This document shows, one piece after another, positions 1 to 64,000 of a stretch of DNA of 64,000 nt. The translations under genes and the position numbers were made by a program. The notes beneath the pieces are model-generated. The model was not told the DNA's origin and ran no database searches. It worked only from the letters and a program-made list of their open reading frames with translations. Where the stretch lies: assembly GCF_010119195.1 (NCBI RefSeq), contig NZ_WRXL01000007.1, positions 1-64,000 of the forward strand, in the 5' to 3' direction. Within the stretch, counting starts at the first letter, position 1. The number at the start of each line of letters is the position of its first letter. The stretch comes from Haloarcula salina. GTDB lineage: Archaea > Halobacteriota > Halobacteria > Halobacteriales > Haloarculaceae.

Positions 1-177
1 GACAAGGGAACGGTCGTCTCCGTCGGTGAAAAAGCGGTGGCCCACGACGTGATGAACGTCCCCGTCGAGACGTTCGGCGGCCTCCCGGCGAAACTGCTCA
101 AGAAAGGGATCGCCGCCCGCTGGATCGCCGACGTGACCGGGGTCGGCCGGGCCGCCAAGGCCTGGCCCGACATGTAG
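1..177 (+). CDS. NAD(P)/FAD-dependent oxidoreductase, C-terminal end (type II NADH dehydrogenase-like)
   Basis: Only the last 58 codons lie in the window; the frame is open from base 1 to TAG at 175-177. The tail (GTVVSVGEKAVAHDV, then GGLPAKLLKKGIAARWI and ending AWPDM) resembles the membrane-associating C-terminus of archaeal type II NADH:quinone oxidoreductases, which pass electrons from NADH to the quinone pool without pumping protons. The catalytic FAD and NAD folds would lie upstream, outside the window, so the assignment rests on the tail alone. The gene converges on gyrA, with about 310 bases of repeat-containing spacer between the two 3' ends. Confidence 0.65.
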   Translation, partial: DKGTVVSVGEKAVAHDVMNVPVETFGGLPAKLLKKGIAARWIADVTGVGRAAKAWPDM

Positions 178-310
178 ACAGGGCAGTCTCTTTTCAGCCG
201 CCTCGTTCGCGGACCGCTGTCTCGCTCGATTCGAAAACTGTGGTTTCCGAGCGATGTGAGACAGCGCTCGTGATCGTAGCGATTTGACGAAAAACGGCCG
301 CTCGCGGTCG
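178..310. other. intergenic hairpin region downstream of the oxidoreductase
   Basis: Non-coding. It carries an imperfect inverted repeat: GCTGTCTCGCTCG at 216-228 pairs with CGAGC..GAGACAGC at 248-265, with a five-base bulge. This could fold at the 3' end of the oxidoreductase transcript. A T-run (TCTTTTC) lies near 187-193. No ORF here looks real. Confidence 0.4.
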
Positions 311-387
311 TTACTCGGACTCTGCTGGAACGACGGTGACGCTCGCGACGCGGTCGCCGTCCGCTAACTCCATGATCGTCACGCCGC
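311..387 (-). pseudogene. displaced second copy of the gyrA 3' end
   Basis: Bases 332-385 match 511-564, inside the gyrA 3' end, at 52 of 54 positions. Alignment continues to a stop codon in the same place: TAA at 311-313 against TAG at 490-492, offset 179. Read on the minus strand, the copy encodes [20 protein letters not shown] followed by AESE, while the real GyrA ends in the same stretch followed by VDAE. The copy has no start and no promoter of its own, so it is a remnant, not a gene. The last codons have diverged most. It is separated from gyrA by a hairpin-rich spacer. Confidence 0.85.
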
Positions 388-489
388 TTCCACCTTTTTC
401 ATCGTCGGGGTTCCTCGCTCGCTTCGCTCGCTGCGGGACCCGTCCTCGAAAAACGTGGGCGAAAAAGGCGCTCGCTTCGCTCGCGCTCG
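386..489 (-). repeat. hairpin spacer between the two gyrA 3' ends; possible gyrBA terminator
   Basis: Read in the gyrA direction, the spacer has two copies of the core GAGCGAAGCGA, at 472-482 and 419-429. The first lies in a short GCGC/GCGC stem right after the gyrA stop. It is followed by a T5 run (462-466) and a second T5 run (448-452), a layout that would suit archaeal termination at oligo-T. The second core lies in a longer imperfect stem with outer arms GGGT..CC and GG..ACCC. The same core occurs beside the sucD and tRNA-Arg 3'-end copies. Confidence 0.65.
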
Positions 490-4868
<4,379 letters not shown>

Positions 4869-4892
4869 TTACGCCTGCTAACAGGGGGAAGC

Positions 4893-4900
4893 GTATAAAA
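4893..4900 (-). promoter_or_regulatory. TATA box of gyrB-gyrA
   Basis: Read on the minus strand this is TTTTATAC, 31-38 bases before the gyrB ATG. It implies a very short leader. It lies in the shared gyrB/top6B intergenic region. Confidence 0.65.
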
Positions 4901-4970
4901 GTCCCGCACGCGCGCGAGCGAGCGGCGGGGCTCCCGTCCCGCGGTTCACTTTCACTCCGGTGGCGATTAC

Positions 4971-4977
4971 CTTTTAA
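4971..4977 (+). promoter_or_regulatory. TATA box of top6B-top6A
   Basis: CTTTTAA lies 29-35 bases before the top6B ATG at 5006, the spacing expected for a leaderless archaeal transcript. Confidence 0.6.
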
Positions 4978-5005
4978 CCTCCACGCCGGTACGTACCGCA
5001 CGACA

Positions 5006-7396
5006 ATGACTTCGTATCAGTCGCGACTCGGCGAGGGCGAGGGGATCGCCGAGGAGCTGGCCGAGTCCCAGCGGGCCATCTCCATCGCCGAGTTCTTCGA
5101 GAAGAACAAGCACATGCTGGGCTTCGACTCGGAGGCCCGGGCGCTCGTCACGGCCGTCAAAGAGGCCGTCGACAACGCGCTCGACGCCTGCGAGGAGGCC
5201 GGTATCCTCCCCGACATCTACGTCGAGATACAGGAGGCCGGTGACTACTACCGGCTGGTCGTCGAGGACAACGGCCCCGGTATCACGAAAGAGCAGGCCC
5301 CCAAAATCTTCGGGAAACTCCTCTACGGCTCCCGGTTCCACGCCCGCGAGCAGAACCGCGGACAACAGGGTATCGGGATCTCCGCCGCCGTCCTCTACTC
5401 GCAGTTGACCTCCGGCAAGCCCGCGAAGATCACGTCCCGACCGAAGGGCCAGGACCAGGCGCAGTACTTCGAACTCATCGTCGACACCGACACGAACGAA
5501 CCGGAGATCAGCGTCGACGAGACGACGACGTGGGAGCGACCCCACGGGACCCGGATCGAACTGGAGATGGAGGCCAACATGCGCGCCCGGTCGACGCTCC
5601 GTGACTACATCCAGGACACCGCCGTGGTCAACCCCCACGCCCGCATCGAGTTCGACGAACCCGGGCTGGAGGAGTCCCTGAAGTTCGAGCGCGCCGAGGG
5701 CGCGGTCCTCCCCGACGAGACCGAGGAGATCCGCCCCCACCCTCACGGGGTCGAACTCGGGACCCTGCTGAAGATGCTCGAAGCCACCGATTCGTACTCC
5801 ATCTCTGGGTTCCTCCAGGAGGAGTTCACTCGTGTGGGTGGCAAGACCGCCGACAGCGTCATCGCGAACTTCAACGACCGTCACTATGGCCGCGGCATGG
5901 CCTGGCAGCCGCCGAAGGTCGGCGAGGACGCGGACGTCGAGGCCGCCGTCGAGGCCGCCGTCGCCAACAAAGGCGCGGAGACGACCGCGACCTTCGCCGC
6001 CGCCGTCTCGGACGCGATCCACGACCGCGACCGCGTGGCGTACCACGAGATCGAAGCCATCGTCGACGACGCGGCCGACGAGGCCGAGACAGACGGCGAC
6101 ACTACGTTCGGCGCGACGGTCCGGGAGAACGCCGTCGAGGCCGCGTGGAGCGCGGTCACGAGCGAGCGGACGAGCGACCTCTACGCGCTGGTCGACGAGG
6201 CGACGACGGTCCGAAAGGACGACGCCGTGGTCGAGGGACTCGCAAGTCGCCTCGCCGACAAGTTCGCCGACGAGGGCCGCCACCGCCTGACGCGCGACGA
6301 GTTCCGCGAGTACGTCGACCGCGCGGCCGACATGACCGAGGAACAGGACGACGCGACGTTCGGCGAGACGGCCCGCGAGAACGTCCTGGAGGAACTCTGG
6401 ACCGCGGCCGTGCAAGTCCCCGAGGACCCGCCGAAGGTCTCGGACGTGGCCGACGACCGCGACACGGCGAGCGAACTGCTCTCGGCGATGCGCGAGACGG
6501 ACATCATCGCGCCGCCGACGGACTGCCTCTCGCCGATCAGCGCCGACCTGGTCGAGGAGGGGCTTCGCAAGGAGTTCGACGCGGACTTCTACGCCGCCTC
6601 GACGCGCGACGCGGCGGTCCACGGCGGCGACCCCTTCATCGTCGAGGCCGGTATCGCCTACGGCGGCGACCTCGAGGCCGAGGGCAGCGTCGACGTGATG
6701 CGCTTCGCCAACCGCGTGCCGCTCGTCTACCAGCGCGGGGCCTGTGCCACGACCGACGTGGTCAAGTCCATCCGCTGGCGCAACTACAACCTCGACCAGC
6801 CCGGCGGCTCGGGCATCCCCAACGGTCCGGCGGTCATCATGGTCCACGTCGCCTCGACGAACGTGCCGTTCACCAGCGAGTCCAAGGACGCCATCGCGAA
6901 CGTCCCCGAGATGGAAGACGAGATCGAACTCGCCATCCGGGAGGCGGCCCGCGAACTCAAGAGCTACCTGAACAAGCGCCAGTCGATGCAACAGCGCCGC
7001 AAGAAGCAGGACAAGCTGGCGACCATTCTGCCGGAGATGGCCGAGAAGCTCACCGAAGTGACGGGCAACGACGAACTGGAGATCGACGATTCGCTGGCGC
7101 GCATCATGAACAACGTCCTCGTTGAGCGCGAGGTCGACGGCGACACCGTCCGCGTGACCGTCGAGAACAACGACGACACCAACGCGGACATCGACCTGAC
7201 CGACATCGTTACCGCCGAGCCACAGGACACCAACGGCGCGACGGTCGTCGAGATGGACGGCGAGTGGTTCGTCAAGTGGTCCGCGACCGTCGAGGCCGGC
7301 GACACCGCCGTCCTGGAGTACAGCGTGCGCGACGAAGCCGAGTTCACCGTCTCGGTCGACGGCGTCGAAGACGAGAAACTCACGGTGAACGCCTGA
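5006..7396 (+). CDS. top6B: DNA topoisomerase VI subunit B
   Basis: 796 residues. This is the GHKL ATPase subunit of the type IIB topoisomerase. The ATP site is visible as [11 protein letters not shown] (Asn57 region), VEDNGPGI and [13 protein letters not shown], followed by the H2TH and transducer parts. The protein is much longer than hyperthermophile versions (roughly 530-560 residues). The extra length is largely an acidic, alanine-rich insertion around residues 305-510. That insertion holds two related blocks: one around residue 366 ([10 protein letters not shown]) and one around 449 ([10 protein letters not shown]). The gene is followed one base later by top6A, and they act together. 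Confidence 0.95.
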
Positions 7397-7397
7397 T

Positions 7398-8504
7398 ATG
7401 AGCACCGACTCAGACACGACACCCGAATCGGAGGAAGCGCGCGGGCAACTCATCGACCTCGCGGCGGAGTTCTACGACCAGTTCGCCGGCGGCGAGGTGC
7501 CGACCATGTCCATCCCCACCCGGACGAAGTCGAACATCGTCTTCGACGAGGACGAGCAGGTCTGGGTGTACGGCGACCGCAACTCCACGCGGTCGGCCAA
7601 GACCGTCTCGGGGGCAGAGAAGATTCTGAAGGCCATCTACACGATCGACTTCCTCTCCCAGCAACTGGAGGAGGACCGCTCGTCGACCCTGCGTGAACTG
7701 TACTACCTCTCCGAGTCCTGGGACCTCGACGAGGCCCAGTTCAACACGCAGGACGAGTCGAACAACCTCATCGAGGACTTGGAGATCGTCTCCGACGTCA
7801 AACGCGAGGACTTCCACATGCGCCCGGAGGAGTCCGGGGCGAAAGTGATGGGACCGCTGCTCCTCCGCGAGCAGACCAACCGCGGTGACCGCGAGATTCA
7901 CTGCCAGGACGACGTCGGGCAGGGCGGCTACCAGATCCCGAACAACCCCGACACCATCGAGTTCCTCGACAACGACGCGGAGTTCGTCCTCTGCGTGGAG
8001 ACCGGCGGCATGCGCGACCGACTCGTCGAGAACGGCTTCGACGACGAGTACGACGCCCTGGTCGTTCACCTCGGCGGTCAGCCCGCACGGGCGACCCGGC
8101 GGCTCATCAAGCGCCTCCACGACGAACTGGACCTCCCGGTCACGGTGTTCACTGACGGTGACCCGTGGTCGTACCGCATCTTCGGGTCGGTCTCCTACGG
8201 CTCCATCAAGAGCGCGCACCTCTCGGAGTACCTGGCGACCCCCGAGGCCCAGTTCATCGGCATCCGCCCGGAGGACATCGTCGAGTACGAACTACCGACG
8301 GACCCGCTGTCGGACTCGGACGTCAACGCCCTGGAGAGCGAACTGGAGGACCCGCGCTTCCAGTCGGAGTTCTGGACCGAACAGATCGAACTCCAGCTCG
8401 ACATCAACAAGAAGGCAGAACAGCAGGCGCTGGCCTCCCGGGGTCTCGACTTCGTGACGGACACGTACCTGCCCGAGCGGTTGGACGAGATGGGCGTGTT
8501 GTAG
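7398..8504 (+). CDS. top6A: DNA topoisomerase VI subunit A (Spo11-like)
   Basis: 368 residues. This is the DNA-cleaving subunit, homologous to eukaryotic Spo11. The winged-helix CAP domain carries [10 protein letters not shown]; by comparison with Spo11 the nucleophile is probably the second tyrosine, Tyr103. TOPRIM metal ligands are seen in LCVETGGM (Glu) and FTDGDPWSY (DxD). The C-terminal region [15 protein letters not shown] is typical of the family. The start ATG lies one base after the top6B stop, so the two are co-transcribed and probably translationally coupled. Confidence 0.96.
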
Positions 8505-8531
8505 CCACGCAGGGCCACTTCGAATCGCGCG

Positions 8532-9278
8532 TCAGTTCTCGTCCAGCACGACCGGCACGCCGCGCTTAGCCACGTCCTCTGCGAACGCGCCCGAGTCGGC
8601 TTCGAGCGACGTGAACGTGTTGTAGTGCATCGGGAGCACGAGGTCCGGGTCCATCGCCTCGGCCAGGTCGGCGGCCTCGTGGCGGTTCATCGTGTAGCTC
8701 TGGGCGATCGAGGGGACGAACAGCGACACGTCCAGTTCCGCGTGGCCCTCCAGCACGTCGGTGTCGCCGGTCCAGAACACGCAGGTGTCGTCGACGGAGA
8801 CGAGGAAGCCACAGCCGATGCCCTTCGGGTGGATTGGCGTGCCGTCGTCCTCGACGTTCCGCCCGTCCTCGTGGTTGTACGCCGGAACGGTCCAGACGGG
8901 CACGCCGTCGACCAGGATGTCTGCCTCCGTCGAGACCTCGCGCACCTCGTAGTCGAGGTCGGCGAGGCGGTCGAGGTCGCGGTCGGAGGCGTGGACGTTG
9001 ATGCCCTCGCAGGCGACGACGGTGGCGTCGTCGCTCGCGACGCGGCGGATGCCGTCGGGGTCGTAGTGGTGCACGTGGGTCACGCAGACGATGTCGCCGT
9101 CCTTCGGGGCGTAGTCGCGCGTCGGCGGGTGGCCGACGCCGGGCGTGTCCGGTTCCCACTCGCCGGTGAGGACGCCGTAGCGACCGGGGTCGAAGTAGAC
9201 CACGGTATCTTCGCCTTCGAGTCGGAGGGTCGCGTAGCCGAGCCACTCCGCGGTGATGCCGTCGTGTCGGACTGTCAT
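8532..9278 (-). CDS. MBL-fold metallo-hydrolase
   Basis: 248 residues of the metallo-beta-lactamase fold, close in style to the UlaG/UPF0173-type hydrolases. Metal-binding motif: CVTHVHHYDPDGI (HxHxxD-like). Later ligands are probably in FWTGDTDVL and PMHYNTF. The substrate is unknown. The gene stands alone, converging with top6A and upstream of the ligase in the same orientation, and gives no pathway hint. Confidence 0.8.
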   Translation of the reverse strand: MTVRHDGITAEWLGYATLRLEGEDTVVYFDPGRYGVLTGEWEPDTPGVGHPPTRDYAPKDGDIVCVTHVHHYDPDGIRRVASDDATVVACEGINVHASDRDLDRLADLDYEVREVSTEADILVDGVPVWTVPAYNHEDGRNVEDDGTPIHPKGIGCGFLVSVDDTCVFWTGDTDVLEGHAELDVSLFVPSIAQSYTMNRHEAADLAEAMDPDLVLPMHYNTFTSLEADSGAFAEDVAKRGVPVVLDEN

Positions 9279-9337
9279 GGGCGACCGTTCACGGAGGCGA
9301 CCATTACGCGTGTCGGTCCGGCCCCTCGCGAGACGCG

Positions 9338-9406
9338 GTCAGTCGTCGTCGCCGATCGTCTCGGTCAGCCGTCGCCGGCGATCATCCCGTCAGCCGTCGC
9401 CGGCGA
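9338..9406 (-). repeat. tandem repetition of the ligase gene 3' end
   Basis: The 18-base string GTCAGCCGTCGCCGGCGA occurs at 389-406 within this block's numbering offset 9000 (9389-9406, which includes the ligase stop). It occurs again, identical, at 9364-9381. A decayed third form (GTCAGTCGTCGTCGCCGATC) starts near 9338. The period is 25-26 bases. Each copy includes the TGA stop when read in the ligase direction. It looks like a simple 3'-end amplification without an intervening hairpin. Confidence 0.7.
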
Positions 9407-11048
9407 GCCGTTCGACCCGCTCCAGCGAGTCGGCGTCCGCGGGGGACTTGTCCTCCCGGACCGAGCGGAACCGGGGGAAGCGCAGGGCGTACCCCGAGTC
9501 GTAGGACTGCGAGGCCTGGATCTCCTCGTAGCCGACCTCGAAGACGACCGCGGGGTCTAAATCGACCTCGCGGCCGTCCTCGCTTCGGACGTGGGCCTCG
9601 AAGCGCTCGGTCAGATCGTCGAGTTCCTCGTCGGTGAGGCCCGTGGCGACGTTGCCGACGGTGGCGTAGCCGCCGTCGGTCCGGACGGCGAGTTCGAACG
9701 TGCCGAGGACGTTCGCCCGGCGTCCCTCGCCCCACGCCGCGCCGGTCACGACGCAGTCCAGCGTCTCCACGTCGGGCTTGCGCTTGCGCCAGCGCTTGCC
9801 CCGCTTGCCGGGGGTGTACGCCGCGTCGGGGTCCTTCAGCATGATGCCCTCCTGGCCGGCGGCGAGGGCCGCCGTCTCGATCTCCTCGATCTCGTCGGTC
9901 GTGTCACAGAGTCGGACCGCGGAGACGAGGTCGCCGTCGGCGGCGCACAGCGAGCCGAGGCGGTCGTGGCGCTCCGAGAGCGGCGCGTTGAGGAGGTCCT
10001 CGCCGTCGGCGTGCAGGCAGTCGAAGGCGTGGAGGCGGACCGCCACGTCCTCGCGGGTCGCGGCCACGTCGTGCTTGCGCCGGAAGCGCCGGAGCACCTC
10101 CTGGAAGGGGAGCGGGTCGCCGCCGTCGTCCACCGCGACGACCTCGCCGTCGAGGATGGCGGGCGCGGACAGCGCCGACTCGACTCGCTCGACGACCTCC
10201 GGGAGCGGGTCGGTGACTTCCTCCATGTTCCGGGAGAACAGGCGGGCGTCCTCGCCGTCGAAGTGGACCTGCACGCGAGCGCCGTCGTACTTCCACTCGA
10301 CCGCGACGCGCTCCCAGTCGTCGAGCGCCCCGGTCACGGTCCCGGCCTGCGCGAGCATCGCCTGGACGGGCCGGCCGATCTCGAGCGTGATGGCCTCCAG
10401 CCCGGATTCGCCCTCGTCGCGGGCCACCTCGGCGACGTGGCCGTAGTCGTTCGAGACCTGGAGCGCGCGTTCGACGGATTCGACGGGCGCGTCGAAGGCG
10501 ACCGCGACGGCGTCGCGGACCGTCCCCTCGCCGACGCCGATGCGCATCTCCGAGAGGACGAGCCGAGCGAGGAAGGCGGCTTCCGAGGGCGAACAGCGGT
10601 TGAACAGCCCGAAGAGGATGTCGACTTTCGTCCCCTGACTGCCGTCGCCGTCGACGGCGGCCAGCGCCCGGAGTTCGGCGTCGAGTTCGGCCACCGTGAG
10701 GGCGTCGTCGCCGCCCGCGCCGAAGGCGGCGAGCCCCCGCTGACCGCCGAAGTCGTAGCTGGCCGCGACGGCCCCGATCTCGCCGCGCTCGGCCAGCCGC
10801 CGCTCCACGTCGTCGGCGTCGACGTTCCGTCCCGCCGCCCGAGCGATTGCCTCGTAGCAGAGCCGCGGACCGACGTCGAGCGTCCGAGACTCGTGGGCGG
10901 GGAACACCCGGCCCTGGACGAAGCGAGCGAGCGTCGCGAGGTCGTCGCCGGCGTCGGAAAACAGCGCGGTCACCGCGTCGGTGATGGCGGTGTCTGCGCT
11001 CTCGGCTTCGATCTCTTCGGCGCGGTCGGCGAAGGCGGCGAACTCCAT
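9390..11048 (-). CDS. ligA: ATP-dependent DNA ligase
   Basis: 552 residues. It seals nicks during replication and repair, using ATP. The adenylated lysine is Lys253 in EWKYDGARVQVHF (motif I). Further nucleotidyltransferase motifs are LFSRNMEEVTDPLP, AILDGEVVA, EGIMLKDPD and KRGKRWRKRKPD. The N-terminal part is the DNA-binding domain (FAGDQRGLAAF-like loop region; here FGGQRGLAAFGAG), and the C-terminal part is the OB domain. Length fits archaeal replicative ligases. The final codons RLAGDG and stop are repeated just downstream. Confidence 0.95.
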   Translation of the reverse strand: MEFAAFADRAEEIEAESADTAITDAVTALFSDAGDDLATLARFVQGRVFPAHESRTLDVGPRLCYEAIARAAGRNVDADDVERRLAERGEIGAVAASYDFGGQRGLAAFGAGGDDALTVAELDAELRALAAVDGDGSQGTKVDILFGLFNRCSPSEAAFLARLVLSEMRIGVGEGTVRDAVAVAFDAPVESVERALQVSNDYGHVAEVARDEGESGLEAITLEIGRPVQAMLAQAGTVTGALDDWERVAVEWKYDGARVQVHFDGEDARLFSRNMEEVTDPLPEVVERVESALSAPAILDGEVVAVDDGGDPLPFQEVLRRFRRKHDVAATREDVAVRLHAFDCLHADGEDLLNAPLSERHDRLGSLCAADGDLVSAVRLCDTTDEIEEIETAALAAGQEGIMLKDPDAAYTPGKRGKRWRKRKPDVETLDCVVTGAAWGEGRRANVLGTFELAVRTDGGYATVGNVATGLTDEELDDLTERFEAHVRSEDGREVDLDPAVVFEVGYEEIQASQSYDSGYALRFPRFRSVREDKSPADADSLERVERLAGDG

Positions 11049-11086
11049 CGGGCGTCAGTACCTCGTTGGTGACCGTAAACCCAGCG

Positions 11087-13528
11087 TCACCCGACCGTGT
11101 GCGTGACGGTGACGTTCTCGCCCGCCGACGCCGCCGCGTAGGGGCGGTCGGGCGACCCCGACGCGCCGAAGACGTAGTCGAAACGCTCGTTCTCGTTCGT
11201 GTCCTGGTGGGCGACGAGGACGAGCGGCTGGCCGGAGGGGGGTGGCCCGTCGAGTTCGATGCGAACGTCGCGGTGCGTCCCGGCCGAGAGGTACTCCGAG
11301 GTCCCGATCACGCGCCCTGACTCCTCGTAGCGGTGGACGACGAGGAAGCCGCCCTCTGAGAGCGACGCCGACTCGACGGTGAGCTGGTCGCCGGCCACGG
11401 CCGGACTGGTCACGGTCATCGAGGCGACTGGCGAGGACAGCAGGATGAACGCGACGTAGGCGACGCCGAGCAACACTGCAGCGTGCTTCGCGCCGTCCCT
11501 GAGGCTTCCCTCGCCCAGTTGACCGCCGACGAAGCCGGTCAGGACCGCCTGGATCAGCGCGGTGTGGAAGAACACGAGCGTGTAGGCGGCCTTGTCGACC
11601 CGTCCGAAGCGGGCGAACTGGCTGGCGTCGACGCCGAGGCGGTTCGACGACGGCGGCGTCGGCACGTTCGACGGCAGGCTCGGGACCAGCACCTCCTGGA
11701 CGGCGACGATGATGATGAGGAACACCAGAAACGCGACGTAGATGACGACGAGGTAGGTGAGCATCTGCTGCTGGCGGCGGCGCTTCAGCCGGAGATCCGC
11801 CCGAGACTGGGTCGCCGCGATGCGGAACACCGGGCCGAGTTCGCCCGAGGCGTGCATCGCGTTGGTCAGCAGCGTCACGACGCGCGTGACCGACGCGGTC
11901 CGGACTCGGCGACCGAATCGCACGAGGGCGTCGTCGACGTTCGCGCCCATCGAGATGTCGGCCCAGATACGGTCCATCTCGGGCGTGAGCACGCCGAGGT
12001 CGCTCCCGCGCACGCGCCGGAGGCTCTCGACGACGGTCATCCCCGCCTCGTTCAGGCTCGCCAGCCGCTCGAGCAGGTCCGGCGTCGCCGTCTCGATGCG
12101 GGCCAGCCGGCGGGCGTACACCCAGCGCGCCAGCGCGAACGGCCCGAGAATCAACAGCGCGGCCTGGATGACGTAGTCGTCGGCGGTGCGGACGTTGACC
12201 GTCGACGCCTGCAGCGCGGCGGGCAGTCGGAGCGCGAGCAACAGCAGCGCGACGGGGACGGCGATGTACAGCACGTACCGGGGGTTCCAGACCAGCGACT
12301 CCACCGGCGAGCGAAGCAGTTCGCGGACGGACTGGACGCGGTCGTAGAACCGAAGCCGGAGCCGGTTCGCCTCGTCGGCCGGAACGACGCCGCCGTCGGT
12401 CACCTCCGCCTGCTTGGCCGCCGGAGCCGGCTTCCCGAACGTGGTCGTCTCGTGTCTGTCGAGCACGTCCGTCACGCCGAAGTCGGCGATGCCCAGCGAC
12501 TGGAGTTTGAGGTCCAGATAGACGATGAACCCGACGTTGGCGAGCGGGATGACGAGGTACGCCATCAGCTGTAACAGCCACAGCGTGTCCGTCGTCGTCA
12601 GTCCGAACACGAGCAGGATGGTCATCAGGAACAGGACCGCGGCCACGAAGACGGTGACGTACGCCTCGGCGACCGTCGCCAGCCGTTCGAGCAGGTCCGC
12701 CTGACGCTCGGCGGCCTCCTCGTGGTGGCGCTCGTACTGCTCGTAGAGGAACGACGACAGCGACTGGCCGCTCTGGAGAACGCTGCCGAGGTTCTCCGAG
12801 AACGTCCTGAACGTCTCGCTCGGCGTCCGGCGCGACATGTGCCTGAGCGCCGAGATCATGTCCCGGCCGAACAGGTCCATCTCCCGGACCGCGACGCCGA
12901 CCTCCTTCGCCGTGTCACCGTAGATCGCCTGGTTCCGGGCCAGGACGCGCAACACGTCGGGAAACGACATCCCGCCCCGAGAGAGCGCGTACATGAACGC
13001 GATGGTTCGGGCCATCCCGGCGTCGATGTTCCGGCCCCGCACGTCCGCCCGGTTCTTGGGCTGTTCCCAGCGGACGAGGTACGTGAGGAGGGCGCTGAGG
13101 ACGCCGGAGGCGATTCCGCCCGCGATGATGACGTACAGCGTCTGGGTCGGCGTCAGGACGAGTTCGAAGTCGCGGAGACCGAACGCCGTCACCATCGTCG
13201 ACGGCAGGCCCTGCGCGAGGGTCACGAGGTCGGGGATGACCAGGAGGAATCCGCCGACGGCGTACGCACCGGCGACGGCCCCGGCGACGGCCGCCCCAGC
13301 GGCGTACAGCAGCGTCCGGGCCGCGTAGCCGCGGTAGGTCTCGCCGACGTAGGCCGCTTCGAGATGGCGCTCGCGCTCCTCGGACTGGCCGACGTAGCGG
13401 CCGAACAGCCGGCGCGCGAGTCTCGTGATATTCCGGTCGAACGTCTCGTCGACGGTGCTGTACAGCACCAGTGCGACGATAGCGACGACGAGGGCGAGCG
13501 GGGCCAGTCCGAGCGGGTTCAGGGCCAT
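11087..13528 (-). CDS. pilC: type II/IV secretion system membrane platform protein (TadC/PilC-like, two domains)
   Basis: 813 residues with two T2SSF-type halves: about residues 140-320, and 430-620 with the FNEAG-type sequence SLNEAGMTVVESLRRVRG. Each half is flanked by hydrophobic helices. The last 150 residues hold two or three more membrane spans and an extracytoplasmic beta-rich tail. Haloarchaeal PilC proteins anchor type IV pilus assembly. The gene starts one base after the ATPase gene, so the two form an operon. No pilin gene is visible nearby, so the pilin substrates must be encoded elsewhere. Confidence 0.88.
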   Translation of the reverse strand: MALNPLGLAPLALVVAIVALVLYSTVDETFDRNITRLARRLFGRYVGQSEERERHLEAAYVGETYRGYAARTLLYAAGAAVAGAVAGAYAVGGFLLVIPDLVTLAQGLPSTMVTAFGLRDFELVLTPTQTLYVIIAGGIASGVLSALLTYLVRWEQPKNRADVRGRNIDAGMARTIAFMYALSRGGMSFPDVLRVLARNQAIYGDTAKEVGVAVREMDLFGRDMISALRHMSRRTPSETFRTFSENLGSVLQSGQSLSSFLYEQYERHHEEAAERQADLLERLATVAEAYVTVFVAAVLFLMTILLVFGLTTTDTLWLLQLMAYLVIPLANVGFIVYLDLKLQSLGIADFGVTDVLDRHETTTFGKPAPAAKQAEVTDGGVVPADEANRLRLRFYDRVQSVRELLRSPVESLVWNPRYVLYIAVPVALLLLALRLPAALQASTVNVRTADDYVIQAALLILGPFALARWVYARRLARIETATPDLLERLASLNEAGMTVVESLRRVRGSDLGVLTPEMDRIWADISMGANVDDALVRFGRRVRTASVTRVVTLLTNAMHASGELGPVFRIAATQSRADLRLKRRRQQQMLTYLVVIYVAFLVFLIIIVAVQEVLVPSLPSNVPTPPSSNRLGVDASQFARFGRVDKAAYTLVFFHTALIQAVLTGFVGGQLGEGSLRDGAKHAAVLLGVAYVAFILLSSPVASMTVTSPAVAGDQLTVESASLSEGGFLVVHRYEESGRVIGTSEYLSAGTHRDVRIELDGPPPSGQPLVLVAHQDTNENERFDYVFGASGSPDRPYAAASAGENVTVTHTVG

Positions 13529-13529
13529 G

Positions 13530-15158
13530 TCAGGCTACCGCGTCGGGGTCGACGTCGATACTGTCCATGACGCGATCCTTGTCGGCGTAGTACTTGTTGA
13601 CCATCGCGGTGAACTTCCGATAGTCCGAAACGGTCTGTTGCTGGAGATACCGGAGGAACCGCTGGCGGTCGCGAAGCTCGGTGAGCAGTTCGGACTGGGA
13701 CCAGCCCCGCTCATCACGGATCTCGTCGAGCAGTTCGCTGTTGCTCTCGGTGAAGCGGTCCTCGGTCGGCCGCCAGCTGTACGTGTTCGAGTAGTCGAGT
13801 TCACCCGTCCGCTGGTCGATACCCTCGATCTCCGCGAGCGTCTTCGCCCGACGGACGCGCTCGCCGCCCGAGCGGCCGAGCACCTGCACGCAGAGGATAT
13901 CGAGGCTCTGGACCATCGGTCGCGGGACGTTGATGGGCTCGTTCTCCAGTCGGTTGATGACCGTCTGGACGGAGTCGGCGTGCATCGTCGAGAACGTCGT
14001 GTGGCCGGTGTTCATCGCCTGGAACAGCGTGATGGCCTCCTCACCGCGCACCTCGCCGACGATGATGTACTCCGGCCGGTGGCGCAGCGCGGAGCGCAGC
14101 AGGTCGTACATCGTGATGTCTGACTCGTCGAGGCGCTCGCGCGTGACCGAGGAGAGCCAGTTGTCGTGGTACAGCGACAGCTCGCGGGTGTCCTCGATGG
14201 AGAGCACCTTCGAGCGCGGCGGGAGGAACATCGCCAGCGCGTTCATCGACGTGGTCTTGCCGGCGGCGGTCCCGCCCGCGAAGATGAGCGACTTGTTGGA
14301 CTCGATGGCGAGCCAGAGGTACGCGAGCATCTCCACGGAGAACGTGCCGTACTCCAGCAGATCGATGGGCGTGAACGGCTCGTCGGCGTACTTCCGGATG
14401 GTGAAGGCCGACCCGCGTGGCGTCACCTCCTCGCCGAGCGCGAGTTCGATGCGCGAGCCGTCCGGGAGCGTCGTCGAGACGACCGGGTCGGAGACCGAGA
14501 TGTGCCGGCCGGAGCGCTGTGCGAGCTGGATGACGAAGTCGTTCAACTCCGCGGCGTCGTAGGTGACGTTCGTCTCGATATCGGTGTAGCGGTCGTGATA
14601 GACGAAGATGGGGAGGCCGGCCCCGTCACAGGAGATGTCCTCGATGGCGGGGTCGTGCATCAGGGGGTCGATGTGACCGTAGCCCTGGAACGACCGGTAG
14701 AGGTAGTAAAACAGCCGGTAGAACGTCTCCGGTTCGATGACGACGCCGTACTCTTCGAGCCTGGCCTCGAGTTCCTCCTCGAGGACGCGCTCCGGGTCCG
14801 TATCGACGTCCTCGCGGTATATGAGCGGGATTCGGATGTCTTCGAACAGCCGGTCGAGCAGTTCCCGCTCGATGGACGAGAGCGACGGCTCGACGACGTG
14901 ATACCGATTCTCGTCGCGCTCCGGGTCGTGGTTGATGGAGACGAACGCGAAGGGCGCGTTCAGCCAGTAGCGTTCGATCTCCTGGTAGCCGTCCAGCCCG
15001 TCGAACTCGACGAGGCGGCCGTGGCGGGCGGGGTCGTAGTTCGCCGTCGGGACGGCCGATCCGGAGAGGACCGTCGCCGTCCGCGAGAGCCACGACCGGA
15101 CGTGACCCAGCGGGTCGGAGACGATATCGCCGGGGTCTGGTGGTTCTGGGTTCGACAT
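13530..15158 (-). CDS. pilB: type II/IV secretion system ATPase (PilB/VirB11-like)
   Basis: 542 residues. This is a hexameric ATPase that would power type IV pilus assembly or a related secretion machine. Walker A is FAGGTAAGKTTSMN (Lys301). The Asp box/Walker B region reads RPEYIIVGEVRGEEAI and the His box is STMHADS. The N-terminal 150 residues are the usual haloarchaeal extension (WLNAPFAFVSI). It is co-transcribed with the platform gene. The initiator ATG lies about 67 bases downstream of a TATA-like element. Confidence 0.92.
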   Translation of the reverse strand: MSNPEPPDPGDIVSDPLGHVRSWLSRTATVLSGSAVPTANYDPARHGRLVEFDGLDGYQEIERYWLNAPFAFVSINHDPERDENRYHVVEPSLSSIERELLDRLFEDIRIPLIYREDVDTDPERVLEEELEARLEEYGVVIEPETFYRLFYYLYRSFQGYGHIDPLMHDPAIEDISCDGAGLPIFVYHDRYTDIETNVTYDAAELNDFVIQLAQRSGRHISVSDPVVSTTLPDGSRIELALGEEVTPRGSAFTIRKYADEPFTPIDLLEYGTFSVEMLAYLWLAIESNKSLIFAGGTAAGKTTSMNALAMFLPPRSKVLSIEDTRELSLYHDNWLSSVTRERLDESDITMYDLLRSALRHRPEYIIVGEVRGEEAITLFQAMNTGHTTFSTMHADSVQTVINRLENEPINVPRPMVQSLDILCVQVLGRSGGERVRRAKTLAEIEGIDQRTGELDYSNTYSWRPTEDRFTESNSELLDEIRDERGWSQSELLTELRDRQRFLRYLQQQTVSDYRKFTAMVNKYYADKDRVMDSIDVDPDAVA

Positions 15159-15223
15159 CGGTGGTCTGATGGGGCGACAACGCGGCGTCCCCAGAGTCTA
15201 CCCCCTGCTATCGGATGCTCCTA

Positions 15224-15232
15224 CTTAAATTC
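15224..15232 (-). promoter_or_regulatory. putative TATA box of the pilB-pilC operon
   Basis: Read on the minus strand this is GAATTTAAGT. It lies about 67-74 bases before the pilB ATG, so the leader would be roughly 40 bases. Confidence 0.45.
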
Positions 15233-15330
15233 GCTCGCCAAATTATCACGCGTACAATCGCCAGGCGGTCGGCGGACCGGACGGACCCGCCCCGCGATAC
15301 CGCTGGGCCGGTCGTCACCGACAACGGGAT

Positions 15331-15831
15331 TCAGGCCCGGTCGACGGTCAGCAGGAGCGCCGACAGGACGAGGGCGACGAACGGTCCGACGGGGACGGTG
15401 ACGCCGGGGAACGACGCGACGAACAGCCCGCTGGCCGCGAGCGCGGCGAGGCCGACGAGGCCGAGCAGGACGCCGAACACCCTGACCGGGTCAACCGGGA
15501 GCGCCGCCTCGACGCGGTCCTCGGCGCGGTAGTAGACGAGACTGAGACCGAGCGGGAGGAGGTAGAGGGCGAGCGCCGCGGTGGCGATGGTGCCGGCGAG
15601 CGCGAGCGGCGCGGACTCCTGGAAGCCGCCGATCTGCCAGGTCCAGAGGAACGGCCGCTCGCCGGTGAGCGTCGCGCCGAAGATGAACTGGAACCGGAAG
15701 GGCAGAAAGCGCAGGGCGACGACCGTCACGCGCTGGACCTCGAACAGGGACACCGACCAGGGGGCGAGCCCCACGAGCCAGGTCGCGAGGACCGCGAACT
15801 CGCCCGCGTACTCGGATTTCACCCACGCCAT
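15331..15831 (-). CDS. haloarchaeal membrane protein, TIGR04206-like
   Basis: 166 residues with about four hydrophobic helices and the opening MAWVKSEYAGEFAVLATWL, which I recall as characteristic of the TIGR04206 family of haloarchaeal membrane proteins; I could not run the model. The start is the ATG at 15829-15831; the reading frame extends further but has no membrane-protein character there. Function unknown. It is upstream of the pilus operon in the same direction, but 170 bases separate them. Confidence 0.65.
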   Translation of the reverse strand: MAWVKSEYAGEFAVLATWLVGLAPWSVSLFEVQRVTVVALRFLPFRFQFIFGATLTGERPFLWTWQIGGFQESAPLALAGTIATAALALYLLPLGLSLVYYRAEDRVEAALPVDPVRVFGVLLGLVGLAALAASGLFVASFPGVTVPVGPFVALVLSALLLTVDRA

Positions 15832-15933
15832 GCTACTGTCAGAGCGTGCACCGGCCCGGTAAAAGCTACCGATACCGGCGGTCGCCTCGCCGGTACGTTC
15901 ATTTGGCCGGGAGACGTACTGGTAGTTACCGGA

Positions 15934-16362
15934 ATGAGGCGTGATTACTTCACCGTCGACATCCAGGCCGCGGCCGCCGAAGACGACGCCCCGACGCTCT
16001 CGATCGAGTACGACGGGCCGACAGCGGAACTCAGCGAACGCCTCACCACAGTAGCGGGGGAGACGCTCGACGCGGGGGAGATCGACGTGACCTTCCGCCG
16101 CCAGCCCGACGAGGACATGGGGGTCTTGTCGCTGACGAACCGACACACGGGCGAGTACCTCTTCGAGGCCACCGCGCCGGCGGCCGACATCGAGTCGCTC
16201 GTCACCGCCGCGGAGGGCAGCGAACACCCGTCGTTCGAGATCCGACTGACCGTCGGCGAGGACGACACGCGCGTCTACGAGAAGCGCACGCTGCTCGTCT
16301 ACGATCACGACGGGAGCCTGCTCCGCGGACGGAGCCTGATTCCCGGCGGCGTCGAGCTGTAG
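15934..16362 (+). CDS. conserved haloarchaeal protein (DUF5793-like)
   Basis: 142 residues, soluble, acidic, beginning MRRDYFTVDI. No catalytic motif or metal site is visible. The alternation of short hydrophobic strands suggests a beta-rich fold. The opening resembles proteins I recall under DUF5793, unverified. It is transcribed divergently from the membrane protein gene with about 100 bases between them, and it converges on the sirtuin gene. Confidence 0.65.
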   Translation: MRRDYFTVDIQAAAAEDDAPTLSIEYDGPTAELSERLTTVAGETLDAGEIDVTFRRQPDEDMGVLSLTNRHTGEYLFEATAPAADIESLVTAAEGSEHPSFEIRLTVGEDDTRVYEKRTLLVYDHDGSLLRGRSLIPGGVEL

Positions 16363-16413
16363 CGTCGCGGACTCGACGCCCGTTCGGCGTATAGCCCGCC
16401 GTTTTCGCCGCGC

Positions 16414-17163
16414 TCAGAGCCGCTCGACGAGCGCCGGCAGCGCCTCCGTCACGTCCGAGCGGAGGACGAAGGCGGCGTCCCCGTCGCGCGGGGTCTCGTC
16501 GTAGTTTATCACGGCGAGCGTCGCGCCCGCGTCGGCCGCGAGCTTCGGCAGGAGCGACGCCGGCCGGACCGACAGCGACGAGCCGACGGCGAGGAACACG
16601 TCGCTGTCGCGGGCGAGGCGCTGGGCCTCGTTCATCGCCGCGTCGGGGAGCGCCTCGCCGAACAGGACCACGTCGGGCCGGTAGACGCCGCCGCAGTCAC
16701 ACCGGGGCGGGAGGTCGCCGTCGCCCGCCCGCTGGAACACCGGGTCGGCGGGCCGGCGGTCCCCGCAGTCGTCGCAGGCGACGTATCGGTGCGTGCCGTG
16801 CAGTTCCACGACGCGCTCGGTCCCGGCGGCGTCGTGCAGGCCGTCGATGTTCTGCGTGAGGACCGCGTCGAGGTGTCCCGCCGCCTCCAGTCGCGCCAGC
16901 GCCTCGTGGGCGGCGTTGGGCTCGGGGTCGAGGTCGCCGTAGATGGACTCGCGCAGCGAGAGTCTGTCCGCCCAGAACCCGGCCGGGTCGGCGTCGAGTC
17001 GCCGCCGGTGGAAGTCCATCGGGTCGTGACGGTCCCAGACGCCGTCCTCGCCGCGGAACGACGGGATGCCCGAGGCCGTCGAGACGCCCGCTCCGGTGAG
17101 CGCGACGGCCGTCTCGGCGGTTCCGAGCGCTTCGGTGACGGCGTCGAGTGTCTCGTCGGTCAC
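16414..17163 (-). CDS. NAD-dependent protein deacylase (sirtuin)
   Basis: 249 residues, Sir2 family. It removes acyl groups from lysines using NAD. The NAD-binding motif GAGVSTASGIPSFRG is at residues 24-38. TQNIDGLH and the catalytic-histidine stretch VVELHGTH follow. A zinc module has CDDCG and a later CDC. GSSLSV is the second NAD loop. In archaea sirtuins deacetylate chromatin and metabolic proteins such as acetyl-CoA synthetase; the target here is not indicated by neighbours. Confidence 0.93.
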   Translation of the reverse strand: MTDETLDAVTEALGTAETAVALTGAGVSTASGIPSFRGEDGVWDRHDPMDFHRRRLDADPAGFWADRLSLRESIYGDLDPEPNAAHEALARLEAAGHLDAVLTQNIDGLHDAAGTERVVELHGTHRYVACDDCGDRRPADPVFQRAGDGDLPPRCDCGGVYRPDVVLFGEALPDAAMNEAQRLARDSDVFLAVGSSLSVRPASLLPKLAADAGATLAVINYDETPRDGDAAFVLRSDVTEALPALVERL

Positions 17164-17360
17164 GGGCGGGCGTAGGGCAGCCGGAGCAAAAACCGCACCT
17201 ATCTCGCGCGCCGACTGGCGGACGCTCGCGCCGCCCCTGTCACCCGCCGGGGTCGACGCCTGCGCGTGCCTGGATGTTCGTCGACCTTTCCCGACGATAA
17301 CCGACCGTTCGATGGATATCGAATTCGAGCCGGCGCTTCCGAGCGTTCGATAAAGACGGA

Positions 17361-17367
17361 TTTAAAT
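17361..17367 (+). promoter_or_regulatory. TATA box of sucC-sucD
   Basis: TTTAAAT lies 27-33 bases before the sucC ATG, giving a leaderless transcript. Confidence 0.65.
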
Positions 17368-17393
17368 CGTCACCGCTCGCCTGTCCGCATGAC

Positions 17394-18542
17394 ATGCGCT
17401 TGCACGAATACCAGGCGAAGCAAGTCTTCGCTGACGCGGGAGTTCCCACGCCCGCATCGCAGCTAGCTACAACGGTGGACGAGGCCGTCGACGCGGCCGA
17501 GGATATCGGGTATCCGGTCGCCATCAAGGCACAGGTCCACGTCGGCGGCCGCGGCAAGGCCGGCGGCATCAAGCTCGTCGAGAACAAGGAGGAGGCCGAG
17601 GAGGCCGCCGACGCCATCCTCGGGATGGACCTCAAGGGCTACCACGTCTCGAAGGTCCTCGTCGAGGAGGCCGTCGACTTCGTCAACGAGCTGTACGTCG
17701 GCGTGACGATGGACCGCGGCGAGGGCGAGCCGGTCGCCATGGTCTCGACGAAGGGCGGCGTCAACATCGAGGAGGTCGCCGAGGAAGACCCCGACGCCAT
17801 CGCCCGCGAGCACATCGATCCCGCGTTCGGGATGCACCCCTTCCAGGCCCGGAAGGTCGTCTACGAGGCCGGCGTCGACCGCGACGTGGCCAACGACGTG
17901 GCGAGCGTCCTGACCACGCTCTACCAGCTCTGGGACGACCGCGACGGCAGCGACGTCGAGGTCAACCCCCTGATGATCACGAGCGACGACGAGGTCATCG
18001 CGGCAGACGCCGTGATGAACATCGACGACGACGCGCTGTTCCGCCAGCCCGAAATCGCGGAGATGGGCGAAGAAGCGGAAGAGGGCGACGAACTCGAACA
18101 GAAGGCCGACGAGTACGGCTTCGACTACGTCCGTCTCGACGGGAACGTCGGCATCATCGGCAACGGCGCGGGCCTCGTGATGACGACGCTCGACCTCGTG
18201 GACTACTACGGCGGCGAGCCGGCTAACTTCCTCGACGTGGGCGGCGGCGCGAAGGCCGACCGCATCGCGAACGCCCTCGACATGGTGTTCTCTGACGACA
18301 ACGTCGACTCGGTCGTCTTCAACATCTTCGGCGGCATCACCCGCGGCGACGAGGTCGCCAACGGGATCAACCAGGCCCTGGAGCAGTTCGACGAGATTCC
18401 GAAGCCCGTCACCGTCCGCCTCGCCGGCACGAACGCCGAGGAGGGGATGGAGATCCTGAACGAGGACCTGGTCACGGTCGAGCACACGCTGGAGGACGCC
18501 GTCCAGCGTGCAGTCGAATACGCGAAGGAGGTGGAAGCATGA
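17394..18542 (+). CDS. sucC: succinate-CoA ligase (ADP-forming), beta subunit
   Basis: 382 residues, ATP-grasp fold. With SucD it interconverts succinyl-CoA and succinate in the TCA cycle with substrate-level phosphorylation. The start [20 protein letters not shown] is typical. The ATP-grasp loop [14 protein letters not shown] and the metal and phosphate region EVNPLMI are visible, and [13 protein letters not shown] lies at the C-terminal ligase domain. The stop overlaps the sucD ATG (ATGA), so the subunits are translationally coupled. Confidence 0.97.
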
Positions 18543-19411
18543 GTGTGCTAGTCGACGAAGACACGCGCGTCGTTGTACAGGGAATCACCGGCGGTGAAGG
18601 GAAGTTCCACACCGAACAGATGCTGGAGTACGGCACCAACGTGGTCGCCGGGGCCGTCCCCGGCCGCGGCGGGCAGGAAGTCGCCGGCGTCCCGGTCTAC
18701 GACACGGTCCAGCAGGCCGCCCGCGAGGAGGACGCCAACGCCTCCGTCGTGTTCGTGCCGCCCGCGTTCGCGGCCGACGCCTGTTTCGAGGCGCTGGACG
18801 CGAAGGGCATCGACCTCGTCGTCGCCATCACCGAGGGCATCCCGACCCAGGACATGGCGCGGGTCTACCGCAAGCAGCAGGAGACCGACACGCACCTCGT
18901 CGGGCCGAACTGCCCCGGCGTCATCACGCCCGGCGTCGCCAAGCTCGGCATCCTGCCCGGTAACATCTTCTCCGAGGGGAACGTCGGCCTCGTCTCCCGC
19001 TCGGGTACGCTGACCTACCAGGTCGTCGACAACCTCACCGACCGCGGCCTCGGGCAGACGACCGCCATCGGCATCGGCGGCGACCCGATCATCGGGACGG
19101 ACTTCATCGACGCGCTCGAACTGTTCGAAGCCGACCCCGACACCCACGCCGTCGTCATGTGCGGCGAGATCGGCGGCGAGGACGAGGAGGAGGCCGCCCG
19201 CTTCATCGGCCAGAACATGGACACGCCCGTCGCCGGATTCATCGCCGGCCGCACCGCCCCGCCGGGCAAGCGCATGGGCCACGCCGGCGCGATCGTCTCC
19301 GGCTCCGGGACCGGGACCGCCGAGTCGAAGATCAACGCCCTCGAGAACAACGGCGTGCCGGTCGGCGACACGCCGGAAGAAGTCGCGGACCACATCGAAG
19401 ACCTGCTGTAA
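18539..19411 (+). CDS. sucD: succinate-CoA ligase (ADP-forming), alpha subunit
   Basis: 290 residues. It has a Rossmann CoA-binding domain ([19 protein letters not shown]) and [11 protein letters not shown]. The phosphohistidine loop is [17 protein letters not shown], where the His is transiently phosphorylated. It ends [19 protein letters not shown]. About 90 bases of its 3' end are repeated immediately downstream, interrupted by a hairpin insertion; the intact gene itself is full length. Confidence 0.97.
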
Positions 19412-19430
19412 CAGGAGATGAAACCCGGCG

Positions 19431-19603
19431 TCGACGATCACCGCCCTGGAGAACAACGGCGTCCTGCGCGAATGGGGCGCGGTCGACCGGCGGGAGACCC
19501 GCCCCGAGCGCAGGGCTCGATAGACGAACGGAGTGAGTCTATCGGCGTGCCGGTCGGCGACACGCCGGAGGAAGTCGCGGACCACATCGAAGACCTGCTG
19601 TAG
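19431..19603 (+). pseudogene. interrupted second copy of the sucD 3' end
   Basis: Bases 19431-19462 match sucD 19325-19356 with 3 mismatches in 32. Bases 19544-19603 match 19352-19411 with 2 mismatches in 60, down to the stop codon (TAG against TAA). Both parts share GGCGT, at 19458-19462 and 19544-19548, and the 81 bases between are unrelated to sucD. A reading frame from 19418 ends in the exact SucD C-terminus [19 protein letters not shown], but it has no conserved N-terminus and no visible promoter. Confidence 0.88.
19463..19543. repeat. 81-bp two-hairpin insertion with 5-bp flanking direct repeat
   Basis: The insertion is made of two adjacent hairpins. The first, 19463-19514, has outer arms CCTGCGC and GCGCAGG and inner arms GGGGCG and CGCCCC. 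The second, 19519-19543, has 7-bp arms GATAGAC and GTCTATC around the 11-base loop GAACGGAGTGA. It splits the sucD copy and is bounded by GGCGT on both sides, like a target-site duplication. No protein is encoded. The second hairpin has the same arm length and loop length as the one at 52063-52087. Confidence 0.8.
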
Positions 19604-19646
19604 GCCAGCGACGGTTTCTTATCGCCCGTTTTCGTATGCCCACGCG

Positions 19647-20639
19647 ATGACGCTCGCCCGTGGGTCCGTGTATCTCGCCGTCGGAACCGAAGCGACAGAC
19701 CGCGTCTCGGACCTGTCCGACGCGCTCGACGACTCCCCGGTCTCGGTCGAAGCGGTCGCCGACCGGGCCGCCGTCCGGGACCGCCTCGCCGACGGAACGG
19801 TCAGAGCCGTCGTCGTCGGCGACGGCGAGGACGACGGGATCGACGTGTTCGAGGCGCTCCGGGCCGTCGACGACGCGGTCCCCGTCGTCGTCCTCGCCGC
19901 GGATCCAGACCCGGACCGCGTGGAGACAGCACTGATGGCAGGCGTCACGGACTACCTGCCCGCGGACGTGGATGCTGAACTGCTGGCCGCGCGGCTCGAA
20001 GCCTACGCGAAGCGCTGGCCGACCGACTGGCGGACCGCGACGGCGCAGTGGGACGACATCTCCAGCGGTATCTCACACGACGCGAAGAACCCGCTCAACG
20101 TCGTCATGGGCCGACTCGACCTGATGGAGGTCGGCGAGCCACACGAGGAGCCGCTGCGCCGGTCGGTCGACCGCGTGGAGTCGTTTCTCACCGACCTCTC
20201 GCGCATCGGGAGCGTCGGCCGCCCGGTCACCGATCCGGAGGACGTCTCGCTCGCCGATGTCGCCAGGGACGCGTGGTCGGCGGCCGACCGCGGGGGCGCG
20301 ACGCTCGAAGTCGCGACCGAGGGGACGGTCGACGCCGATCCGGACCGCCTCCGTCTGCTGTTCGAACGCCTGTTCGACAACGCCGTCGACCACGGCGGCG
20401 AGGCCGTGACGGTGACGGTCGGCGAGACGGACGTCGGGTTCTACGTGGCCGACGACGGCCCCGGCATCCCCGACGACGAGCGCGAGGACGTGTTCGAACT
20501 GGGGTACGGAACGACGCGGAACGGCGAGGGGTACGGACTCTTCTTCGCCCGGGTGATCGCTCGAGCGCACGGCTGGACCGTCGTCGCCGGGGAGAGCGCG
20601 GACGGCGGCGCCCGGATCGACGTGTCCGTCTCGGCGTAG
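19647..20639 (+). CDS. sensor histidine kinase with receiver-like N-terminus
   Basis: 330 residues. Residues 1-115 have the outline of a response-regulator receiver domain. Then comes a HisKA helix pair with SHDAKNPLN, where the His is the phosphorylation site, followed by HATPase_c (FDNAVDHGGEA, YVADDGPGIPDDE, GYGLFFARVIARAHGW). No membrane segment is visible, so it is a cytoplasmic kinase. The ATG at 19647 follows the sucD copy by 43 bases; the upstream part of the frame is discounted because it runs through that copy. A hairpin at 20642-20656 (CGGGTCG/CGACCCG) follows the stop. Confidence 0.85.
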   Translation: MTLARGSVYLAVGTEATDRVSDLSDALDDSPVSVEAVADRAAVRDRLADGTVRAVVVGDGEDDGIDVFEALRAVDDAVPVVVLAADPDPDRVETALMAGVTDYLPADVDAELLAARLEAYAKRWPTDWRTATAQWDDISSGISHDAKNPLNVVMGRLDLMEVGEPHEEPLRRSVDRVESFLTDLSRIGSVGRPVTDPEDVSLADVARDAWSAADRGGATLEVATEGTVDADPDRLRLLFERLFDNAVDHGGEAVTVTVGETDVGFYVADDGPGIPDDEREDVFELGYGTTRNGEGYGLFFARVIARAHGWTVVAGESADGGARIDVSVSA

Positions 20640-20641
20640 CG

Positions 20642-20656
20642 CGGGTCGGCGACCCG
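20642..20656. terminator. hairpin after the kinase gene
   Basis: CGGGTCGGCGACCCG forms a 7-bp stem with almost no loop, directly after the stop codon of the kinase gene. No T-run follows, so termination is possible but not shown. Confidence 0.3.
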
Positions 20657-20725
20657 ATCTAACGCTGGTGTCGCGACGCGGTGGCGGCGACTCGACCCAT
20701 CCGGCGACGAATCAATCTGACGACC

Positions 20726-20741
20726 ATTACTGGTCAGTAAT
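20726..20741. promoter_or_regulatory. palindrome ATTACTG-GT-CAGTAAT in the intergenic region
   Basis: Perfect 7-base arms with a GT centre in an otherwise ordinary intergenic stretch, about 90 bases before the TATA box of the zinc-finger gene. It could be an operator for that gene or part of a 3' structure for the kinase gene. The protein that might bind is unknown. Confidence 0.4.
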
Positions 20742-20832
20742 CGTAGTCTTTCATGCACTGAAAATCGACCGACGGCGGGATGGTCTAATCTACCGACAAC
20801 GGAAAGAAGGGGCCGTGAACGTTCCGGTATCG

Positions 20833-20839
20833 CTATAAG
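20833..20839 (+). promoter_or_regulatory. TATA box of the small zinc-finger gene
   Basis: CTATAAG lies 23-29 bases before the ATG at 20862, which supports that start and a leaderless mRNA. Confidence 0.6.
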
Positions 20840-20861
20840 GGTTGACTCAGTACAATCGAAT

Positions 20862-21098
20862 ATGACTCATATCTGTCGGAACTGCAAGCGGACCTTCGGG
20901 ACAGAACTCGAACTCGAACTCCACCGGGACACGTGTTCGGCCGGCCAGCTCTACTGCGACGAGTGCGGCGACCGGTTCACGGAGCGGGCGGCGACGGAAG
21001 ACGGCTGGCACTATCGATGCCCGAACGAGGACTGCGACGGCTCCGGAATCGACGACGATATTCACAAGGTATCCGACGCACGCGTCGCGAAGCAGTAG
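20862..21098 (+). CDS. small two-module zinc-finger protein
   Basis: 78 residues. The first module is C2H2-like (CRNCKRTFGTELELELHRDTC). The second is a four-cysteine ribbon (CDECGDRF and CPNEDC). Haloarchaea carry many such small zinc proteins, proposed to act in nucleic-acid or protein binding. A good TATA box and a base composition fitting the strand support expression. No partner gene is evident: it sits between two independent histidine kinase genes. Confidence 0.8.
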   Translation: MTHICRNCKRTFGTELELELHRDTCSAGQLYCDECGDRFTERAATEDGWHYRCPNEDCDGSGIDDDIHKVSDARVAKQ

Positions 21099-21219
21099 GA
21101 CCTACCCGGCCCACGTACCAGTCGAGTATCACGACCGCTCGTAGCGGCCGTTCACCCTCGCCGAGCCGTCTCGACGGCCAACGACCTTATCCCGCTCTAT
21201 TCCGATGGTGGTGTAACGA

Positions 21220-22386
21220 GTGACCTCGGAAGCGCGCGAGTATCGGCCTGCCGTGACGTACGTCCCGACGGTTGTCCAGGGAGTCGGCGCGCTGCTGTTG
21301 GTGACGCACATCGGATCACAGCTCCACTTTCAGGGGGTCCCGACGTGGTCCGGTCTCAGCTTCGTGTACCTCCTCAGTCTGCTCTCGGTTTCTCCGTTCG
21401 CGCTGAGCATCGTCGTCGCCGGCCTGTGGTTCGAACGCGCGGACCTGTCGCCGACGCAGTACCCTCGTATCGGGGCGTGGTTCGCCGGGGGCCTCGGTAG
21501 CTTCCTGCTGTTGAATCTGGCGATGATCGCGGCCTGGCCGACGGGCACGGTGAGCGGCGACCTGGGCTGGGCGCTGTTCGCCGCGGCCGTCGGCGGTGCC
21601 GGCGGGCTGGCTATCGGCGTGTTCGAGGCCCGAGCCATCGCTCGCGCCGTCGAGGCGGAGCGACACCGACTGCAACGAGCGGCCGTCGAACGGCGCAACG
21701 AACGCCTGGACGAGTTCGCCTCTCTCGTCGCTCACGACCTCCGGAATCCGCTGGAAGTCGCGTCGGGGAACGTCGAACTCGCCCGGCGGGAGCACGACTC
21801 CCCGCGGCTCGACACCGCCGCTGCCGCGCTCGACCGGATGGGGACGATCATCGACCAGACGCTGCTTCTGGCCCGGAGCGGCCACGTCATCAGCGACACC
21901 GAGCTGATCGACCTGCGCGACCTCGTCGATCAGAGCTGGCAGTCGGTCCCGACGGGGGCGGCGACGCTCCGGAACGAGGTCACCCACACGATCGAGGCGG
22001 ACCCCGACCGGCTTCGCCACCTGTTCGAGAACCTCTTTCGAAATTCGGTAGAGCACAGTTCCAGGGGAAGTCAGAACGCGTTTGACGACGACTGCACCGG
22101 GGACCTGACGGTCCGCGTCGGCTCGACCGACGGCGGCTTCTACGTGGCCGACGACGGCCCCGGGATCCCGCCGGAGAAGCGCGAGGCCGTGCTGGAAGAC
22201 GGCTACTCGACCACAGACGGAGAGGGCGGACTGGGACTGGCGATCGTCCAGCGGATCGTCGACGCTCACGGGTGGGAACTGGCCGTGACGGAGAGCGACG
22301 AGGGCGGTACCCGGTTCGAAATCACTGGGGTCGACAGTCGGGTCCCGGCGGCGGTCCGTCCCTCCGAAACCGCGCGCGGATCGTGA
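21220..22386 (+). CDS. membrane histidine kinase
   Basis: 388 residues, starting from GTG. Four hydrophobic helices fill residues 10-135 and form a membrane sensor without a large outer domain. Then come a short coiled linker, HisKA with VAHDLRNPLE and HATPase_c (NLFRNSVEH, YVADDGPGIP, LGLAIVQRIVDAHGW). Between the N box and the G1 box there is a 17-residue insertion (SSRGSQNAFDDDCTGDL) encoded by locally AT-richer DNA at 22060-22100. No response regulator gene is adjacent. Confidence 0.85.
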   Translation: MTSEAREYRPAVTYVPTVVQGVGALLLVTHIGSQLHFQGVPTWSGLSFVYLLSLLSVSPFALSIVVAGLWFERADLSPTQYPRIGAWFAGGLGSFLLLNLAMIAAWPTGTVSGDLGWALFAAAVGGAGGLAIGVFEARAIARAVEAERHRLQRAAVERRNERLDEFASLVAHDLRNPLEVASGNVELARREHDSPRLDTAAAALDRMGTIIDQTLLLARSGHVISDTELIDLRDLVDQSWQSVPTGAATLRNEVTHTIEADPDRLRHLFENLFRNSVEHSSRGSQNAFDDDCTGDLTVRVGSTDGGFYVADDGPGIPPEKREAVLEDGYSTTDGEGGLGLAIVQRIVDAHGWELAVTESDEGGTRFEITGVDSRVPAAVRPSETARGS

Positions 22387-22427
22387 CCGGTTCGGGCGGC
22401 GCTTCGAGCGGTGGGCTCACGGGCAGA

Positions 22428-22856
22428 TCAGTCCCGCCCGTCCGCAATCGCCTCGATGCGGCGACAGGCCCGCGCGCAGACCGGTGCGTACCCGCTCGCC
22501 AGCGGGGGAATTTCGAAACCCACGACCGAGCCGCCGTCTCGCTCCTCGACGAAGTGACCCGTCGCTGGGAGGCGCGCCACGTCCCACGTCCAGCGGTAGT
22601 CCCGGCAGTCCGTCACCTCGAACGGGAGCCAGACCGCCCCGACGACTCGTACCCGACCGGTCGTGCCGTGCTCGACGTACCGGTCGGCGCAGTCGACGGC
22701 CGACACCGATGGTCCCCAGGCGGGCCAGCAATGCGTGTCGGTCAGCACGTCCCAGACCGCTGCGGCGGGGACCGCTGTCTCGCGGCGGACGACGAGCCGT
22801 CGGCCGTCGGGAGTCCGTTCGAGCGCGGCGGTCGCGTCGCCGAGTCCGAGTGGCAT
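22428..22856 (-). CDS. SRPBCC-family protein (polyketide cyclase/START-like)
   Basis: 142 residues. The pattern VRRETAVPAAAVWDVLTDTHCWPAWGP is the usual opening of SRPBCC ligand-binding folds. These bind hydrophobic ligands in a deep cavity; the ligand here is unknown. The start is the ATG at 22854-22856. It is transcribed divergently from the ABC transporter operon with 60 bases between them. Confidence 0.75.
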   Translation of the reverse strand: MPLGLGDATAALERTPDGRRLVVRRETAVPAAAVWDVLTDTHCWPAWGPSVSAVDCADRYVEHGTTGRVRVVGAVWLPFEVTDCRDYRWTWDVARLPATGHFVEERDGGSVVGFEIPPLASGYAPVCARACRRIEAIADGRD

Positions 22857-22916
22857 TATCAGAATGGATAGGGCGGAGCCAAGGTATAGGTTGGTCCGCT
22901 CGCAAGCCACGCCAAG

Positions 22917-23819
22917 ATGATCGAAGCCCGGGACATTCGCAAGGAGTACGGCGGTTTCGTCGCCGTACAGGGCAGTACGTTCTCGGTCGACCGCGGCGAG
23001 GTGTTCGGCATCATCGGACCGAACGGGGCCGGCAAGACGACCACGCTGAAGATGCTCGCGGGCCTGCTGGAACCCACGAGCGGGCACGCGGAAATCGCGG
23101 GCCTCGACACGGGGACGGCCGAGATGCGACAGCGGCTCGGCTTCCTCCCGGAGGAGTCGCCGCTGTACGAGGAGATGACGCCAGTCTCGTATCTGACGTT
23201 CTTCGCGGACCTCTACGACGTGCCCGCCGACGTGGCCGAGGAGCGGATGCACGACACGCTGGACGAACTGGAACTGGAACACCGCGACCGGAAGCTCGGG
23301 GACATGTCCAAGGGGATGAAGCGGAAGGTCGCCATCGCCCGGTCGCTCATCAACGACCCCGACGTGCTCATCTACGACGAGCCGGCGTCGGGACTGGACC
23401 CGCTGACGACGAACTACGTCATCGAGTTCACCGAACAGCTGGCCGAGGCGGGCAAGACCATCGTCTTCTCGGCGCACAACCTCTTTCACGTCGAGTCCAT
23501 CTGTGACCGCGTCGCCATCATGAACGAGGGGCAGATCGTCGCCAGGGGCGACCTGGACGAACTCCAGGCCGAGTACGGTCACACGCGCTATCACGTCTAC
23601 ACGACCGTCGACGTGCCCGACGCTGTCGGGGAGAACGGTACCTACCGGCGGGTCGTCGAGAGCATGGACGCCGTCGAGGAGACGCGCGAGCGGGCCGAGG
23701 CCGGCGGCGGTGACGTGGTCGACATCCGCACGGAGGAGTCCAGTCTGGAGGAAGTGTTCCTCAACGTCGCAGAGGCGGGGACCGCGGGGTCGCGTTACGT
23801 CGAGGGGGACGCCGAGTAG
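22917..23819 (+). CDS. ABC transporter ATP-binding protein
   Basis: 300 residues. Walker A is GPNGAGKTTT, the signature-type region reads DMSKGMKRKVAIARSL, Walker B is VLIYDEPASGLDP, and the H-loop is SAHNLFH. The C-terminal 80 residues are the extension typical of ABC-2 exporters. It is followed directly by two permease genes without gaps, so this is a heterodimeric-permease exporter or a NatAB-like sodium/drug exporter. The substrate is not indicated. A TATA-like GGTATAGG lies about 30 bases before the ATG. Confidence 0.93.
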   Translation: MIEARDIRKEYGGFVAVQGSTFSVDRGEVFGIIGPNGAGKTTTLKMLAGLLEPTSGHAEIAGLDTGTAEMRQRLGFLPEESPLYEEMTPVSYLTFFADLYDVPADVAEERMHDTLDELELEHRDRKLGDMSKGMKRKVAIARSLINDPDVLIYDEPASGLDPLTTNYVIEFTEQLAEAGKTIVFSAHNLFHVESICDRVAIMNEGQIVARGDLDELQAEYGHTRYHVYTTVDVPDAVGENGTYRRVVESMDAVEETRERAEAGGGDVVDIRTEESSLEEVFLNVAEAGTAGSRYVEGDAE

Positions 23820-25709
23820 ATGCGGCCGCGGACGCTCCTGCGGATCGCGAAGTGGGAGGTGACGAAGAACGCCGGTGGCGTCGACCGACGTACGCTCGCC
23901 GTGATGGCGCTGGCCCTCGTCGCGATGGGCGCTGTCGCGGCGGTCGCAGTTAGCGGGGCCGGCGGCGCGGGAATGGACGCGGGTATCTATCGCATCGGCG
24001 TCGACGACGACAGCCCGTACCGCGACGTGGCGGCCGACGACCCGACGTTCGCCGTCCGCGAGCCGGACCCCGCGGCCGTCGAGCGCCACGAGCAGGAACT
24101 GCTCTACCGCGGGACCCAGCTACGGAGCGTCCCGCGGACGGCGAAAGAGCGGGCGGCACTCGCGGAACTCCGCTCCAGCACTGAAGGGTACAACGACCGG
24201 ACGATGGCCCGCGACGACAACCGGAGCGCCGCGTTCCCGGTGTCCGTGACGCTCGTCTACGCGCAGCAGAACGGAAGCAGCGCGCTCGATTCGCGGAGCG
24301 GGTCAGAGGGTAGCGGTGACGGGAGCGCCGACGGCGGCAGCGGTACGGACGGCTCCGGCGGCGGTGACGGCGGCAGCGGCGACGGGTCGGCGGCCGGCGG
24401 CAGCGGCGGCTCGTCGACGAGCGGCGGCACGGGCGAGGCAGCGGGCGGTAGCGGTGCGAACCTCGGCGCGCTCGGTGCGCGCCTGACCGGCGAGGTGCAA
24501 GGGGGCACGCCGTCGGACATCTCGCCGCCGTTCCCGTTCGAGTCGCTCGTGCTCGCGTTCCTCTACGTCGTCCCGATGAACTTCGTCATCCAGGCCTACG
24601 GCTCGTCGATGCTCTCCGAGCGGCTCAACCGCCGGGGGGAACTCCTGCTCGTGACGCCCGCGTCTCGCGGCGACATCATCGGGGGCAAGACGCTCCCGTA
24701 CCTCCTCGGGGCCGTCGGCGTGACGGCGCTCATCACCGCCGCGCTTCGGTTCGGGAACGTCGCCCCGTCCGGAAGCTACGTCGCGGTGCTCGCGGTCGTC
24801 CCACTCGTCGTGCTGTTCCTCTCGGCCACGTTCTGCGGGGCGATGTTCGCCCGCTCGTTCAAGGAACTCACGTTCGTGACGGTGACGGTGACAGTGTCGC
24901 TGACCTCCTACGCGTTCGTTCCGGCCATCTTCACCGACGTGACGCCCATCGCGCTCATCTCGCCGCTCACGCTCGTCGTGATGGACCTGACCGGGCGAGC
25001 GATTCCGCTCTCGTCGTTCGTCTTCTCGACGACGCCCCCGCTGCTGACCGGGTTGGTCCTGTTCGGCCTCGGGGCCGGCCTCTACCGTGAGGAGGACCTG
25101 TTCACCCAGCGCCCCATCCCGCTGAAGGTGCTCGACGCGCTGGCCGGGCGCATCACGTCGCGCCGGAGCGCGCTGAAGATGAGCGTCTTCCTGTTGCCGC
25201 TGGTCGTCGTCGCCGAACTGGCCGCCGTCGCGTTCCTGTTCGTCCTCGACTCCGTCTCGCTGAACCTCTTCGGGACGAACCAATCGCTCGGCGTCGTTCT
25301 CGTACTGGGCGTCATCGTCGTCATCGAGGAGGTGGCCAAGAGCCTGCACGTCTACGCAGGTTACGAGCACGCCCGCTACGAGCGGACGCTCCGGTCGGCG
25401 CTCGCCGTCGGCGCGCTCTCGGGGCTGGGCTTCTTCGTCGCGGAGAAGGGGCTGCTCATCGCGCGGCTCTCGAACCTGGAGACCCTGCCCATCGGCGAGG
25501 CGGCGCTCCAGGGGACGGTCCTGCCCGCCGGCCTGCCGCTGTGGGTCGCGGGCCTGCTGTTCCTGTTCCCGCTGGCGCTCCACGCGGTGACGGCGGCCAT
25601 CTCGTCCGTGGGGGCGAGTCGCGGCTGGCGCGCCTACCTCGGCGGCCTCGGCCTCGCCGTCGTGGTTCACTTCGCCTACAACCTCGCGGTGGTGAGCGCC
25701 TTTGTCTGA
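23820..25709 (+). CDS. ABC-2 type permease fused to a PrsW-like intramembrane protease
   Basis: 629 residues. The N-terminal part has one membrane helix, an outer domain and a long Ser/Gly/Asp low-complexity linker (about residues 160-215), then five or six membrane helices of an ABC-2 permease (FVIQAYGSSMLSERLNRRGELLL). The C-terminal third, about 450-629, is a PrsW-type glutamic protease domain: EEVAK with Glu503 and Glu504, FFVAE with Glu542, His588, and HFAYN with His617. PrsW cleaves anti-sigma factors in Bacillus; its archaeal role is unknown. The gene starts at the base after the ATPase stop. Confidence 0.85.
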   Translation: MRPRTLLRIAKWEVTKNAGGVDRRTLAVMALALVAMGAVAAVAVSGAGGAGMDAGIYRIGVDDDSPYRDVAADDPTFAVREPDPAAVERHEQELLYRGTQLRSVPRTAKERAALAELRSSTEGYNDRTMARDDNRSAAFPVSVTLVYAQQNGSSALDSRSGSEGSGDGSADGGSGTDGSGGGDGGSGDGSAAGGSGGSSTSGGTGEAAGGSGANLGALGARLTGEVQGGTPSDISPPFPFESLVLAFLYVVPMNFVIQAYGSSMLSERLNRRGELLLVTPASRGDIIGGKTLPYLLGAVGVTALITAALRFGNVAPSGSYVAVLAVVPLVVLFLSATFCGAMFARSFKELTFVTVTVTVSLTSYAFVPAIFTDVTPIALISPLTLVVMDLTGRAIPLSSFVFSTTPPLLTGLVLFGLGAGLYREEDLFTQRPIPLKVLDALAGRITSRRSALKMSVFLLPLVVVAELAAVAFLFVLDSVSLNLFGTNQSLGVVLVLGVIVVIEEVAKSLHVYAGYEHARYERTLRSALAVGALSGLGFFVAEKGLLIARLSNLETLPIGEAALQGTVLPAGLPLWVAGLLFLFPLALHAVTAAISSVGASRGWRAYLGGLGLAVVVHFAYNLAVVSAFV

Positions 25710-26790
25710 CGACCGCCCGCTCTGGCGCGACCCGCGGCTCGTCGTCGCCCGCCGGGACGTCCGGTCGCTCTCCCGCGAGAAGACCATCGTTCTCGCCCTG
25801 CTCATCCAGCTGTTCGTCGCGGCCTTCTCGTCGTTCCTCGTCGTCGGCCTCACGTCGCTGTACGACCCGAGTTCGGTCTCGGCCGGCGAGGTCGAACTGG
25901 CCGTCACCGGGGACGCCCGCGACGAACTGGAAGCGGCCGCCGCACGGCAGGAGCGAGCCAGCGCGACGGTCTTCGAGCGCGAGGCCGCCGCGCAGCGCGC
26001 GTTCGAGCGCCGGGAGGTCGACGCGATACTGCGCGGCGACTACGTGCCGTCGGCGGCGGGGTCGGGCCGGCGCATCGGCGTCACTGCGACCGTCCCCGAG
26101 GGGAGTATCCGATCGACGCTCATCGTCGTGGAGGTCCGGCGGACCCTCAGCGCGCTCGAACGGCAGGAGCGCGTCGAGCGGACCGCCCACCTCGACGAGC
26201 CGCCGGTGCCGCTCCCCCGCTCGGTCAGCGCGAGCCAGTACTTCGGCTTCACCTACACCATCCTGATACCGCTACTCCTGTTCCTGCCGGCGTTCATCAG
26301 CGGCTCGGTGGTCGTCGACACCGTCACCGAAGAGATCGAGCGCGGGACGCTCGAACTGCTGCGTGTCGCCCCGGTGTCGCTGCTCGACATCGTCGACGGG
26401 AAGGCGCTCGGGATGGTCCTGCTCGCCCCCGTCCAGGCGCTGCTGTGGGTCGCCCTGCTGTCCGCGAACGGCATCGCCGTCTCGAACCTGGCGGCGATCA
26501 CGCTGTTCGTCACGGCCGTCGCCGTCGTGGTCGTGACCCTCGGCGTCGTCCTGGGAATCACGCTCCGGCGGCGACGGCCGGCCCAGTTGCTGTACTCGGT
26601 GCTGACGCTGGTCGTCTTCGGCGGGGCCGTCCTCCTGCCCGAGCACCCGGCGACGACGGTGGCGAAGCTGGCCGTCGACAGCCCCACGCTGGTGACCTAC
26701 GGCCACGTCGCGGGGACGGTGGCCGTTGCCGTCGCCGGCTACGCGCTGGCCCGGGTCTACGTCGACCGCGTGGCCGCCGAGGCGCTCTGA
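25702..26790 (+). CDS. ABC-2 type transporter permease
   Basis: 362 residues from a TTG start that overlaps the preceding gene by 8 bases. The layout is one N-terminal helix, a soluble outer domain (about 55-175), and five more helices, with EEIERGTLELLRVAPVS being the usual cytoplasmic loop of ABC-2 permeases. It should pair with the PrsW-fused permease and the ATPase into one exporter. Confidence 0.88.
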   Translation: MSDDRPLWRDPRLVVARRDVRSLSREKTIVLALLIQLFVAAFSSFLVVGLTSLYDPSSVSAGEVELAVTGDARDELEAAAARQERASATVFEREAAAQRAFERREVDAILRGDYVPSAAGSGRRIGVTATVPEGSIRSTLIVVEVRRTLSALERQERVERTAHLDEPPVPLPRSVSASQYFGFTYTILIPLLLFLPAFISGSVVVDTVTEEIERGTLELLRVAPVSLLDIVDGKALGMVLLAPVQALLWVALLSANGIAVSNLAAITLFVTAVAVVVVTLGVVLGITLRRRRPAQLLYSVLTLVVFGGAVLLPEHPATTVAKLAVDSPTLVTYGHVAGTVAVAVAGYALARVYVDRVAAEAL

Positions 26791-26831
26791 CGCGCCGAAC
26801 CTTTTTCGCCGACGCGCTCGCGGGTCCGAGT

Positions 26832-27809
26832 ATGGAGTACACCACGCTCGGCTCGACCGGGATGGAGGTCAGCCGCATCTGTCTGGGGTGCATGAGCTTC
26901 GGGACCTCGGAGTGGCGCGACTGGGTGCTCGAAGAGGACGAGAGCCGCGAGATCATCGAGCGGGCCATCGACCTCGGCATCAATTTCTTCGACACGGCGA
27001 ACGTCTACTCTCTCGGCGAGTCCGAGCGGATTCTCGGGACGGTTCTCGACGACTACGACCGGGATTCGCAGGTCGTGGCGACGAAGGGCTTCGGGGAGAT
27101 GCGCGAGGACGACCCCAATTCGAGCGGCCTCTCCCGCAAGGCCCTCGAACAGGAACTGTCGAACTCCCTCGATCGACTGGGGATGGAGACCGTCGACCTG
27201 TATCAGACCCACCGCTGGGACTACGACACGCCCATCGAGCAGACGATCCGCGCGCTCGACGACGCGGTCCGGCGCGGCCAGACGCGGTACGTCGGCGCGT
27301 CGTCGATGTGGGCCCACCAGTTCGCCGAGGCGCTGCACGCCTCGGATCGGGTCGGGCTGGAGCGGTTTCAGACGATGCAGAACCACTACAACCTCCTGTA
27401 CCGCGAGGAAGAACGCGAGATGCTGCCGCTGTGTGACCGGGAGGGCGTCGGCGTCGTCCCGTGGAGCCCGCTGGCCCGCGGCTACCTCGCCCGTCCTCAC
27501 GAGGACGTCGAGGCGACCAGACGCGGCGAGACCGACGACCACGCACGCGGGCACCCCTACTTCGAGGGCAACGGCCGAACGGTCAACGAGCGCGTCCAGG
27601 AACTGGCCGACGAGTACGACGCGTCGATGGCCCAGATCGCGCTCGCGTGGGTCCTCCACAAGGACTGGGTCGACGCCCCCATCGTCGGGAGCAGCAGCAT
27701 CGAGCACCTGGAGGAGGCCGTCGAAGCGCTCGAGATCGACCTCGACGACAGCGACGTGGCGTGGCTCGAAGCACCCTACGAGCCGGTCCGGGTCTCGGGC
27801 CACGAGTAA
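26832..27809 (+). CDS. aldo/keto reductase
   Basis: 325 residues, a (beta/alpha)8 NADPH-dependent oxidoreductase. The catalytic tetrad is visible as DTANVYS (Asp and Tyr), ATKGF (Lys) and YQTHRWD (His). The NADPH-binding end reads PIVGSSSIEHLEEAVEAL. The substrate is not evident. The gene starts 41 bases after the ABC operon and could be read through from it, though it has no functional link. Confidence 0.93.
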   Translation: MEYTTLGSTGMEVSRICLGCMSFGTSEWRDWVLEEDESREIIERAIDLGINFFDTANVYSLGESERILGTVLDDYDRDSQVVATKGFGEMREDDPNSSGLSRKALEQELSNSLDRLGMETVDLYQTHRWDYDTPIEQTIRALDDAVRRGQTRYVGASSMWAHQFAEALHASDRVGLERFQTMQNHYNLLYREEEREMLPLCDREGVGVVPWSPLARGYLARPHEDVEATRRGETDDHARGHPYFEGNGRTVNERVQELADEYDASMAQIALAWVLHKDWVDAPIVGSSSIEHLEEAVEALEIDLDDSDVAWLEAPYEPVRVSGHE

Positions 27810-27912
27810 CGCTCCGGCTATCGGCCGACTGCTCTCGGACGAGAGAGACCCGCTCGCGACCGTTCTCACCCACCGGTAGCCGAGCGTACATTTATGTCGG
27901 TCGCCGTTCGAC

Positions 27913-27921
27913 CATTATATA
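27913..27921 (+). promoter_or_regulatory. TATA box of the small membrane protein gene
   Basis: ATTATATAC lies 16-24 bases before the ATG at 27937 and only 7-15 before the alternative ATG at 27928, so the downstream ATG is preferred. Confidence 0.55.
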
Positions 27922-27936
27922 CGGTGAATGGTACCA

Positions 27937-28212
27937 ATGAACAAGCAAAGCTCGGACCGGACCGGCTCCGGAAGCGAGCGCCCGCTCTGTGAGTCGGCCA
28001 GCAGCCTGGAGCACTGGCTGACGAGCGTCGTGGGCCTCGGGATGGCGCTGGCCGTCGGCGTCTTCTTCTACGTGCCCATCGTCGAGACGGCCGCCTCTCT
28101 CGAGGTCCTCTCGACGACGGCGATGGTGTTCCTGTTCACGGCGCTGTGGCTCGTGCTCTGGGGGACGCTCGAACTGGCCTGGGAGTGGCGGGCCGGGCGC
28201 GTCCATCGCTGA
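27937..28212 (+). CDS. small two-helix membrane protein, unknown
   Basis: 91 residues (MNKQSSDRTGSG...). After a polar N-terminus there are two hydrophobic helices, about residues 25-50 and 58-80 (LWLVLWGTLELAWEW). I do not recognise a family. A strong TATA box and codon usage like its neighbours support it as a real gene. It converges on the macro-domain gene. Confidence 0.65.
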   Translation: MNKQSSDRTGSGSERPLCESASSLEHWLTSVVGLGMALAVGVFFYVPIVETAASLEVLSTTAMVFLFTALWLVLWGTLELAWEWRAGRVHR

Positions 28213-28239
28213 CCAGACGACGGACGCGGCGCCGTTCGC

Positions 28240-28740
28240 TCAGTCGCCGACGGCTTCGGCGACGCGCTGCATCGCCTGGAAGTCGTCGTCGGAGTACGCG
28301 ATGAGGCGCACGTCCGTCAGCGAGTCCGCCCGGAACGCGTCGATCTCCTCGCAGATGATTCGCACGCCGTCCTCGAAGCCGAAGCCGGCGATGCCACAGC
28401 CGACGGCCGGGAGGACGACGGACTCGCAGTCCAGCGCGTCGGCCTCGACCAGGGCGTTTCGCACGGCGTCGCGGATGCTCTCGGCCGTCGCCTGCCCGCC
28501 CGGCGGCATCGCGGCGGCGTGGATCACGTACTCCGCGTCGAGGTCGTAGGCGTCCGTGGTGGCGACGCCGCCGAGGTTGACGGGCCCCTTCGCGACGGCC
28601 TCGTCGTTCAGGCCGGAGCCGGCCGCGCGCTTGAGCGCCCCGGCGACGCCCGAACCCATCCGCAGGCTCGTGTTCGCGGCGTTGACCAGCGCGTCCGCCG
28701 ACTGTGCAGCGATGTCGCCCTGAATCACCTCGAACTCCAT
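28240..28740 (-). CDS. macro-domain ADP-ribose-binding protein
   Basis: 166 residues. The macro fold is shown by VIQGDIAAQSADALVNAANT, the GSGVAGALKRAAG loop and LPAVGCGIAGFGFEDG. Such proteins remove ADP-ribose from proteins or hydrolyse O-acetyl-ADP-ribose, a product of sirtuins; a sirtuin gene lies 12 kb away. The start is placed at the ATG of MEFEVIQGD; an upstream in-frame Met adds nine residues without support. Confidence 0.9.
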   Translation of the reverse strand: MEFEVIQGDIAAQSADALVNAANTSLRMGSGVAGALKRAAGSGLNDEAVAKGPVNLGGVATTDAYDLDAEYVIHAAAMPPGGQATAESIRDAVRNALVEADALDCESVVLPAVGCGIAGFGFEDGVRIICEEIDAFRADSLTDVRLIAYSDDDFQAMQRVAEAVGD

Positions 28741-28854
28741 GTCAACTGCTTCGCCGCACCCGGCCAAAGTTCTTGGTGACGACGGGCCGCCAGCCCGCGA
28801 CGGTCAACGCGGCCGCCCCGCTACACTGATGACCGTGTCGGTCGCAGTGACGGT

Positions 28855-29529
28855 GTGGTAGCACTCCGCCCGCTCGAAGCGACGCTCGCAGACGTGTGTT
28901 TCTGTCACTGGCCGGTGGCCCGGGAGCGCGTGCGAGCGGCGGTCCCCGACTGGCTCGCCGTCGAGACGGCCGACGGCGACGCCTGGGTGTCCGCGGTCGC
29001 GGCCACCGTCGAGCGCGTCGACGCGTTCGGCCTCGCCGTCTCCGGGCCCGCGGAACTCATGACTGTGCGGACCTACGTCCGGGGCCCATCGGGACAGCGC
29101 GGCGTCGCCGTCCTTGCCCTGTTCGGTGACGATCCTCGGACGCGAACGGCCGTCTCGGAACTGTTTCGCGTGACGCCCGGCGACGCCGTCCCACGGGTAC
29201 TGCCGACGAGCGAGCGGCGGCGCGTGCTCGACGACGGCGACCACCGGCTGTTCGAGTGTCGCTACGACGCGTCCGGGGAGGCGGTGGGCCTCCCGCCGGA
29301 CTCGCTGGCGTCGTTCCTCGTAGATCGAAAGCGGTACTTCGCGACGGGACCGCTGGGGACGCGCCTGGTCGGCAGCATCGGTCACGACCCCTGGCGACTC
29401 GACCGGGTCGACGCCGCCGTGACCGGCGCGCCGCCCGTCCCGACAGAATTGTCAGATGATATGACAGAGCCGCTGGTCCATCACAGCCCCGGCGTCACGC
29501 TCTCGCTCGCTCCGCCCACGTTCGGGTGA
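28855..29529 (+). CDS. DUF2071-like protein
   Basis: 224 residues from GTG. The pattern LADVCFCHWPVARERVRAAVPDWLAVE and the later region FFECRYD/LVDRKRYFATG resemble the YqjF/DUF2071 family, which has an acetoacetate-decarboxylase-like fold. Function unknown. The GTG start is a guess: an ATG at 28829 lies out of frame. It is transcribed divergently from the macro-domain gene. Confidence 0.7.
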   Translation: MVALRPLEATLADVCFCHWPVARERVRAAVPDWLAVETADGDAWVSAVAATVERVDAFGLAVSGPAELMTVRTYVRGPSGQRGVAVLALFGDDPRTRTAVSELFRVTPGDAVPRVLPTSERRRVLDDGDHRLFECRYDASGEAVGLPPDSLASFLVDRKRYFATGPLGTRLVGSIGHDPWRLDRVDAAVTGAPPVPTELSDDMTEPLVHHSPGVTLSLAPPTFG

Positions 29530-29550
29530 CGTGCGGAGCGCTCTCCTTGC

Positions 29551-29559
29551 AATATAAGT
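29551..29559 (+). promoter_or_regulatory. TATA box of the hybrid kinase gene
   Basis: AATATAAGT lies about 41-49 bases before the ATG at 29600, giving a leader of about 20 bases. Confidence 0.5.
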
Positions 29560-29599
29560 ACCGACACACCGTCTGGTACACAAGAACCCAAGCGCGCTC

Positions 29600-30985
29600 A
29601 TGTCATCTATCAATACTATCCGGACGCTCGTCGTCGACGACAGCGACTTCTTCGCGGAGATGACGGCTGACACGCTCACGCAGGAACACGACATCGATGC
29701 GGTCGCCGCGACGGGCGCGTCGGAGGCCCTCGACCGGCTGGAGTCGGGCGGATTCGACTGCGTCGTCAGCGACTACGAGATGCCGGAGATGGACGGACTG
29801 GAGTTACTCGACGAGATCCGACGAGACAACCCCTCGATCCCCTTCATCCTCCTGACCGGTCGCGGCGACGAGGAGACGGCGAGCGCGGCCATCGCCGCCG
29901 GCGTCGCCGACTACCTCCTGAAGCTCGAAGTCGTCGAGGACAAGCAGTACGGCCGGCTGGCCAACCGCATCGAGAACGTCGTCTCGCAGGACCGGACCCG
30001 CAAGAAGTTCGAGTCGCTGGTCGCGGACTCGCCCGACGGGATCGCTCACCTCACCATCGACGGGCGAATCCTCTCGGTGAACCCCTCGATGGCCGACCGC
30101 CTCGGCGCCGATGCGGACGCGCTCGTCGACCGGAATCTCCGGGACGTGATGGACGCCGAGGTGGCCGACCAGCGGATCGAGGCGGGCAGACGAGTGGTCG
30201 AGACCGGCGAAGCGACCCGGAGCGAGGACGCCGTCGGCGACCACCACTACCAGAACCAGTACATCCCCGTCGACAGCTACCGCGAGAGCGACACCTTCCA
30301 GCTCGTCTCCCGCGACATCACCGACCGCGTCGAGCGCCAGCGCAAACTGGAGCGCCAGAACGAGCGCTTAGAGGAGTTCGCCAGCGTCGTCAGTCACGAC
30401 CTCCGGAACCCGCTCAACGTCGCCCAGAGCGCGCTCGACCTCCTCGACGTTGACGGCGAGGAGAACGCCGACCTGGTCGGCAAGATCGACCGGTCGCTGG
30501 ACCGGATGGGATGTATCATCGAGGACGTGCTCACGCTGGCCCGACAGGGGCGGACCGTCGACGACCCCCAGGAGGCGGAACTGGAGACGCTCGCGTCGAC
30601 CGCCTGGAACTGGATCGAGGCCGAGCAGTCCTCGCTGGCCGTCGAGTCCAGCGCCGAACTCGAAGCCGACCGGGGCCGCGTGCAGGACCTCCTCGCGAAC
30701 CTGTTCCGGAACGCCATCGAGCACAACGACGGCGAGGTCGACATCGAGGTCGGACTGCTCCCCGACGGGGACGCCGGATTCTACGTGGCCGACGACGGCA
30801 GCGGCGTCAGCGAGGACGCCGACGAAGTGTTCGAGATGGGCTACACGTCGAGCGAGGACGGGACCGGTTTCGGCCTGGCCATCGTCGAGCAGGTCGCCGA
30901 GGCCCACGGCTGGTCGGTCGACCTGGCCACCAGCGCGGGCGGCGGCGCGCGCTTCGAGGTGACCGGCGTCGACCTGCGGAACTGA
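29600..30985 (+). CDS. receiver-PAS-histidine kinase hybrid
   Basis: 461 residues, cytoplasmic. Domain order: receiver domain (residues 8-125; VVDDSD acidic pocket, phospho-Asp in CVVSDYEMPEMDG); PAS (about 137-245); HisKA with VVSHDLRNPLN; HATPase_c (NLFRNAIEHND, YVADDGSGVSED, FGLAIVEQVAEAHGW). This is a common haloarchaeal design in which an upstream kinase phosphorylates the receiver to tune output. No partner regulator gene is adjacent. Confidence 0.92.
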   Translation: MSSINTIRTLVVDDSDFFAEMTADTLTQEHDIDAVAATGASEALDRLESGGFDCVVSDYEMPEMDGLELLDEIRRDNPSIPFILLTGRGDEETASAAIAAGVADYLLKLEVVEDKQYGRLANRIENVVSQDRTRKKFESLVADSPDGIAHLTIDGRILSVNPSMADRLGADADALVDRNLRDVMDAEVADQRIEAGRRVVETGEATRSEDAVGDHHYQNQYIPVDSYRESDTFQLVSRDITDRVERQRKLERQNERLEEFASVVSHDLRNPLNVAQSALDLLDVDGEENADLVGKIDRSLDRMGCIIEDVLTLARQGRTVDDPQEAELETLASTAWNWIEAEQSSLAVESSAELEADRGRVQDLLANLFRNAIEHNDGEVDIEVGLLPDGDAGFYVADDGSGVSEDADEVFEMGYTSSEDGTGFGLAIVEQVAEAHGWSVDLATSAGGGARFEVTGVDLRN

Positions 30986-31021
30986 GACGGACTTTTCCCT
31001 CCGTGTCCCCGAGTACCGTCG

Positions 31022-31816
31022 ATGACACTCGACGGGATGGTCGTCGACCTCGACGGAACCGTCTACCACGGCGACGCGCCGCTGCCGGGAGCCGACGCGG
31101 CCATCGACGCCATCAGAGACCGCGGCATCGACATCTGCTTCTTCTCGAACAATCCGATCCACGACGGCCGGGAGTACGTCGAACGGCTCCGGGGAATGGG
31201 CATCGACGCCCGCGAGGGCGAGGCCTGCTCCTCCGGCGTCGTCACGCGCGAGTACCTGAGCGAGGCCCACGCCGGCGACGACGTGTTCCTCATCGGTAGC
31301 GACCGACTCCGCGGGCTCGTCGAGCGAACGGGCGCGAGTCTGGCCGCGGACCCGGCCGACACCGACGTGTTGCTGGCGTCGTGGACCGACGGCTTCCACT
31401 ACCGCGACATGGTCGACGCCCTCCGGGCCGTCGACGACGACACCGCCTTCCTCGGGACCGATCCGGACCGGACGTTCCCCGGCGAGAACGGCGACCCGGT
31501 CCCCGGCTCCGGCGCGATCATCCGGGCGGTCGCCGGCGTCGTCGGTCGAGAACCGGACCGCATCCTCGGGAAGCCCTCCGACGCGGCCGCGGAGGCCGCC
31601 TTGGAGCGCCTCGGCTGTGCGGCGCCGGACTGTCTGGTCGTGGGCGACCGCCTCGACACCGACATCGCCATGGGCGAGCGACGCGGGATGACCACGGTCC
31701 TCGTGCGCACCGGCGTCACCGACGACGCCGCGCTCGAACGCAGCGACGTGACGCCGGACTACGTGATCGACTCGCTGGCAGACATCGACGACGTGCTCGC
31801 CGCGTTCGACGAGTGA
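31022..31816 (+). CDS. HAD-superfamily phosphatase, NagD-like (subfamily IIA)
   Basis: 264 residues. Motif I is VDLDGTVYHGD (nucleophile Asp), motif II is FFSNNP, motif III lysine is in ILGKPSDAA, and motif IV is VVGDRLDTDIAMG. It is probably a small-molecule phosphatase such as p-nitrophenylphosphatase-type. Haloarchaeal members of this family are often left without a substrate. It starts 36 bases after the hybrid kinase gene and may be co-transcribed. Confidence 0.9.
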   Translation: MTLDGMVVDLDGTVYHGDAPLPGADAAIDAIRDRGIDICFFSNNPIHDGREYVERLRGMGIDAREGEACSSGVVTREYLSEAHAGDDVFLIGSDRLRGLVERTGASLAADPADTDVLLASWTDGFHYRDMVDALRAVDDDTAFLGTDPDRTFPGENGDPVPGSGAIIRAVAGVVGREPDRILGKPSDAAAEAALERLGCAAPDCLVVGDRLDTDIAMGERRGMTTVLVRTGVTDDAALERSDVTPDYVIDSLADIDDVLAAFDE

Positions 31817-31882
31817 CAGTAGTCTGGTAATTCTCCCGCGGCTTTATCTCCGTACCGAGCGTACCACTGGGCGGTGATACCG

Positions 31883-32473
31883 ATGGGCAAAGACATCCTC
31901 ATGATCGTCGGCGATTTCGGTGAAGACCTCGAGATAATGGTCCCGTTCCAGGCCCTCCAGATGGTGGGCCACGACGTGGACGCGGTGTGTCCAGAGAAGG
32001 AGGCCGAGGACACCATCAAGACGGCCGTCCACGACTTCCGCGGCGACCAGACGTACATGGAGTCCCGCGGCCACGACTTCGCGCTGAACGCGACGATGGC
32101 GGACGTGACACCGGGCGAGTACGACGCCCTCGTCGTCCCCGGCGGGCGCGCGCCGGAGTACCTCCGGACGTACGACGCGGTCCTCGAGGCCGTACAGCAC
32201 TTCTTCGAGGAGGACAAGCCGGTCGCGGCCCTGTGCCACGGGCCGCAGATCCTCGCCGCGGCGGACGTGCTCGACGGCTACGAGATGACCTCCTATCCGG
32301 CCTGCCGCGCCGAGTGCGAGGCCGCTGGCTGTTCGTGGGTCGACGGCGTCGTCACCGACCGCAACCTCGTCACCGGCCAGGCCTGGCCCGACCACCCCGA
32401 GTGGCTCGCGCAGTTCATGGACCTCCTGGGCGACGAGGTGTCTCACGGCGACCCGATAGCGGCGGACGACTGA
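31883..32473 (+). CDS. DJ-1/PfpI family protein
   Basis: 196 residues. The nucleophile elbow is VAALCHGPQIL (Cys118), the oxyanion glycines are in VVPGGRAPEYLR, and an acidic residue that usually pairs with the Cys is in GDFGEDLEIMVP. Family members act as deglycases, chaperones or peptidases; the exact activity is unclear. The ATG at 31883 is preferred over an in-frame GTG three codons upstream. Confidence 0.9.
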   Translation: MGKDILMIVGDFGEDLEIMVPFQALQMVGHDVDAVCPEKEAEDTIKTAVHDFRGDQTYMESRGHDFALNATMADVTPGEYDALVVPGGRAPEYLRTYDAVLEAVQHFFEEDKPVAALCHGPQILAAADVLDGYEMTSYPACRAECEAAGCSWVDGVVTDRNLVTGQAWPDHPEWLAQFMDLLGDEVSHGDPIAADD

Positions 32474-32574
32474 CCGGACCGTCGAACGCCGAGTAACGCG
32501 TCGAACGAGGGCCGCGGACGGCGTCGCACGGCCCCAACAGATTTGTTACGCTGGCGGGGAAACGTCGGATTGCA

Positions 32575-32802
32575 ATGCCCTCCAACACGCCTTCAGCGCA
32601 CGACGAGCGCGGCTGTCCGAAGTGCGGCCACACCGGGACCGACGTCGGCACGATCTCGACGACCGGCGGCGGCATCTCGAAGATGTTCGACATCCAGACG
32701 AATCAGTTCCAGGTCGTCTCGTGCACGAACTGCGGCTACTCCGAACTGTATCGGGACACCGGCTCTGCCGGGAGCGACATCGTCGACGTCTTCCTCGGCT
32801 GA
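32575..32802 (+). CDS. zinc-ribbon protein
   Basis: 75 residues with a four-cysteine ribbon, CPKCGHTG and CTNCGYSELY, separated by a glycine-rich turn. It resembles the YpzJ-type putative nucleic-acid-binding Zn-ribbon proteins. It is followed two bases later by a small membrane protein gene, so the two probably share an mRNA. Confidence 0.85.
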   Translation: MPSNTPSAHDERGCPKCGHTGTDVGTISTTGGGISKMFDIQTNQFQVVSCTNCGYSELYRDTGSAGSDIVDVFLG

Positions 32803-32804
32803 CG

Positions 32805-32978
32805 ATGTCGGCCGCAAGCGGCCTGTTCGTCCTGGTGTTCCTGGGACTGGCGCTCGCCGCACCGCTGCTCCTGTACGCGCTCGTCCGAAGCGAGTGCGAC
32901 CGGCGCGTCGAGGCCGACAGGGAGACCGCCGAGCGACTGGCCCGGCGCGACACGGGCGACGACCGGCGGATGCGGTGA
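32805..32978 (+). CDS. small single-helix membrane protein
   Basis: 57 residues: an N-terminal hydrophobic helix (LFVLVFLGLALAAPLLLYALV), then a charged Arg-rich tail facing the cytoplasm. It starts two bases after the zinc-ribbon stop. Unknown function; a longer reading frame covering it from 32622 is only an overlap with the zinc-ribbon gene. Confidence 0.55.
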   Translation: MSAASGLFVLVFLGLALAAPLLLYALVRSECDRRVEADRETAERLARRDTGDDRRMR

Positions 32979-33006
32979 CCGACGCGGTCCCTGAACCCCT
33001 CTCGCG

Positions 33007-34380
33007 TCAGGTCGGTCGGAGCCGGTGGACGGCCCCCGTCTCGCCGCTGACGCCGCCGGCGTCCGTCGTACAGACCAGGAGCTCGCCGGCCGGCGTCCGG
33101 CCGAACGAGAGGATTCCCGAGCCGAAGGTCTCGCCGTCGACGGGGACCGCCGTCACCGGCCACAGGCCATCGTCGGCTTCCGTGGCGACGAACAGTCGGC
33201 CGTCCGCTCGCCAGTCCGCGAACACGTAGCGGTCCCGCAGCGTCGGGATGTCCTCGCCGTCGTACAGGTAGCCGCCGATGACGGAGATGCCGGCCACCTC
33301 GGCTCCGCCGTGGGGGTACTCGATAATCGGATCGACGAGCGGGTCGCCGTCGGGCGTCTCCGTCGGACAGTCGGACGCATCGAAGCAGTGGGTCGCCTCC
33401 CGGACGTTCCAGCCGTAGTTGCCGCCCCGTGCGACGACGCTGACCTCCTCGTACTCGTTCTGCCCCACGTCGGCGACGAACAGCCGCCCCTGGGGGCCGA
33501 AGGAGAACCGCCAGGGGTTGCGAAAGCCCCAGGCGTAGTGCTCGTCGAGCCCTTCGCGGCCGACGAGGGGGTTGTCGTCGGGAATTGCGTACGGGCCGTC
33601 GTCGGTGTCCACGTCGATGCGGAGGACGCTCCCGAGCAGGTTCTCGGTCACGTCCTGGCCGTTGCCGCCGCCGACGCCGTCGTACCAGTCGTCGACGTGG
33701 CCCCTGCCCTGATCGCCGCCGGCACCGCCATCGCCGACGCCGACGTAGAGGAAGCCGTCCGGGCCGAACGCGAGGTCGCCGGCGTTGTGGTTCGACTGGG
33801 GCTGTGGGATCTCCAGGATCGTCCGTTCGCTGTCGGGGTCGAACGCGCCCTCGCGCACCTCGAACGACGAGAGGACGAAGGTGTGAGAGTAGCCGCTCGG
33901 CGTGCCGTCGCGCCGCGGCGCGCTGTATCGGAGGAAGACGCGACCGCTCCCGTCGAATTCGGGGTCGAAGGCGACACCGAGCAATCCGCGCTCGTCGTAG
34001 CCGCTCACGTCGACCACGCGGTCCCGGAGGTCGAGCACCGCCTCGGAGCCGCCGTCAGTCACGCGGTGGAGTCGGCCGGGCTGATCGACGACGTACGTGT
34101 CCTCGGCCGTCGGCGCGACCACGTCGACGGGGGAGGTGAACCCCGTTGCGAGCGTCTCGACGCCGAGTTCGAGGCCCCCGAGACCTTGGGAGCCGCCGTC
34201 GTCGGAGCCGCCGTTACCCGACCCGCCACTCGTGCCGTCGTCCGAGCCGTCGCTTCCGCCTGTGCCACTGTTTCCGTCCGTCTCACTGCCGCTCCCGTCG
34301 CCGGGGAGGGCGCATCCGGCGAGCCCTGCAACTGTCACCGCGCCGGACTGGAGGAGCCGTCGTCGGGAGAGTCCCTTCAT
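33007..34380 (-). CDS. PQQ-type sugar dehydrogenase (glucose/sorbosone dehydrogenase family), Tat lipoprotein
   Basis: 457 residues. The start MKGLSRRRLLQSGAV has a twin-arginine motif followed by a lipobox (LAGC), so the protein should be exported folded by the Tat system and anchored by lipid. A Ser/Gly/Asp-rich linker follows (about 30-70). The rest is a six-bladed beta-propeller (GLLGVAFDPEF, HNAGDLAFGPDGFLYVGVGD, YGWNVREATHCF). Substrate and cofactor are not proven. The ATG at 34378-34380 is chosen because an upstream start would bury the Tat motif. Confidence 0.9.
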   Translation of the reverse strand: MKGLSRRRLLQSGAVTVAGLAGCALPGDGSGSETDGNSGTGGSDGSDDGTSGGSGNGGSDDGGSQGLGGLELGVETLATGFTSPVDVVAPTAEDTYVVDQPGRLHRVTDGGSEAVLDLRDRVVDVSGYDERGLLGVAFDPEFDGSGRVFLRYSAPRRDGTPSGYSHTFVLSSFEVREGAFDPDSERTILEIPQPQSNHNAGDLAFGPDGFLYVGVGDGGAGGDQGRGHVDDWYDGVGGGNGQDVTENLLGSVLRIDVDTDDGPYAIPDDNPLVGREGLDEHYAWGFRNPWRFSFGPQGRLFVADVGQNEYEEVSVVARGGNYGWNVREATHCFDASDCPTETPDGDPLVDPIIEYPHGGAEVAGISVIGGYLYDGEDIPTLRDRYVFADWRADGRLFVATEADDGLWPVTAVPVDGETFGSGILSFGRTPAGELLVCTTDAGGVSGETGAVHRLRPT

Positions 34381-34464
34381 ACCGGACCGTGGGGCCGACG
34401 CCAAATCAACGTTGCAGTGGACGGATAAACTTACAACAACGGGAGAGTGTCTCAGTTTCGAACC

Positions 34465-34472
34465 TTTTATAA
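34465..34472 (+). promoter_or_regulatory. TATA box of the MTH865-like gene
   Basis: TTTTATAA lies 24-31 bases before the ATG at 34496; leaderless transcription is expected. Confidence 0.65.
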
Positions 34473-34495
34473 CATATCTGGCACAACGTCAGCGC

Positions 34496-34744
34496 ATGGC
34501 TAATAAAGACGATCTCCGTTCCCAGTTCGTCGAGGCGTTCGAGGACGCGGACTACCCGGTCTCGAATCCGATGGACCTCCTCCCGGCCCTGCCGAACGGG
34601 CCCTCGACGAAGTTCGAGTCCGGCGACTTCTCCATGACGGCGATGGAACTGAACACGAAGCTCGACGGGGACTTCCCCTACGAGACCGTCGACGATTTCG
34701 TCGACGACGTGATGGCGTCGCTCGAAGACCGGGACCTGATCTGA
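34496..34744 (+). CDS. MTH865-like protein
   Basis: 82 residues, acidic. DDLRSQFVEAFEDADYPVSNPMDLLPALPNGPSTKFE matches the pattern I know from the MTH865 family, small EF-hand-like helical proteins of unknown function. The start ATG fits the TATA box. It is an isolated small gene. Confidence 0.8.
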   Translation: MANKDDLRSQFVEAFEDADYPVSNPMDLLPALPNGPSTKFESGDFSMTAMELNTKLDGDFPYETVDDFVDDVMASLEDRDLI

Positions 34745-34814
34745 GCGACGAGCCCGCTTGCTCGCAGTCGTCAGACCCTCGTCGTTTATCACTCCAGCGA
34801 CCGTAGCGGCGGCT

Positions 34815-34964
34815 ATGGCTGCACCGCCGGGACTGGAGACGCTCGTGCGGACGTTCGGTCCCTTTCTCATCCCGGCCACGCTGTTCGTCCTCGGTGCCAT
34901 CGGCTACCTGTTCCTCTGGCTGTTGAGCCGGTCCCGCCGGGAGACGTACACCGCCGACGAGTGA
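34815..34964 (+). CDS. small single-helix membrane protein
   Basis: 49 residues (MAAPPGLETLV...). One strong membrane helix (FLIPATLFVLGAIGYLFLWLL) and a short charged tail SRSRRETYTADE. A TTTATC element about 30 bases upstream could be its promoter. Unknown function. Confidence 0.55.
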   Translation: MAAPPGLETLVRTFGPFLIPATLFVLGAIGYLFLWLLSRSRRETYTADE

Positions 34965-34993
34965 CCCACCACCGAACGGTATTCGTTGTAACC

Positions 34994-35003
34994 GCTATAC
35001 TTT
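34994..35003 (+). promoter_or_regulatory. TATA-like element of the metal-regulator operon
   Basis: GCTATACTTT lies 27-36 bases before the ATG at 35030, immediately before the palindrome at 35005. Confidence 0.5.
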
Positions 35004-35004
35004 T

Positions 35005-35024
35005 GAATTAGACGTGTCTAATTC
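35005..35024. promoter_or_regulatory. 9-2-9 palindrome, candidate DtxR/MntR operator
   Basis: GAATTAGAC-GT-GTCTAATTC has perfect 9-base arms. It sits between the TATA box and the start codon of the DtxR-family gene, over the expected transcription start. It is the natural autoregulatory site: bound metal-loaded repressor would block initiation. The inner half (TTAGAC..GTCTAA) resembles the site at 52306-52319. Confidence 0.75.
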
Positions 35025-35029
35025 CCCCC

Positions 35030-35725
35030 ATGTTGAGCGAGCAGATGGAGGACTACCTCAAGGCGATCTACCGGCTCGAACGGGACGGCGAGCCGCCGAT
35101 CGCCACGTCCACCATCGCCGAGACGCTGGACGTGACGCCGCCGACGGTGACCAGCATGGTCGAGAAGCTGGCGGATCGCGACCTCGTCGAACGCGAGAAG
35201 TACAAGGGGGTGACGACGACCGCGGAGGGCGAGACGGTGGCTCTCGAGATCATCCGCCACCACCGCCTGCTGGAGACGTTCCTGACCGAGAAGCTGGGCT
35301 ACGACTGGGCCGAGGTCCACGAGGAGGCAGAAGTGCTCGAACACCATATCAGCGAGGAGTTCGAGCGGCGGGTCGCGGCTGCGCTCGACGAACCCGAGGT
35401 CGATCCCCACGGCGATCCGATTCCGAGCGAGGCGCTCGACCCGGTCGACGACGTGTCGGCGACCGCGCTCTCCGAGCACGAGGAGGGCGGTCGGCTCGAA
35501 GTGGCCCGCGTCCGCGACCGCGACCCCGCCGAACTCACGTACCTCGCCGACGCCGGTATCACGCCGGGGACGGTCCTGACCGTCGACGAGGTGGCTCCCA
35601 TCGGGATGGTGACCGTCAAACTGGAAAGCGGCGCGGAGGTGTCGCTGCCGGACCACATCGCCGACGCGATTCAGGTCCGACGACCGGAGTCTGAACGGCC
35701 CGAGGACGGAGTGAGCGAAGCGTGA
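35030..35725 (+). CDS. DtxR/MntR-family metal-dependent transcriptional regulator
   Basis: 231 residues. N-terminal winged helix (MLSEQMEDYLKAIYRLERDGEPPIATSTIAETLDVTPPTVTSM), then the metal-binding dimerisation domain (HHRLLETFL, HEEAEVLEHHISEEFERRV) with His/Glu ligands, then a C-terminal FeoA-like SH3 domain (about 145-220). Likely senses Mn or Fe. It is followed, with a 4-base overlap, by a GDT1-type transporter gene, which favours Mn. Its final codons GAG GAC GGA GTG AGC GAA GCG contain both hairpin-core heptamers seen elsewhere. Confidence 0.9.
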   Translation: MLSEQMEDYLKAIYRLERDGEPPIATSTIAETLDVTPPTVTSMVEKLADRDLVEREKYKGVTTTAEGETVALEIIRHHRLLETFLTEKLGYDWAEVHEEAEVLEHHISEEFERRVAAALDEPEVDPHGDPIPSEALDPVDDVSATALSEHEEGGRLEVARVRDRDPAELTYLADAGITPGTVLTVDEVAPIGMVTVKLESGAEVSLPDHIADAIQVRRPESERPEDGVSEA

Positions 35726-36432
35726 GCGACGTGAGCTGGCTGACCGTCGTGGCGATAGCGGCCGGTGCGCAGTTGGCCGTCCTGCCCGGCGAGAAGGTCC
35801 AGTTCATCATCGCGGGTCTGTCGACGCGGTTCAATCCGTTCCTGGTCGTGAGCGCCGCGGGCGCGGCGTTCGCGGGCTGGACCGCTCTCGAGGTCTGGCT
35901 CGGCTCGACGGTGACCACGCTGTTGCCCGGCATCGTCCTCGACAGCCTGACGGCGGTGATGTTCGTGATCTTCGCCGTCTTGCTCGTCCGCACCGCGCCG
36001 GCCGCCGACGACGACGGCGACGCGGAGCCCGCGAACGCCTTCACGACCGACGGCGGACAGCTGGAGGTTCGCGTCCCGGTCCTCGACTGGCGGGTCCCGA
36101 ACGCGCTCGGCGGCTTCCTGCCCATCTTCGCCATGATGGCCTTCGGCGAGTTCGGCGACAAGACCCAGCTCGTCACCGTGACGCTCGCCGCGCAGTACAG
36201 CGCCCACGCCAGCGCGATCTGGGCCGGCGAGATGCTCGCCATTATCCCCGTGAGCCTCGTCAACGCGCTGTTCTTCCACCGCTTCGCCCACCGCGTCGAC
36301 CTGCGCAAGGCCCACTTCGCGGGCGCGGCGCTGTTCCTGTTTTTCGCCGCCGACTTCGTGCTGAAGGTGACGGTCGGTATCTCGGTGTGGGAGACGATGC
36401 TCTCCGCTCTCACCGCCCAGTTGACGGCCTGA
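35722..36432 (+). CDS. GDT1/TMEM165 family (UPF0016) cation transporter, probable Mn exporter
   Basis: 236 residues, about six membrane helices. The family has two ExGDKT/S motifs; the second is intact (GEFGDKTQLVTVTLAAQYS) while the first is replaced by LPGEKVQFIIAGLSTRF. Bacterial and eukaryotic members export Mn or move Ca/Mn in exchange for protons. The GTG start overlaps the regulator's TGA, so expression is coupled to the metal sensor. Confidence 0.85.
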   Translation: MSDVSWLTVVAIAAGAQLAVLPGEKVQFIIAGLSTRFNPFLVVSAAGAAFAGWTALEVWLGSTVTTLLPGIVLDSLTAVMFVIFAVLLVRTAPAADDDGDAEPANAFTTDGGQLEVRVPVLDWRVPNALGGFLPIFAMMAFGEFGDKTQLVTVTLAAQYSAHASAIWAGEMLAIIPVSLVNALFFHRFAHRVDLRKAHFAGAALFLFFAADFVLKVTVGISVWETMLSALTAQLTA

Positions 36433-36499
36433 GCCGCCGCGCTCGTTCGTGATTCCCGCGGGACGCAACCGATAAGCCGCCGCTGGCGCTTGGTAGCGT

Positions 36500-37090
36500 A
36501 TGCTCGGGCTCGACGACACCGACCACGAGATCCTCCGTCTCCTGCTCGAAGACGCCAGGCGGCCCTACAGCGACATCGCCGAGCGCGTGGACCTCTCCGC
36601 GCCGGCGGTCTCTGACCGCGTCGACCGCCTCCAGGAGATGGGCCTGCTCCGCGGGTTCACCGTCGACATCGACCGGTCGATGCTGCACGCCGGCGTCCCG
36701 GTCCTGATCGAGATCGACGCGCGGCCGGGCCGGGACGCCGCGGTCGCCGAGGCAATCGCCGACGCCGACACCGTCGAGCGAGTCTACCGGACCGCAGACG
36801 GGCGGGTGACCGTGGAGGCGACCGTCTCGAACTCCGACGCCGGCGGCCTGCTCGACGACCACGTGCCGCTCGACGACGTGGACAGCTACGAGGTGCGACT
36901 GCTCGCCGATAGCGAGCGGACGAGCGGCCTCGCCGCGGCCGAGTTCGCGCCAGACTGCGCGGAGTGTGGCAACAGCGTCGACGAGGAGGGCGAACAGCGA
37001 CGCCTCGACGGCGACCGGTACTACTTCTGCTGTGGCTCCTGCGCCGAGCGGTTCGTCGACCAGTACGAGGCGCTGAAAGAGGGTGCCTGA
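36500..37090 (+). CDS. Lrp/AsnC-type regulator with C-terminal TRASH domain
   Basis: 196 residues. Winged helix of the Lrp type (DDTDHEILRLLLEDARRPYSDIAERVDLSAPAVSDRV), a short ligand-like alpha/beta domain, and a TRASH metal-binding domain (CAECG, then YYFCCGSCAERF). A similar Lrp-TRASH protein in Halobacterium controls copper efflux. No copper pump is adjacent, but metal genes and halocyanins lie within 6 kb. It probably controls distant copper genes. Confidence 0.9.
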   Translation: MLGLDDTDHEILRLLLEDARRPYSDIAERVDLSAPAVSDRVDRLQEMGLLRGFTVDIDRSMLHAGVPVLIEIDARPGRDAAVAEAIADADTVERVYRTADGRVTVEATVSNSDAGGLLDDHVPLDDVDSYEVRLLADSERTSGLAAAEFAPDCAECGNSVDEEGEQRRLDGDRYYFCCGSCAERFVDQYEALKEGA

Positions 37091-37191
37091 CGGTCGTCGG
37101 AGCGGGGTCCTCCCGAGTGCGACGGTTCGGGCGACCGCAGCCCCGGCCGTCTCCAGCAGACTCATACGCCGGCGGGCCCGACGCACGGACA

Positions 37192-38934
37192 GTGACGGGA
37201 GACGAGCGCGTCGAGGGCGCGTCGGCCGGACCGGAAGCGTCGCGACCGGGCGGTATCCGGGTCACGCTTCGGGCGCTCTGGCGGGCGCTGGTCGTCGCCT
37301 GGCAGTTCGTCCCGCTGGTCTGGGAGTGGCTCCGGGACCGCCACCGCTTCCTCGTCGTCGGCCGGTCGCGCGCCGTCTCCGGCGAGACCCGGACGCGCCG
37401 GGCGCGATACCTGAAAGACACGTTCGTCGACCTCGGGCCGGCGTTCATCAAACTGGGCCAGATGCTGTCGACGCGCCCCGACGCGCTCCCGCGGGAGTAC
37501 GTCGACGTGCTCTCCGAGCTGCAGGACAACGTCCCGCCGGACCCCTGGGCCGACATCGAACCGGTCGTCGAGCGGGAACTGGGCGGCGAGGTGGACGCGC
37601 TGTTCGACTCCTTCGACACCGAGGCCATCTCCGGGGCGTCGCTGGGGCAGGTGTACGAGGCCGAACTCGACGGCCGGCGGGTCGCCGTGAAGGTGCTCCG
37701 GCCGGGCATCAGGACCCGCGTCGAGTCCGACCTGCAGGTCCTCTCGGCGCTGACGCCGCTGCTCACCTACGGCGCGGACCCGGCGCAGGCGTTCACGCTG
37801 GAGAACCTCACCGAGGAGTTCGCGACCACCGTTCGCCAGGAGATGGACTACGGCCACGAGGCCCGGATGCTCGGCGAGATCGGCGCGAACTTCGCCGACG
37901 CCGACGACGTGGCGGTCCCCGACGTGGCCGAGAGCCACTCGACCGACCGCGTGCTGACGATGACCTACGTCGAGGGCGCGAAGATCGACGACGTGGACCG
38001 ACTGGACGACCTCGGCGTCGACCGCCGGGCGCTCGTCCGCCGCCTCGAAGAGGCCTACATCCAGATGATCGTCGAGGACGGGGTGTTCCACGCCGACCCG
38101 CATCCGGGGAACCTCGCGGTCCAGCCAGACGGGACGCTCGTGTTCTACGACTTCGGGATGACCGGCCGCCTCGGACCGCGGACCCGCGACCGCCTGCTCG
38201 ACTTCTACGTCGGGCTGGCGACCGACGACGTGGACCGCGTGATGGACGCCTTCGTCGAGATGGGCGCGCTCGACCCGACGGCCGACCGGGACGTGATGCG
38301 CGAGGCGTTCGGCATCGTCATCGAGCAGTTCCGCGGCGAGGACATCAGCGAGTACCGCGTCGAGCAACTGGTCGGCCAGTTCGAGGCCCAACTGTACGAG
38401 TTCCCGATGCGTCTGCCGCAGGACCTCGCGCTGGTCGTGCGCGTCACGACGGTGCTCGAGGGCGTGTGTCGGACGCTCGACCCCGACTTCGACTTCATCG
38501 AGATCATCTCGGAGTACGTCAGGGAACGGGACGCGGTGGACGTCGAAGGCGCGGTCAGGGACGAGGTCGAGGCGGCGGTGACCGGGACGGCCCGCTCGCT
38601 CGTGCGGACGGCGCCGGCGGCCGAGGCGGCCCTCGACAGGGCCGAGCGCGAGGAACTCCTGCTACGAGCGGTTCTCGAAGACAGCGACGGGCTGGCCGGA
38701 CTGCTCGCCCGCCGCCTCCTGTTCGGTTTCGTCGCCAGCGGTGGCGTCCCGCTGAGCGCGTACCTCTACGCGAACGCCGGGATTCGGCCGGCCGCGCTCG
38801 CGCTGGGCGTGACCGCGATCTTCCTCGGCGCGCTCGCGTGGTCGTTCCGCCGCCGGGGCGGTCCGGCGCTGTCGACGCCGCAGTTCACGCGCCACGAACT
38901 GCGACAGCGCCGGGCGGGCGACGGCGACGACTGA
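37192..38934 (+). CDS. ABC1/AarF (UbiB/COQ8-like) atypical kinase
   Basis: 580 residues. Signature KxGQ motif in FIKLGQMLSTRPD, A-rich loop ISGASLGQVYEAE, catalytic segment FHADPHPGNLA and metal-binding DFGMTGRLG. Two C-terminal membrane helices (LLFGFVASGG, LALGVTAIFLGALAW). The family supports quinone-lipid biosynthesis or lipid transport as an ATPase. The GTG start at 37192 is chosen because upstream codons are a shadow of the regulator gene; a later start remains possible. Confidence 0.88.
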   Translation: MTGDERVEGASAGPEASRPGGIRVTLRALWRALVVAWQFVPLVWEWLRDRHRFLVVGRSRAVSGETRTRRARYLKDTFVDLGPAFIKLGQMLSTRPDALPREYVDVLSELQDNVPPDPWADIEPVVERELGGEVDALFDSFDTEAISGASLGQVYEAELDGRRVAVKVLRPGIRTRVESDLQVLSALTPLLTYGADPAQAFTLENLTEEFATTVRQEMDYGHEARMLGEIGANFADADDVAVPDVAESHSTDRVLTMTYVEGAKIDDVDRLDDLGVDRRALVRRLEEAYIQMIVEDGVFHADPHPGNLAVQPDGTLVFYDFGMTGRLGPRTRDRLLDFYVGLATDDVDRVMDAFVEMGALDPTADRDVMREAFGIVIEQFRGEDISEYRVEQLVGQFEAQLYEFPMRLPQDLALVVRVTTVLEGVCRTLDPDFDFIEIISEYVRERDAVDVEGAVRDEVEAAVTGTARSLVRTAPAAEAALDRAEREELLLRAVLEDSDGLAGLLARRLLFGFVASGGVPLSAYLYANAGIRPAALALGVTAIFLGALAWSFRRRGGPALSTPQFTRHELRQRRAGDGDD

Positions 38935-38961
38935 TCGGGGACCGCCGCCGGAACGCCGATC

Positions 38962-40491
38962 TCAGAGGTCCCCGCGTTCGGCCAGCTCGCGTATCTCGGC
39001 CGCCCGGTCGCGGATGGCCTCGCGCTCGTCGTCGTCCTTGTCGTCGAGATGGCTGTACACCAGGCCCATCCGGTGGTTGGACCGGAGGTCGTCCTCGTTG
39101 CGGTCGAGGAACGCCCAGTAGAGCGCGTTGAACGGGCACGCGCCCTCGCCGGTGGTCTTCGTCTTGTAGTACGGACAGCCCGCACAGTGGTCGCTCATCT
39201 TGTCGACGTAGTTCGCCGAGGCGGCGTAGGGCTTGTTCGCGAACGCGCCCGCCCCGTACAGCCCCATCTCGACGACGTTCGGCGTCGTCACCCAGTGGAA
39301 GGCGTCGACGAAGCCCGCGTGGAACCACCGATTGAGCCGCGACGGCTCGACGCCGTACAGCAGGCCGAAGTTCGAGAGGAGCATCAGGCGCTCGATGTGG
39401 TGAGCGTAGCCCCGCTTTCGGACGCCGTCGACCGCGTCGGCGAGACACGCCATGTCGGTGTCGCCGTCCCAGTAGAACTCCGGCAGGGACTCGGTCGCGC
39501 CCAGTTGGTTCGCCGACGCCAGGTCGGGCATCTCTCGGCGGTAGACGTGCCGGACGAACTCCCGCCAGCCGAGCACCTGTCGGACGAACCCCTCGACGCT
39601 GTGCAGCGGCGCGTCGCCATCCTCGTAGGCGTCGATCGCGCGCTCGATGACCTCCGCCGGTCCGAGCAGGCCGAGGTTCAGCGAGGTCGAGAGGAGGCTG
39701 TGGCTCATCGCCCACTCGCCGTCGCGCATCGCGTCCTGGTAGGGGCCGAACTCTGCCAGCCGGTGGGTCACGAAGTGGTCGAGCGCCCGCACGGCCTGCC
39801 GTCGCGTCACCGGCCAGCGGAACGGCTCCGGGTCGGCCCAGTCGCCGCCGTAGGGCGGCTCCGCGTAACCGCCGTCGAACGCGTCGTCGACCCACTCGAC
39901 GACCGACGCGGTCACGTCGTCGGGCTCGAACGCCGGCGGCTCGGTCGGCTCCCAGCCCTCGGGCGGCGTCTCGCGGTTCCGGTCGTCGTAGTTCCACTCG
40001 CCGCCGACCGGCTCGCCGTCGTCCAGCAGGTAGCCCGTTTCGCGTCGCATGAACCGGTAGAAGTCCTCGTGGCGGTACGCGCCGCCGTCGCCCGCCCACG
40101 CGTCGAACTGCTCGGGCGAGCAGAGGAACCGCGCGTCGGGGACGAACTCGACGGTCCCACCCGAATCGGCGACGAGAGACGCGAGACGGTCGCGGGCGCG
40201 TTCGGTCTGCGGTCGGGGCGTCACGAGCGCGTCGTCGGGGTGTGCCTCGAAGTGCGCCCGCAGTCCGGTCCCGAAGTCCTCGGCCTGCCGATAGTGGACA
40301 GTCCGGCCGTCGGCCCGAAGGTCGTCCCGGAAGTGCCGCATCGCGCTGAACAGCAGGACGAGCTTGTGCGGGTGGTACGGCAGCTTGCGGGCGAACGACG
40401 CGGCCTCGACCATGAGGACCGGTTCGTCCGGCCGGTCGGCGACGGGCCCGCGCCGGCGGACGAGGTGGTCCCCGCGGAGCCACACGGTCAT
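38962..40491 (-). CDS. Fe-S cryptochrome/photolyase (PhrB-type)
   Basis: 509 residues. N-terminal antenna Rossmann domain (LMVEAASFARKLPYHPHKLVLLFSAMRHF) and C-terminal FAD domain. Four cysteines that would bind [4Fe-4S] stand at 349, 436, 439 and 452, the same spacing as in bacterial PhrB (6-4) photolyase. Such enzymes repair UV (6-4) photoproducts with light. The start is the ATG giving MTVWLRGDH; the reading frame continues upstream but is not conserved-looking. UV repair fits a sun-exposed halophile. Confidence 0.93.
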   Translation of the reverse strand: MTVWLRGDHLVRRRGPVADRPDEPVLMVEAASFARKLPYHPHKLVLLFSAMRHFRDDLRADGRTVHYRQAEDFGTGLRAHFEAHPDDALVTPRPQTERARDRLASLVADSGGTVEFVPDARFLCSPEQFDAWAGDGGAYRHEDFYRFMRRETGYLLDDGEPVGGEWNYDDRNRETPPEGWEPTEPPAFEPDDVTASVVEWVDDAFDGGYAEPPYGGDWADPEPFRWPVTRRQAVRALDHFVTHRLAEFGPYQDAMRDGEWAMSHSLLSTSLNLGLLGPAEVIERAIDAYEDGDAPLHSVEGFVRQVLGWREFVRHVYRREMPDLASANQLGATESLPEFYWDGDTDMACLADAVDGVRKRGYAHHIERLMLLSNFGLLYGVEPSRLNRWFHAGFVDAFHWVTTPNVVEMGLYGAGAFANKPYAASANYVDKMSDHCAGCPYYKTKTTGEGACPFNALYWAFLDRNEDDLRSNHRMGLVYSHLDDKDDDEREAIRDRAAEIRELAERGDL

Positions 40492-40678
40492 CGGCTGACG
40501 CTCACGCTCATTACGCGGGTCGACGGCCGCCGGCGTGATGACTCCCGCGCCGAACTGTGTCGGTATCCACAGAACTGACACGTATGGGACAGTTACCCGC
40601 GCGCTAAGCGCCGCGAATAGCGGCCATAGCGGCGCTGAACGCGCCGTTATTGTTCTCTGCAAGCCGACAGAAACGACT

Positions 40679-40687
40679 ACCTTTTGA
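40679..40687 (+). promoter_or_regulatory. possible TATA-like element before the first halocyanin gene
   Basis: ACCTTTTGA lies about 25-33 bases before the ATG at 40712. It deviates from the consensus, so confidence is low. Confidence 0.35.
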
Positions 40688-40711
40688 GGCTACGGCGACT
40701 AGGGCGAGTGC

Positions 40712-41263
40712 ATGACATCGGACCTCGACAGGCGCGCGTTCGTCCGTGGAACCGCGACGCTCACCGGCGTCGGACTGTTGGCCGGCTGTAGCGGTGGCGA
40801 TGGCGGCAGTGGCGGCGACGGCGGCTCTGGCGACGGTAGCGACGGCGGCTCTGGCGGCGATGGCGATTCCGACGGCGGAAGCGGCGGCGGAGGGACCGTC
40901 GAGTCGAGCCAGGACGTGTCGGAGTACGTCGGCGCGTCGTCGAACTACGACGGTTCGACCGTCGTGATGGCCGGCCAGGACGAGGTGTCCGTCTCCGTCG
41001 GAGCCGACGGCAACGGGGGCGCGTTCGCGTTCGACCCGCCCGCGGTGAAGGTCTCGACCGGAACGACCGTCGTCTGGGAGTGGACCGGCGACGGCGGCGC
41101 GCACAACGTCGTCTCGGACGGCGACGGCCCGCTCGACTCCGGGACCGCCGTCACCGAGGCTGGAACCACCTACGAGTACACCTTCGAGGAGGCCGGGACG
41201 TACCTCTACTCCTGCGTGCCACACGAGAGTCTGGGCATGAAAGCAGCGGTCGTCGTCGAATAG
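40712..41263 (+). CDS. halocyanin (blue copper protein), Tat lipoprotein
   Basis: 183 residues. Tat motif and lipobox: DRRAFVRG and LLAGC. A Gly/Ser/Asp linker (about 28-65) tethers one plastocyanin-like domain. Cu ligands are visible as His in GGAHNVVSDG, then Cys, His and Met in YSCVPHESLGM. Halocyanins carry electrons at the outer membrane face. It is 900 bases from a second halocyanin gene with a related last domain. Confidence 0.92.
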   Translation: MTSDLDRRAFVRGTATLTGVGLLAGCSGGDGGSGGDGGSGDGSDGGSGGDGDSDGGSGGGGTVESSQDVSEYVGASSNYDGSTVVMAGQDEVSVSVGADGNGGAFAFDPPAVKVSTGTTVVWEWTGDGGAHNVVSDGDGPLDSGTAVTEAGTTYEYTFEEAGTYLYSCVPHESLGMKAAVVVE

Positions 41264-41276
41264 CCGGCGACCGCGC

Positions 41277-41579
41277 TCAGCGCGACCCGAACGACGACCC
41301 GCTCGTGACGTACAGCGAGTAGGCGATTATCGCGAAGCCCGCCGTCGTCAGCGCGTTCTCGAAGACGAGTGCCGACGCCGTCTCCAGCTTGAACAGCTGG
41401 TCGGCGACGCCGGCGAGCATCGACCCGGTCGTGACGGTCGCGAAGCCGACCGCGAGGTACGTCAGTCCCGTCGACCGCGTTTTCCGCGCCGCCCGAGCGG
41501 CGAAGTACGTGATGAGGCCGCCGAGAAGCACCGTCACTGTCTTGAACGCTATCACGAGGAGTGGGATGTCTCCGTTCAT
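41277..41579 (-). CDS. DUF7521-like three-helix membrane protein
   Basis: 100 residues with three membrane helices (IAFKTVTVLLGGLITYFAARAARKT at the first). I recognise this as the haloarchaeal DUF7521 type that usually follows a winged-helix gene, as here (ATGA overlap). Function unknown; perhaps a membrane sensor for the regulator. Confidence 0.75.
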   Translation of the reverse strand: MNGDIPLLVIAFKTVTVLLGGLITYFAARAARKTRSTGLTYLAVGFATVTTGSMLAGVADQLFKLETASALVFENALTTAGFAIIAYSLYVTSGSSFGSR

Positions 41580-41938
41580 AGTTCATCACTGACCCGGGAC
41601 CACAGGAGAGCGAGCCGGTCGCTCGGCGTCTCGTCGTCGGGCAGCACGTCGACCTCGAGGGAGCCGTCGTCGCCGAGGTCGACGAACACGCCGCCGCAGT
41701 CCCGGACGTAAGCGGTGGCGTGGTGGCCGTCGGCCCGTACGTCCGTCTGCTCGGCCACGAGACCCGCGTCGCTCAGTTGTTCGAGCTTCCGGTACGTGCT
41801 CGTCTGTGGGAGGTCACAGACCGACGCCACCTCTTTGGCCGGCAGCGGCTCGTCGAGCGCCCCGAGGATATCGCGGCAGTCAGGGTCTGCGAGGGCCTCG
41901 AACAGCGCTTGCCGCTCTGTTGCGTCGTCTTCGTGCAC
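41576..41938 (-). CDS. winged-helix transcriptional regulator (ArsR-like)
   Basis: 120 residues from GTG. Helix-turn-helix region ALADPDCRDILGALDEPLPAKEVASVCDLPQTSTYRKLEQL, then a small beta-rich tail. It is first in a two-gene unit with the DUF7521 gene. The frame is open further upstream but becomes basic and non-conserved in character, so the GTG is preferred. It is divergent from the second halocyanin gene, whose promoter holds a palindrome this protein might bind. Confidence 0.75.
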   Translation of the reverse strand: MHEDDATERQALFEALADPDCRDILGALDEPLPAKEVASVCDLPQTSTYRKLEQLSDAGLVAEQTDVRADGHHATAYVRDCGGVFVDLGDDGSLEVDVLPDDETPSDRLALLWSRVSDEL

Positions 41939-42098
41939 GGGAGACCTCCGGAGCCGTTCAGGGCAGTGCAGGTCCGAACTCGCGGCGCGGCCACGTGAAT
42001 CCAGCGGGTGGGTGACGCGGACTCCGTGGCCGCGGTGAGTTGGGGACGCGGACCACGGCTGAACCATAAAACACCGCAACCTAAAGGGCGGCCGTTTA

Positions 42099-42115
42099 TT
42101 TCCAGATTCTGGAAA
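42099..42115. promoter_or_regulatory. 8-1-8 palindrome next to the halocyanin promoter
   Basis: TTTCCAGA-T-TCTGGAAA is perfect. It begins within the TATA-like TTTATTT (42095-42101) and ends 46 bases before the halocyanin ATG at 42162. It lies in the 223-base divergent spacer shared with the winged-helix gene, so it is a good candidate operator for that regulator. Confidence 0.65.
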
Positions 42116-42161
42116 GCGGACGCCCCCTTTTCGGGCGTGGCCTGCCAACGGTCGACGTGCA

Positions 42162-43070
42162 ATGCCTCGGTCCTCCACCCGCAGACGGTTCCTCGCGAGC
42201 ACCGCCCTGTCGACCCTCGCTGTAACGGCCGGTTGCGTCTCGTCCGGCAATTCGGGCCAGTCGGGGAGTAGCAACGGAACGGCAACCGACACGGCCACGC
42301 CGACCGACACGGCCACGCCGACCGACACGGCCACGCCGTCGTCGACGCCCGATTCCCTCGACGACTGGCTCGCCGACGCGAACGGCTACGACGGCGGCGA
42401 GCCACAGCGCCACGGTCCCCGCGCCCGCCCGACGGTCATGGTCGGCGAGCCGACGGACGACGGGCTGGCGTTCGACCCGCCGGTCATCGAGGTCCCGCCG
42501 ATGACGAACGTCAGGTGGGACTGGACCGGCCACGGCGGCCAGCAGAACGTCGTCGCCCTGGACGGGACCTTCGACAGCGGCCGGACGAACGCCCAGTTGG
42601 GGACGGGCTATCACTACTTCTTCGAGGAGACCGGGGAGTACCGCTACGTCTCCGAACCCCACCGAGACGAGGGGATGAAAGGCGCGGTCATCGTGAAAGA
42701 ACCGCCATCCTCGGGCTACCCGAAAGTCGACGAGTGGCTCGTCGGGGCGGGGAACTTCGACGGTACGGTCGTCGACCGCACCGATGCCGACACCGCCACG
42801 GTCACCGCCGGAGCCGAGGGCAACGGCGGTCACTTCGGGTTCGCCCCGCCCGCTTTGAAAGTCTCGACCGGGACGACCGTCAGCTGGGAGTGGACCGGCG
42901 ACGGCGGCGCGCACAACGTCGTCTCGAAGGACGACGGCCCGCTCGACTCGGAACTGGTCGCGGAGGACGGCAGCGCCTACGAGCACACCTTCGAGGAGAC
43001 GGGGTCCTACCTGTATCACTGCGCTCCGCACCGGGCCCTCGGCATGCGGGGGGCAGTCGTCGTCGAGTAG
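42162..43070 (+). CDS. two-domain halocyanin, first domain with lost copper ligands
   Basis: 302 residues. Tat motif TRRRFLAST and lipobox VTAGC, then a Thr/Asp/Ala/Pro linker. Domain 1 (about 60-150) has GGQQNVV where a His is expected, and YVSEPHRDEGM where a Cys is expected. Domain 2 (about 185-302) is complete: GGAHNVV and YHCAPHRALGM. So only the second domain should bind a blue copper. Domain 2 is very close to the domain of the halocyanin at 40712, pointing to local duplication. Confidence 0.92.
   Translation: MPRSSTRRRFLASTALSTLAVTAGCVSSGNSGQSGSSNGTATDTATPTDTATPTDTATPSSTPDSLDDWLADANGYDGGEPQRHGPRARPTVMVGEPTDDGLAFDPPVIEVPPMTNVRWDWTGHGGQQNVVALDGTFDSGRTNAQLGTGYHYFFEETGEYRYVSEPHRDEGMKGAVIVKEPPSSGYPKVDEWLVGAGNFDGTVVDRTDADTATVTAGAEGNGGHFGFAPPALKVSTGTTVSWEWTGDGGAHNVVSKDDGPLDSELVAEDGSAYEHTFEETGSYLYHCAPHRALGMRGAVVVE
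42289..42336 (+). repeat. 18-bp tandem repeat in the halocyanin linker
   Basis: The unit ACGGCCACGCCGACCGAC is present about 2.7 times (starts near 42292, 42310 and 42328) and encodes TATPTD repeats in the linker between the lipid anchor and the first cupredoxin domain. It probably varies in number between strains by slippage. Confidence 0.7.
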
Positions 43071-43169
43071 GCGACTCCGGTCCGCGGTCACGGCTCCAGC
43101 TCCACCGTTCCTTCGGCTCCCCACTCTCGAAGTCACCGCACAATTCTGTGACGCGCCGGCGCGTTCCGC

Positions 43170-43943
43170 TCAGGGAATCTTGACGCTGTGTTTGAGCGTG
43201 CCGATGCCCTCGATCTCGACCTCGACCTCGTCGCCGTCTTCCATCGGGCCGACGCCCTCGGGCGTCCCGGTCGCGATCACGTCGCCGGGTTCGAGGGTCA
43301 TGTAGGACGTGATCTCCGCGATGAGTTCGGGGACCGAGAAGATGAGGTGGTCCCGCGAGGAGGACTGCTTCGTCTCGCCGTTCAGGCGGAGTTCGATGCT
43401 CGCGTCCTCGGGGACGTGCTCCGGCGTCGCCACGAGCGGCCCGATGGGGCAGGCGTTGTCGAAGGCCTTCCCGCGGACCCAGTTTTGCTCTCGCTCCTGG
43501 TCGTCGCGGTTGGAGATGTCGTTGACGCAGGTGTAGCCCGCGACCACGTCCATCGCCCCCTTCTCGGTGACGTTCCTGCACTGCTCGCCGATGACGACCC
43601 CCAGTTCGGCCTCGTAGTCGATGCGCTCCTTGCCGGAGGGCATCGTGAGGTGCTTGCCGTGGGAGGCGACGGCGTTGGGCGCTTTGAGAAAGAGCATCGG
43701 TCGGTCGGGTACGTCCGATCCCATCTCGTCGGCGTGGTCCGCGTAGTTGCGCCCGATGCAGACGACTTTCGTCGGCTCGCAGGGCGGGAGGATGTCCACC
43801 TCGTCGGGGTCGTAGGACTCGTCCCCGAACGCGATGCGACCGTACGGCCCGGCGGCGGCGGTGACGACGGGCTCGCCGTCTTCGACGGTCCAGCGCCCGC
43901 CGCGGACGTTGCCCGCGGTGTCACGGAATCGAACGCGCTTCAT
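43170..43943 (-). CDS. fumarylacetoacetate hydrolase family protein
   Basis: 257 residues. FAH fold with the metal site in DYEAELGVVIGEQ (Glu), IGRNYADHADEMG, the Asp of NDISNRDDQ, and the catalytic loop GTPEGVGPMEDGDEVEVEIEGIG. Such proteins cleave C-C bonds or decarboxylate and tautomerise dicarbonyl acids (for example in aromatic degradation). The substrate is not specified by neighbours. Confidence 0.92.
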   Translation of the reverse strand: MKRVRFRDTAGNVRGGRWTVEDGEPVVTAAAGPYGRIAFGDESYDPDEVDILPPCEPTKVVCIGRNYADHADEMGSDVPDRPMLFLKAPNAVASHGKHLTMPSGKERIDYEAELGVVIGEQCRNVTEKGAMDVVAGYTCVNDISNRDDQEREQNWVRGKAFDNACPIGPLVATPEHVPEDASIELRLNGETKQSSSRDHLIFSVPELIAEITSYMTLEPGDVIATGTPEGVGPMEDGDEVEVEIEGIGTLKHSVKIP

Positions 43944-44103
43944 GTCACTGTTCTCTCAGGGCCGACGGATAAGCGTTTAGGAGGGGGAATCCGCCGTTTG
44001 CCAGCCGTTCGACGCTCGTCTACGCTGATTTCGTCAGGTGCGGTGACGGCGGCCGATGGCGTGACCGAACGGCTTTTGAGACGGGCCGGGCTACGCTGGG
44101 CCG

Positions 44104-44838
44104 ATGAACGTCCTCGTCGTCGGTGCCGGCGCGATGGGCCGCTGGTTCGCGCGCACCGTCCGAGAGCACGCCGACGCGTCCGTCGCCTTCAGCGACGTCG
44201 ACGCGGCCGCGGCGGAAGCCGCCGCCGCGGCGGTCGGCGGCCGGGCGGTCGAGCGGGACGCCGCGGAGACCTTCGACGTGGTCTGTATCGCCGTTCCGAT
44301 GCCCGTCGCCGAGACGGCCATCGCCGAGTTCGCCCCGCTCGCCACGGGCGCTATCGCGGACGTGACCGGGAGCATGGCCGGCCCCATCGCGGCGATGCGC
44401 GAGGCCGCGCCGGACGGGCAGCGACTCAGCCTCCACCCGCTGTTCGCGCCCGAGAACGCCCCCGGGAACGTCGCCGCCGTCACCGACGCGCCCGGCCCGG
44501 AGGCCGACGCCGTCGTCGACGCTATCGCCGCCGCGGGCAACGACTGCTTCGAGACGACGGCTTCGGAACACGACCGGGCGATGGAGACCGTCCAGGCGAG
44601 CGCCCACGCGGCGGTCCTCGCGTTCGCGATGGCCGCCGACGACGTGCCCGAGCGCTTCCAGACGCCGATTTCGGCCGGCCTGTTCGATCTCGTCGCACAG
44701 GTCACCGGCGGCGATGCGCGGGTGTACGCCGACATCCAGGAGACCTTCGACGGCGCGGCCGACGTGGCCGCTGCCGCGCGCCGTCTCGCCGACGCCGACG
44801 CGGACGCCTTCGCCGACATCTACGACCAGCTCTCATGA
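44104..44838 (+). CDS. tyrA: prephenate/arogenate dehydrogenase
   Basis: 244 residues. Rossmann motif VLVVGAGAMGRWFARTV; the catalytic His is probably in SLHPLFAPENAPGN, and SEHDRAME is a second family hallmark. It makes 4-hydroxyphenylpyruvate for tyrosine synthesis. The stop overlaps the start of the Rsm22-like gene (ATGA). Confidence 0.88.
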   Translation: MNVLVVGAGAMGRWFARTVREHADASVAFSDVDAAAAEAAAAAVGGRAVERDAAETFDVVCIAVPMPVAETAIAEFAPLATGAIADVTGSMAGPIAAMREAAPDGQRLSLHPLFAPENAPGNVAAVTDAPGPEADAVVDAIAAAGNDCFETTASEHDRAMETVQASAHAAVLAFAMAADDVPERFQTPISAGLFDLVAQVTGGDARVYADIQETFDGAADVAAAARRLADADADAFADIYDQLS

Positions 44839-46280
44839 ACCAGGACACGCGCCGCCAGGTCCGCGAGAACGCCCAGTACCTCCGGAACGTCCGACCGCTC
44901 GACCCCGAGGAGATCCACGAGTACGTCGAGGGGGAGCCACACCCGGCAGTCGTCCGGCAGGTGCTCCGCGAGGAGGCGTTCGACCTCGGACTCGTCGAGC
45001 GCGACGACGGCACGTTCGTCCCCGCGCCCGACGGTCGCCTCTCCGTCTCGTTCGACGGCGTCGAGCGGTTCCCCGACGACCACGAACAGCGCGTCCTCGA
45101 CCTCCTCAGCGAGTGGGGCGGCATCGAGTGGGACCGCGGCGACAGCGGCGACCGCCTCCGCGAGCGCATCCGGGACATCAAGGAGCGCTACCTCCGCGGC
45201 CAGGGCGTCGAGTACGACGAACTGACCGCGCTGGGCTACGCCGTCTACCACCTCCCGGACTACTACGCGGTGGCGTCGCACGTCCTCGCCGACCTCGCGG
45301 CCGACGGCCTGCTCCCCTCCCAGCTTCGCGTGTTGGACGTGGGAGCCGGGGTCGGCGGCCCGGCGCTCGCCCTGCTCGACCTGCTTCCCGACGACGCGCT
45401 GCTCGACTACCACGCCGTCGAGCCGAGCGCCGCCGCGGACGTGCTCGAAGCGATGCTCGACGACGTGGACGGGAACGTCCGCTGGGAAGTCCACCGAGAC
45501 CTGGCAGAGGACTTCGACCCCGAGGGAGCGCTCGACGCGACGAGCCGCGGCGACGGCGACGACGCCGACGCGTTCGACCTCGTCGTCTTCGGGAACGTCC
45601 TCAGCGAACTCGACGACCCGAGCGCCGTGGCGCGGCGCTACCTCGACGCGCTGGCCGACGACGGGACGCTGTTGGCGCTCGCCCCGGCCGACCGCAACAC
45701 GGCTCTCGGGCTCCGCGAGGTGGAGCGCGACCTGGCCGACGACGGGCCGGCGACGGTCTACGCGCCGACCGTGCGGCTGTGGCCCCACCAGTCGCCCGAG
45801 AGCGAGTCGTGGTCGTTCGACCGCAAACCCGATATCGAGGTCCCGTCGATGCAGAAGCGCCTCGACGACGCCGGCGGCGGCACGGGCGAGTTCGTCAACA
45901 CCGACGTGCAGTACGCCTACAGCGTCCTCCGCCGTGACGGCCGCACGGGGTTCGACGTGACGCCGGACCGCGGGACCCACGCGCCGATGGCCGACGCCGA
46001 GCAGTACGTCACCGACCGCGTGAACCTCCTCGCGATCAAACTCAGCCACGACCTTTCCGAGCGCGAGGGCGCGAACCCGCTGTTCCTGCTGGGCGACGGG
46101 AGCCAGGCGGTCGACCACTTCGCGGTCGTCACCGAGGCGTCGGTGCTGAACGAGGACCTCCGGCGGGCCGACTACGGCGACCTGCTCGCCTTCGAGAACG
46201 CGCTCGTCCTGTGGAACGACGACGAGGGGGCGTACAACGTCGTCGTCGACGCCGAGACGGTCGTCGACCGGGCGCGGTAA
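44835..46280 (+). CDS. Rsm22-like ribosomal small-subunit methyltransferase family protein
   Basis: 481 residues. SAM-binding motif VLDVGAGVGGPALALL (about residues 170-185), then FDLVVFGNVLSELDDP. The region YLRGQGVEYDELTALGYAVYHLPDYYAVASHVL matches the layout of Rsm22/METTL17 proteins, which assist mitochondrial small-subunit assembly. Mitochondrial members carry an Fe-S cluster bound by cysteines, but I see no cysteine in this protein at all, so the cluster must be absent. Translationally coupled to tyrA. Confidence 0.7.
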   Translation: MNQDTRRQVRENAQYLRNVRPLDPEEIHEYVEGEPHPAVVRQVLREEAFDLGLVERDDGTFVPAPDGRLSVSFDGVERFPDDHEQRVLDLLSEWGGIEWDRGDSGDRLRERIRDIKERYLRGQGVEYDELTALGYAVYHLPDYYAVASHVLADLAADGLLPSQLRVLDVGAGVGGPALALLDLLPDDALLDYHAVEPSAAADVLEAMLDDVDGNVRWEVHRDLAEDFDPEGALDATSRGDGDDADAFDLVVFGNVLSELDDPSAVARRYLDALADDGTLLALAPADRNTALGLREVERDLADDGPATVYAPTVRLWPHQSPESESWSFDRKPDIEVPSMQKRLDDAGGGTGEFVNTDVQYAYSVLRRDGRTGFDVTPDRGTHAPMADAEQYVTDRVNLLAIKLSHDLSEREGANPLFLLGDGSQAVDHFAVVTEASVLNEDLRRADYGDLLAFENALVLWNDDEGAYNVVVDAETVVDRAR

Positions 46281-46355
46281 CGCCGCGTCGCGCCGAACGC
46301 GGCAGCCTCGGGCACCCAGCGGTGGCCTTTTCTCGGCGACGGCCCGACGGAGGGT

Positions 46356-47186
46356 ATGGACCAGCCGACCATCTTGCTGACGAACGACGACGGGATCGAG
46401 AGCGTCGGCTTCAGAGCGCTGTACGACGCGCTCTCGGAAATCGGCGACGTGACGGCGGTCGCGCCGGCGAACGACCAGAGCGCGGTCGGCCGGGCAATCT
46501 CCCACGAGGTGACCGTCCGCGAGTACGACCTCGGCTACGCCGTCGAGGGGACGCCGTCGGACTGCGTCGTCGCGGGGCTGGAGGCGCTCGTCACCGACGC
46601 CGACCTCGTCGTCGCGGGCTGTAACCGCGGCGCGAACCTCGGCGCGTACGTCCTCGGGCGGTCCGGGACCGTCAGCGCCGCCGTCGAGGCGACGTTCTTC
46701 GACGTGCCGGCGATGGCCGTCTCGATGTACATCCCGGTCCGCGAGGACGCCGCGTTCTCCGACATCGAGGCCAACGGCGACAGCTACGCAGAGGCCGCCC
46801 GGGCGACGCGCTACCTCGCCGACCACGCGCTCGGCGCGGGCGTCTTCGAGCAGTGCGACTACCTGAACATCAACGCCCCCGTCGCGGAGTGGGGCCGCGC
46901 CCCCATCGAGATCACGCGTCCCTCGCACCTCTACGAGATGGACGCGGTCAAGAACGGCGACGCCGTGACCCTGCACGACCGCATCTGGGAGCACATGGCC
47001 GATGGCGACATCCCGGACCCCGAGGGGACCGACCGCCGGGCCGTCGTCGACGGGAAGGTGAGCGTCTCGCCGCTGACCGCGCCCCACACCACCGAACACC
47101 ACGAGGCCCTCGACGCGCTCGCGGAGACGTACGACAGCGACGAGGACGAGGCCGACGGCGACGCCGCCGACGGAGACGCCGACTGA
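46356..47186 (+). CDS. surE: 5'/3'-nucleotidase SurE
   Basis: 276 residues. Metal site LLTNDDGIES (Asp pair), Ser/Asn in PANDQSAVGRAIS and CNRGANLG. The family dephosphorylates nucleoside monophosphates under stress and is common in archaea. The C-terminus ends in an acidic Asp/Ala/Gly repeat. The EamA gene follows after 5 bases, so the two may be co-transcribed. Confidence 0.94.
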   Translation: MDQPTILLTNDDGIESVGFRALYDALSEIGDVTAVAPANDQSAVGRAISHEVTVREYDLGYAVEGTPSDCVVAGLEALVTDADLVVAGCNRGANLGAYVLGRSGTVSAAVEATFFDVPAMAVSMYIPVREDAAFSDIEANGDSYAEAARATRYLADHALGAGVFEQCDYLNINAPVAEWGRAPIEITRPSHLYEMDAVKNGDAVTLHDRIWEHMADGDIPDPEGTDRRAVVDGKVSVSPLTAPHTTEHHEALDALAETYDSDEDEADGDAADGDAD

Positions 47187-47191
47187 CGCGG

Positions 47192-48115
47192 ATGCGGTTC
47201 CGAAACGCCATCCTGTTCGTGGCGCTCGCCGTCGCCTGGGGCAGCGCCTTCACCGCGATCAAGGCCGGGCTGGCGTACTTCCCGCCGGTCCTGTTCGCGG
47301 CGTTCCGGTACGACCTCGCCGGCGTCATGATGCTCGGCTACGCCGCGGTCGTGACCGACCAGTGGCTGCCCCGCTCCCGGGCCGACTGGGCGGTCGTCGG
47401 CATCGGCGGGACCCTCATGATCGCGGCCTACCACGCCCTGCTGTTCGTCGGCGAACTGGGGACCACGAGCGCCGCCGCTGCCATCGTCGTCAGCCTCTCG
47501 CCCATCCTCACCACCGGGTTCGCGCGGGCGTTCCTCCCCGACGAGCGGCTCACGCCGCTCGGCATCGTCGGCCTGCTCGTCGGCTTCCTCGGCGTCGTCG
47601 CCCTGAGCAACCCAGATCCCGGAAACCTGCTCGACCCCCGGACCGTGTCGCTGTCGCTGGTGTTCCTCGCCGCCGCCTGCTTCGCGCTCGGGAGCGTCCT
47701 CACCAGGCGCTTCGACGACGACCTCGCAATCGAGACGATGGAGGCGTGGTCGATGCTCCTCGGCGCGCTCCTCATGCACGGTATCAGCGCCGCGCTGTCC
47801 GAGTCGGTCGCCGACGTCCGCTGGACGGGCGAGGCGCTGCTGGCCCTGTCGTACCTCGTCGTCGTCGCGAGTGCCCTCGGCTTCCTGATCTACTTCGACC
47901 TGCTCGAACGGCTCGGTCCCATCGAGATCAACCTCGTCTCCTACGCCGCCCCGGTCGTCGCCGCCGCGACCGGCCTCCTCGTCCTCGGGGAGACGCCGAC
48001 GGTCGCCACCGGCGTCGGGTTCGCCTGTATCCTCGTCGGGTTCGGCTTGCTGAAACGCGACGCGCTCAGGACGGAACTCGCGCGCCTCGGCGGCGCTCCG
48101 AACCGGAGCGACTGA
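47192..48115 (+). CDS. EamA/DMT-family transporter
   Basis: 307 residues, ten membrane helices in two EamA repeats (FVALAVAWGSAFTAIKAGLAYFPP, then FRYDLAGVMML; second half LALSYLVVVASALGFLIYFDLLERLGP and LVLGETPT). Drug/metabolite efflux superfamily; substrate unknown. The ATG at 47192 is chosen; upstream codons are a shadow of surE. Confidence 0.92.
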   Translation: MRFRNAILFVALAVAWGSAFTAIKAGLAYFPPVLFAAFRYDLAGVMMLGYAAVVTDQWLPRSRADWAVVGIGGTLMIAAYHALLFVGELGTTSAAAAIVVSLSPILTTGFARAFLPDERLTPLGIVGLLVGFLGVVALSNPDPGNLLDPRTVSLSLVFLAAACFALGSVLTRRFDDDLAIETMEAWSMLLGALLMHGISAALSESVADVRWTGEALLALSYLVVVASALGFLIYFDLLERLGPIEINLVSYAAPVVAAATGLLVLGETPTVATGVGFACILVGFGLLKRDALRTELARLGGAPNRSD

Positions 48116-48232
48116 ACCCAGCGGCCTCGTCGGGGCCACGCAGTGCCGACTCTGGCGCGCCCTCGTCGGCAGTCGTCCACGTGGACGAGGAGCGGGCGTC
48201 AGACGTTCTATCCGAGATCAATATGCAGGGAA

Positions 48233-48243
48233 TAATTATATAC
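48233..48243 (+). promoter_or_regulatory. TATA box of a 43-residue membrane protein gene
   Basis: TAATTATATAC lies 21-31 bases before the ATG at 48264. It is one of the clearest TATA boxes in the window. Confidence 0.6.
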
Positions 48244-48263
48244 TATCGGAGAGAGGAGTCGGT

Positions 48264-48395
48264 ATGGTGGTCAACGGGGGACCGACGGTACTGCTCTGGC
48301 TCGTCGCCGCGTGGCTCCTGGCGAGCGGCCTGTTTCTCGCGCTCCTGTACGCCTCCGGCGAGCGGGACCGCGGCCGACGGACGCGTCCCGAGTGA
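48264..48395 (+). CDS. 43-residue single-helix membrane protein
   Basis: MVVNGGPTVLLWLVAAWLL and on through a hydrophobic helix to LALLY, then the basic tail SGERDRGRRTRPE. It is short enough to be missed by length filters, but the TATA spacing fits a leaderless gene and the composition is that of a membrane micro-protein. Unknown function. Confidence 0.55.
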   Translation: MVVNGGPTVLLWLVAAWLLASGLFLALLYASGERDRGRRTRPE

Positions 48396-48549
48396 CGCAT
48401 CGCGGGTTCGAACGATCGAATCGGCCAGTCCGAACGGTCAGTTCTGCACCCTCCCTGAACGGCCAACCGGGGCGTCTGACGAGCGTCTGACGCGCCGTCG
48501 ACGAACCCACCGCTGTCTGTCGGTTTTCACTTTCGGCGTGGATTGCGTG

Positions 48550-48558
48550 GGTATATAC
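48550..48558 (+). promoter_or_regulatory. TATA box of the 46-residue zinc-ribbon gene
   Basis: GGTATATAC lies 24-32 bases before the ATG at 48582. An in-frame ATG at 48570 lies only 12-20 bases after it and is therefore less likely. Confidence 0.55.
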
Positions 48559-48581
48559 CGTCTGCTCGCATGGCTTCGGGT

Positions 48582-48722
48582 ATGATCGAGCGACTGAGAC
48601 AGGCCGTCGCGTCTCGACAGCAGTCACACCGGGAGTGTCGCCGCTGCGGGACGACCGTCGAATCCAGTGCGGCCACCTGTCCGGTCTGTGACTCCGGCGA
48701 CATCGTGCAGTACGAACTCTGA
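48582..48722 (+). CDS. 46-residue zinc-ribbon protein
   Basis: MIERLRQAVASRQQSHRE followed by CRRCG and CPVCD, a compact four-cysteine ribbon, ending IVQYEL. Below common length cut-offs, but with a well-placed TATA box and both CxxC knuckles. Similar small zinc proteins are abundant in haloarchaea and several are known to be expressed; the role is unknown. Confidence 0.7.
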   Translation: MIERLRQAVASRQQSHRECRRCGTTVESSAATCPVCDSGDIVQYEL

Positions 48723-48824
48723 TCGCCGGCCGAACGAGTGGAGAATGCCGGATGTCACGCCGACTTACTACGTTGTTACCGACCGTCTACGGTGACTCGA
48801 GCGGAGAATACCGTGATCGGTCGC

Positions 48825-49238
48825 TCACTCCTCGACTGGTTCCCACACGTCCGACGTGATTTTCGCGTCCGGGTTGTCTGGGTGTGTCACGGTGAGCCGA
48901 TCGCCGGCTTCGACCGAAACGAGGTCGACAGGGTTTCTCTCGGCGTGATTCCGCGTCGGATAGGTGAACGGCCGCGAGCGCCGGGGCAATTCGCCGACTG
49001 AGGGACACTTCGGCGGCGCGACGACGTCGTCGGCGAACCCGTCGGTGTGGATCTGGGACTGGGGCTTGTCCTGGCCCCGCGTGTCGAACCAGTCGAGACA
49101 CCGGCGTCCGACGGAGAGAGACTCGACGACCGAGCGCAGTCGCTGTCTCGCCCGGTCGAGGAGAGGCGGGGGCGACCCGTCGCCCTCGGGCACATCGCTC
49201 CCAGCACCCCGTTGCTCGTCCATGGGAGTGAGACTCAT
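48825..49238 (-). CDS. unrecognised haloarchaeal protein
   Basis: 137 residues from the ATG at 49236-49238; a TTG two codons earlier is also in frame. No membrane segment, no clear motif; a mixed-charge N-terminal half (DRARQRLRSVVESLSVGRRCLDWFD) and a C-terminal half ending VSVEAGDRLTVTHPDNPDAKITSDVWEPVEE. I do not recognise a family. The orientation and codon use fit a gene, but expression evidence is absent. Confidence 0.5.
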   Translation of the reverse strand: MSLTPMDEQRGAGSDVPEGDGSPPPLLDRARQRLRSVVESLSVGRRCLDWFDTRGQDKPQSQIHTDGFADDVVAPPKCPSVGELPRRSRPFTYPTRNHAERNPVDLVSVEAGDRLTVTHPDNPDAKITSDVWEPVEE

Positions 49239-49363
49239 ACGCAAAGGTATGGAATCGCACTACAAAACGGTTGTGTCGGGCCCGAACATCCGGGCCGGTA
49301 TCCCTGATTGCTGGCGGGGTTCCTCGCGCGGTCGGTCGGCGGAGTTCCTCGCTCCTGACCGCC

Positions 49364-50176
49364 TCAGAGTTCGATCCGCTCGACGATCCGGTCGCCGTCT
49401 TCCCGACTGTTCAGCGCGACGATGCGGACCTGCTTCTCGAGGCCGGAGTCCGTGAGTTTGGCCTTCAGGAGGTTGTCGACCTGGTAGACGCCGGCGGCGT
49501 TGTTCATCGTTATCTCGACGAGGACCGGGTAGTCGTCGCCGGTGGTCAGCGTCACCGTCTCGATGGCCTGGCTCGAGACCGTGTTGATGCCGCGCCCGCC
49601 GCGTTTGTAGGGGATCCGCGAGCGGCCGCGCTCCATGTCGAGCGCGTCGGCGACGCGGACGACGCCGGCTTCGAGCGTCAGCGGGTCCTCCTCGGTGTGG
49701 TGACAGAGGATCGCGTGCAGCACTTCGCCCTTCATCTGGACCGTCTCGCGCACGTCGTAGAACGGTTCGAGGATGCGGTCGAGGATGTCGGCGGCCAGCG
49801 GGATCGAGTAGTACGGGTGCGAGTCCCGGTGGACGACGTGGCCGATGTCGTGAAGGGTCGCCGCGAGCGCGATGATGACGGCCTCGTCGGCCTCGTCGAG
49901 GCCGTGGTCCGCGGCCCCGTTGAACTCGACGCCGCCCTGTTTGAGGAGGTCGTACAGACACAGCGCGCGGTTGCGGACGATGTCGATGTGCTTCGCGCCG
50001 TGGTCGTTGTACTGCTTGCGCGTGACGGGGTTGACGTTCTGTGCGTTCAGGTACGCCTGGATCTCTTCGTCGTCGTTTACGAGGTCGAGGACCGCGTTGA
50101 CACGGTCGTCCGGGAAAGCGTGGTCCGCACTGGGGTCGTAGATTCGGCCGGCGGTATCGGCTCTGTCAGCACTCAT
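49364..50176 (-). CDS. HD-domain metal-dependent phosphohydrolase
   Basis: 270 residues. HD motif: the first His is probably in YNDHGAKHID, then LHDIGH with the His-Asp pair, HRDSHPYYS and ILCHHTEED; the last Asp is in VADALDMERG. A C-terminal domain of about 90 residues follows. Cytoplasmic; nucleotide or cyclic dinucleotide substrate possible. The start is the ATG giving MSADRADTAG; upstream codons belong to a shadow frame. Confidence 0.85.
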   Translation of the reverse strand: MSADRADTAGRIYDPSADHAFPDDRVNAVLDLVNDDEEIQAYLNAQNVNPVTRKQYNDHGAKHIDIVRNRALCLYDLLKQGGVEFNGAADHGLDEADEAVIIALAATLHDIGHVVHRDSHPYYSIPLAADILDRILEPFYDVRETVQMKGEVLHAILCHHTEEDPLTLEAGVVRVADALDMERGRSRIPYKRGGRGINTVSSQAIETVTLTTGDDYPVLVEITMNNAAGVYQVDNLLKAKLTDSGLEKQVRIVALNSREDGDRIVERIEL

Positions 50177-50226
50177 ACATACAGACAGACGACCCAGTGC
50201 GAAAAATCCTCGTCCGCGTTCGGGAC

Positions 50227-50694
50227 TCAGTTCAGCGCGTCGATGACTTCGTCGTAGTCGGGTTCGACGCCGGGATCGTCGCTGACCCACGCGTACGTGA
50301 TCTCCTGATTCCCGTCGACGACGAAGACGGCGCGCTTCGCGACGTTCGGGACGCCCAGTTCCTCGAAGTCCATCGAGATCCCGTAGTCGTCGATGATCTC
50401 GCGCTCGTTGTCGCTGAGCAGGGCGAACGACAGCCCCAGCTCGTCGCGGAAGGCGTTCTGCGAGAACGGCGTGTCGATGCTGACGCCGTACAGCGTGGCT
50501 CCCGCCTCGTCGAGTTCGCCCAGTCGGTCCTGGAACGTGTTCATCTCGTGGCTGCAGACGCTGGTGAACGCTCCGGGGAAGAACGCGAGAACGATGGGCG
50601 CGTCGTCGAGGTCCTCGGACAGCGTCAGTTCGTCGATGTCGCCGTTCGCGACCGGTGCGGTGAAATCGGGTGCGGTATCGCCAACTGAAAGCAT
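50227..50694 (-). CDS. peroxiredoxin (AhpC/BCP family), 1-Cys
   Basis: 155 residues. The peroxidatic cysteine is Cys47 in FFPGAFTSVCSHEM. No second cysteine is present, so it must be resolved by an external thiol. It reduces hydrogen peroxide and organic peroxides. The start ATG gives MLSVGDTAPDF. The gene is 50 bases upstream of the HD-domain gene and in the same direction, possibly one transcript. Confidence 0.93.
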   Translation of the reverse strand: MLSVGDTAPDFTAPVANGDIDELTLSEDLDDAPIVLAFFPGAFTSVCSHEMNTFQDRLGELDEAGATLYGVSIDTPFSQNAFRDELGLSFALLSDNEREIIDDYGISMDFEELGVPNVAKRAVFVVDGNQEITYAWVSDDPGVEPDYDEVIDALN

Positions 50695-50741
50695 ACACGC
50701 CCCCGTTTCCGCGGCCCGCTCAAATCCCTTCCGAGTCGGGA

Positions 50742-50990
50742 TCAGAACTGCGCGAACTTCGCGGTGACCTCGTCGATCCATTCGGGCAGGTCGCGGTCGG
50801 CGAGGTTCCCCTCGGCGTCGCGGGTCACGACAACCTCGTCGATCTCTCCCTCGCGAGTGATGTCCAGTCGCCACAGGCCGTCGGCCTCGATATCGACCCG
50901 GACGACGTCCTCGCCGACGGGCTTGATCGGCCGCACCGTCACTGACTCTCCACCTGCGACTTCCATCGTGTGGCTGTCGGCGGTCATCAC
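50742..50990 (-). CDS. small conserved haloarchaeal protein
   Basis: 82 residues, acidic, predicted all soluble beta then helix: MEVAGGESVTVRPIKPVGEDVVRVDIEADGLWRLDITREGEIDEVVV then a helix DLPEWIDEVTAKFAQF. No family recognised. It lies upstream of the peroxiredoxin gene in the same direction, 47 bases away. Confidence 0.65.
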   Translation of the reverse strand: MMTADSHTMEVAGGESVTVRPIKPVGEDVVRVDIEADGLWRLDITREGEIDEVVVTRDAEGNLADRDLPEWIDEVTAKFAQF

Positions 50991-51295
50991 CTCGCTCTGA
51001 GTCGGCGCAGGTAGTTATACTCACGGCCCCGCGACCGACTTGCGTCGGCCGGGCCCGTACCGGCCAGATGCGCGACATCGGGGCCGACCCGGCGATTTAA
51101 CAGACCAATAACCATTATGCGGTGTCACGTAGTTCTCGATGCGGGTTCGAACCCGTACGGGCAGCCCCGAGAAGCGACCAGGGAACCGTGCTGGCCGCTC
51201 CGTCTCAGCTACGGCACGGGCCCGCAGTCTCGGAACGCCTGTCGACGCGCAGTGCCAGCCACCGAACGCCAGTGTCGATTGGCCGCGCGTCACCA

Positions 51296-51319
51296 CCCCC
51301 ACCACCCCACCCCCACCCC
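51296..51319 (-). other. potential G-quadruplex (minus strand)
   Basis: On the minus strand there are four G-blocks of 4, 5, 4 and 5 with loops T, T and TGGT. This meets the usual four-run rule for intramolecular quadruplexes. It lies in the gene-free stretch about 300 bases upstream of tatA. Confidence 0.55.
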
Positions 51320-51560
51320 ATCACCGCCTCGCCGTCCCACCCGGCGGGGCGTTTCGACGCTTTCGAGCCACGGCGTGCCGAGTGTCCCCGGGACGCTCTC
51401 CGGGCTCGCTCGGCCCTTTTTGTCACCACACACCCGTCCGGCGATTGGGTGGCCCTGAACGGCGATACCACGTGTCTACCCCGACTCCACCGAACGCCGT
51501 ATTCGCGCCGCTCGAATCTGCTGTGACGGTATTACCGCACACCTGAGAGAGGCAAAAAGG

Positions 51561-51568
51561 TTATAATA
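51561..51568 (+). promoter_or_regulatory. TATA box of tatA
   Basis: TTATAATA lies 25-32 bases before the tatA ATG at 51593: a leaderless promoter. Confidence 0.6.
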
Positions 51569-51592
51569 GCAACCACGTAAAATCCGACTACA

Positions 51593-51853
51593 ATGTCAGG
51601 GATATTCGGAGTACTGTTCCCGGGGATGCCCGGGACGACGGAGATGATGGTCATCCTGCTCATCGCCGTCCTGCTGTTCGGCGCGAACAAGATTCCAAAG
51701 CTGGCGCGGTCGACCGGGGAAGCCATGGGCGAGTTCCAGAAGGGACGAGAGGAAGTCGAGCAGGAACTCGAAGAGATGCGCGACGGCAAGAACGCGGAAG
51801 GAACCGAGAGCACGGCCGACTCCACCGAGCGGGCGACCGAGTCCGAGACGTAA
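51593..51853 (+). CDS. tatA: Sec-independent protein translocase TatA
   Basis: 86 residues. One N-terminal membrane helix (TTEMMVILLIAVLLFG) with the hallmark FGANKIPKLARSTG hinge and amphipathic helix, then an acidic tail. TatA forms the pore for folded Tat substrates. Haloarchaea export most secreted proteins by Tat; three Tat lipoproteins in this window would use it. It stands without tatC nearby. Confidence 0.93.
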   Translation: MSGIFGVLFPGMPGTTEMMVILLIAVLLFGANKIPKLARSTGEAMGEFQKGREEVEQELEEMRDGKNAEGTESTADSTERATESET

Positions 51854-51939
51854 CTCCGCCATCGCGACCACTTCTCCGTTTTCGTTGCCCCCCTAGTGAG
51901 AACGAAAGGATTTTTCGCCGGTCCGTCGACGACCTGGTA

Positions 51940-52013
51940 GGGCGTGTGGCCTAGTGGACTAGGGTGAGGGGTTCCTAACCCCTAGATCGCGGGTTCGAAT
52001 CCCGCCACGCCCG
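51940..52013 (+). tRNA. tRNA-Arg (anticodon CCT)
   Basis: 74 bases. Acceptor arms GGGCGTG and CACGCCC pair fully, discriminator G. The anticodon stem AGGGG/CCCCT encloses the loop TTCCTAA with anticodon CCT, reading AGG. The T arm is GCGGG-TTCGAAT-CCCGC. The D stem uses two G-T wobbles. No intron. No CCA is encoded. Partial copies of its 3' half continue downstream for more than 200 bases. Confidence 0.93.
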
Positions 52014-52043
52014 TTACCGCCGAGCGATAGCGAGGCGTGTAAC
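52013..52043. repeat. hairpin 1 after the tRNA
   Basis: GTTAC-CGCC pairs with GGCG-t-GTAAC around GAGCGATAGCGA, which keeps the GA-GC..GC-GA frame of the common core with a four-base GATA tip. It begins with the last base of the tRNA. Confidence 0.65.
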
Positions 52044-52240
52044 GGCACGGGATTCGAATCACGCGAGACGAGCGAAGCGAGTCTCGCTTCGGGTTCGAAT
52101 CCCGAGAGACGCGGGAGCGTCTCTCGACGTTCGCGAAGCCTGTGGCTTTGCTCACTCCCGCCACGCCCGCTCACTCGCGGTGCTCGTTCGCGGCCGTGGC
52201 GATCCTCGCGAACGCGTTGCGTTCGCTCAGTCCCGCACGC
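52044..52240. repeat. hairpins alternating with partial copies of the tRNA-Arg 3' end
   Basis: Copies of the tRNA 3' half: a decayed T-arm at 52049-52060; the exact 15-base T-arm CGGGTTCGAATCCCG at 52090-52104; the exact 14-base acceptor end TCCCGCCACGCCCG at 52156-52169; and TCCCGCACGC at 52231-52240. Between them lie hairpins at 52063-52087 (GCGAGAC, loop GAGCGAAGCGA, GTCTCGC), 52103-52126 (10-bp stem, GGGA tip), 52133-52151 (GCGAAGCC/GGCTTTGC) and 52208-52226 (GCGAACGC/GCGTTCGC). No gene is present from 52014 to 52330. Confidence 0.85.
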
Positions 52241-52297
52241 ATAAACGGCCGGTTTCGACCGCCGACACGACTGGCGGGTCGATTCTGTGATGCCAAC

Positions 52298-52304
52298 GTA
52301 TAAG
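52298..52304 (+). promoter_or_regulatory. TATA box of the GMC oxidoreductase gene
   Basis: GTATAAG lies 27-33 bases before the ATG at 52331, immediately before the palindrome at 52306. Confidence 0.6.
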
Positions 52305-52305
52305 T

Positions 52306-52319
52306 TTAGGCTTGCCTAA
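52306..52319. promoter_or_regulatory. palindrome TTAGGC-TT-GCCTAA, candidate DtxR-family box
   Basis: Perfect 6-base arms, placed between TATA box and start codon, over the expected transcription start. The half-site TTAGGC is the classical DtxR/IdeR-type iron-box half. It differs by one base per arm from the palindrome in front of the DtxR-family gene at 35030. Repression of the GMC oxidoreductase gene under iron- or manganese-rich conditions is the simplest reading. Confidence 0.65.
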
Positions 52320-52330
52320 CTCACGCCGAG

Positions 52331-53959
52331 ATGGACCGGGAACCGTCCGAGCGGGCGGACGTGTGCGTCGTAGGGGCCGGACCGGCGGGGGCGCTGGTCG
52401 CCAGCCGACTCGCAAGCGACGGCTACGACGTGGTCGTCCTGGAAGCCGGACCGCGGTTCGAGTTCGACGAGCGCGAGGCGCGCATGGAGCGGGCGATTCG
52501 CCCCGGCGACGAGGGATCGGTGTGGGAAATGGGCGGCGAGCGCGACGAGTTCAGCGCGAGCGGCGAACAGTACTACCCGCTGAACGTCGCTCGGGTGAAA
52601 GGCGTCGGCGGGTCGACGCTGCACTGGCAGGGGATGGTGATGCGGCTCCACCCCACCGACTTCGAGGGCGGGCACGACAACGACGACCCGGCGTGGCCCG
52701 TCGGCTACGACGACCTGCGGCCGTACTACGCCGACGCCGAGCGGGCGCTCGGGGTGGCCGGCGACGCGGACAACCCCTTCGCGCCGCCGCGGGACGGCCC
52801 CTATCCGCTGCCCGGCTTCCCGCCCTCCTACAGCGACTCGCTGTTCGCCGAGGCCTGCGAGCGGCTGGGCATCGCGACGCATTCGGTGCCGAACGCACGG
52901 AACTCCGAGGCCTACGACGGGCGCGGGCCGTGCGTCGGCTACGGGACCTGTCAGCCGGTCTGTCCCTCCGGCGCGAAGTACGACGCGAGCGTTCACATCG
53001 AAGACGCCGAAGACGAGGGGGCGCGCGTCGTCGACCGCGCGCCGGTCCAGCGCCTCGAAACGGACCGTGACGGCCGCGTCGAGGCGGCGGTCTACGCGAC
53101 GCCGGACGGGCGGGAACACCGCCAGACCGCGCGCGAGTTCGTCGTGGCGGCCGGCGGCGTCGAGACGCCGCGACTCCTGTTGCTGTCGCGGTCCCAGCGC
53201 CACCGCGACGGGTTAGCGAACGAGTCGGGGCTGGTGGGTCACTACTTCATGGAGCACCTGTTCGCCGGGGCCGGAGGGACGCTCGACCGGCGGACGCGAC
53301 AGAACCACGTCGGGTTCATCACCAGCGAGTGCCACCAGTTCTACGACGACCCCGGACAGGCCGTCGGGCGCGGCGACGGCGAGACGGTCCTCGAACGGAC
53401 CGACGAGGCGCTGTCGCCGATCAAACTGGAGTTCCTGAACTACGCCGGTCCGTCACCGGTCGAACTCGCGCTCGGCGGCGAGGAGTGGGGCGACGCGCTC
53501 CTGTCGGACCTCCGGGAAGCCTACGGCAACAGCATCGCGATGGGCGGGCTGGTCGGCCAGCCGCCGCGGAAGGCGAACCGCGTGACGCTCGATCCGTCGA
53601 CGACCGACGACCACGGTAATCCCGTGCCCGACATCCGGTGGTCGTGGGGCGAGCGCACGAAGCGGTCGCTCGCCCGCGCCAACGAGCTCCAACACGCGGT
53701 CCTGGACGAACTCGGCGTCGATATCTCGTGGACGGTCGGTCCGGGGAACACCGGGCCGGCGTACCACCACATGGGAACGACGCGGATGGGGGTCGACCCC
53801 GACGAGAGCGTCGTGAACCCGCAGCTCCGGACCCACGACGTGTCGAATCTCTCCGTCGCGTCCTCGTCGGTGTTCGTCACCGCGGGGTCGATGAACCCGA
53901 CGCTGACCATCGCCGCGCTCGCGCTGAAGTGCGCCGACCACGTGCGCGAGCGGCTCTGA
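52331..53959 (+). CDS. GMC-family FAD-dependent oxidoreductase
   Basis: 542 residues. FAD-binding GxGxxG (VVGAGPAGALVASRL) at the N-terminus, then GGSTLHWQGMVMRLHPTDF, the central substrate region, and the C-terminal signature YHHMGTTRMG with NPTLTIAALALKCAD. The catalytic His is probably within AYHHMG. A four-Cys-like run GPCVGYGTCQPVC suggests extra metal or disulfide features as in some gluconate/sorbitol dehydrogenases. The substrate is unknown. It ends one base before the convergent hydrolase gene. Confidence 0.93.
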   Translation: MDREPSERADVCVVGAGPAGALVASRLASDGYDVVVLEAGPRFEFDEREARMERAIRPGDEGSVWEMGGERDEFSASGEQYYPLNVARVKGVGGSTLHWQGMVMRLHPTDFEGGHDNDDPAWPVGYDDLRPYYADAERALGVAGDADNPFAPPRDGPYPLPGFPPSYSDSLFAEACERLGIATHSVPNARNSEAYDGRGPCVGYGTCQPVCPSGAKYDASVHIEDAEDEGARVVDRAPVQRLETDRDGRVEAAVYATPDGREHRQTAREFVVAAGGVETPRLLLLSRSQRHRDGLANESGLVGHYFMEHLFAGAGGTLDRRTRQNHVGFITSECHQFYDDPGQAVGRGDGETVLERTDEALSPIKLEFLNYAGPSPVELALGGEEWGDALLSDLREAYGNSIAMGGLVGQPPRKANRVTLDPSTTDDHGNPVPDIRWSWGERTKRSLARANELQHAVLDELGVDISWTVGPGNTGPAYHHMGTTRMGVDPDESVVNPQLRTHDVSNLSVASSSVFVTAGSMNPTLTIAALALKCADHVRERL

Positions 53960-54535
53960 TCAGGTGCGCTCGGCGAGCAGTTCTCGACCGATCTCTGTCA
54001 CCGCCCGGACCCCGGGCGCGCCGTCGGCGACCCAGACGGCGACGGCGAGGCCGAACAGCGCGAACTGGAACTGCACGTACGGCTCGAACTGGAACGCGGC
54101 GAACTGGGCGGCGAAGGACGTGTCGCCGCTGTACGGCGGCGGCGGTCGGAACGGCCAGACGAGGAAGCGAAACCACTGCAACTGGGAGAGGTCGCCGCCG
54201 AGCACGGCCGCGAGCGCCGACGGACTCACGTCGGTCAGCGAGTGGGCGAACGCGCCGACGGCGAACGCTCGAACGAGATCGGTGCGCCGATACCACGCGG
54301 CGACGCGATACAGGACCGCGACGAGCACGACCAGCGTCACCAGCGAGTGCGCGAGCGACCGTCCGGAGGGGAGGACGCTGACCGTCCAGGCGAGCGGCTT
54401 GTCGACGATGTCGGGGAACTGCGAGCCGACCGCGAGTGCGAGCAGCGTCAGCACGGTCTGTCGGTCGGTCGAGTCGATGCGAGTGTAGGTGAAATACGCG
54501 AGGTAGGCGGCGCCGAGGTGTCCCCACGGCCACAT
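53960..54535 (-). CDS. membrane-bound metal-dependent hydrolase-like protein (YdjM/DUF457 type)
   Basis: 191 residues with about five helices. Conserved His/Asp features: MWPWGHLGAAYLAYF, SQFPDIVDKPLAW, RSLAHSLVTL and AHSLTDVSP, as in the YdjM-type membrane hydrolases. The start is the ATG giving MWPWGH; the reading frame extends upstream through the neighbouring gene in a shadow. Function is unproven. Confidence 0.8.
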   Translation of the reverse strand: MWPWGHLGAAYLAYFTYTRIDSTDRQTVLTLLALAVGSQFPDIVDKPLAWTVSVLPSGRSLAHSLVTLVVLVAVLYRVAAWYRRTDLVRAFAVGAFAHSLTDVSPSALAAVLGGDLSQLQWFRFLVWPFRPPPPYSGDTSFAAQFAAFQFEPYVQFQFALFGLAVAVWVADGAPGVRAVTEIGRELLAERT

Positions 54536-54615
54536 GGATTCGCGTTCGACAGGTGTCGGTATGTATCTGCTGATACCGTCAGGCCCTGCGCGAACGGGCC
54601 CGTAGCCGGGCGATA

Positions 54616-55068
54616 TCAGTACAGGCCCAGCAGCGCGCCGGCGTCCAGTAGAAGGAGGACGGCGACGGCCGACGCGCCGAGCATGAACGGCCGGGCCTCG
54701 CGAGCGGGCTCGCGGAGCTTCTGCTGGGCGAAGCCCTCGGAGAGCTTCGACGCGGCGACCTCGACCAGTCCGGCGAGGACGAACCACAGCACGAGCATCG
54801 TGAGAACGAGGTGACCGGGTCCGGACCCAGTCAGCGTCTCCGCGGTGTAGTAGGTCGCGGCCAGGTGACCGCCGGTGAGGAGGAGCAGAAGGGCGCTCGC
54901 CCGCGAGACGAGTTTGAGCTTCCGGGTGATGGCCGCGAGCGGCCCGGGCGAGGCGTCGCCGTTCAGCGCCGTCGGCAGCACGGCGTACGTCGTAAACAGC
55001 ACGGTTCCCGACCACAGCGCCGCGAAGATCAGGTGCACCCCGAACACCGCGGCGGATACGACACTCAT
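54616..55068 (-). CDS. CopD-like four-helix membrane protein
   Basis: 150 residues with four membrane helices (VFGVHLIFAALWSGTVLFTTYAVLP; ASALLLLLTGGHLAATYY; LVLTMLVLWFVLAGLVEVAA; LGASAVAVLLLLDAGALLG). The His in GVHLIFAALWSG and the later GGHLAA suit the heme- or copper-binding CopD/DUF2269 superfamily. Function not proven. It is 80 bases upstream of the hydrolase gene, same direction. Confidence 0.65.
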   Translation of the reverse strand: MSVVSAAVFGVHLIFAALWSGTVLFTTYAVLPTALNGDASPGPLAAITRKLKLVSRASALLLLLTGGHLAATYYTAETLTGSGPGHLVLTMLVLWFVLAGLVEVAASKLSEGFAQQKLREPAREARPFMLGASAVAVLLLLDAGALLGLY

Positions 55069-55141
55069 ACGCGGTCGTTAGGCGCGAGCCATTTCAACGT
55101 CGCGGGTTCGTGCCGTCTCACTCTCGCGGGGTCCGCCCGCC

Positions 55142-55840
55142 TCACTCAGTCGTGTCGAGCGAGTCGAACGCGTCCACGTCGGCGGACATGTCCAGTTCTT
55201 TCACGGCGTCCGTGTCCGCGGCGATCTGCGTCTCGCGGTCCACGTCGTAGTCGAGCTGGTCGATGAGGTGGACGAACGATCCGGGATCGGGGACGAGGAA
55301 GATGCGCAGCGAGAACGCCACGTCGCTCTCTTTGATGTCGACGAGCGAGTCGAGCACGATGGTCAGCGAGTCCCGTCGAACGTGCGAGAGCGCGGTGTCG
55401 GCAATCTCGGCCGCGTCGTCCTCGACGACGGTCGGGGTGCCCATGTCGATGGTCGCGTCGAGCGTGTTGGCGATGCCGTCGATGAACCCCGAGGTGAGGA
55501 TGTTGCACATCTCCTGGAGCGCGGACTCGTGGAGCTGCGTGAACTCCGAGTCGACGCTGGTGCCGGTCATCAGCCCGGCGATCTCCGCGGCCGTCTCCGT
55601 CTCGAAGGTCATCAGGAACACGCCGTACGGCGGCTCGGTCAGTCGGACGCGAGCGCTGTAGATGGTGCCGCCGCCCATCTCCGTCGCGATGTCGCCCGGC
55701 TGGACGAACGACAGGCTCTTGATCTCGACGGCGGCGTCGACTCCGGCGAGGGTGGCGAGCGAGTCCGCCACCTGCTCGGCCCCGTCCTGGATCAGACGCG
55801 TGATGAGCGTGAGTTTCCTGATGTCGATGAGGAGCGGCAT
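55142..55840 (-). CDS. cheC: chemotaxis phosphatase CheC
   Basis: 232 residues. CheC/CheX/FliY family, which dephosphorylates CheY-P. The C-terminal active-site motif is intact: SALQEMCN followed by exactly 22 residues and Pro (S-x3-E-x2-N-x22-P). The N-terminal motif is degenerate: LIQDGAEQVADSLATL lacks the Glu/Asn pair. So only one of the two phosphatase sites should work. An acidic extension of about 35 residues follows. It lies away from any che cluster. Confidence 0.88.
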   Translation of the reverse strand: MPLLIDIRKLTLITRLIQDGAEQVADSLATLAGVDAAVEIKSLSFVQPGDIATEMGGGTIYSARVRLTEPPYGVFLMTFETETAAEIAGLMTGTSVDSEFTQLHESALQEMCNILTSGFIDGIANTLDATIDMGTPTVVEDDAAEIADTALSHVRRDSLTIVLDSLVDIKESDVAFSLRIFLVPDPGSFVHLIDQLDYDVDRETQIAADTDAVKELDMSADVDAFDSLDTTE

Positions 55841-56130
55841 TGCCCCTCAACAGTACCTGTCGGGTGTTACCGTTTTCGGTGGGTGGGCCGTCGACCGGTG
55901 CGCGACCACTGGACGGGGCGACCGTTGCGACCACCGTAACGCTAATTACGACTGACTGACACCGTATCGATGGGGAGCGTGCTACTCCGTGTCCCACTCG
56001 TTCGGACCGGGATTCACACGGTGGGCGCGCCAGTCGATTCCTGCGGGCGTGTGCCGACGGCGAGCGGCCGCGCCGTCCGCGGACGCCCGATGTGAGCACG
56101 CTTAAGCCGCCCCGTCCGTTTTGCACAGCC

Positions 56131-57213
56131 ATGGAACCACGGGACCTCTCCGCTCACACTGTCTACCGGGCAGGTCGCGGCATCGAGGAGGTCGCCCGGG
56201 AACTCGGTCTCGACCCGGACGACATGGTGAAACTGGCGTCGAACGAGAACATGTACGGGCCGAGCCCGAAGGCCGTCGAGGCCATCCGCGACTCGGCCGC
56301 GCGGATGCACTCCTATCCGAAAGCCTCTCACGCCGACCTCGCAGAGGCGCTGGCCGAGCGCTGGGACGTGACGACCGAACAGGTGTGGCTCGGCAACGGC
56401 GGCGACGGCGCGCTCGACTGCCTCGCCCGCGCGATGCTCGACCCCGGACAGGACGTGCTCGTCCCGTCGCCCGGCTTCGCGTACTACGCGATGAGCGCGC
56501 GCTACCACCACGGCGAGGTCTCGGAGTACGCGCTCTCGAAGGCCGACGACTTCGCCCAGACGGCCGACACCGTCCTGACGGACTACGACGGCGAGCGCAT
56601 CGTCTACCTCACCAGCCCGCACAACCCCACCGGCGCGGAGTTCACGACCGAGGCCGTGCGGACCATCGCCGAGGAGACCGACGAGCAGACCCTCGTCGTC
56701 GTCGACGAGGCCTACGGCGAGTTCACCGAGACGCCGAGCAAGCGCCCGCTGCTGTCCGAGCGCGACGACGTGGCGCTCCTGCGGACGTTCTCGAAGGCCT
56801 ACGGGCTCGCCGGCGTCCGACTCGGCTACGCCGTCGTCCCCGAGGAGTGGGCCGACGCCTACGCCCGCGTCAACACGCCCTTCTCGGCGAGCGAACTCGC
56901 CTGCCGGGCCGGACTGGCCGCGCTGGAGGACGACGAACACGTCGAGCAATCCGTCGAGACGGCGACGTGGGCCCGCGAGTACATCCGCGGCGAGCTCGCC
57001 GCCCACACCTGGGACGGCGCGGGGAACTTCGTCCTCGCCGAGGTCGGTGACGCCTCCGCCGTCGCCGACGCCGCACAGGAAGCGGGCGTCATCGTCCGCG
57101 ACTGTTCCTCCTTCGGCCTCCCCGAGTGCATCCGGGTCACCTGCGGGACCCGCGAGGACACGAGGCGCGCGGTGTCGGTCCTGAACGAGGTCATCGAGGT
57201 GGTCGAGGCGTGA
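56131..57213 (+). CDS. hisC: histidinol-phosphate aminotransferase
   Basis: 360 residues, PLP-dependent fold I. It converts imidazole acetol phosphate to histidinol phosphate in histidine synthesis. Visible: LASNENMYGPSPK, GNGGDGALD, SPHNPTG, VVVDEAYGEF and the Schiff-base lysine in FSKAYGLAGVRLGY. The start ATG is 25-32 bases after a CTTAAGCC element. The stop overlaps the GTG of the kinase gene, starting a three-gene operon. Confidence 0.93.
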   Translation: MEPRDLSAHTVYRAGRGIEEVARELGLDPDDMVKLASNENMYGPSPKAVEAIRDSAARMHSYPKASHADLAEALAERWDVTTEQVWLGNGGDGALDCLARAMLDPGQDVLVPSPGFAYYAMSARYHHGEVSEYALSKADDFAQTADTVLTDYDGERIVYLTSPHNPTGAEFTTEAVRTIAEETDEQTLVVVDEAYGEFTETPSKRPLLSERDDVALLRTFSKAYGLAGVRLGYAVVPEEWADAYARVNTPFSASELACRAGLAALEDDEHVEQSVETATWAREYIRGELAAHTWDGAGNFVLAEVGDASAVADAAQEAGVIVRDCSSFGLPECIRVTCGTREDTRRAVSVLNEVIEVVEA

Positions 57214-57716
57214 GAGTCGCCGTCACCGGCACGCCGGGCACGGGCAAGACCACGGCCACGGACCGCCTCACCACCGACCTCGAGGTGTGTCACCTGAACG
57301 AAGTCATCAAAGACGAGGGGTTCTCGACTGGGGTGGACGAGGACCGCGGGAGCCTCGTCGCCGACCTCGACGCGCTGGCCGAGTGGCTGAGCGACCGGGA
57401 GGACGTGCTGTTCGAGTCCCACCTCGCCCACCACTTCGACGCCGACCGCGTCGTCGTCCTCCGAGCCCATCCCGACACCGTCGTCGAGCGGCTCCGCGAG
57501 CGAGGCGACGACGACGCGAAGGCCTACGAGAACGCCGAGTCGGAGGCCCTCGACGTGGTTCTGAGCGAGGCCGTCGAGGAACACGGCGTCGAGTCGGTCT
57601 ACGAGGTCGACACGACCGAGCGCGACCCCGACGCGGTGGCCGCCGAGATCGAGGCCGTCGTCGCCGGGGAGCGCGAACCGAGCGCGGGGACCGTCTCGTA
57701 CATCGACTGGCTATGA
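57210..57716 (+). CDS. adenylate kinase family protein (AK6/Fap7-like)
   Basis: 168 residues from a GTG that overlaps the hisC stop. P-loop VAVTGTPGTGKTTATDRL, then VCHLNEVIKDEGF and the lid YENAESEALDVVL. Fap7/AK6 proteins are ATPases that assist final small-subunit ribosome maturation, as well as nucleotide kinases. It sits between hisC and a phospholipid synthase gene, coupled at both ends by overlapping starts and stops. Confidence 0.9.
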   Translation: MRVAVTGTPGTGKTTATDRLTTDLEVCHLNEVIKDEGFSTGVDEDRGSLVADLDALAEWLSDREDVLFESHLAHHFDADRVVVLRAHPDTVVERLRERGDDDAKAYENAESEALDVVLSEAVEEHGVESVYEVDTTERDPDAVAAEIEAVVAGEREPSAGTVSYIDWL

Positions 57717-58321
57717 CGCTCGACAGATTCCGACCGCTGGCCGACCGCATGCTCGCGCCGTTCGTCAGCGCCGCCAAAGGCGTCGGCCTGTCGCCGAACG
57801 GCGTCAGCGTCATCGCCTTCCTGCTGGCGCTCGGGGCCGGGGGCGTCTACGCCGTCGCCGCCCGTGACCCCCTGCTGTACCTCGTCGGGGCCGTCCTCGT
57901 CTTCCTGAACGGCTGGCTCGACCTCGTCGACGGCGCGCTGGCCCGCGAACTGAACGTCGCCTCCTCGGGCGGCGACCTGCTGGATCACGTCCTCGACCGC
58001 TACGCCGACATCGGCATCATCGTCGGCCTCGCCGCCGGCGTCGGCCAGTGGGTGCTCGGCATCGCCGCCGTCACCGGCGTCCTGATGACCTCCTACCTCG
58101 GGACGCAGGCCCAGGCGGTCGGCCTCGACCGCGTGTACGGCGGCCTGCTCGGGCGCGCCGACCGACTCGCCCTCGTGGGCGTGGTCACCGGCGTCGCGGC
58201 GTTCGTTCGGCCGTCGCTGGCGGACCTGACGCTCGTGGGCTGGCTGCTGGTCGTCTTCGCCGTCGTCGGCCACGTCACCGCGGCTCAGCGGTTCTATCAC
58301 GCGATGGCCGCGCTCGAGTAG
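57713..58321 (+). CDS. CDP-alcohol phosphatidyltransferase family protein
   Basis: 202 residues, about six membrane helices. Signature D-x2-D-G-x2-A-R-x8-G-x3-D-x3-D is complete in DLVDGALARELNV..GDLLDHVLD. It attaches a polar headgroup to CDP-archaeol-type lipid; in archaea one candidate is archaetidylinositol-phosphate synthase, but the headgroup is not decided by sequence. The ATG overlaps the kinase TGA (ATGA). Confidence 0.9.
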   Translation: MTLDRFRPLADRMLAPFVSAAKGVGLSPNGVSVIAFLLALGAGGVYAVAARDPLLYLVGAVLVFLNGWLDLVDGALARELNVASSGGDLLDHVLDRYADIGIIVGLAAGVGQWVLGIAAVTGVLMTSYLGTQAQAVGLDRVYGGLLGRADRLALVGVVTGVAAFVRPSLADLTLVGWLLVVFAVVGHVTAAQRFYHAMAALE

Positions 58322-58330
58322 CTCAGCGCA

Positions 58331-58338
58331 CCATTTAT
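58331..58338 (+). promoter_or_regulatory. TATA box of the aMBF1 gene
   Basis: CCATTTAT(AC) lies about 26-33 bases before the ATG at 58364. Confidence 0.6.
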
Positions 58339-58363
58339 ACCGCGGCCCGTCCAAGCCGTCGGT

Positions 58364-58894
58364 ATGGTTCAGTGCGAGATGTGCGGCAAGGAGGTCTCAT
58401 CTCCCAACCGCGTCAAAATCGAGGGGGCCGAACTCGACGTCTGCGACGAGTGCACCGACTTCGGCACGGAGGTCAAGACGGAGGACTCGTCGTCGTCCGC
58501 GTCGACGAAGTACTCGACGTCGTCTTCGTCGTCGTCGAGCGGGTCGTCGTCCTCGTCGTCGAGCTCGTCCTCCGGCGGCTCCTCGCGCCGCCGTCGCGAC
58601 ATGTTCGACGAGATGGACGAGGTCGCACAGGACTACCACGAGCGCATCCGGGAGGGTCGCGAGGCGCAGGGCCTGAGCCAGGAGGACCTCGCCCGACAGC
58701 TCAACGAGAAGGCGAGCCTCATCCGAAAGCTCGAACAGGGCAACTCCCTGCCGAGCGACACCGTCCAGAAGAAGCTCGAAAGCGCGCTCGACATCTCCCT
58801 GAGCGCTGGCGGTAGCGCCGACGACACCGAGTGGTCGAGCGGCGAGAGCAGCGGCGAGTACACGCTCGGCGACGTGGTCAAGCGAAAGGACTGA
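58364..58894 (+). CDS. multiprotein bridging factor aMBF1
   Basis: 176 residues. N-terminal zinc ribbon (CEMCGKEV and CDECTDFG), a serine-rich linker (about residues 45-70, long runs of Ser codons), and a C-terminal Cro-type helix-turn-helix (EGREAQGLSQEDLARQLNEKASLIRKLEQGNSLPS). In eukaryotes MBF1 bridges activators to TBP; in archaea aMBF1 binds ribosomes. Haloarchaeal orthologues share this order. Confidence 0.92.
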   Translation: MVQCEMCGKEVSSPNRVKIEGAELDVCDECTDFGTEVKTEDSSSSASTKYSTSSSSSSSGSSSSSSSSSSGGSSRRRRDMFDEMDEVAQDYHERIREGREAQGLSQEDLARQLNEKASLIRKLEQGNSLPSDTVQKKLESALDISLSAGGSADDTEWSSGESSGEYTLGDVVKRKD

Positions 58895-58922
58895 GACGGC
58901 AGTCGTCGGCAGGCGGTGACGG

Positions 58923-59483
58923 CTACAGCTGGAGGTCGTGTTTGTCCACGTCGAGTTCCGCCGCGAGCGAGTCGACGTTCGCCGAGATTTCGTCGATGTC
59001 GGCCTGTAACTGCTGGTAGCGCTTGCTCTCCTGTAGCTCCGCCTTCGACTTCTCGACTCGGAGGACGTTCCGCTTGAGCTTCTTCGACGTGAGCGTCTGC
59101 AGGCGGTCGTTGTACTCGCGGATCTTGTACAGACGGTCGACCACGTCCCGGAGGTCGTCGCGCGTCACGGGCTTGACGAGGTAGTCGTCGACGCGCATCT
59201 CGATGATGTCGAAGTCGGGGTTGACCGCGGTGACCATCGCGACGCGACAGCGGAGGCCCCGCTCCTCGATCTCTGCGAGGACTTCGTTGCCGGAGACGAC
59301 GGGCATCCGGCGGTCCAGCAGGACCACGTCGACGTCGTTCGAGAGGAGTTCGAGCCCCTCTTCGCCGCTATAGGCCGTCTGGACGTCGTACTGGTCGCGC
59401 AGGTAGTCGGTGTAGAGGTCCGCGAGATGCTGTTCGTCCTCGACGATCAGTACGGTCGGTGTGTCCGAGTCCCCTGCAGTCAC
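58923..59483 (-). CDS. response regulator with HalX domain
   Basis: 186 residues from GTG. Receiver: acidic pair VEDEQ, phospho-Asp in [13 protein letters not shown], Lys in LVKPVT. The C-terminal HalX domain (about 115-186) is a haloarchaea-specific helical output, probably forming a coiled coil ([25 protein letters not shown]). Histidine kinase genes lie elsewhere in the window but none is adjacent. A TATA-like AATTATTACC lies about 35-42 bases upstream. Confidence 0.92.
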
Positions 59484-59633
59484 GGCTTGTCTCCTATCGT
59501 GTATCGGCTCGACGGTAATAATTGTCTCCCTCGGCTCAGCGCTGGTTTTCGCGAGCTCACACCAGGTGCCCGACTCGCCCGCGCCACGGTCGGCTTCGCA
59601 ACCTATTTGCCGGCCCCAGCCGGTGCTTCCGGT

Positions 59634-60281
59634 ATGTTCGTCCTTGTCAATCTGAAGGCGTACCCGTGTGACCCGGTAGAGGTAGCGACCGCCGCGGCCG
59701 ACGTGAGCGACGACGCGGACGTGCGCGTCGCCGTCGCCCCGCAGGCGGCTCACATCGACGCCGTCGCCGAGACGGGCGTCGAGACCTGGGCCCAGCACGT
59801 CAGCGCCGTCGAACACGGCAGCCACACCGGCAGCACGCTCGCCGAAGCCGTCGCCGACGCCGGCGCGGTCGGGACGCTGCTGAACCACTCGGAGAACCGC
59901 CTCAAGCTCGCCGACATCGACGGCGCGCTGGACGCGGCCGATCGTGCGGACCTCGAAACGATCGTGTGTGCGAACAACCCCGCACAGATCGGCGCGGCCG
60001 CCGCGCTCGATCCCGACGCCGTCGCCGTCGAGCCGCCGGAGCTCATCGGGACCGGCACGCCCGTCAGCAAGGCCGACCCGGACATCGTGACCGGCGCGGT
60101 CGACGCCGCAGCCCGCGTCAACGGCGACGTGGACGTGCTCTGTGGCGCGGGCATCTCCACCGGCGAGGATCTCGTCTCCGCGAGCGACCTCGGCGCGACC
60201 GGCGTCCTGCTGGCCAGCGGCGTCGCGAAGGCCGACGACCCGCGGGCGGCGCTGGAAGACCTCGTGGAACCGCTGATCTGA
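59634..60281 (+). CDS. tpiA: triose-phosphate isomerase (archaeal type)
   Basis: 215 residues, shorter than bacterial TIM (about 250) as is usual in archaea. Substrate loop VNLKAY (Asn6, Lys8), catalytic His in LLNHSENRL, catalytic Glu in [10 protein letters not shown], and the phosphate loop [11 protein letters not shown]. It interconverts glyceraldehyde-3-phosphate and dihydroxyacetone phosphate, feeding both glycolysis and glycerol-1-phosphate for lipids. The ATG at 59634 is clear. Confidence 0.95.
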
Positions 60282-60308
60282 CCGACCGGAAAAACGCCGG
60301 CTTACCGC

Positions 60309-62093
60309 TCAGTTCTCGCCGTCGAGAAACGCCGATTCGAGTCGCGAGACCACCGTCTCCACCACGTCGTCGTCCAGGTCGCGCTCGCTCTCCTCGCGGA
60401 CGAGGTCCCGGAGTCGGTAGCCGTACTTGCCGCGGCCCACGTGCTCGACGAACCCTTCGAGCCGGAGCGTTCGGTTGCGGGCGTAGGCGGCCGTGCGGTC
60501 GCCCGAGCCGCCGGCAGAGAAGTGGGCGTTCAACGGCGTTCCCGGTCCCTGCTCGCCGTAGTAGGCGAGCATCCGGCGGGTCTTGGGCTCCAGGTCCTCG
60601 ATAGCCGCGAGCACCGCCTCGTAGACGGGCGGCCCGTCGAAGTCGTCGTCGCCCTCCTCGCCCCCTCGGTCGTTGGACTGCTCCGCCTCGACGGCGTCGG
60701 CGATGGCCGCCGCGAACGCGGCGTCTGAATCCGACCCATCGGCGTGTCCGTTGGTCGACGCGGCCGTCGTGCCGCCGTCGGTGCTCGCACCGTCGGACGC
60801 CGCGGCGTCGCCGTTCGTCGACGGGCCGTCGCTCCCGCCGTTCATCGCCGCCCCGCCGTCTTCGAACGCGCTGAAGGCGTCGCCGAAACCGCCGCCGGAG
60901 GTCGTGTCCGCCGGCTGGTCCGCCGCACCGTCGGGCTGGCCCGCCTCGCCGTCGGTCGCGTCTGTCCCGGTCGCGTCCGCGTCGTCGGAGAACCGATGAC
61001 GGCGTCGGCGCATGTTCTCCTGCTCGGTCCGGCCGGGGTTGTACCCCTCCGCCTGGGTCAGCATCGCCTCGGTGAACTGCTCGGCCATCCGCGAGAGGTC
61101 GCGGGCGTCCTGCAGTTCCGTCTCCAGTTCGGCGATGCGCGAGTTCTTCTTGTCCAGTTCCTCACGAAGGTCCGTGATGCGGCTCTCCGTCGCCTTCTGT
61201 TCCTCGCTGATGGTCTCCAGTTCGGAGACGAGGTCCTCGCTGACCGACTTGAGTTCGGGGCGCTCGAAGTCGTCCAGTCCCGGCGTCGCGCCGGCGTCGA
61301 AGGTCTGCTTGCGGTGGAACTGGACCCGCCGGACCTCCTCGGCCCAGTCGTTCATCATGAACGCCTCGCCGTCGTCCAGGTCCTCGACGGCGTCGGCGTA
61401 CTTGTTGTCGAGGATGCGCCCGACGACCTTCGTGTCGTTGTTCCACGTCAGTCGGTGCCACACCAGCCAGTCGCACTGGGTGATGTAGTCCTTCTTCACG
61501 TCGGCCGGTCGCTGGCTGATGCCGACGATGCCGAGGCCGTGTTTCCGGCCGCGCTTCCCGATCTTGATGAGCATCTTCCCGACCTCGCCCATCCCGCCCT
61601 TCTCGGGGATCCACTCGTGGCACTCCTCGACGAGCATCAGGAACGGCTGTTTCTGTTTCTTCGCCTTGGCGAACAGCTGTTTGGCGACCTCGGTAAGCAG
61701 CGCCTCGGCCTCCTCCTCGTCGAGGAAGGAGGACACGTCGAGGATGATGGGGACGTTCTGTTCGAGCGCCAGCGAGGCGATCTTGCCGGCGTGCTCCTCG
61801 GTGACCTGGATGTCGCACTCCTCGTCGCCGCCGACGTGGAGGATCTCGTACTCCTCTTTGAGCCCGTAGTACTCGCCGTCGATGTCCACGACGAGCAGGC
61901 CGAATCCGTTGTCGAGCAGCTTCTCGGCGATGACGCTCGCCGTATTGCTCTTGCCCGAGCCGCTCTTGCCGGTGACGAAGCCGCGGCCGGTCAGCAGTTC
62001 GACGACCGGCAAATCGACGGTCTCGCCCGGTTCCCCGTTCCCACCCGGCCCGGCGCTCGTCGTCGCGACGGTTATCTGTTCGGTCTCTGCCAT
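60309..62093 (-). CDS. HerA-like ATPase (DUF87 family)
   Basis: 594 residues. Walker A GKSGSGKSN (residues 42-50), Walker B region PFLMLVEECHEWIP, arginine-finger-type residues in GRKHGLGIVGISQRP. After the ATPase there is a coiled coil (about 280-335, ELDKKNSRIAELETELQDA), a long disordered Asp/Gly/Thr-rich stretch (about 360-475), and a C-terminal winged-helix-like segment (AYYGEQGPGTPLNAHFSAGG). It resembles the HerA DNA translocase of archaeal end resection, but no nurA gene is adjacent. Confidence 0.88.
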   Translation of the reverse strand: MAETEQITVATTSAGPGGNGEPGETVDLPVVELLTGRGFVTGKSGSGKSNTASVIAEKLLDNGFGLLVVDIDGEYYGLKEEYEILHVGGDEECDIQVTEEHAGKIASLALEQNVPIILDVSSFLDEEEAEALLTEVAKQLFAKAKKQKQPFLMLVEECHEWIPEKGGMGEVGKMLIKIGKRGRKHGLGIVGISQRPADVKKDYITQCDWLVWHRLTWNNDTKVVGRILDNKYADAVEDLDDGEAFMMNDWAEEVRRVQFHRKQTFDAGATPGLDDFERPELKSVSEDLVSELETISEEQKATESRITDLREELDKKNSRIAELETELQDARDLSRMAEQFTEAMLTQAEGYNPGRTEQENMRRRRHRFSDDADATGTDATDGEAGQPDGAADQPADTTSGGGFGDAFSAFEDGGAAMNGGSDGPSTNGDAAASDGASTDGGTTAASTNGHADGSDSDAAFAAAIADAVEAEQSNDRGGEEGDDDFDGPPVYEAVLAAIEDLEPKTRRMLAYYGEQGPGTPLNAHFSAGGSGDRTAAYARNRTLRLEGFVEHVGRGKYGYRLRDLVREESERDLDDDVVETVVSRLESAFLDGEN

Positions 62094-62244
62094 GCGTTTC
62101 TGTCCAAAGGGAGACGCGCGCGGCCCATAACTCTCCGTCAGACGACAGTCAACAGGACAACAGGTCGCTGGACCGCCGCGACCGGGGGAACGGCTATTGC
62201 CGTGGCACGCCTTGTCGTAGTCGAGTCGACGACTGGGGGAGCCT

Positions 62245-62592
62245 ATGGATCGCTACGAAACGTTCGTTGAGGACGGGACCGTCTACGTCGGGAGCGACGA
62301 CGGCCCGCTGGAAATCGCGTCGGTCGAGGACGTTCTCGACGCCGTGGGCGGCCCGGCGTGGACGGTTACCTACTCCGACGCCGAGAAGGAGCGCTACGCC
62401 GGGATGGACACCAGCGACGAGGGGCTGGTGGTCGACGTGGTGGACATGCTCCACGCGATGACCCACAGCCAGCGGTTCGTCGACACGCTCGCGGCCCACC
62501 CGACGGCCGTTCCGGCCGACGACACCATCTCGCCGCGGGCCGGCCTGTTCGTCGGGAAACTCCTGGAGAACCTCGAAAACGGCGTGTCCTGA
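62245..62592 (+). CDS. small conserved haloarchaeal protein
   Basis: 115 residues, acidic and soluble. MDRYETFVEDGTVYVGSDDGPLEIASVEDVLDAVGGPAWTVTYS and a helical second half. No family is recognised. It is divergent from the HerA-like gene and convergent with the polymerase gene. Confidence 0.65.
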   Translation: MDRYETFVEDGTVYVGSDDGPLEIASVEDVLDAVGGPAWTVTYSDAEKERYAGMDTSDEGLVVDVVDMLHAMTHSQRFVDTLAAHPTAVPADDTISPRAGLFVGKLLENLENGVS

Positions 62593-62627
62593 CCACGGCG
62601 GGTCGTCGTCGGTCACCGCTCGCCCGG

Positions 62628-63971
62628 TCAGCGGAAATCCGCGAGCGTGGTCTGTCCCGCGGGGAGTGCGACCGCCCCAGCGTCGGCGCTCGTCCCATCG
62701 ACATCGCCGCCGGTATCCTCGCCGCCGTCGTCGTCGGCCTCGTCCGCGAACGCGCCGAGGCCCGCTTGTCCGTCTTCGTCCGTCGCCTCAGCGTCGTCAG
62801 TCCCGTCGGCTGTGTCGCCGGACTCGCCGCCGAAGCCCCCGAGGCTGGCCTGCTCGCCGGCCGAGAAGTCGAGGTTCGAGACGCGGACGCCGACCTTGCG
62901 GACGCGCTCGCCCTCGAACTCCCCGAGCAAGTCGAGCGCGGTCCGGCGGACCAGCGACGGCTCGTCGATCGGCCCCGGGAGCGAGCGAGCGCGTGTGTGG
63001 ACGTCGAACGGCGGCGTCACGACCTTGATACCGATTGTCTGGTAGCGCGCGCCCTTCCGCCGGGCGCGGTCGGCGACGGCCGCCGCGAGGGTGTTCACCC
63101 GCCGGTACGTGGTCGCCGAGTCGTCGGTCGCCTCGGTGAACGCGGACTCCCGCGAGAGGCTCTTGGGGTCGCCTTTCGGCGTCACCGCGCGCTCGTCCTC
63201 GCCGCGAGCGTACCGGCGTATTTCGCGGCCGCGCTCGCCGAAGCGCCGGTCCAGTCGCTCCGGGTCCGCGGCCGCCAGGTCCCCCGCCGTCTCGATGCCC
63301 AGTTCGTCGAGTTCGCGGGCCGTCACCGGGCCGACGCCGTGAACGTCCTCCACGGGGAGGTCGGCGAAGAACTCGCGGACGGTCCCCGGTTCGACGACGA
63401 CGAGGCCGTCCGGCTTGTCTCGGTCGCTCGCCACCTTCGCCGCGCTCATCGTCGGCGCGACGCCGACGCTCGCCGCGACTCCGACCTCCGACTCGACGCT
63501 GGCTTTCAGGTCGTCCGCCCACGCTTCGACGCCGTCCCAGCCGACCCGGTCCGTCACGTCGAGGTACGCCTCGTCGATGCTCACCTCACGGACCACGTCC
63601 GCCTCCTCGCGGAGGATCGCCCGCACGTCGGCGGCCACGGACTCGTAGAACTCCATGTCGACGGGGCGGTAGAACCCCGCGTCGTCCACGTCCAGTTCGG
63701 GGTCGTCGACGGCGTCGACCTTGCGGGGCAGTCGCTCCAGCGCCTCGGAGATGGCCATCGCCGACTCGACGCCGTACTCTCGCGCTTCGTAGCTCGCCGT
63801 GGCGACGGCCCCGTGGGCGTCGCCGCTCTCGTAGCCCATTCCGACAACCAGCGGTTCGCCGTCGAGGGCCGGCTCCCGGCGCTGTTCGCAGGCCGCGTAG
63901 AAGCAGTCCATATCGACGTGCGCGACGACCTGCTCGGGCCGATTCGTCCCGGGGAGCCGCGCGGCGTCCAT
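62628..63971 (-). CDS. dinB: DNA polymerase IV (Y family)
   Basis: 447 residues. Motifs: AHVDMDCFYAACEQRREP (first catalytic Asp), ATASYEAREYGVESAM, and the YSIDEAYLDVTD-type site in EVSIDEAYLDVTD. HhH region VHGVGPVTARELDELGI. The C-terminal acidic tail (about residues 385-440) ends QTTLADFR, a PCNA-interacting PIP box. It performs translesion synthesis. The ATG at 63969-63971 gives MDAARLPGTN; a TTG further up is less likely. The gene runs to within 29 bases of the window end, so its promoter is cut. Confidence 0.94.
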   Translation of the reverse strand: MDAARLPGTNRPEQVVAHVDMDCFYAACEQRREPALDGEPLVVGMGYESGDAHGAVATASYEAREYGVESAMAISEALERLPRKVDAVDDPELDVDDAGFYRPVDMEFYESVAADVRAILREEADVVREVSIDEAYLDVTDRVGWDGVEAWADDLKASVESEVGVAASVGVAPTMSAAKVASDRDKPDGLVVVEPGTVREFFADLPVEDVHGVGPVTARELDELGIETAGDLAAADPERLDRRFGERGREIRRYARGEDERAVTPKGDPKSLSRESAFTEATDDSATTYRRVNTLAAAVADRARRKGARYQTIGIKVVTPPFDVHTRARSLPGPIDEPSLVRRTALDLLGEFEGERVRKVGVRVSNLDFSAGEQASLGGFGGESGDTADGTDDAEATDEDGQAGLGAFADEADDDGGEDTGGDVDGTSADAGAVALPAGQTTLADFR

Positions 63972-64000
63972 ACCCGTCTCTACGCGTACTCGCAAAAAAA

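Follow-up and report, generated by a model that had tools for sequence, protein, structure and literature searches.

Why does the 3' end of the gene for DNA gyrase subunit A occur twice in succession in this haloarchaeal DNA, with hairpins between the two copies? In the window, the whole stretch of 64,000 nucleotides that was analysed, gyrA lies on the minus strand at 490..2949 (open reading frame and NCBIfam gyrA equivalog, 1112 bits against a cut-off of 877) and ends with the stop codon TAG at 492-490. The last 24 codons and a stop recur on the same strand at 385-311, about 100 nt past the gene end. A repeat search delimited an ungapped direct repeat of 87 nt with 87% identity around the hairpin spacer, confirming the layout of gene end, hairpin and gene end described in the initial annotation. 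The gene-joined copy (478..564, minus strand) includes the start of the hairpin behind the gene, and the distal copy (299..385, minus strand) has an in-frame stop TAA at 313-311 and no start codon of its own. BLASTN self-comparison of the window returned the same repeat with an expectation value of 1.6e-23. The start-to-start distance of 179 is the offset noted earlier, and a direct reading of both copies agrees with the earlier count of 52 identical bases out of 54. Likewise, the two stops fall at the same alignment position, and the frame and stop are kept while the final codons differ (VVPVDAE* in the gene-joined gyrA, VVPAESE* in the distal copy).

Directly behind the gyrA stop, a GCGC..GCGC hairpin (468..489, minus strand; fold prediction and sequence) is followed by two T5C tracts read from the sequence at 466-461 and 453-448, the first of which (461..466, minus strand) is terminator-like. 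These tracts are the T-runs, and positions 419-429 and 472-482 the two GAGCGAAGCGA cores, that the initial annotation had placed in the spacer; the core occurs 3 times in the whole window, with 0.23 occurrences expected. A shorter counterpart of 461-489, consisting of a hairpin and a T5C tract, lies behind the distal copy at 289..312 (minus strand; sequence and a weak fold, z +1.03). The spacer is occupied by a dispersed hairpin element, here called E, which runs from CCACGTTTTTC to GAAAAAGGTGG at 390..467 on the minus strand. The 3' base of E, GGTGG (394-390), adjoins the copied gyrA end through the linker AAGC (386..389, minus strand). This linker is common to G003, G004, G018 and G262 and is one base shorter in G019 (G numbers denote genomes, G000 being that of the window, and L numbers denote loci).

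A search of the gyrA region against its own genome showed that the middle part of the spacer recurs at many other places. The covariance model R1, built from thirteen copies, matches E at gyrA with 82.5 bits and has 26 hits in the own genome, 23 of them at E<=0.01. R1 matches were also found in 35 of the 41 genomes of a relatives search and in 197 of the 242 genomes of the class (haloarchaea). E is a hairpin repeat of 60-80 bp that reads in gene sense as CTTTTTCGCCCACGTTTTTC, a stem and loop, and GAAAAAGGTGG. In its paired columns, 95.2% of the cells are paired (60 distinct sequences of 68), and 33 double-sided changes were counted vs. 7.8 in shuffles, a value above 500 of 500 shuffles. The exact E core is present in named species of Haloarcula, Halomicrobium, Halorientalis, Halosimplex, Salinibaculum and Halovenus. 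None of the Rfam 15 covariance models matched window positions 200-700 at E<=1, and a phage collection gave no match; a plasmid search gave three haloarchaeal records.

The family includes several variants. A subtype with GTAC ends, CTTTTTAGCGTAG..AAAAAGGTAC, is found at L039, L041, L043, L045 and L040; four own-genome copies have no flank repeat, and L040 has an 88-bp flank repeat at 99%. A long variant, in which two additional hairpins separate CGCC from CCACG, lies behind gyrA in G015, G011 and G004 (L079, L080 and L081), where it is missed or under-scored by R1. L284 (G046) contains about three tandem repeats of GAGGGAACCCGACGAGAAAAAGGTGG, the 3' half of E.

The flanks of E were compared at 83 loci, 23 in the own genome, among them gyrA, and 60 in stretches of relatives that each contributed one E. 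The latter were taken from the upper part of the relatives-search list with array repeats skipped, and the 300 nt on the left of each E were compared with the 300 nt on the right. Direct-repeat flanks of at least 40 bits are present at 54 of the 83 loci (16 of 23 own, 38 of 60 relatives), whereas none of 200 mismatched flank pairs reached 40 bits (largest 31.0); thus, the flank repeats exceed chance. The other 29 loci have no flank repeat. The repeats are 25-224 bp long, and in all 54 cases the distal copy starts 1-10 nt behind the GGTGG of E. At 41 of the 54 loci the repeat is the end of an open reading frame of 100 codons or more, and both copies have an in-frame stop at matching positions (to within 3 nt). 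The repeat starts 22-95 nt before the stop, and once 231 nt before it. In 12 of the 53 duplications analysed, either the frame or the stop has not been preserved or the reading frame is short; at two of these (L105 and L159) the duplicated piece resembles a gene start on the other strand. Reading frames lie on the E strand only at 38 loci, on the other strand only at 14, on both at 26 and on neither at 5, a weak count given how often spurious long frames arise in DNA so rich in G+C.

The design goes beyond what the initial annotation described, for the spacer belongs to a dispersed repeat family, and dozens of genes show this layout. Besides gyrA, the host genes identified by profile are pheT, citrate synthase, mfnA, acetyl-CoA acyltransferase (thiolase), gatB, argF, ilvD and proS. 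In the argF array, gene end and E each occur three times, and the final E is truncated. At L103 (G014:C1:1318500-1320500), four identical-scoring E copies stand in tandem with a period of 170 bp. The identity of design with sucD that had been proposed earlier is not supported. At sucD (Pfam CoA-ligase domains; window 19324-19602) the last 60 bp recur after 132 bp with 98% identity and a hairpin is present, but the spacer, which holds a further 33-bp piece between the copies, is single-copy in the genome and contains no E.

The gyrA query matched in 31 of 32 genomes of the genus, and 30 loci were read. E together with a gyrA-end copy is present in seven (G000, G001, G003, G004, G018, G019 and G262), E without a copy in four (G005, G011, G015 and G023), a truncated E in one (G020) and neither in 18. 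The E of G004 and G019, which are variant forms, and that of G020 were found by reading the sequence and not by R1. A 26.5-bit match in G009 sits in the neighbouring gene and was not counted as a copy. A gyrA duplication lacking a hairpin was sought among the relatives and none was found, all seven duplications in the genus having an E-type hairpin between the copies. The junction GGTGG/AAGCGG.. is found in G000, G003, G004 and G262; G018 differs by one base in the last five of E (CGTGG), and the junction of G019 is nearly the same. The junction of G001 differs, indicating that the gyrA event happened at least twice. In G262 the order is gyrA end, hairpin, E, gyrA end, hairpin, E, followed by another downstream neighbour, and this downstream neighbourhood is shared with relatives that have E only. 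The distal copy is damaged in four of the six genomes with the GGTGG/AAGC-type junction, by loss of the stop (G018, G019), a frameshift (G004) or a premature stop (G262). This damage and the lack of a start codon argue against a coding role for the distal copy.

The gyrA ends have been exchanged in four relatives. Compared with the native, E-less end of G053, the distal tails are 91% (G003), 74% (G004), 76% (G018) and 80% (G019) identical, whereas the gene-joined tails reach only 38%, 40%, 36% and 40%, respectively, and are closer to the native end of G021 (58-62%). Because the distal tails are 74-91% and the joined tails 36-40% identical to G053, the distal copy in these four genomes is the displaced original gyrA end. 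The distal copy of G003 is identical to G053 at 41 of 41 nt up to and through the stop, and is a mosaic. Its first 37 nt match the G018 copy at 36 of 37 positions (G053, 31 of 37) and, except for one base, also resemble G087 and G021; the next 41 nt match G053 throughout (G018, 31 of 41). Comparisons over 500 nt of the gyrA body were left out of account, most rows being out of register by codons. The earlier suggestion that the distal copy may once have been the original gyrA end is thus borne out in the four relatives, while in the window's own genome the tails give no clear answer. There, against six E-less ends, the distal tail reaches at most 51% identity and the joined tail at most 44%, neither being clearly closer, and the distal tail can be aligned to the joined tail, with a hairpin and T5C in both. 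The distal copy of the window would be the old end on the strength of the common junction. A pooled tail test of five genes gave a native distal tail in 5, a native joined tail in 5 and no decision in 16 of 26 cases with an impure reference set, since truncated or long E was present in the "E-less" ends of gyrA in G020, citrate synthase in G003, G006 and G023, and the L033 gene in G009. The tail swap is therefore established at gyrA and not in general. Both tails are alike at the young loci L025, L031, L033, L037 and L040, indicating no tail swap there.

At the L033 gene, one junction is common to five genomes of different species despite different downstream DNA, the junction of G022 differs, and E is missing from most other congeners. 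The two copies of this gene end are 91-98% identical within a genome vs. 80-94% between genomes, and those of pheT are 94-100% vs. 79-92%. As the copies are more alike within than between genomes, both gene ends appear to be kept alike by gene conversion. If so, the identity of the copies does not date the duplication.

Identical E copies at distant, unrelated loci of G185, G046 and G075 have moved recently, and they have no flank repeat. In the same 20-locus set, gene-end repeats are present at four loci (three in G163, one in G041). The identity of the moved copies runs past E for 16-98 nt upstream and 3-9 nt downstream, and the full copies consist of a hairpin, GTTCAC, a hairpin, TTTTTC and E. 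Given this identity over further hairpins, E is the last hairpin of a larger small repeat. Target-primed reverse transcription was attractive as a means of movement, given the A-rich tail and the T-tract target. However, the reverse transcriptase profile RVT_1 (PF00078), the one such family searched, had no hit in any of 25 genomes, whereas the controls worked (found in 3 of 14), and the target-primed model was dropped as the main explanation. A search found no Y1 transposase in the window's own genome, and the IS200/IS605 single-strand model was set aside.

The reading preferred here, with a probability of about 0.58, is that E and the gene end duplicate in tandem with the breakpoint at the 3' base of E, and that the resulting cassette then spreads by homologous recombination. 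On this view, haloarchaea have a family of small repeats made of several hairpins, E being the one at the 3' end, and these repeats insert shortly after stop codons and carry T5C terminator tracts with them. The first stage, E behind gyrA without a copy, exists in G005, G011, G015 and G023. The gene end, its hairpin and E would next have become tandemly duplicated, one breakpoint being the 3' base of E and the other usually lying 20-95 nt ahead of the stop; the structure is observed, and G262 may represent the tandem intermediate. Judging from the junctions and tails, the cassette would then pass between species by homologous recombination, with the gene body as the left arm and the copied gene end as the right arm. 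A copied gene end serving as the right arm would allow the cassette to enter genomes with unrelated downstream DNA. The recipient would gain a new gyrA end, a hairpin and E, leaving its old gyrA end stranded beyond E, and gene conversion would afterwards keep the two copies alike. The distal copy would be a by-product, in line with its missing start and its decay in four of the six gyrA genomes with this junction. We infer the birth of the duplication, the order of the steps and recombination as the carrier; the simplest order has E behind gyrA first, then the tandem duplication, and finally a transfer in which the copied end acts as right arm. A bolder version, which falls somewhat short of an even chance, is that the mobile repeat makes its own homology arm. 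By duplicating the host gene end exactly at its own 3' base, E would produce a cassette that can enter any species with that conserved gene, whatever lies downstream, swap the C-terminus and leave the old one as a fossil. From such precision at the 3' base it would follow that an enzyme makes a nick or transfers a strand specifically at this site.

The young loci L025, L031, L033, L037, L161 and L109, where the repeat runs through the hairpin to the T-tract of E, would also be explained by a long target-site duplication. Here, E would insert de novo at a terminator T-tract with nicks 30-140 bp apart, and the stretch from inside the gene to the T-tract would be copied on both sides. The exact end of E on one side and the scattered cut on the other are as in an insertion, and the distal tail of the L033 gene retains the CGCCC of E-less relatives. 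However, the recently moved identical copies in G185, G046 and G075 lack flank repeats, one insertion does not give the two E copies of G262, and both the tail swaps at gyrA and the negative searches for RVT_1 (with working controls) and for Y1 transposase in the own genome speak against it. This explanation was kept as the first rival after the recently moved copies showed no such duplication, and is considered unlikely. Plain tandem duplication or hairpin slippage by replication errors, with E as an immobile conserved terminator, is improbable. The identical tandem arrays (four copies with a 170-bp period in G014) and the gene-end copy without E at sucD would follow naturally from such errors. 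Nevertheless, E is dispersed, identical copies of it occur at unrelated places, the junction always lies at its 3' base within 1-10 nt, and gyrA ends were exchanged between species.

Two further explanations have very low probabilities. The gyrA layout, with a restored gene end on one side and the old end on the other, outwardly resembles the remnant of an integrative element of the tyrosine-recombinase type that used gene 3' ends as attachment sites, restored the gene end and lost its cargo. This origin is hardly credible, as the sequence of E is the same at unrelated genes whose ends are all different, the spacer of about 100 bp has no integrase, the repeat length varies over 25-224 bp, and the phage collection gave no match. 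Retention of the distal copy for a function useful to the host, as a reserve C-terminus, an RNA element or a recombination landing site, is equally improbable. The preserved frame and stop at 41 of 54 loci would fit such a role, but at gyrA the copy lacks its former stop in G018 and G019 and carries a frameshift in G004 and a premature stop in G262, and the similarity of the copies would be explained by gene conversion.

The E-flanked gene ends are a real and recurrent design that resembles known small mobile repeats of haloarchaea and differs from them by the gene-end copies. None of the literature consulted describes gene-end copies around a hairpin repeat in haloarchaea. Integrative elements can regenerate the 3' end of a gene, with the old end lying beyond the insert. 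The new gene end and the old end beyond the insert are alike at E, but E has no integrase or fixed attachment site, the insert is about 100 bp, and many different genes are involved. Target duplications of MITEs are a few bp long. E is, like a MITE, a short inverted-repeat element without genes, whereas its flanking repeats are 25-224 bp and end inside a gene. PATEs, the palindrome-associated transposable elements of Haloquadratum walsbyi, are described as making no target duplication and having IS605-type-related ends (PMC3119063). Like E, they are short, non-coding, haloarchaeal elements, and the moved full copies in G185, G046 and G075 show several hairpins and no flank duplication. In contrast, E is flanked by gene-end duplications (54 of 83), and its own genome has no Y1 transposase. 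The PATE definition specifies near-terminal palindromes and no terminal inverted repeats (PMC3119063). The full copies of the E family have three hairpins, with outer boundaries set only where identity stops, and E itself is an inverted repeat. SMR-A, at about 110 bp, is similarly a short repeat with inverted-repeat ends, and no mobiliser is known for either. It lies within other mobile elements, targets PATE or IS605 palindromes and makes no duplication (PMC3119063), whereas E lies behind host housekeeping genes with duplicated ends.

E may also terminate the gyrA mRNA by analogy with haloarchaeal terminators. In a reporter assay in Haloferax volcanii, 95% of transcripts end at T5C (PMC7237163), and the TTTTTC motif is present both in E and at the hairpin before it. 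However, a terminator motif neither duplicates gene ends nor moves. If the proposed origin is right, housekeeping proteins of haloarchaea, such as gyrase, tRNA synthetases and citrate synthase, have their C-termini edited by a very small non-coding repeat, which can spread without a transposase in the recipient. It would add terminators behind genes and leave a fossil of each gene end that it replaced. Near-identical gene-end copies should not be taken as a clock, since gene conversion appears to keep them alike.

Two further observations were made in the window. In the region 51940-52200, several partial copies resembling a T-arm lie behind a tRNA-Arg (CCT) and alternate with hairpins; a GAGCGAAGCGA core is among these. 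Positions 1-177 recur at 98% identity at the very end of a second contig (C10:387355-387531) of this genome, indicating that the contig of the window starts in or near a repeat.

Follow-up and report, generated by a model that had tools for sequence, protein, structure and literature searches.

Hairpin arrays containing copied tRNA 3' ends behind tRNA-Arg(CCT) of Haloarcula salina and many other tRNA genes of Halobacteria

Background

The nearest known architecture to the arrays described here is the tyrT/rtT repeat of Escherichia coli, in which repeats located behind a tRNA gene each contain a piece of its 3' end. At tyrT of E. coli K-12, which we checked, three rtT copies share 19 nt at a spacing of exactly 178 nt; the repeat is homogeneous and confined to this one locus, and all of its tRNA pieces are in direct orientation. 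In contrast, the haloarchaeal arrays are found behind many tRNA genes, comprise several hairpin families, and include inverted copies as well as GA hairpins. Their bodies and lengths vary within a single array, unlike the fixed-length homogeneous repeat of the rtT type.

The T-loop is a known crossover sublocation of tRNA-integrating elements. Tyrosine-integrase elements of the SNJ2, SSV and pT26-2 type resemble the arrays in that the 3' end of the tRNA is directly duplicated, the gene remains intact, and the block of identity starts at the T-loop. The array units differ from these elements, however, in their length of 90-135 nt, the lack of cargo and integrase, the presence of inverted copies, and the occurrence of identical bodies at many tRNAs. 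For SNJ2 integration in haloarchaea a 14-nt att site has been described (PMC8371274). Casposons (Cas1) integrate at tRNA gene 3' ends and produce a target duplication of 14-15 bp (PMC6977970), and the arrays similarly involve the very 3' end of the tRNA gene and a target duplication; yet the block copied in the arrays measures 21-22 nt, an inverted copy is present, and tRNA-independent terminal inverted repeats are absent. No casposon genes were seen inside the units.

REP and MITE-like palindromes, including archaeal MITEs, are likewise short non-coding hairpins which are dispersed, vary between genomes, and occur with the same body in many places. Unlike these palindromes, the units sit mostly behind tRNA genes and have ends copied from the local gene; the arms of a unit are local tRNA sequence, and the DNA-level comparisons turned up no parent element. 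In a comparison with CRISPR arrays, the segments in the place of spacers are recurring hairpin families. We found no account of these haloarchaeal arrays in the open-access literature, and we regard their novelty as provisional.

Results and discussion

The array behind tRNA-Arg(CCT)

The window, that is, the whole stretch of 64,000 nt which was analyzed (C12:1-64000), belongs to the 3.79 Mb genome of Haloarcula salina, which consists of 14 contigs. Its tRNA-Arg(CCT) gene lies between a tatA-like gene on one side and a GMC oxidoreductase gene on the other, and is followed by these features:

51940-52013, + strand: tRNA-Arg(CCT) gene, anchor of the array (ARAGORN; Rfam tRNA 66.7 bits)
52014-52042, + strand: hairpin 1, with tandem GA/GA loop (CGCC-GA-GC..GC-GA-GGCG)
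52048-52060, - strand: inverted copy of the tRNA T-arm (CGGGATTCGAATC; 11 nt at 100%)
52063-52087, + strand: hairpin 2, exchangeable body (GCGAGAC-GA-GC-GAA-GC-GA-GTCTCGC), within a match of covariance model R1 at 52051-52100
52090-52104, + strand: direct T-arm copy (CGGGTTCGAATCCCG; 15 nt identical)
52103-52126, + strand: hairpin 3 (CGAGAGACGC/GCGTCTCTCG)
52130-52154, + strand: hairpin 4 (TTCGCGAAGCC..GGCTTTGCTCA), the body of a type C unit of reversed orientation; same type in relatives
52156-52169, + strand: direct copy of the 14 nt at the tRNA 3' terminus (TCCCGCCACGCCCG; 100%)
52190-52201, - strand: inverted copy of the acceptor 3' strand (GCGGCCGTGGCG; 12 nt, 92%)
52207-52226, + strand: hairpin 5 (CGCGAACGC..GCGTTCGC)
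52231-52240, + strand: weak, degenerate final direct piece of the tRNA 3' end (TCCCGCACGC; by inspection)

A first-pass annotation had described this region as a ladder of pieces of the tRNA 3' half alternating with five hairpins. The ladder and its hairpins are indeed present, with direct pieces of 15 and 14 nt, two further pieces which turned out to be inverted, and a weak fifth one for which automated copy searches yielded no near-exact tRNA 3'-end copy at 52231-52240. What has been copied, however, falls short of the 3' half of the tRNA: it comprises the T-arm together with the acceptor strand on the 3' side and runs from T-loop to discriminator. The exact inverted piece, CGGGATTCGAA at 52048-52058, comprises 11 nt which are 100% identical to the 3' end of tRNA-Arg(CCT).

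The 3' end of the own tRNA is a better match to the array than that of any other tRNA in the genome, and the best match of model R1 (other genomes only) in the entire 64 kb is located at 52051-52100 on the + strand (62.5 bits, E = 7.7e-15), which together exclude a chance origin of the copies. Only the tRNA itself passed the Rfam gathering scores, the array having no match to a curated family. The RNA fold of 52014-52240, with its five hairpins, is more stable than that of 200 out of 200 shuffled sequences (z = -4.7), and the reverse strand is nearly as foldable (z = -4.1). When the array was used as a DNA query, the first matches were three other sites in the same genome, each just 3' of another tRNA gene.

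Viral contigs scanned with two unit patterns gave no match, and the Arg(CCT) array itself matched no phage and only tRNA-like sequence in plasmids (four matches); viruses, phages and plasmids were rejected as carriers on these grounds.

Distribution over tRNAs, genomes and classes

What was noticed at tRNA-Arg(CCT) is not peculiar to this locus but is one case of a class-wide haloarchaeal pattern found at many tRNAs. In a set of four genomes (the window genome, that of a congener, and one each from another genus of the family and from another family), 74 out of 166 tRNAs (16/41, 13/42, 24/41 and 21/42 per genome) have their own terminal 17 nt repeated almost exactly within 400 nt downstream, compared with 0.5-0.8% for the ends of other tRNAs and none for reversed sequence. 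With the 11-nt core of the T-arm, at least one copy was detected behind 98 of the 166 tRNAs, and 264 copies were counted in total vs 7 in reversed sequence. In 82 of these 98 cases the copy nearest the tRNA is inverted, and in 16 it is direct; from one copy to the next, transitions from inverted to direct (100) and from direct to inverted (47) outnumber direct-direct (13) and inverted-inverted (6) ones, so that the two orientations alternate. Some arrays contain four complete units, corresponding to eight T-arm copies. Under the strict 17-nt criterion, Ala(TGC), Leu(CAG), Ser(GCT) and Tyr had no own-end copy in the four genomes. In the window genome, an ATG is found within about 30 nt downstream of Leu(CAG) and Ser(GCT).

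The pattern of an inverted T-arm, 17-47 nt and a direct T-arm was present in 284 out of 292 genomes and 75 out of 77 genera of Halobacteria, and its reversed form had zero matches in all 292 genomes. Other classes of the phylum showed one or two matches per genome in a minority of genomes, within twofold of the control, and several of the listed matches outside Halobacteria resemble tRNA bodies. Type counts from these class-wide scans are drawn from the matches listed and do not represent a census. Among 30 retrieved pattern loci, 22 lie 32-80 nt 3' of a tRNA on the same strand, and occupancy of a given tRNA differs between genomes. By far the most pattern matches per genome among the 292 were seen in two members of one genus, G044 (37) and G035 (25), with genomes of only 2.1-2.2 Mb.

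Model R1 gave a similar distribution in the four genomes: 75 of its 82 matches fall no further than 700 nt downstream of a tRNA, a zone which makes up 0.44% of the strand space. By inspection, three of the remaining seven lie behind tRNA-Gln(CTG) genes missed by Rfam and two beside displaced tRNA ends. Unit-bearing tRNA-Gln(CTG) genes absent from the Rfam tRNA list are located at L348 (window genome), L349 (G004) and L352 (G291), the copy in G291 seemingly containing an intron. At L250, L261, L283, L350 and L096, units adjoin fragments of displaced tRNA 3' ends or DNA of foreign appearance; displaced ends beside units are expected if a larger element integrates into a tRNA already bearing units. 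A relaxed ARAGORN search for tRNAs near orphan units returned noise only. At C1:483816-484245 of G291, away from the listed tRNAs, the GA hairpin core GACGAGCGTAGCGAGTC is repeated eight times at a spacing of exactly 59 nt.

Unit anatomy and hairpin structure

A unit of approximately 90-135 nt consists, in this order, of hairpin 1, an inverted T-arm, hairpin 2 and a direct copy reaching from T-loop to discriminator (the 21-22 nt block), and follows the 3' end of the gene. A tandem GA/GA internal loop is present in both hairpins. Within 400 nt behind the tRNAs of the four genomes such loops occur 108 times on the tRNA strand and 14 times as the complementary TC type, and ten other mismatch pairs tested in the same 400 nt are few; a second orientation count of GA hairpins gave 130 vs 8. 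This fixed orientation led us to reject freely reversible inversion at the inverted T-arms, and it fits selection on RNA and recombination on folded single strands equally, thus not discriminating between them.

Standard pairs account for 97% of cells in one family of hairpin 2 and for 95% in another, and each of the two shows 27 double-sided changes, a value reached by 0 out of 500 shuffles. Because these sequences had been preselected by a pattern fixing most of the arms, only the variable T-loop base and the hairpin itself count as independent evidence. The T-loop base agrees between the arms in 111 of 117 cases, in a hand-copied subset for which the palindromic orientation was chosen by eye. 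Inside the stems of hairpin 2, wobble pairs of the G-T type (8) compare with 5 of the A-C type, which does not discriminate for or against selection on RNA; a dense tally of such pairs was noisy and was set aside.

Covarying stems, arms in which the variable T-loop base changes together with that of the local tRNA, a single hairpin orientation relative to the tRNA and the class-wide occurrence are what would be expected if the units were trailers of the tRNA transcripts whose RNA structure is under selection, for 3' processing, for termination or as tRNA-like small RNA released by RNase Z, with gene conversion reshuffling the arrays in polyploid haloarchaea. Hairpins are able to terminate transcription in Haloferax volcanii (PMC7237163), which would suit such a role. 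On the other hand, T-runs do not mark the array ends, the same tRNA is variably occupied between genomes and units turn over between sister species, and the same hairpin type is found at protein genes. Judged from sequence, this explanation appears rather unlikely to us.

Local ends and shared hairpin bodies

The type I hairpin family has at least 80 units in the named genomes, and 76 of the 80 listed are located directly behind a tRNA on the same strand; among the matches listed, they occur at no fewer than 24 tRNA species (at least 24). The 11 nt after the T-loop in the listed type I units are 92% identical to the tRNA they follow and 46% identical to others. In the same units identity to the own tRNA starts abruptly: it is 0.11 (0.14 to other tRNAs) at the position two bases before G53, 0.96 (others 0.55) at the variable T-loop base (+4), and 0.92 (others 0.22) at position +11, remaining between 0.84 and 0.99 from the variable T-loop base to the end. 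In the inverted arm of the listed type I units local identity fades beyond the T-stem. A separate test of the inverted acceptor part, run without anchoring, gave no signal of own-tRNA specificity.

The hairpin bodies behave differently. In the four genomes, a similarity of 85% or more is reached by 25 out of 1299 pairs of hairpin-2 bodies taken from different tRNAs of the same genome, some being identical across 34-36 nt; for hairpin 1 the corresponding number is 3 out of 1993 pairs. Within one array, bodies of hairpin 1 and of hairpin 2 are each shared in 12-13% of pairs. Beyond a single genome, hairpin bodies also recur in genera of different families. The copied ends are thus strictly local, whereas the hairpin body is non-local.

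Both halves of this observation bear on the question of whether the arrays are simply att-site residues of one or several deleted ordinary integrative elements. Integrases do target tRNA 3' ends, the SNJ2 att site of 14 nt (PMC8371274) has the length of the copy at 52156-52169, and some units adjoin displaced partial tRNAs; but the units contain no cargo, they include inverted copies, a few hairpin families recur throughout the class, and local ends exist at the 24 or more tRNA species mentioned above. No integrase domain is present near Arg(CCT), the only one on the contig being situated at C12:166063. We consider such an origin very improbable. With a large proportion of the tRNAs of the class involved, the pattern is not adequately described as ordinary att scars, a point which the first-pass annotation had already made for the single locus.

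The arrays could also arise with no dedicated element at all, by replication slippage and template switching in hairpin-prone DNA behind tRNAs, which would rewrite the hairpins as well. Such events would predict copies of alternating orientation with hairpins between them, and both the joint change of the two hairpin arms and the sharing of hairpin 1 within arrays are in agreement with it. Local slippage cannot, however, produce identical bodies of up to 36 nt at different tRNAs and across families, and the pattern is near chance outside Halobacteria despite similar T-loops. An origin by slippage and template switching alone appears quite unlikely to us.

Variation among congeners

The tRNA-Arg(CCT) locus was compared in 24 congeners, and the arrays were parsed automatically into types A to F; remnants of B and D at array ends were read from the locus sequences, outside this parsing. 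All array comparisons are between species. Twelve species with a common downstream gene differ in the number, type and order of their units, as anticipated by the proposal that unit number varies at this tRNA, and a single array conserved everywhere is contradicted by them. Read from the tRNA outward, examples are F C, C, C B and A C D, and further orders are B A C D, B C B, F C B, C F and D B C. As C-F coexists with F-C and B..D with D..B, one ancestral order followed by loss is not sufficient unless types were duplicated. Species which are about 93% identical over the locus carry different hairpins inside an otherwise conserved unit C, the hairpin having been swapped there as a block between sister species.

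The conflicting orders imply repeated events at the Arg(CCT) terminus, in line with the earlier suggestion of repeated insertion at one point. The further expectation that copies proximal to the tRNA should be younger was not borne out clearly: mismatches per 17 nt amount to 1.68, 1.76 and 1.87 with increasing rank from the tRNA. In the absence of a clear decay with rank, stepwise insertion beside the tRNA is not favoured over duplication, loss or hairpin exchange.

A protein-gene parallel at sucD

The window contains a second R1 match (19516-19547, 24 bits), which is located at the end of a protein-coding gene:

18539-19411, + strand: sucD (succinyl-CoA ligase alpha)
19351-19410, + strand: 3'-terminal 60 nt of sucD, copy one
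19430-19462, + strand: partial copy (33 nt, 91%) of the sucD sequence just 5' of the duplicated end
19463-19514, + strand: GA-type hairpin (CCTGCGC-GA..GA-GCGCAGG; by inspection)
19518-19544, + strand: GA-type hairpin CGATAGACGAACGGAGTGAGTCTATCG, at the second R1 match
19543-19602, + strand: copy two of the sucD 3' end (98%)

The two end copies are 192 nt apart, with the two GA hairpins between them. Among 29 congeners, the window genome counted, the sucD end is duplicated in 7 and single in 22. The offset of the duplicated ends ranges from 148 to 327 nt, and 48-50 of 50 positions are identical between the copies of one genome; between genomes the sucD ends show up to 7 differences in 50 from the window. 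In many genomes with a single copy, the sucD end abuts the sequence which follows the second copy in Haloarcula salina. In G009 and G288 the same hairpin type is also found beside gene-end repeats of 23-24 nt, at a gene which is dnaK-like by its C-terminal sequence, judged by eye. These data suggest that gene 3' ends are duplicated around GA hairpins by a general process, and that the tRNA arrays are its commonest form.

Directly after the sucD stop codon, another GC-rich hairpin repeat, of the GGTCTGCGGCG..CGCCGCAGAC type, is found at L380, L381, L382 and L384 (G553, G009, G002 and G007, respectively), and it is tandem in several genomes. With a different repeat at its stop codon, the end of sucD looks like a repeat hot spot. 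The sucD inserts at L365, L372 and L361 (G005, G023 and G555) contain a hairpin CTCGATAG..CTATCG with extra hairpins in its loop and a short edge repeat, as if the hairpin modules in these inserts were nested.

Conclusions

The account which we prefer, and to which we give about an even chance of being right, is that the arrays are small non-coding mini-elements, i.e. mobile or exchanged hairpin modules anchored where the 3' ends of host genes, mostly those of tRNAs, have been duplicated. The sharp edge at the T-loop, the local arms on both sides and the shared bodies point to placement or exchange of hairpin 2 at T-loops. Hairpin 2 would be the part that spreads, being placed beside, or exchanged between, T-loop sequences, which contain GGTTC in all tRNAs. 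The flanking copies would be templated by the local tRNA, and the host gene would thereby always retain an intact 3' end. Arrays may grow and shrink by duplication or deletion between direct copies, events which would also spread hairpin 1 inside one array, and the sucD locus suggests that the same process may act at protein genes. Candidate machineries are a recombinase whose substrate is a folded single strand, or copying primed by homology in these polyploid cells; no recombinase or transposase was found to be linked to the units. A mobile segment normally carries its own arms, and the local arms thus require an extra copying step; deletion between direct repeats would yield empty sites as well, which leaves gain and loss unpolarised.

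A stronger version of this account, which we put forward tentatively and regard as possible rather than probable, is that an active, class-wide system with a dedicated enzyme places or exchanges hairpin cassettes at the T-loops behind tRNA genes and some protein genes, copying the local end. This would amount to an integron-like, gene-free cassette array with tRNA ends as attachment sites.

If the mini-element account is right, a sizeable share of the tRNA genes of Halobacteria head fast-changing arrays which standard annotation leaves unnamed. The arrays would then provide a tractable system for studying how tiny non-coding DNA spreads while sparing essential genes, might involve a new recombination activity, and would give grounds to look again, in Haloferax-type models, at how tRNA 3' ends are processed, at termination and at hot spots of integration.
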